64,000 nt of DNA, taken from contig NC_135222.1 in assembly GCF_052324685.1 (NCBI RefSeq), positions 16,946,373 through 17,010,372 of the forward strand. Reading direction: 5' to 3'. Origin of the DNA: Brachyhypopomus gauderio (lineage: Eukaryota > Chordata > Actinopteri > Gymnotiformes > Hypopomidae). The position numbers and the translations under genes are program-made. The first letter of the stretch is position 1. The number at the start of each line of letters is the position of its first letter. Below the pieces are notes generated by a model. That model had not been told where the DNA came from. It searched no databases and saw nothing but the letters and a program-made list of their open reading frames with translations. Below, one piece after another: positions 1 through 64,000 of the stretch.

Positions 1-32
<32 letters not shown>
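1..32. repeat. (TG)n microsatellite at the left edge
   Basis: Pure TG dinucleotide run that begins outside the window and lies about 25 bases upstream of the first visible mark1 exon, so it is part of the acceptor-side intron. Confidence 0.95.
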
Positions 33-9403
<9,371 letters not shown>

Positions 9404-9453
9404 TTGATCTTCAGGAAACCGAACAATACACATGGATGTGCTGAGCGTCTCAG

Positions 9454-9459
9454 AATAAA
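9454..9459 (+). terminator. mark1 poly(A) signal candidate
   Basis: AATAAA 51 bases after the mark1 stop codon. It is very close to the stop, so longer 3' UTRs ending at later signals are possible. Confidence 0.5.
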
Positions 9460-9911
9460 GCGAGTGTAGTCGTCATGGTGATGTCTACACTCTCAGCGAG
9501 TGTGGTCGTTATGGCGATGTCTACACTCAGTGAGTTTGGCTGCCATTTTGAGTTTACTGCTTTGTGGGGCTCCTGCTGTATTGTTTGCTCAGTGGCAGGT
9601 TTAATAACGGGTTTAATAACAGGTTTAATAACAGGTTTAAACCCCCTTCCTACTACTGCAGTCTCTCTTTGCTCACAAATCACATACACTGAGATAGTAT
9701 CTCCATTTTTGCAATAATATGCGATGTGAAGGTTAGCAGATTGGATTTCCTTTGGCAAGGTTTCGGAGACTTGCAATGCTACTTTTTCCACATGTACAGA
9801 TTCAGGGTGTTTTGTTGACTTGTTCATAGAGTTGTATAATACGAGACTCTTTCAGTCTTCGTATCTGAAGATGTTGTATAGTCTTGAGTTCTGTATAGGA
9901 TGTTCACGTTA

Positions 9912-9996
<85 letters not shown>

Positions 9997-11393
9997 CGTG
10001 TGTATATGGGCGTGCCTGTGTATGTGCGTGCGTGCATGTGTCTCTCATGTTGATGCTTAGTCCTTTGCTTTCCCCATGTTTTTAGTTTTATTTTGCCTCC
10101 ACCAGGTCATATGACATTTTAATTATTGATTTTTTTTTTTCTCACAGGCATTTCTTCTCCCCTTTAAGCAGGTGTGGCTGTAACCCTGTGTGTGGGGCTG
10201 AATAACAGTGTTTTGTAGAGCGCATCCCAAAGGCTTCCTGGTATTAACCTCCAGCTTGTTTGACATTTTTTTCATTCTTTTCATGCAAGCAAAGAAAAGT
10301 CCAGTCACTAAATTGTGGTGTTAGTAAGTGTAACGGTGAATATTATGACTTTGGTAGTGGTTAAAGTGGTGATGCTGTAAACAGCCTGAACAGGAGCAGA
10401 CATGACTGAGATGGCCTGACCTTCTCTCTCTTATTTCAGTTTACGCCTTTAATGTGCTGCACTGCAGATCCTGCTCAGAATGTCGCCCAGATGCAAATGA
10501 AAGGTGTAGGGTGTAGGATGCTTCTGTTTTTGAAGATGTTCTTTCATTTTGTTTCTTCTGTAGTTGATGGTGGTGGAGATGCTGATGTTGTGTGAGGCCA
10601 CTTATGCTGGGAGGGTTCTGCACGTTTTCCACTGAGATGATGAGGGTTAAACGTGCAGCTCGTGTTGTTACTCTAATTCTGACAGAAGAAAAGGTCCACA
10701 ATTGCACGTGCTCAAAGGAAAGCTAAGGAAAGCTTTTGTTTAGTGTCCTTTTAAAAAAAATAGTGTTTCTCAAGAGGAGTAAGGAGGTTTGAGGTGTGAT
10801 GGAGCAGGTGGAGGTGCTGTGCTCCGTGCTGTAGTGTTACATTTCCTGAGTCTTCAGGGCAGCCTCAGTGGAGGAAGCAGCTCAGAGGGGGTGTGAAGAA
10901 AACAGGATTTCCTTGAAACACAAATACCCTTTCTACACCTAACAAGTCTGTTTCCACACACACATACACACCTTCCTCTAAACGTAGTACTGTACATTAA
11001 AAAAAAAGAATCAGTCTCACAGGTGCACATTAAAGCTTTACTTGAAAAGAAATGTTTGAGCCACAGCCTGATGTCTTTCTTTACTTTAACCCCTAACCTC
11101 TAACACCGAACCCTTCAAATCACCTTCATGTGATTTACTACACATCTTGCTGGAACCCTACAGACATGCGCACAGGAAACACGGAAGCAGTTCTGAGTCT
11201 CTTCTACGTTCCAAAAACAAAAATAAACATCTCGCACAGTGCAAACAATGATCCACACCAGCATTTAAAAGCATTTAACAGTGTTAAGAAGTCTGGGTTA
11301 GGCTTGTTTATGTTTTGTAGCATTAACAGCACTTTTGATGCCTGGAGGGGTTTCACAGGTCACCCTGGTAATGAGCCTCCAGATTGGGCACTC
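9460..11393. other. Intergenic stretch between converging mark1 and creatine-kinase-like genes
   Basis: Holds likely 3' UTR sequence of both genes, a four-fold repeat of AGGTTTAATAAC (9598-9642), a long GT microsatellite (9915-9992), and otherwise unremarkable AT-rich DNA. No exon with conserved coding was recognised. Confidence 0.6.
9915..9992. repeat. (GT)n microsatellite
   Basis: About 38 uninterrupted GT units, with a degenerate GTGC extension to about 10040. Confidence 0.95.
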
Positions 11394-13315
11394 TCATTTC
11401 TGTGCAGGAACGAGGTCGTCGATGCATCCACCCGTCTCCAGCCTCTTCTCCATCCTGATCAGAAGCTTCACCCCATCCACCACCAGCTGGGTCACCTCTA
11501 CTTCTGTCAGTCCAATAGTCTGCAGGTTGCTTATTTTATACATCTCAGGCAGGTCTATGTATAGAGACATTCCACAAGTTTAGTATGTCAGGTTGAAGGC
11601 AGTGTTTTCTAATGGTAGTATGTCAGGTTGAAGGCAGTGTTTTCTAATGGTAGTATGTCAGGTTGAAGGCAGTGTTTACTAATGGTCTAATGGTAGTATG
11701 TCAGGTTGAAGGCAGTGTTTACTAATGGTCTAATGGTAGTATGTCAGGTTGAAGGCAGTGTTTACTAATGGTCTAATGGTAGTATGTCAGGTTGAAGGCA
11801 GTGTTTTCTAATGGTCTAATGGTAGTATGTCAGGTTGAAGGCAGTGTTTTCTAATGGTCTAATGGTAGTATCATATCAGGTTGAAGGGCTGTTCCATACC
11901 TGCCATCTCCATGCGTAGCCGCAGTCTGTCCAGGATGCTGTCCCGGCGCCCATGTGCGTACACATGCTGGAGCCTGGCAGTGATGCTGGCCTTCATACCT
12001 GTGCCCAGCTCCGCAGGTGAGCTCACCAGCCAGCCCAGGTGAGGCTTCCATACGAATGGGTGCCTCAGCCTCTTATAGAGTGCCTCCACCTGGAGGAAAT
12101 GATGAATCTAAGAGTGTAGTGGCATTCTGGAGCCCATTCGCGCACACTGTACAAGACAAAAAGACAATCACGCAGTGCAGCTGGACGATGGCTCGGTAGT
12201 GTCGCACCTTCAGGATGTTGATGCAGACAGCTGCAAAGGCCTCCTGGATATTGGCATCGTTTCTGGACGACACCAATCTCAGATGGTCCTCCATGTTGAA
12301 CCAAATGGCCAGAGTTCCATCCTCACTCACCCTGTAAGACAAATCAAGGTCAAACTGCCTGTAAACCTTGGTTATCTGTACCTGTGTCTGGACATGTAGA
12401 TTGATTATTAACACCATCTTGGCTAAAGGACACCTTAAGTAAAGCATTTGACCTCACAGAGAAGGCTTATATACATCACATCCAGAGATGTTGTGCACCA
12501 CCCAGTTTTACTACAGTGTTCTATAGTGAAGTGACCTTAGATTTATTCATCTATCTATTGCTCTTCAATTATAGACCATATGCAGTGAATATTTCCATAG
12601 CGTGGGTTAACCCTCACTTCTGGGAATCCATCACTGTAGTGTTTTGTTACTATTGGTTAAAGCAGTGTCATTAGCTCATGTCAACGAGTGAGTCATTTAT
12701 TGAGTGCTTGATCTTGTAGACTTAGGTGAGCACCAATCTCAGCACCAGGGACCTCCAGTGTGACTGATTTATCCCATATCATGAGCATCTGGTGAGTTTT
12801 ACCACAAGGCTCTTGCATCAGGCCAATCACGGCTCACACCACTCTTCATTAACAAAGGAGATGGGGCGTCCATAACGATTCCTTTATCCTTCATCTCTTC
12901 ATTGAGCTCCTCCATGGAGTAAAGTTTGCCTGGGAACTCCTTACCAAGTTCATTCAGAGCTGGTAAATGAGCAATTTCAGATTAATTATTCAAATTATGT
13001 TCAAATAATAAGAATCTTTGTCATATGTAAAGGAGAATGCTGTTAAACAGACCTTTTTATCCAGTATCCCATCATGCACTATATCCCATCATTAACTATA
13101 TGACTGTCATTATAACAGCTGGACACTTCAGGCCTTCAGCTCAGTGTACTGAGTAGTGAAGCGAGTGCATTTAGTGCAGTACCTTCTTTAGCCAGTGTGA
13201 GGAGCTCTCTCCGTTCTCCTCTACTAATATGTGTGGGGAAGCAGTAGTCCTCTACACAGCGGGCAGCACTCACCTCACAACTTACTGCATAGGTGTGGTC
13301 AAAGTCATCCCCTCC

Positions 13316-13349
<34 letters not shown>

Positions 13350-15067
13350 TGTGATTCAGCAGTCATTTGGAAATCCTGATAATCTACATGTGAAAATCTG
13401 AATAATTAACACTCACCTTCAGGTTGTCATAATTGAAGTCACTCTGTTGAATAATTTGAGGGTCGACTTTGTAGCTGTGATAGGCTTCAATAATGCGCTC
13501 AAAAAAGGCACAGAAGAGAATGTAGGATTGGGCATCTCCAGCTAAACAACCCACCATCAAGGGCCCTGCACGTGTTCCTGTGTCACACAACAACGCACAC
13601 TTCAAGGAGAAGACGTGGAGGAATGTGGAACATGAATACTGCAGTTTTGCAGTTGTTTTATTAGCACTTGTGTTGGAGGACATGAACGTTTCGAGTGAGA
13701 GCAGAAAGGTGAGAATGAGGGATCAGAGAGGTGAGAATGAGGGAGCAGAGAGGTGAGAATGAGGGAGCAGAGAGATGAGAATGAGGGAGCAGAGAGGTGA
13801 GAATGAGGGAGCAGAGAGATGAGAATGAGGGAGCAGAGAGATGAGAATGAGGGAGCAGAGAGGTGAGAATGAGGGAGCAGAGAGGTGAGAATGAGGGAGC
13901 AGAGAGATGAGAATGAGGGAGCAGAGAGGTGAGAATGAGGGAGCAGAGAGATGAGAATGAGGGAGCAGAGAGGTGAGAATGAGGGAGCAGAGAGATGAGA
14001 ATGAGGGAGCAGAGAGATGAGAATGAGGGAGCAGAGAGGTGAGAATGAAGGAGCAGAGAGGTGAGAATGAGGGAGCAGAGAGATGAGAATGAGGGAGCAG
14101 AGAGGTGAGAATGAGGGAGCAGAGAGATGAGAATGAGGGAGCAGAGAGGTGAGAATGAAGGAGCAGAGAGGTGAGAATGAGGGAGCAGAGAGATGAGAAT
14201 GAGGGAGCAGAGAGATGAGAATGAGGGAGCAGAGAGGTGAGAATGAAGGAGCAGAGAGGTGAGAATGAGGGAGCAGAGGTGAGAATGAGGGAGCAGAGAG
14301 ATGAGAATGAGGGAGCAGAGAGGTGAGAATGAAGGAGCAGAGAGGTGAGAATGAGGGAGCAGAGGTGAGAATGAGGGAGCAGAGAGATGAGAATGAGGGA
14401 GCAGAGAGGTGAGAATGAAGGAGCAGAGAGGTGAGAATGAGGGAGCAGAGAGATGAGAATGAGGGAGCAGAGAGATGAGAATGAGGGAGCAGAGAGGTGA
14501 GAGTGAGAGAGCAGAGAGGTGAGAGAGAGTGAGTGAGCAGAGAGAAGCTGTAATAGATGTGTTATGAGTTATCCACTCCATAACACGAGGAGCATTTTAT
14601 CTTTGGCAGAATTGTGTGCCTTTTTTCTCTGATGCCTTGAGACACTAGAGTTGCATGTTGGTACACATTATAAATCAATGCACTTTCTGGGCAACAAACA
14701 AGAGTTATACATAAAAAACAACCTTAAGCTGCTCTGCTAGTTTTTATTACTATGATTTGAAAAAAAATCTGTTTTTCATTTAAACTTTTGATAATTTTGA
14801 TAAGACTAGGTCACCAAGTATTATTCTCTGCAGGTCAGTAAAATTCAGTTTAACAGACAGAAGCATCTCACCTGGGTCTTCTAGCCCTGGACGAATGATG
14901 TCATCGAAGATGACCCCGCTCTCAGTAGCACGGTTAAATTGGCGGGTGTACATGTGCAGGTCTAGGACTTGTGCCATACAGGTGTAATTCCCATCTAAAC
15001 TGGGGAACTCTTCTTTGGGTGAGCCCCTCTTGAGCCTTAGCCTGGTCATTGGGTCTGGTGGTACCAT
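11394..15067 (-). CDS. Creatine-kinase-family protein, predicted catalytically inactive (7 coding exons)
   Basis: Phosphagen kinase fold (ATP:guanido phosphotransferase). Exons in reading order: 14872-15067, 13417-13565, 13183-13315, 12803-12959, 12208-12331, 11900-12089, 11394-11554. They total 1,110 nt, an unbroken 369-residue frame with all phases matching and the intron layout of CKB. Conserved parts: [93 protein letters not shown] and the terminal PAQK. Active-site residues are changed (muscle/brain CK numbering): Cys283 is Ser ([10 protein letters not shown]), Arg130 is Glu and Arg132 is Ser (SCEVSAARC for SSRVRTGRS), Arg292 is Lys, His296 is Thr, Glu231 is Met, His66 is deleted, and the Arg320 region is replaced. 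Glu232, Arg236 and Trp228 remain. I infer a pseudoenzyme under protein-level constraint. It lies tail-to-tail with mark1 and head-to-tail with traf5. No standard gene symbol was assigned. Confidence 0.9.
11580..11875. repeat. AT-rich minisatellite next to a CK-like exon
   Basis: Seven copies of a 38-49 base unit containing GTATGTCAGGTTGAAGGCAG and one or two TCTAATGG modules. On the minus strand it begins about ten bases after the donor of the exon 11900-12089; a diverged first unit (TCAGGTTGAAGGG) overlaps that donor flank. Confidence 0.9.
13317..13348. repeat. (AC)n microsatellite
   Basis: On the minus strand this GT run ends in GTGTAG, the acceptor of the CK-like exon 13183-13315. Confidence 0.9.
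13690..14545. repeat. 22-bp purine-rich minisatellite in the CK-like gene's first intron
   Basis: About 39 copies of a 22-base unit, GAGAATGAGGGAGCAGAGAG plus GT or AT. Units alternate GGT / GAT and some have AAGG for AGGG, giving interspersed variants and 17-base deletions at 14277 and 14362. Because 22 is not a multiple of 3 and the complement has no stop, it produces a long open minus-strand frame that is not a gene. Confidence 0.95.
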
Positions 15068-16543
15068 GCTCTACAAGAAACATTGTGTCATGATAAGATT
15101 GAGACATCAAACCACATCACAGTGTGATTCAGGGACTACAGCCCTCTTGCTGTTTTAACTACCATTACAAAGGGTCGTCCAGCCTGCCATTTAGTGAACC
15201 ACTCCATCCTCAAAGGTGTCGAGAACGGTAAGATAGCAGAGGGGGCAGAAGTTAATGTAGTATCATAATGACTGCAACGATAACACTGCCTAGCCTGCTC
15301 TGTGATTTTTTTTTTCTTTTTCCTGTTTTTGTTTGCTGATGCAGACCACGGCAAGGGACTTTCCTCATTTCACGGTGTGAAAGTGTCTGCTGTGTTTTTG
15401 TGGAGGGGAATACCTCAAGCAAAGACTTGTACCTTGTCTCCATGGGGTGGTCTGCAGGAGCTAAAAGAGATGTGTACCGTTAGCGACAGCTGCCATGCTA
15501 CATTTAAGGGAATTAAATGCCCTCAAATGCCTTAATTGGGCAGGTTTTTAAAGTTCGGCTCTCTACTCCACACCATAATACATCAAATGAAAGAATGAAC
15601 ATAAGGTAAAGTGTGGACTATGTCCACGTTCATTCAAAGGCATTTACGGTTGCATGCAGCTTGTGTACCAAGAACTTCAATGCCAAGCATAACAACGGAG
15701 ACATGCAGGAGACACTTACGCCTGATTACCCACGCGTCCTTTCTCTTCCACATCCTCGTTAGCTGTGGTGTCTGATTCTCGTGTACGTATGTGGAGTAGA
15801 CTTTGCACAGAGAGGAGTGAAGCACTGTAGCTCATGACAGCTGGTCTTTATGCTGGAGAGGAGAGCTAACAATAGTCTGGGGGTCTATGCACCCACACTC
15901 CACCTCCTTTGTACAAAGCCTGGCAGAGTTCACATTGGTGTCATGTTGTTGGGCTGTAATAATGAGTCTATTTTTGACAGCCACGTCATGTTTTATTTGT
16001 GTGCTGGGGGTATGTGCAGTTAGCATTGTTGTGGAAGGGCAGTTTGCTTTGTATACATTTCTGGCTGCAACAGTCTTGAATCAGTTCGGAGGTCTTGGAG
16101 GAAATGGCAAAGTCACATTTAGAAACTGTAGGTTACAGCTCATATTTACCTGTGTGTGTGTGATTCATTCCACTGTTCCATTTGCATCATGCATATGTAT
16201 AACAGAATGTTTGAGTCACCTCACAGATGTGTGTATGCACCAGATGTGAAGACTCGCAGGTTTCTAATGCTATGGTTTCTCACTTCTGAAGATCTAGTGT
16301 TACAGGAGTGCTGGGAACAGCCTCGCACAGGTTAACCAGCACAAGTTTTTTTTTATTTGAACAAAACACAGAATGCCATTTTGTAACATCATGTATAAAA
16401 ATACAAGTCTTGCTTAGAAGATGTACACAGTTCCAGTGTCCTGCCTTGAGGCATCAGCAATTTCTTCACTTCAGTAATTTCTTGGTTTGTTAAGTATAAT
16501 GTTCATGTCCATGTTCCAGCTGCCCAGAAGGCTCTACACATCT
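15068..16543. other. Intergenic stretch upstream of the CK-like gene
   Basis: Contains the 5' flank of the CK-like gene and the 3' UTR of traf5 (minus strand). A T-rich stretch lies at 15307-15330. No conserved coding segment or transposon was recognised. Confidence 0.55.
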
Positions 16544-19028
16544 CTACACGTCGTCCAGTCCTGTGGTGTCCACCTTAACCTTAATGAACAGCGTGTCATC
16601 TCTCACATAAACAGCATTCCGGGGAGCCTCCAGGTCGTGGTGGGAGATGAAGCGTGGGAAGCCCAGGGCCGGGTTGGCGTCGGACGTGGGCCTGCGGAAC
16701 CTCTCGTTGGCAGCGTCGGGGGTGAAGCTGTGGTTGATATGGTTTCGGCAGCCGCTCTGGTCCAGCACGGTGAGCGTGACGTTCTGATGGAATGGCCACG
16801 GCAGCAGTGAGTCAAAGTCCCCCCTCATCACCATCACGTAGAGGGACAGATGCGTGCCCTGAGCCATGCCCTCGCCGCCTAGATACACCCGAACACTTAG
16901 CTTGTAGCCACTGCGGCTGGTGTAGAATGGCGGCGAGTTGAGGGGCGTGCCTGCTTCCTTCTTACGGTGGTAGTCGTGCACTTTCCAAATGAGCTTGCCG
17001 TCGTACGAGGTGGACTCCAGCTGACGGAAGCGCTGCTCGGTACACTGCAGCTGTTCCACGTGGATGTCGAGCAGACGAGCGTGACGCTGACACGTCTGTC
17101 CCAACACGCCTGCAGGGTCACACACACACACACACACATTAAATTGTCAATTTCATCTAGTTTTTAATAACATTTGGGCTTTGACATGTCCAGACGCTCA
17201 TTCCAGTGCAAATCTGGAAAGCATGTTAACAATGATACTGTATGTTGCTTCAAGACACATGTACTTTACGTCCTGTCCTCACCCAGGTGATCTCTCAGGC
17301 TTTGTGTCATTGCCACCTGCTGTCTGAGAGAGTCCAGCGAAACCCGAAGAGCTGTGAGGTCTTCTTTAGCCAGTTCCGCCTCCAGAACCCCCCGCAGGCC
17401 CTGCAGGTCCTGCTTGACGCTGGAGACATGTTCTCTCTGTTCCTCCACTGACCTCTACAACACAAACATACGTCTCAACAGTCTAGGCTTCACCTTGTGC
17501 TTTAGACTCTTCCATTTCACTTAACAGTTACGACATCAGGGCTTTCGAAACAGCAGCAGTCTCATCACAATTATGCACTTTTCTTGCAAACTATTGCAGT
17601 CTGGATTTTCACCATAGCACTGAAACTGTGCTAACTAATGTAATGATCTCTTAATGTCTGATAAAGGATACATATCTTTTCTTGTCGTTTCACACCATCG
17701 GCCACAACATCTTAGTGGATCGGCTGGGAACACTGGTGTTGGAGGATGAGCATCCTGGTTCACATCTTATCTGACTAACCATTAACAATTTGTCCTCATA
17801 CATAATGATTGCTCTGGGTTCTCAAAGGTAAAATATGGCATCCCACAAGGGTCAATACTGGGTCCCATATTGCACTCATTATCCACAAAAGCCATGATTG
17901 CTATAGTTATCATTACATTTGCTACCGTTAGCTTACAGTGTTTTGTAAGCATACTATTAGCTACCATTGTCATGGGGATGATACTATTATGGGGAATTCA
18001 TCTAATGTACTAAATCTTGATGGCTTTTCAGTAACAACCAAAACTAAAAAAAAGCATTTTTTATGATCTTTTGTTGGACACTCGTACTGTTCCTAAAACT
18101 GCCTTTTTCCATTTACATAATATTTCTAAACATTTTCATCAGATGCAGAGAAACTGGTCCATACTTTTATCAATTCAATATGGTTTTATTTCAGTTGTCT
18201 CCGAATTGGATGCTCTAAAAAGTCACTAAATAGACTCCAACTTGTACAGAACATAACCAAACCAGCATAACCAAGAGTCATAATCAAACCAACATAACCA
18301 AACCAGCATAACCAAGAGTCATAATCAAACCAACATAACCAGCATAACCAAGAGTCATAACCAAAGCTAGATTGTTGAATCACATTGGTCTGTTCTTTCT
18401 GTACATTTCAAATTGACCTTAAATTTCTCTTGACGACATGTAAAGCGCTGAATGTTTTGGTCCCGCAGTATCTGAGTGAACCCACTGTATACTAGAACGC
18501 ACCCACTGCTCTCTCTACAGGCAGGGTTCTCCTAGTCCCTAAAATGAGTAAGGTTAAAGGTTACAGCTGTGGGTGGAGCCTTTTCCTTCCCCTTTAAAGT
18601 AATGGAAAAGCATTCAGGCTTTAATCTGAAACAGACACACACATTTTAATTCCAGACTAAAGACGTACTAAGATTTACTCAAGCTTTTAGTTAGCCTCCT
18701 GTAGGTGACGGCGTGGAGCCTGGGGACTCCAGCAGTAGAGTGTTCTGCTAGAGATGTTGAGATGTTGATCCTGTCTGGCTACTTCACTTGTTCAGTGGGG
18801 TTTATAACGGTGCCAGTGGTTGGCGCCAGAGCGAACTAGTAACTCATTGAATCATAGATGTGGATCAGAGGTAAATAAACTAGATTTTTTTAGATATTTT
18901 TTGAGATATCGGAAGTGTGGCGTGAGAGCATGTGAAAACGGTCAAATGCGTGTGTCTCACGCTCAATGCGTGAGAGTTGGCAACCCTGCAGTTGGTATAG
19001 CGTGTTTTGGCATCATACCAAGCCCATG

Positions 19029-19104
<76 letters not shown>

Positions 19105-20813
19105 ATATATATACAGAATATATATATACAGATAAAAACGGTCTGCAAGCTAGTTAAATTTAATTATTTAACGGCCCACCACTAGAATAAATTGATTCTT
19201 CGAAGATAGAAGAGAAAGATCTATGAAGATCTACAAATGCATGGCTGACACAAAGGGACAGGTTGTAGCAATGGGTCCAGTAATGTGTAGATTACATCCT
19301 GATACAGGCTGTTTGAATACCCAACCCTGATCACAATTATAACCTTTTGCTCTGGATAAGAGCGTATGCTACATACAAATGCAAAATATGATATATTAAG
19401 AAATGCAGAATATGTGTAGATTACATTTTCTCCATGCTGTTCTTACCTGTATTGTAGAAAGTGTGGTGTCACACCTGGACACCTCTCTGTTAAGGGTGGA
19501 GACCTGCAAACTCCTCTCCTTCAGCTCCACCTGCTGCACAGAAACATCTTGCTGCAGCTGCTCCACCTGAGACAGGCAGACAGGTGGACAGACAGACAGA
19601 CAGACAGACTGTCTTACTCAACCCCGTGCTTTCAAGAATCAGCCAGCAATGGCGTTACAGGACCAGCTCTCTCCATCTGTTATGGGGTGGACATCTGGGG
19701 CTCTACTTTAACAGACATCGCCATGTTTAATAATATTTTCTTCTGGCCACGTTATTGTATTATTATGACTGGGAGTCATTTAAACAATAATCAACATTTC
19801 TTGTACATTTTGAGTCAACATTTGTGTGACAATACCCTCTTTTTGGTTAGAGATAACATTACGGTTAACTATGAAAATAATCCAAATGTTGATAGGGTCT
19901 CTATGCTAAATGCATAATTTTTTGGTTAGAAGGTAATGTAGCTGAAATACTCTGTTTGACATTTTGATCAAATTGACAAGTGTTTCATAAGTGTTTTAAT
20001 CAGAATTCAACACAAAAAAACGAAGAGCTTCTCAACCAACCAGAAGGGCAAAAACATCACGATCACAGCCTCACGGTTATGTCACTGAGTTCAAGAGACT
20101 GAAATGGATCTGTGGTCATTCATACCTGTTTCACTAGTTTGCTATTGTTCTCCAGTACGAGGAGCACATGGCTGCTGAGTTCAGAGTACTCGTGGACCTG
20201 AACTTTGGCTCTCTTATCCTAATGGAGAGAAGAGAGGTTCATTAAGTGGAGGAGTGATCCTGTTACAAAAGCTTTGGGCTTTGAGGATTTTTTTGTGTGT
20301 GTGATAAGGGCACCGTTAATAAAAATGAGACTGGAAAATGTATAAATTGCTGGATAAAATCTGTAGAAGATGAGAAGAGTTCAGATGTCCATTTTCTGAT
20401 TGAGAACCCAACAATACAGAGATGAGTGGTTTAAATCAGTGGTTTAATGAGGATTTATAGTAAATACTAAATGAAATTGCCATGATCATTAAACTGACTT
20501 GGGCAATGCAAGGGTAGACACTATAGCATTCAGAGCGAATAGATTGTACCCACAAAAATTCAGTGCATGACCAGAAACTGTTCATGAAAGTTGAACTATG
20601 GCTGTGCATGCAGTGTTTGCTGCAAATGAGTTTACTGATCATGTTCTACCGTGTGTAGTTTCATGTGAAATGTAATTGATCAATCAGCCAGGGAGTATAA
20701 GATTACCTTAGTGCATTTACTTCTAGTAATATTACCCTAGTGCCCTTACTTCTAGAATTACCAGTGCCCTTACTCTGAGTAAGATTGCTGTAGTACCCAT
20801 ACTCTGGAGTAAG

Positions 20814-20850
<37 letters not shown>

Positions 20851-20899
20851 TTTATTGTACAGTGTCCTTGGGTCTCATGAAAGGCGCTTTATAAATAAA

Positions 20900-20957
<58 letters not shown>

Positions 20958-22569
20958 AGATTATGGTAGTGCCCTTACTCTGAGTAAGATTACGATAGTA
21001 TCCTTACTCTGAGTAAGATTACGGATGATAGTATGCTTACTCTTGAGTAAGATTACAGTAGTGCCCTTATTCTGAGTAATATTATGGTAGTATCCTTACT
21101 CTGTGTAAGATTACGGAAGTGCCCTTACTCTAATGGTACAGCCGTATGTCTTGTAAATGCAGTCTGTTTCCACCTCTGGACACACGTCCATGTGGTCTTT
21201 AAGCTGCAGAAGAGAATCAACATTACTAGATCACTGTTGCTTATTAGACACAAGAGATTAGCAGGAACACACCAATAATGAACATGTAATATCTTTTACA
21301 TTTTAAACATGAAACTGATTGTGAAACAAATTGAAGTCAGAATTGGTGAGAATATAGTTTAACATTTTCACCTTATGTCTTTTTACCATCTGATGGCAAT
21401 TATTTGGACAGTGTATTTCAGCTTCTGGGCATGAGGTCTTTTCATGGTCCTGTAAAGGTTCATATCACAGTGCTGGTTAATTTCTGTATGAGCTAATCTC
21501 ACTAATGATGTTAAAACACAGATGATCCTCACAGGCAGCTGGCTCAGGGGGTACGGGTCCTGGCAGCAGCGACAGGGCTCGGTTCGGAAGGCGCAGATGC
21601 TTCTCTGATGGTCCATTGAGTCTTTGCGTAACAGGATGTCAGTACAGCCTGGGTTGGAACATGGCAGTAGTTCATAGGGACAAGCTTTCAGATGAACCTG
21701 AGAGAGACAGACAAGCCTTCAGGTTAACCTGATAGAGATAGACAGATGAGAAAGACGTGTGGGTTATTTTGGGTAGCTATCCCTTAGTGGAAACGTTTGA
21801 GCTGGACTCATTTGGTGCTTGGTCATTTTCATCATACACAGCTACAAAGCTCAAGCACACTGTGCTGTTTCTGTTTTGTTCTTACTAGTAAATGACACAG
21901 GGTCACTGTTTGTGCACATGCTGGAGAGTTGAGACAGTACACTTCTAAATTCAGTAGTTCCCGTTTACAGCAGTTGTCTTGAAAAACCTGAAAGCAACAG
22001 AACTTTTCAGAACATGTCAAATGTTGCATCTGAAAGCATCTCAGAATTCTCAGTTATGTAACAGGTTTATTTTTTACTTGCCTCCTCTGACTTGATCAAA
22101 GTGCCATCTAATGGGCATTTAGAAGTATCACCACTTTCACTAAAAATACATATAAATAAATGCATGAATATTTTTTAAAGGATAAATAAATGCATGAATA
22201 TTTTTGAAAGGTTTGATATATGCACCCACAAACAACATGCTAGACAATGTAAAATTTTTGAAGTACTAAACATTGATGTATTTAAGCAGTGGTGATGTTC
22301 AAGCTCTTTATTCTTCTTTTATTCGTTGCTCATTTCTGTCCTTACATGAACCTCCTTGTACACGAGGCACAGAAGATGTGGCCGCAGCCCGTCTGGTGGG
22401 GGTTCAGGACCACGCCACTGCACGCTGGACACACGAACTGCTGCTTCAGTTCGGCCACGAAGCTCATCGAGCGTCCAGCTAGCACGGCCTCCAGCTCCCA
22501 GCCCTTCACAGGGTCACAGCGCTGCTGGGACGAGCCGTGGTCCGGATGAGTGTGTTCTTCTGCTGCCAT
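16544..22569 (-). CDS. traf5: traf5, TNF receptor-associated factor 5 (10 coding exons)
   Basis: Cytoplasmic adaptor that links TNF-receptor-family members to NF-kB and JNK signalling. Exons in reading order: 22346-22569, 22082-22139, 21886-21987, 21533-21697, 21387-21449, 21129-21203, 20126-20218, 19447-19566, 17283-17454, 16544-17109. They give 1,638 nt, 545 residues, near the human length of about 557. Domain order: RING finger (CPACSGVVLNPHQTGCGHIF, then CASC and CPLDG), TRAF-type zinc fingers (DNCCKRELLNLEVYC; CSNPGC; CPNNC; DCIYKTYGC), coiled coil (VEQLQQDVSVQQVELKE onward), and a C-terminal MATH domain (SYDGKLIWKVHDY, FYTSRSGYKL, GTHLSLYVMVMRGDFDSLLP, DDTLFIKVKVD). NPHQTGCGH and DNCCKRE fit TRAF5 rather than TRAF3 (which has SPKQTECGH). 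The ATG at 22569 precedes the RING by about 40 residues. One intron has a GC donor, and the intron after exon 21129-21203 is full of copies of its own donor. Confidence 0.95.
17119..17140. repeat. (CA)n microsatellite in traf5
   Basis: Eleven CA units shortly upstream (minus strand) of the acceptor of the last traf5 exon. Confidence 0.85.
17690..18560 (+). mobile_element. L2-type LINE fragment, reverse transcriptase remnant
   Basis: Plus-strand translation with frame changes shows ACCATCGGCCACAAC (an IGHNIL-like motif), then VKYGIPQGSILGPILHS (RT domain B) near 17826-17880, LQLVQN near 18237-18253, and TCKALNVLVPQYLSEP near 18432-18483, the usual C-terminal order in fish L2 elements. It is 5'-truncated, internally deleted, full of stops, and interrupted by a short tandem repeat (18250-18365). 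It lies in a traf5 intron in antisense orientation. Confidence 0.8.
18250..18365. repeat. Short tandem array within the L2 fragment
   Basis: Imperfect units built from ACATAACCAAACCAGCATAA and CCAAGAGTCATAATCAAACC, expanded just after the LQLVQN-coding part of the L2 remnant. Confidence 0.8.
19031..19130. repeat. (AT)n microsatellite with ACAGAATAT interruptions
   Basis: A run of about 33 AT units, then three short AT blocks separated by ACAG-A. Confidence 0.95.
20700..21128. repeat. Imperfect repeat copying the traf5 exon donor
   Basis: About nine units of roughly 29-32 bases (TTACTCTGAGTAAGATTACG plus GTAGTGCCC variants) fill the intron flank from the donor at 21128 downward. On the minus strand each unit contains CAGAGTAAGG or CAGAGTAAGC, nearly the real donor context (TTAGA then GTAAGGGCACT). 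It is interrupted by an L2-type tail at 20847-20955. Confidence 0.85.
20847..20955 (+). mobile_element. L2-type retroposon tail with (ATT)n
   Basis: GTGTCCTTGGGTCTCATGAA followed by AGGCGCTTTATAAATAAAAT and a long ATT run is the familiar 3' end of teleost L2 elements. A second ATT run precedes it at 20815-20846. Confidence 0.8.
22082..22139 (-). other. traf5 exon with a GC splice donor
   Basis: This 58-base exon completes the RING (CPLDGTLIKSEE) and must end at GAGGAG to join in frame with VFQDNCCKRE. The next intron bases on the minus strand are GCAAGT, the best GC-donor consensus, and the intron ends TTTCAG. Confidence 0.85.
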
Positions 22570-23440
22570 ACCACTCACACACACTCCAACTGCACAGACG
22601 GACACAGAGATGGACACAGTCGTCAGATTCAGAAGTGCCACTCCACACAAGCATCGGTCAGTATCTGGCTTAATTATGAGTGAGTATCTGAAAGAGGTCC
22701 AGGTCGCGCTGTAGAACAAGAGTGGGCTAATATGAAGCGCTGTGAGTCATGTTTTAATGTGAGTCATTATTATCTTTTCGTAACCTTTTCCTTTAGTGCG
22801 ACTGTAGCAGCTTTACTGGGGTGTTGGAGATGCGCCCTCACCGGACGCTCTCGGCCAGTTTGTGGCTTGTGACCAGTTCGGTGTTGCTGCACTAAACGTG
22901 GGGATTCCCCAGTGTAAGCAAGTCAACCCAGACATATCCGAGTATTAAACATCTTTCCCGGAGTACATAATTCAGCACTTTCAATGCATTACTCACGAAC
23001 ACGGCACAACAGGTGTCCTCCATCTCCGTCTAAACCACTCGTTTAGTACTTTATCCAGCAGTTGAACATTTGGTTTCGCTTTGCACGCTCCACCACGCAA
23101 TAACTCCGGGCTAAAGGAAGTGTGCGTTTACTCTCGTTTTACGGGGGGGTTCGTACCTCGGAGTCGGTGCAGTTGGGTATTTAATCCGTGTGGATGTCTA
23201 GTTGATGCAGCAGTGTCGCGACCCAAGTGACAGCTCCGAACTGATCCCTGCACAGCGAGCGGAGCGCGAGCGCACGCGAACGCGTCGGTAGTGGCGCGAG
23301 GCCAGTTGAATATGAGCGGAACGCGCGTTACAGGAAGTAACGCGCAGCGCGAGCTCGACTATGATCAATACGGTGATCTCCGCTGTAGTTGTGTCTGGAA
23401 GGTGCATCTCTTGCCTCTGCCACACAGTATGTCTCCTGTC
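22570..23440 (-). promoter_or_regulatory. traf5 5' flank with CpG-rich promoter candidate
   Basis: Upstream of the traf5 ATG there is a likely acceptor (CTGTGCAG about 30 bases before the ATG), implying a non-coding first exon as in other TRAF5 genes. Between about 23170 and 23370 the sequence is dense in CG (for example GCGAGCGGAGCGCGAGCGC), fitting a CpG-island promoter. The transcription start cannot be placed from sequence alone. Confidence 0.5.
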
Positions 23441-25012
23441 GTGTAGTGAAACACTTTATATTTATATTTGCTGAGGTCGTACAAATATGAGACATAATTA
23501 ATCATAAAACATTACTCTGGGCTGTGAACTCCGATGTTTGGCCACTAACTCGCCCATCGGGTCTAGAGACTCAAAAGGACACCAAAGGACCACATGGAAT
23601 AAATGTTTGCTGGTTGTACTTGTTTTAATGCCTATAACGGTGAGGGCTGGCCGGTGTCAGCCTCCTCCACCGAGTGGTACAGAGGAAAAACGAATCCAAT
23701 CAGCAAGAGTCGCTTTCTACTGAGCAAGTGCTAGAAATAATCTAGACATTCACAGAGGGAAAGTTTGTGATAAGGGATACAATTTACACAGATACACATG
23801 TAAACCCTAAAGGTTTGTAAGGGAAAACGTTAAGACAGAGGCACTGAAAAAACACAATACATGAGAGAAAAGACACAATAAAAAAGAAGTGAAGGAATAA
23901 TCATCTCATGCAGTTTCAGCTGCAGAACACAAACGTCTTCAGAGAACGAACCACGACAAAGTGGAAGAGTTACAGCAGAACACAGACGAGGTCTGCAGAG
24001 CTCTGCCGGCTTTTGTACAGGACACAGAATCACACAACTCCACCTCTCTAGAAAAGGTACATACTTGAATGCCACAAGCTATGGTATGAACATTATTATT
24101 ATTTTGTAATAAAAGGGCACCAACAGTGTAGCATAGGACGCAGGCACATACTAACAGCTTTCATCTCTGGTTTCAATAGGGGATGGTTTCAAAAACGTCT
24201 ACCAAATATTAACACGAATAAAATAAATATTTTTTGCTGGAGGTTTCAAAATGTACAAAGAGCTATTTTAGTGTTCCTAGCCATCTCGGTTTCCCCTCGT
24301 GAAAACCTTCCAACACCTTCTCGCTCACTGAGCATCCGCCAGCCTTCATCATTACGAATGTTAAAGCATTACACACAAACAGGACAAAAAAATATTAATG
24401 TGAACAGATTTTAAAACTCATTAGCTAAATCCAAAATGAAACACCGCTTCAATGTAAACTCTACTGGGGGAAGGGAGCCTCAATACCAAGTTTCCAGTTT
24501 GTAATAAAACAATTTTCTCTTAGATCTTAAGAGCACTTTCATGGTGAAAGAAAATCCGGACGACAGGCATTACTCTATCTGTAGTCCTTAGCACCAAGTA
24601 TAAAAATAAATAATGCTTATATACAAGACAAGAGACTCAAACGTTCTGCAGTGGAGTTCAAACACATTACTGAAAAGGATTGAATAAACCCGTTCATCTG
24701 AGGACACCAGTAATCTGTTATTACGAACATCTGACGGTAAGACCACTCGGCAGAACAAAGTTCTCTTTCACTACTTATGAGGTCATAAGAATGTTATGAT
24801 TAAAACATTTCAAATCAGAAAATCAACAAGTCAGTTACACAATGTATTTCTGAATAAATAAAATCTAACCAAATATAAACTTTAAACTCAGTCAAAGGCT
24901 AATCTTCACAAATACATATTAAAACACTGAATTAACAAAACAGTGATCAATAGAAAAACACCACAAACAGGCCACAGCCCCGCTCCCCCCAACCTGGGAT
25001 CACTGCACATGC
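23441..25012 (-). other. rcor3 3' UTR and traf5 upstream intergenic sequence
   Basis: AT-rich non-coding DNA. The part nearest 25012 should be rcor3 3' UTR. No conserved coding, transposon or RNA gene was recognised. Confidence 0.5.
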
Positions 25013-26895
25013 TCAGTGCAGAGAGGAGGCGGGGTTTTCGGGCTGGATGCCCACCAGCGTGGGCGGCTGCTGGCCCAGAGTGGGGGTGGGAGTGGCCCCT
25101 GCAGCGGGGGCAGGGCGGGGGTTGAGGCGTGGGGGGAGGGGGTTGGAGGGCCGGATGAGGGGGGGCGGCTGGTTGAGAGACGGCCTAGGCTGCAGGAAGC
25201 GGGCCTGCTGCTGGAGGGGAGGGGGCTGTCTGTGCAGGGCGGGCGTGGCCGGCAGAGAGGGGCGGAGCAGAGGCGGAGGCTGGTTCAAAGATGCGGTGCC
25301 ACCCAGAGCGGAAATGCCCGAGGACGATACAGCAACAGGAGACGGTCCTGGTGCGGGGGTGACCTGGCCCTGCAGAACACCAGGGGGTTTTATTACTGGT
25401 CTTACAGACACAGAACACACTTGACACATTAACATGTATCCATAACCATGTATCCATTAACGGTGTGAATTTCTCACCGTGAGTACAGTACATTACCTCT
25501 TCCTCCTCTTCATCTGTGCTCTTTCCTGAAGGGGTATTGGAGTTGTTCTTCCCCTCTTCACCAGAGGTGGCACTGTCCCCATTGGGGGCACGAGTTCCTT
25601 GCTCTGCCTCCCACTCCTGTAGCACCTCCTCCAGGTTGAAGCGCCGGCGGTAGTTCACAAAGAAGTTTTTAACCTGCCCCACTGTCTTATTACCAATCAC
25701 ATCTGCGATGGCCTGGAAGTCTTTTCCATACTTGCGTACACCTGCGTGACAACACCATGGAACTGAAGTTAGTACGACAACACAGATCTGATCTTACACT
25801 AGCGCTGTGGTCCCGCCCCCAACCATGTACACGCCCTGGTCACGCCCCCAACCATGTACATACCCTGGACCCGCCCCCAACCCTGTACATACCCTGGACC
25901 CGCCCCCAACCCTGTACATACCCTGGACAGCAAGGAGCTGCTCGTCTGTAGTCCAGCGGGCATTAACCTTTTGGTTGCACTGAAATAATGGGAATAGAAA
26001 ACATTATTCATAGAAAACATTATTTTGCCTGTGAGAACAAGGTGTTACATTTTTTAGTGCTGATTTATAAAACAAAAATGACAAAGCCTATAAACTTTGT
26101 ATTGAAACACTTCAGCCGTTTAAGTAGTTGGAAACTTTGGCATTCTGAAATACTACAAGACAAAGGAACTTTCTCCTGTGTTGTGTGTTCTACGTGCTGG
26201 TTCTCCTGATGTTGTAAACAGCTGAATTTGCATCAGTTCTGCTGCAAATCTATTACAGCCTAGATTATAAAATAATGTAATAAATCAAGTTTGGTCTGAA
26301 CTCTGCAGATAAACTGACTGTAATGATTTACCTCAGGCAGCCGGTAATCATCGATTCCAGATTCGATCCTCTGTTTAAGACCACTGTTCAACTGCTTCGC
26401 ATTTTGAACCTAATGGGGAAAACCACCACCACCACGTTTAATTATTTGATTCTGGATCAGCAGCACAGTCATTCTGGGGAACACTTCACAAACTGATCCA
26501 AGTCCATTGACCACTCTACAGTACGGTGGTTCAGCAGTCAAGCACATCAAGCCTCCAGAGAATCAGGACAATTTAGAGAGTAACCCCACCCCCAACATGC
26601 ACTACACACACCTCCTACACACAGACACACACTTTATCCCTGAAGGAGAGACTAAGCATCCTCAACTATGTTGTCTATTCTAAATCCAATTATCTTAATA
26701 GTTTTATCTTATTTACTTTACTTCTTATTATCTTATTTACTTAACCTTTTTTACTTTTTATGTTATTTTAATATTTTTATCTTTAATTTCTTTTAACATT
26801 TTCCTTTTGTCTTATCTCCATTTAATGTTTATTTTATTTATACTGTAAAGCACTTTGAGTTGCATGTATGTATGAAAGGTGCTATACAAATAAAG

Positions 26896-26932
<37 letters not shown>

Positions 26933-29900
26933 GTTCTGCACCACTGTTCAGACGGACTAAAGGGAGTATACCCTAGAACAGGGGTGCCCACAAGTTTTCA
27001 GCTTGCGAGCTACTTATAAGATGACCAAGTCAGAAAGATCTACCTGGGGGTTGTGAGGTGGCGAACGTAATTTGTTGAGCGGGGGGTGTGGCCAATCAAA
27101 ATGTCAATGGAGGAATGTCAATTAAAATGCAACCGTCAGTGCAGATGTGCGATTCATCTACTACTATTTTATGTGACGCAATCTACGCACATTCCTTCGC
27201 GATCGACGGACACGATCGCGATCGACCGACACGATCGACGTAATGAGCACCCCTGCCCTAGAACAACATGTCTAGGGCATTTGTTCTCATGACTACTCAA
27301 CAATGTCTGTAAACGTTAGTATTTTTTTAACTATGGTTCTGGGAAACACATGGTCAGTCTGTCCGGTGTTTTTGGGTCCCAGCATCACTCTTGGAAACTG
27401 AATGATAAAATAATAATAATAATAATAATAATCATCATCAGACGTCGGGTTTTTGTTTACATTAAAAATGACTTCATGCACGGTGTTACATTTTGGTGCT
27501 AGGTTTTCTAGACAATCATGTAAATCGCAGTGTCAATAGTTAAAATAAGAGGACCCAGATTACAGGTGGGTGCTCACCTGTCTTTTAAGGGAGACCAGCT
27601 CCAGGTCCAGCTGGCGAAGGACAGTACTAGCTGCACTGGTGCTGCAGGACACAGCCACCACGTCCTCCTGCGTGAGGTACATGCCTTTGGGGGGCCGGCA
27701 CTTTGCGCGCTGGGAGTGATGTCTGTGCTGCAGCGTTTGGTGGTCCCTGCGGCCCAGACCCACTTTAGTGCTGGGCGGCTGGGGCTCACCGTGGCTCTGG
27801 GGACACACGGGGTCACGGGGACACTGCTGTCATTAATCACAAGTGCTGCTGTGAGGACTATTCATCTAAATCTAAATTTTTTTGGTCGTTGCAAACTACT
27901 CACCTCTTTTTTAGTGTCTTTGGTAGGGTCATAATCACTGTCGTTCGCTTCTATGGGATTGGCTTCCTCCATTTCTTCATCACTTCAAAAATAAAATACA
28001 AGTCACCATATATAAAGCAGTCATCTAGGGTTAGGGGTTAGGGTTAGTTAGGGCACCTTTCATCCCGATTACTGTGGTTAGGGTTAAGGGTTTAGGGCAC
28101 CTTTCATCCTGATTACTGCGGCTTGCCAGCTTCCTCGCTTGTCTGTCCATCAAGCTCGTTCTGGATCGCGTCTTCTTCCAGGAGTAGTAGTACTTCACAA
28201 GACTCGATATGGACTTGTCTGGCAACTGTAATAAATGATTCCAGTCTACAGTTCATTCTGTGAAACCCCGCAGGAACGTCCCAGTACTGCCCTCTTTCTC
28301 ACACTCAGACGTGAGACACTGCAACATGTTTACATTAAAGTAGCTTTTACAAGGAAACCATGATATCCACGATCCATTTAATTTCCAACTCTTGGGGGTC
28401 AAAGACCACACTACTACACTGACCAGCGAAAGGCAACAACAGTGAACAGCGAGAAGGAAGGATGTAGTTCAACTTAACTCTGATACAAAGGGCACTGTGA
28501 CGAAAGCAGCCACCCCACCCGGGACTCAGACGCAGGTCTGACCCATTTACACGGATCAGATCATCCACCACACTTATTAACTGGTAAGAGAACATGTTAC
28601 CATAACGCATCACTCACTAGCTGAATGTAACCGCCCATTTTTGCCTGATTAGGACTATTTTGCTGTATGAAACTGGTGACACAAACAAGTTGACAATAGT
28701 ATAATCAGAAAAATCATCTCAAAGTGTGCTGAAAACACCCACTACTGCTCAGCACAAAAACATGCACATAAACCCCTATAGTCTCAGCACTAGACCTGCA
28801 ACTTGGGACACCTGACAGGACAACTTTAGTATTTTAACAACGGATGCTATTAAAAGTGCAACACACAAAACCTTTACAAACACGATGCAAACCTAGAAAA
28901 CGGGACAGAAAATAGTGATTTTGGCCTCTGCTGGAATCTCACCATCTGCTGGATTCTGTGGAAGCTTTTCCCATGGAAGCTGAAGGCCTGCTCAAAAAGC
29001 ACTTTATCCTCCACGGTCCACTCATCTGGGAAAGGTGTGAAGTTGGGCAGGTCAGCCAGGGACTTCTCGATGTTGTGTCTGTGCCAGAAGAGCATACCAA
29101 GGGCCTGGTGGGCACAGAGAGTAGGATCACGCACACTGGCGTAGGACCAGGGGCTGCATGCCTGTAGCCCCACTGCACTACTTCAGGAGGGCTTCACGTA
29201 AACAGCTGCAGAAGCAGCACAGGGAAATGCAACATTTCACTGAAACGATGGAAAAGATCACTAACATTTTCTGCTTGGTATGGCACGTACAACTAAAAGT
29301 TTTGAAAAGCGCAACTAACACACCCACCTGCTCAACGTTATATCCATGCTTCTCTTTTGCAATGGCAATGTATTCATCCACTGGGGGGAAATGTAAAGTG
29401 TTTATGGCATGCAAAACTGACTGATTTAAATAAATGACTGGAAAATAAGAATAGGCTTGCTCGTACTTACACTTTGCGTCCACGATTGTATGGTACGGGG
29501 ACCACACCAGCATGCCCCCACTGTCTTTGTCACCATACTTCGTAGAACCTACACGATTCCGAAATAACATAAATCAAACATGTTTAATCTGCGTGCATCA
29601 ACACGTTTGACTAAATACGGTTATACGTTTACGTTAAACGTGTGTACGTGCATTTCCAAACCCGGAGTCATCAGCGCGCATGTTTGGTGCTCAGAACGGA
29701 GAAACACGCCGCCGTTAAAGAGCCCAACTCCCGCATGACGCGCGCGCTCGCCCGCGCGGTTACGTTTGCGGTAATCAAACGTTCTGAGGTTCCGCGTCCC
29801 ACCGGTAACGATCTACCGGCTCGCAATGACACGTCGACGATTTACTGCCACGAAATCTGACGCTTCGCGAGGCGACTCGCTAAGGTTTCAGTTTAAACAG

Positions 29901-30656
29901 CCCAGGCTAGCTGGCTAAATGTACCGCACCGGACGGCTAACGGAGCTGCGCGTGCGGTCTCGGTTCCGTTCCCGTTTCTCTAGTACATATTTCGTATATT
30001 TGAAACGACACGGTGTTCCACGTGAGATACGGTCACTCCACTAAACAACATAATTATACCGTCTGGCTGGACAAACGTTAAACCCGTTAGCCCGTTAGCG
30101 CCTCCGGCTAGCGAGAGTACCGAGGCTACCCCCCATTCCGCTCAGGCTCCTACACCGAGCAGAGGAGCCCTGGATGAGCGCGAGCCAGAGCCCGTATGAG
30201 CGCGAGCCGGAGCCCGTATGAGTGCGAGCTGCGCGCGCGAGCCGGAGCCCGTATGAGCGCGAGCTGGTTTTGAAAGCAACGGAAAATCTCCACAGCGACA
30301 CAGAGACAACAAGCGAGCCTACCGTACCGGGGTCGTAGTCGGGGATATTCGCCTGATAATCGGACCCCACACGCATCCCAACATCTGAAAGAAAAGGCGT
30401 AATTTATCCATCTGAAAGAATAAACGTTATTTATCTGAAATAATGGGTGTTATTTATCCAACGGACATGTTTTAATGTCCATAACCGAAACCCAACGTTA
30501 AGAGTGGCGGAGGCGGCTGTTCGAGGCTATACCGTGGTCGTCGTCGCTGCCGCTCTCCTCAGAAAAATGGCCATTCGAAGCGTTTGAGGGGCTTTTTGTC
30601 CCGTTGGATCGACCTTTCCCTAGATATTCCGAGCCCTTGTCCATCATTCCAGGCAT
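25013..30656 (-). CDS. rcor3: rcor3, REST corepressor 3 (CoREST family, 12 coding exons)
   Basis: Nuclear scaffold of LSD1/HDAC corepressor complexes. Exons in reading order: 30533-30656, 30328-30384, 29471-29548, 29328-29380, 28943-29104, 28101-28225, 27904-27982, 27578-27796, 26332-26409, 25922-25979, 25497-25741, 25013-25369; total 1,635 nt, 544 residues. Start [22 protein letters not shown]2 domain ([46 protein letters not shown]); first SANT domain ([35 protein letters not shown]); LSD1-binding linker ([34 protein letters not shown]); coiled coil; second SANT ([32 protein letters not shown]); Pro-rich tail ([20 protein letters not shown], ending SSLH). The N-terminus and Pro-rich tail identify RCOR3 rather than RCOR1 or RCOR2. 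It is divergent with kcnh1. Two exons have tandemly copied donor flanks. Confidence 0.96.
25806..25925. repeat. 29-bp minisatellite that multiplies an rcor3 splice donor
   Basis: Four units of 29 bases (CCGCCCCCAACCCTGTACAT plus ACCCTGGAC). On the minus strand the real exon end CCAGG then GTATGT (boundary at 25922) is repeated identically at 25893 and 25864, and in mutated form near 25835. Confidence 0.93.
26830..26932 (+). mobile_element. L2-type retroposon tail with (ATT)n
   Basis: CTGTAAAGCACTTTGAGTTG, then GAAAGGTGCTATACAAATAA and an ATT run: the standard 3' end of teleost L2/Maui-like elements, in an rcor3 intron. Confidence 0.8.
26979..27255. mobile_element. hAT MITE with 8-bp target duplication
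   Basis: Begins CAGGGGTGCCCACAAG and ends GAGCACCCCTG, flanked on both sides by CCCTAGAA (26971-26978 and 27256-27263). At 277 bp with no coding, it is a small non-autonomous hAT in an rcor3 intron. The right half is rich in GATCGACG-type repeats. Confidence 0.88.
27410..27440. repeat. (TAA)n/(TCA)n microsatellite
   Basis: Short trinucleotide run ATAATAATAATAATAATAAT continuing into CATCATCAT. Confidence 0.85.
28028..28122. repeat. Duplicated rcor3 exon end and donor with TTAGGG runs
   Basis: GGGCACCTTTCATCCTGATT at 28096 (real exon end and donor, minus strand) recurs as GGGCACCTTTCATCCCGATT at 28052, each preceded by a GGGTTAGGG-type stretch. On the minus strand this gives two copies of exon end, donor GTGCCC and telomere-like CCCTAA sequence about 44 bases apart. 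Confidence 0.85.
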
Positions 30657-30700
30657 CTTATTAATAAGTGTATTTTTGAATAAAATAAATTTAAAATTAT
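29640..30700 (-). promoter_or_regulatory. CpG-rich 5' end of rcor3
   Basis: High CG density across rcor3 intron 2 and exons 1-2 (for example GACGCGCGCGCTCGCCCGCG near 29738), as expected for the CpG island of a housekeeping gene. Inside intron 2 a roughly 22-base CG-rich unit (GCGAGCCGGAGCCCGTATGA) occurs three to four times at 30175-30262. Confidence 0.55.
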
Positions 30701-31211
30701 ATGCATTCAATACACAATTTATGTAGTCTGCCCTCTGCAATAACTCCCTGCGCAGCTGTGCCGCACCACTCCTGTCCAGTATCCCTCCACCGGAATATTA
30801 TTCACTTTCCTTAGTACTGACATTGTCGTAATAAATAGCTTATGTGTTTTATATTGTATTTTTTACAAAGTTAATTCAGTTAATGAATATTTAAATTCTG
30901 TTGGGTCTACAGACTATATGAACCTCACTAACGAACTAACTTCTTTAGCGGAAGGAATTATTTCGCGTTTAAACGGAGTCAAAATGCGGCCCTTGCATGC
31001 GCCAGACTTCTTCATGTGTTCAAAACAGTTATTAATAATACGACATAATATAAATTGTTATTGAAATGAAAAATACCAATGAAAAATCCAAAATACAAAG
31101 TATAATAACGTGTTATAAATGGTAGCTAATGCTCTGAATGATTTCATATTTACAAATAGGCCCCGCCCAGACAGATTTAAGATCCCTTAAACTTCGTGTG
31201 TGCATGCGTGT

Positions 31212-31256
<45 letters not shown>

Positions 31257-31267
31257 GCATGCGTGTT

Positions 31268-31330
<63 letters not shown>

Positions 31331-32083
31331 TGTGAGTGTGCGTGTGCGCGCTTAAGTGCGTTTTTGTATTGTTATTGTGCCCCCCCATAATAACTCAATT
31401 AGCTTAATAATATTTCTCCTACGTTAGGTACGTCTTATAGCATAATTCATACATTTGAAGACCTCCGCATGACATTCAGTAGCGAGATGTACGGATCGTT
31501 CCAGCAGATGGAGCCACAACACAGAGAACTTGATGATGTTCAGACGCTTATCGCGGAGTTCTTGACGTGTGCGCACAGCTGCGTACGAGATCTTCCACTA
31601 TCCAGTCATTCATTTATTTCATAAAAATAGTAGCCCATGGAAATATTGGTATGCACCATACTATTTAGCCTATTGTAAATTCAATTAATGTATAACACCC
31701 ATTTCGCGCAAAAGTACATAGTTTGAATGTGGTTAAGGTCTCCATTTGATGGATAAACTAAATTTTACAACAATCTTTGGGTAATGTAGATGGGGAATAG
31801 GGGGGCTGGTGATGGACTCATTAAGTAACCCAGAATCTGTTATATCTGTTTCGTCGTCTGGATGTGTGACACCGACCCAGGTTAGGGGATGCAGCTCGTC
31901 GATTAGATGGAGGTTTGCGTGGCACTACGTTTGCAATAGGGGCAGCACCATTACCGGGACGGTCCTGCATCTCTTTCCCCACAGCATCTTAACCATGTAG
32001 TCGTCTAAGAGGGAGTTGACCGTCCTCGTCCGGATTACTCCACGATCCAGCGTGTCCACCTTCTCACTCAGTGGGGTGTCGGC
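30701..32083. other. Divergent intergenic region between rcor3 and kcnh1
   Basis: About 1.4 kb separates the two start codons. It includes GT microsatellites (31218-31255 and 31271-31330) and otherwise plain sequence that must hold both promoters or 5' UTRs. No TATA box or start site could be assigned with confidence. Confidence 0.5.
31218..31330. repeat. Compound (GT)n microsatellite
   Basis: Two GT blocks separated by AGGCATGCGTGTTGG, followed by GAGTGTGAGTGTGCG. Confidence 0.95.
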
Positions 32084-56315
<24,232 letters not shown>

Positions 56316-57375
56316 CTACCCTTCTGTGAATGGGGCGTGACTTTGTTGGTAGGTCTCTAATGGGGGTGGTGCTAGGAGATTTGTCATGATGATAGGGTTA
56401 GGGTTAACCCCGTCCTCTGTGGGTGAGGTACTTTAGGAGAGCACAGGTTCAGATTCAGTGAAATGTAAGTGTAGCTGTGAGCTATGCAAATCCCTTTCAT
56501 GCCTGACTCTGAAAAGCTCTGTAAGTGCTCTCACTAAAGCAATCAAATGTTGCCTTCATTTGTTATTGGATTATGTTTCAATGTGTCATGCAAAGTGAAT
56601 CAGTGTGGATCTACTGGGTTCTGTAAAATGCACAACCAGTTAGTCTCTGATTATTTGTTCAGTCTGCGACACGTCACCATGGTACAGTACAGAGATCATT
56701 TCACATAGACTACAGTGGACACTATTATATTGCTGAAACTGAACACAACAGAAAATTAACTGAACTGCAAAAAATACCTTAATTTATATGGCCAGGGTTT
56801 AAGTTTCCTTGAAAAACTATAAAACAGCAATAGACTAGGTTATATAATAAAAATTAACATAGCCTAATCAGATCTCTTTGAGAATGCATGCTATTTAGAA
56901 CTGTAATACTCTGAGACTTTGTGTCAAAGCCAAATGTCTCCAGCAGCAGCTCAGGGGTGTTGACACTTGACCTTGACCTGACACTTGACCTAGTAACAGC
57001 AGCACATGTTCAGCCTCACCCTGAACATCTGGCCCTTTCATTTTCTGAAATACAGAAACGGAAGAAGACTTTTTTTCATTTTAGGAATATTTTAATTAAT
57101 TAAATATAATAAGATGTATAAGCAATATGGTGACTGTTTTATGTTGAAGAGCATGCTTTGGTGGTAAAGGATTGAAACTGTGGCAGGATCAGGAATAACA
57201 TAGCCACAATAAATAAATACCACAATAAATGCGTGTGTGATGTGTAATAATGTGCTCAGATGTTAATGAAATTAACATCATCTGTTAAAGATCTCACGGT
57301 TCTGCCTGTGTGCTTTCATAAAGTGATCATTTGTATTTTTCTTTGTTTCACTGTCAATAAAAGAATTTGTTAAGA
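56316..57375 (+). other. kcnh1: kcnh1 3' UTR
   Basis: AT-rich sequence after the kcnh1 stop codon, running to the poly(A) signal at 57356. It contains a TAGGGTTAGGGTTAACC stretch near 56394. Confidence 0.55.
57356..57361 (+). terminator. kcnh1 poly(A) signal candidate
   Basis: AATAAA about 1.04 kb after the stop codon. Another AATAAA lies at about 58279, so the 3' UTR could be longer. Confidence 0.5.
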
Positions 57376-59639
57376 TATATGAAAGAACAGCTCATTTTGC
57401 ACTTTAGTGCAAAGTCTATGGTCATAGTTATATGCATCATTTGAATGAGCTGTGAGATGGAGAGATTTAGTGATCACTATTGTAGGTGCTTGTGTCTGAG
57501 ATGAACTAGGAGCATAACAGGGTTCCTGAATGGTTGGAATGGGTGGTGGCCAATCACAGGTCTTGCTGTGTTTTCCCTGTTACAGTATTTCGAGTCCTGA
57601 GTCATGATCTCACCACCTAAATGCAGTGTGCTGTTAGGGCAAAACATGCATCTGTGCAAGACATTGTATCTATGGGATTGATGGGGAGAAACTTTAAAAT
57701 AACAATCTTTAAGAAGGTCACAAGCTATAAAAGCTGCATGCTTTAGCTTTTATGTACAATAAATCATTCTTTACATATTTTAGCCAGTCTGAAATATCTA
57801 GTATTGTCTATTTTTTTACCACATACTGTATATATAAAACTCAACATTTTGTAGTTACCATAGATTACAGTTCAGTTTACAAAGGTTTCTTGTTAAATTA
57901 TGTTCATGTGAAATGTCCAAAGACAGCTAAGTTGCACTTCTGTTTGTTCTAAATACAGGATTCTATGCCTGAAATCTGTAATGTTCTATGTGAGTCTGAA
58001 TGCAAACACAGTTTTATGGAAACAGGTTTTCTTTTGTGTTTCATTTGCGTTTTCATACATGTGATGATACATTTCTGTACTGTGGATAATGAACAGATTC
58101 CCATATCTGTCATTCTTGCATCTCCAACATCACGAATGCCTTTTGTGCAACATTCCCATAACCTGCTCTGATCCTCACCTCTCATACTGATGTTTCCTAG
58201 CGTTAAAAAGACCAATGAACTCCGTGTCATGTGTCTGTTCATGTTCATCTTTTTAGAAACATGTAAACAAGAAGCACAATAAAGTGGCTTGTCAACACAA
58301 CGTCAAATATTCAAATTAAACTGTTGTGTATTGTGGATCTCTGCATTTGTTTTTTAAAAAGGTGAAACATCACAAAGAACATCACAGAACATGCATGCAT
58401 ACATGTAACCCTACTGGCAGTCCAAGTGTTCATGGGTACTTGTTTGTCAAAATCAATTAAAATAGGTCAGCAATGAAATGATACTGTTACTGATTTAAAG
58501 TAAAAAGTACTGTTTAAGTGTAGCTGCACTGTTGCCTGAATGTGGTAATTAAAGAGGTCTTTTTTCTCTGGTGCAGTAATCTGATTAGAACCACAGAGCC
58601 TGTCTCATCCTCTGAGGATTTTGAGACAGATATTTGATTAAGCCAAGAGCGCATTTTAATCACCTGTGTTACTCACCAATTAAAACATTCTCACAAGCCT
58701 CGTAATTGCATTCTGGAATGAACATTCTGGAATGAACTTTGTTGAAGGGTGCAGGCACACTTTATCATCGTTAGAGGTTCGTTTAGGGGTAAAAAGTAAA
58801 AATGATATGACAATCAATTTACTTTTGCAACATTAAAAAGGTTGTAATCTATCCCTCATACTGTTGGATAAGCCTTTTATAGTATTTAAATTACACTCTG
58901 TTCATATTTATCTGTTTGCAGTGCAGTTACACAGGTCTCTTACCCAACAGTTCAGTCCCCAAATGTTGCTTAAAATGCAGGGTACTTGTAAAGTTCACTA
59001 AAATATCTTGTGTAATTGTATTTTTAATCTACAAAGCACTGGCAGTGTTTTTTATTTTCTCAAATGTCCAAAACATGTCACTGTATTCTTGTGATTTAAG
59101 ATAAATAGCTGCTTTATTTTATGCTAATTAAAAAAATGTAATATCTACTTGTAAAGAGTCTCTGAAAAGCACCATATAAAAAATACACCACAACAATTAT
59201 AATTATGATTATTATTAAAGGGGTCCAAATTGAAAAACATTGTGTAGCTGAAATAAAATAAAATGAAATTGCATTAATCCAACAGTTGCATCAGCATGGA
59301 TTGTAACCTTATGGGCCATACCATCATGGGCTGTACCATGTTTATGTGTACAGTTCTTACTGTGTGTTTGTCAGTAATGATTGAACTGCATGTTTATGTA
59401 CAGCAATTCCTGTACTGTGGGTTTGTGGCAAGTAATTACTGAACTGTATGTGTTGCACATTAATATGTATAGTAAACTAATACTGGTCTGCAGAGAAAAC
59501 CAAAGTATATCTGATGGGCTAAACCCCTGTAAAGTAGATCTACCACAGGCTGTACTGTAGGTAGAACCATAGAAGTACAGGCTGTACTACAGTACTGCTG
59601 ATATTCACTCAGTACTGCTGTTACAGTCCTTCACGCTGC
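57376..59639. other. Intergenic DNA, no gene seen
   Basis: AT-rich unique sequence. At 59145-59220 GTAAAGAGTCTCTGAAAAGC followed by an ATTATTATTA run looks like a decayed L2-type tail. Confidence 0.5.
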
Positions 59640-59910
59640 ACCTCTCACTACTGTTTGTGCTCATTTGTGTTTATGACTGGGTGAATGTGTTTAATAGTCT
59701 GTTTATGAATGAGTGAGTGTGTTTATTACTGTGTTTATGACTGGGTGACTGTGTTTATGACTGGGTGAATGTGTTTATGACTGGATGAATTTGTTTATGA
59801 CCGTTTATGAATGAGTGAGTGTGTTTATGACTGGGCTAATGTGTTTATGAGTGTGTTTATGAATGACTGAGTGTTTGTGACTGGGTGAGTGTGTTTATGG
59901 ATTTTTGAGT
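59640..59910. repeat. TTTATGACTGGGTGAATGTG-type repeat
   Basis: About ten imperfect 16-22 base units (GTGTTTATGACTGGGTGA, GTTTATGAATGAGTGAGT). Confidence 0.88.
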
Positions 59911-60379
59911 CATCTCTGAAGCAGATGGCTACCTGGAGCAAAACAGAGAAGGTGTTCTGATTACAAAAACGTTGGACGAATATTAAATCACGAGCATGTA
60001 GATTATGTACAGCTACGATTGTGTGTCCAAATCACAAATAACAAAATTCCCCTTGATTCATAAATCTGAAATTAATACACATTGGTTCACTTGACAAACA
60101 TTTTTCATTCTAGGTAATACTGAATTTATGTTTACAGCATTTAGCTCATTGTGTTGTTTGGGTCACCATGGCAAAAATGCGTAAGCTAGTAAATTATGCT
60201 GGAGCCCTTGTGCTACTGATAGGGACAGAAAATCCACCCAGTATTATGTGTAAAACTGTGGGGTCGCTACGGTGATGCCACATTAACAGCTGTGGGCTGT
60301 GGGAGGAGCTCCTGTGCTCTCCTCCTCTCTGTCATTTGTTAAACTGCAATGCAGTACCAGGACTCACCCATGCCTGTCT

Positions 60380-60645
60380 CTACCTCCTCTTCTCTCCCTC
60401 CTTCTCTCACTCCCTCCCCTCCTCTCCCTCTCTCCTTTCCCTTCTCTCCCACCCTTTTCTCTTCCTCTCTTCATGTCTTTCTATCTCCCTTTCTCTTTGT
60501 CTCTCCCCATCTCTCTGCCTTTCTTTCCCTTCTTCCATCTCTCCTCTTTCACCCTTTCACTTTCCCTTTCTCCATCTAGCATTTCATCTCTCACTCACCC
60601 CTTTATTACTCTCCCCTCCTCATTCATCCTCCTCTCTGCAGTATC
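60380..60645. repeat. Long pyrimidine tract
   Basis: About 265 bases almost entirely C and T on the plus strand, ending CTCTCTGCAG at 60642. It could act as a very long polypyrimidine tract; the sequence behind the AG has one open frame of 16 codons ending TTGTTGTGA. Confidence 0.85.
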
Positions 60646-62282
60646 CTGTAGTAAACCCCCACGAGTGCTGCAGATAGGAGACTTGTTGTGACACCCCCTC
60701 CACCCCACTACCCTTCAGCGTGCTAGACTAGAGTACATTAAGCAGTGTTATAGCTCCCCCTAAAGGCAGGAAATGGCACACCAGCAAGCAGTATCCCAAA
60801 AATTAGCAATATTATTTAATGGACATTCCGTCCATTATTTTGCATAGTGAGGTCTGACATTAAAATTTGATTCTGATATATGAATTACACATGACAAAAT
60901 TATAAATTTATAGTAATATATGCTCAATCAATTACACAAATGTATTAGGACAGTTATGGATCTGCAGAACCTGAAGACACCTTTTTTTTGTAAAGGTTTG
61001 TCAAAACAGTGAGCATTTGATATTTGTGAAATAACTGATGTCATAGAATCCAGCACGGGTGCTCTGATTGGTGGAGAGGCTGGGATCATCTGCTCTCACT
61101 TGCAGTGATAAATGCTGAGTGGACGCTCCATCTTCCAGCCCCACCCCCTTCCCCCCCTGAGGTCATGGCCTTCTTTTATCCCACAGGTTTGTTTTGTTCC
61201 GTCCTGGTTGAACCTTCCAGTGAGAGAGTTCTGCATTAGGATCATATGAGCGTTTCTGCAGGGACACGGAGGGTGTAACCTAACAAATGTGCGGGGTCAA
61301 CTGGTAAGAACTGCATTCCTCTTTATCTTATAGAATGTGATGGACTTACTCATTTATCCAGTTATAAGGCAGTAGTGCAGATGGATAAGATAAACAGTTG
61401 TTTTAGATTCAGTTATGAGGGCCAGAAGTTGAATTGTTGATGCAAATTAGCACTGAATGCAATTTGAGTCATTGGAAAAATGCTTTTTGAGTTGCTAAAA
61501 AAAAATGTTGAGAACCTCAGTGTAATTTACAGAAAGACTTTAAGTTTGAAATTATTCATTATTAACTTTCACCATAGAATATTAGTCATTACTCCCACTC
61601 CGGAATCGTTACATTTGTTTTATCCTATATGTGAAAACATCACTTTGCCAACACATCTGTAAGGATTAGTGTTAGTAAAGAGGGCAGGGTTCCGAGAGCT
61701 CCTCTCCCACCCACCTTGTTTCAGGATATTACCGCTGGGAATACAGGTATGAGAGTCTTGAACTGGGCAGGACCCAATGCAAACAGTTGTGTTGTGACAC
61801 TGTGGAGATGTAGAAGTTGGGAGGATGCTGGAGGCGAGTGGTGGGGTCACACCGACGTCTGACCACCTGCCCTCTGTTGCGCCTGTGTGGACGCAGCACT
61901 CGGGCTCCACGTCTGCTGGATATCCAACTGGATTTGTGCAGACGTACAAAAATACATGCCTACTTTTACAATCTAGGAGCAAATTAGATTGTCCTCGTTT
62001 AATCTGGCCAATCCCATGCCATCTTAGGAGATGTACAGTTTAAGAAGGAAACAACAGAGGAAACGCAAGGCCGCTAACAATGCAGCTGTGACTACGTTTC
62101 CCATCATGCCTGTGGGGACACAACAATGAGCACCTCTACAAAGTGCTGGATCCCTCTGCAACCAGCTGGCCTGGGCATCACCAGCACACACTGAACAATT
62201 GAAGGGTTTATTATTTCCACCATGCTCAGCACTGAACAGAATGTATTCAGTATATACAGAATATACGGTCAGGATGTATACA

Positions 62283-62333
<51 letters not shown>

Positions 62334-63039
62334 ATGTGAACAGTATATACAGAATATAAATTTCAAGGAAAACCTTGCTGCACATTAGACTCCACATTAC
62401 AATCACCGAGCACTGTAACGTAATATGACAGTAATAATGAAGCCGTCCTGAAGCGTGTTGGGCTGAGCTGAGCTTCTCTGTTAAAGGTTTCCCAAGGCCA
62501 CGCTACTCAGAAGCTGGCTCACCAAGTCCAGGCCCAGACTGCTGGTGCTCCTGGCAGGTTTGAAGAGGCCTCAGGTCACACTCACGAAGCGGAAAAGGAT
62601 GAAGCGTACCAAAGTTGTCAAGGCGACATAAGCGGAAAATAAAGAGGTAAATATAGAGGTAAGAGCTTGTATAGACAGACTAAGAGTCTGATAAAGATCA
62701 TACTTTTAATGACAAATTTATAAGGTCCTTGACAAATCTGTAAGTCTGGGTGTGGCAAAACAACCCCCCACTCCACAGATACACACTGATGCACTGAACA
62801 CAAGATATTAACTGATTGTCAACCAGTTAACAAAGGTCAGCTGTTCAGGTCCAGTGATGACTTAAACATCCACATATATTTCACACTGACGGTTTCTCAT
62901 GGTCACTTCACAGTTTGCAATTGTGCATTCGGCCAAATGACTAAATCAGGGTGAATTTGTCAATGTAAAAAACATTGTTACAGTAGTATGTTTTTAAGAT
63001 ATGTTTGACACCGTGTGAGGAACGGTCCTGTCATTGCAG
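60646..63039. other. Intergenic DNA with an AT microsatellite
   Basis: Includes an AT microsatellite (62285-62327). Around 61240-61304 a GC-richer stretch ends CAACTG then GTAAGAACTG and could be an untranslated exon with a donor, but nothing conserved is visible. Confidence 0.4.
62285..62327. repeat. (AT)n microsatellite
   Basis: About 21 AT units. Confidence 0.95.
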
Positions 63040-63161
63040 ACCCTGCGGTCGGGACACACGTCACGCTGGCGTTTGGCCCGGAGTTGGCCTGCCTGCAGGA
63101 GAGATGGAGGGAGCCATGGAGGAGCCGTCACTCTGGAACTCCACAAACTACAAGTCCATAC
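63040..63161 (+). CDS. Possible first coding exon of an unidentified gene
   Basis: Bounded by an acceptor TCATTGCAG (63031-63039) and a donor GTAATG after 63161. Contains two in-frame ATGs at 63104 and 63116; the second is in a strong context (GAGCCATGG) and gives MEEPSLWNSTNYKSI before the donor. The GC content is higher than the surroundings. I do not recognise the protein, and the rest would lie right of the window. It could equally be chance. Confidence 0.25.
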
Positions 63162-64000
63162 GTAATGGGAGGTGTCAGTCTGTTGTGAAACCAGAGAGCA
63201 GCACGAAGGATCAGACTGACGCTCACCTGACTAACGTTTGGACCCACTGTTACCATGCATATGGTATTTATGCGTGCCTCCTTTTAAAAAATATACGTTA
63301 TGGTTTATGACATGGCACTGCGTGTGACTGGACCTTATTTTTTGGTGACAAATCCCTGGTTGAACAGAAGAGTTTTTCATCCTTTGTTTTCTGGTCAGTT
63401 TTTGATGACTACAAATTCAGGTGATTGTGTGGGTGGTTGGAACAGGAGAATGAGTGGATATTTCAGGGCTCTGTGGTGGATAGACTGTAGTGGGGGTTGT
63501 GATATAAAAGCTAAAGGCTACAGCAGACTGATTGCGCTGAGCTAATCAAAACAAATACAGATATTCTTTGTTATCCCGTTATCTCCCTGCCATAAATCCC
63601 ACAACACATTTGACAGTGTTACAGTAAATACAAATACTGCACCAGCTGCTGGAACGTTTACTGTTAGAGGGAAGCAAGCCAGAAGACCCTGCGATGTGAA
63701 GAGTGTTCAAAGAAGAGAGTTCTCACTGAACAGAGTGCACACAGAAGAGTGTGCTCAGAGAAGAATGTGCTCACAGTAGAGTGAGATTGTTTTGATATGG
63801 GACATCAATCTTTTTTTTATTTTGGAGGTTGTCTTTTGTAGATATTGTCTTTTCTTTTCCCCCATAAACATCATGTATGCATGACACAAATTCAGTCAAG
63901 GAATCAAATATATATTTTCTCATTTCTTTATAGGTTTTACATAAATAATTTTTCAGCAAATAAACAAGACAAAGACTTTAAGATGTCCTGTTTGCCCTTT
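63162..64000. other. Right-edge DNA, nothing recognised
   Basis: AT-rich sequence with short repeats of AGAAGAGTGTGCTC-type words near 63690-63770; no gene or element identified. Confidence 0.5.

Follow-up and report, generated by a model that had tools for sequence, protein, structure and literature searches.

We analysed a 64,000-nucleotide stretch of Brachyhypopomus gauderio DNA (hereafter the window), located on contig C12 of this 796.5-Mb genome, which revealed a protein-coding creatine kinase (CK) paralog that has probably ceased to catalyze phosphoryl transfer and remains in the genome as a CK-fold protein. This explanation rests on an intact seven-exon gene, on changes at four of the five ATP-phosphate arginines, the Mg-ligand glutamate and the latch formed by His66 and the loop, and on coding constraint, as an average over the branch leading to the gene.

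Gene Structure and Protein Family

Human CKB, used as a tblastn query with a threshold of E < 1, gave seven ordered minus-strand matches across positions 11394-15067 (E 2.75e-6 to 3.96e-17), which bear out the positions of the seven exons proposed in the initial annotation of this DNA. Coding exon 1 (14872..15067, minus strand) begins with a start codon at 15067, matches human CKB and is followed by the donor GTGAGA; before it lies an acceptor-like site, TTCTTGTAG, which may point to an untranslated exon further upstream. It is followed on the same strand by exon 2 (13417..13577), which carries an altered His66 segment, exon 3 (13183..13315), which retains the interface motif SRGERR, exon 4 (12803..12959), which retains the motif RDWPDAR, exon 5 (12208..12331), exon 6 (11900..12089) and exon 7 with the stop codon (11394..11554), where the conserved C-terminus ends in PAQK. 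The spliced frame contains no internal stop and encodes 373 amino acids. An alternative acceptor of exon 2, located 12 nt downstream and in frame, reduces this exon to 13417-13565 and yields the 369-residue open frame of the initial annotation.

All six introns have GT-AG ends, and their positions and phases are those of CK introns, so that the gene has the coding-exon boundaries and phases of vertebrate CKB and CKM. The same six positions are found in the CKs of contigs C9, C15 and C57, and the CK of C16 is without one of them (the one separating exon 4 from exon 5; L009 3499-3794). Marks of a pseudogene, whether stops, frameshifts or broken splice sites, are absent from the coding model. The initial annotation had considered that the conserved Arg and Cys residues might lie in alternative exons; no exon with canonical residues was found among the 91 matches of eight CK queries to positions 9404-16400, 30 of which were off-exon or on the opposite strand, all with E >= 0.15. 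Two introns contain minisatellites, one in intron 1 (window 13699-14524; 22-bp unit, about 38 copies) and one in intron 6 (window 11581-11871; 43-bp unit, about seven copies).

The best PDB match of the spliced protein is human CKM (E 2.9e-93). Both the N- and C-terminal Pfam domains of the phosphagen (guanidino) kinase fold family score above their curated cut-offs, with 121.3 bits for PF00217 (cut-off 22.4) and 67.3 bits for PF02807 (cut-off 25.7), and these scores together with the PDB match exclude a chance resemblance to CK. The protein is 41.7% identical to human CKB and 39.1-41.5% identical to the remaining four cytosolic CKs encoded in this genome (C9, C15, C16 and C57), which share 78.7-86.8% identity with each other. 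When compared with eight CKs (two from human and six from this genome, of which four are cytosolic and two are stitched mitochondrial sequences), it retains 95 of their 199 invariant positions. A search for relatives in viral contigs gave four pattern matches, none of which was confirmed.

Selection on the Coding Frame

Differences from the CKB of C9 amount to 0.45, 0.33 and 0.65 at codon positions 1, 2 and 3, respectively. In a branch codon model of five genes and 368 codons, an omega of 1 was rejected on the branch of the window gene (2dlnL 53.6); in this untied form the synonymous length ran to its bound, and the branch omega was indistinguishable from the background (2dlnL 0.08). When the synonymous length of the branch was tied to the root-to-tip average of the other genes, omega was 0.27 against a background of 0.04, and both 1 (2dlnL 101.4) and the background value (2dlnL 274.5) were rejected. 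Because synonymous sites are saturated, the value of omega hinges on this clock assumption: halving to doubling the synonymous length moved it from 0.47 to 0.15, with 1 rejected throughout (2dlnL 28.6 to 234.1). Constraint averaged over the branch is therefore real, since the codon models reject an omega of 1, and it is probably relaxed, given that the tied omega exceeds the background. These results describe one sequence and the average over its branch, at the end of which constraint may have relaxed recently.

The alternative that survives best is that the gene is a very young pseudogene, long constrained, whose function was lost only recently, with stops and frameshifts yet to arise. The length of its amino-acid branch (1.70 substitutions per site), the minisatellites in two introns and the lack of a CK match beside the other copy of MARK1 (contig C1) would all fit such a history. 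We nevertheless consider it unlikely, because the frame of the CK gene, when evolved neutrally in simulation (1000 runs per point with an assumed 0.1 indels per substitution), stayed intact in 11.4% of runs at 0.02 and in 0.8% at 0.05 substitutions per site, and because the GT-AG ends are intact in all six introns.

Genomic Neighborhood and Origin

Genes in the window are arranged in the order MARK1, CK gene, TRAF5, RCOR3 and KCNH1. The end of MARK1, a C-terminal KA1 stretch (9107..9403, plus strand), is convergent with the CK gene, and 1990 bases separate their stop codons. This neighboring gene scores 491 bits against MARK1 in the PDB, compared with 471 for MARK2, 457 for MARK3 and 445 for MARK4. 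On the other side of the CK gene are open frames for the terminal TRAF-domain exon of TRAF5 (16547..17146, minus strand; 198 bits against TRAF5 and 174 against TRAF3) and a SANT-domain exon of RCOR3 (25188..25793, minus strand; 148 bits against RCOR3 and 96 against RCOR1), followed by two exons of KCNH1 (34996..43313, plus strand, within 34996-35562 and 42852-43313; 501 bits against KCNH1 and 489 against KCNH5). TRAF3 and MARK3 were considered as neighbors and dropped, as the PDB scores favor TRAF5 and MARK1. A receptor-kinase-like stretch upstream of MARK1 (C12 at about 16931021-16931245; L016) resembles PTK7. Between the two KCNH1 exons, at 37098-41019, are repetitive overlapping minus-strand open frames of up to 1300 amino acids, which look like a tandem repeat staying open by chance. 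TRAF-like stretches with identical scores occur at C16:22999434 and C110:37395 and are possibly a haplotype duplicate of the assembly. KCNH1-RCOR3-TRAF5 synteny is described as common to shark, mouse and human (PMC13398235).

This genome contains eight MARK genes that form four pairs, a number indicative of a teleost, namely MARK1 on C12 and C1, MARK2 on C14 and C18, MARK3 on C15 and C9, and MARK4 on C16 and C57, where the labels of C1, C14 and C18 were assigned by identity to short human pieces and that of C9 by exclusion. CK domains were identified on C12, C15, C9, C16 and C57, with mitochondrial-type domains on C3 and C11, and none was detected on C1, C14 or C18 (22 matches from 24 scored candidates). 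With the MARK neighbors identified by PDB score, the CKB gene of C15 and MARK3 converge at a distance of about 1.5 kb. The CKM gene of C16 and MARK4 converge at about 3 kb, and a KLC-like gene flanks this CKM on the opposite side. CKM on C57 faces MARK4 likewise, but the end of this MARK4 was not found, and about 14 kb lie between its identified parts and CKM. On C9, CKB is 440 kb from the MARK gene and in the same orientation, not convergent. In human, we take CKB to adjoin MARK3 and CKM to adjoin MARK4. No CK remnant was detected near the second MARK1 gene on C1, where the analysis covered L035 and 10 kb of L041; downstream of this gene (L041 4571-6541), where a CK would be expected, open frames resemble an LGI-type gene. 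Two further features of the genome's CKs were noted: in the CKB on C15, part of coding exon 1 is repeated as a frame-broken second copy that lies ahead of exon 2 (L011 4-121), and the CKM on C16 has Phe at CKB position 218.

The window gene thus lies in a MARK-linked paralogon that parallels those of CKB and CKM. Because MARK1 is the neighbor here, MARK3 accompanies CKB (C15) and MARK4 accompanies CKM (C16 and C57), the window gene is most simply explained as a third cytosolic CK that arose, like CKB and CKM, in the genome doublings of early vertebrates. A CK-MARK pair would predate these doublings and would have given rise to CKB with MARK3, CKM with MARK4 and the window gene with MARK1, and one of the two copies of the latter from the teleost duplication would survive. 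The initial annotation had recognized a paralog, which stands, and gave no origin for it; the MARK1/TRAF5 neighborhood points to an early-vertebrate ohnolog. This linkage would mean that early vertebrates possessed at least three cytosolic CK genes.

In the protein tree, the window gene is placed on a branch of 1.70 substitutions per site beside the CKM group (modest support, 72/83), and the mitochondrial outgroup falls among the CKBs with low support. Of seven topologies, the one that sets the window gene apart from both the CKB and the CKM clade has the best likelihood, and none of the seven was rejected by the AU test (p 0.083 to 0.75). Among those not rejected are placements inside fish CKB (p 0.193) or CKM (p 0.083 and 0.085), as would follow if a lineage-specific fish duplicate of either gene had inserted next to MARK1 and subsequently evolved rapidly. 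We regard such an event as very unlikely: it needs a chance insertion that kept all introns and came to lie convergent to a MARK gene like the CKB on C15 and the CKM on C16, and, of the two CKM placements, one is excluded by bootstrap RELL and one by the expected-likelihood weights.

Changes in the Active Site

Among 14 published active-site residues (CKB numbering), all of which are present in each of the eight comparison CKs, the window protein retains three (E232, D233 and R236) and has changed H66, R130, R132, E231, R292, Q318, R320, V325, D326, D335 and R341; R292K and D326E are conservative changes, and residues 320-326 are beside an alignment gap. Further changes were identified at H191 (exon 4), S285 and N286. 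The 27 positions compared are canonical in the four other cytosolic CKs of the genome. R236, encoded in exon 5, is the only intact member of the arginines contacting the ATP phosphates (CKB 130, 132, 236, 292 and 320), with R130E and R132S encoded in exon 3 and Lys at 292 in exon 6. In the acidic catalytic cluster E231-E232-D233, exon 5 encodes Met instead of E231 and leaves the other two residues intact. The reactive Cys is replaced (C283S, exon 6), His66 is absent, and the 323-332 loop, at the junction of exons 6 and 7, is about six residues shorter.

Several of these losses had been proposed in the initial annotation, and C283S, R130E, R132S, R292K (conservative), H296T (exon 6) and the loss of R320 are all seen in the CK alignment, as are the retained W228, E232 and R236. 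The shortening of the His66 segment that it also described depends on the acceptor of exon 2, because the upstream acceptor makes this segment one residue longer; His66 itself is absent either way. We also compared a further list of 23 CK ligand residues, 22 of which are invariant in the eight CKs. Six of these 22 are retained, compared with 89 of the 177 other invariant positions (p 0.045), which is weaker evidence than the 14 published residues, and residue 69 is kept in this comparison and changed in the other alignment.

In human mitochondrial CK, the arginines of the ATP site, the acidic cluster and the loop latch have been identified in a mutagenesis study (PMC5133464). For human uMtCK, this study reports that E226A and R127A (CKB E231 and R132) abolish activity, that R315A, D321A and R287A (CKB R320, D326 and R292) leave 2%, 4% and 10% residual activity, respectively, and that alanine at the equivalents of CKB R130 and H66 leaves 30% and 26% (PMC5133464). 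All five positions with the strongest effects (CKB E231, R132, R320, D326 and R292) are changed in the window protein. Because the active-site changes include residues with published inactivating mutants, together with C283S and the shortened loop, CK catalysis is very likely lost in this protein. That the active site was instead remodelled for a new reaction or substrate, in line with the retained W228, E232, D233 and R236 and with the mild nature of the Cys283 to Ser change, is slightly less probable still than a lineage-specific duplicate, since an ATP-dependent phosphagen kinase would be expected to require R130, R132, R292, R320 and the E231 that binds Mg, all of which are changed.

Dimer Interface and Possible Function

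Seven charged residues of the CK dimer interface are named in PMC4754747. Five of the seven are identical in the window protein, D62E is conservative and K156T affects a site that also varies among active CKs. Retention at the interface (5/7) exceeds that in the active site (3/14) with borderline significance (Fisher p 0.056). The CK N-terminus is described in PMC12467219 as meeting its partner at the dimer axis and helping to build the dimer, and this part of the interface is replaced in the window protein. It is thus plausible that the protein dimerizes like CK.

A catalytically dead CK-fold protein of this kind would fold and dimerize like CK and would act by binding through its retained dimer face. 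Such binding would most likely take place in a homodimer or with a CKB or CKM partner, in which case the dead subunit may tune or place active subunits. The initial annotation had suggested a non-enzymatic role such as binding. The loss of catalysis that it proposed for this undamaged frame draws support from the residue changes, from published mutagenesis at the same positions and from the codon model. Its suggestion of pairing with active CKs fits the five interface charges, although the borderline Fisher value and the replaced N-terminal part weaken it. We put forward only tentatively that a fifth vertebrate CK lineage of the early doublings, in addition to CKB, CKM, CKMT1 and CKMT2, may survive in fishes as a conserved dead subunit that heterodimerizes with CKB or CKM and controls the place or strength of the active enzyme. 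With a dead-enzyme CK paralog that has been kept intact, non-catalytic roles of CK could be tested in a natural setting.

Comparison With Known Systems

The creatine kinase family is described in PMC12630352 as comprising four genes: CKM, CKB, CKMT1 and CKMT2. A full-text literature search, with most subscription journals outside its coverage, showed among the matches listed no inactive or MARK1-linked CK and no described pseudoenzyme within the creatine kinases. The proposed MARK1-linked origin of the window gene is new here, and fish orthologs may already be present in gene databases under automatic names.

A phosphagen-kinase relative that works in complex with a non-kinase partner is found in the protein-arginine kinase system McsA/McsB, according to PMC12467219. 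Different from the window protein, McsA is a zinc-finger protein and not a dead kinase paralog, and the system is bacterial, so that the likeness is by analogy alone (PMC12467219). CKB and CKM are the closest systems: the window protein shares with them both phosphagen-kinase Pfam domains, the coding-exon boundaries, the C-terminal PAQK, a convergent MARK neighbor and five of the seven published interface charges. It differs from them in its low identity (39-42%), in the change of 11 of the 14 published active-site residues, in its shortened substrate loop and in its replaced N-terminus. Pseudoenzymes such as pseudokinases combine a conserved fold family and an intact gene with lost catalytic residues, and the window gene resembles them in each of these respects.
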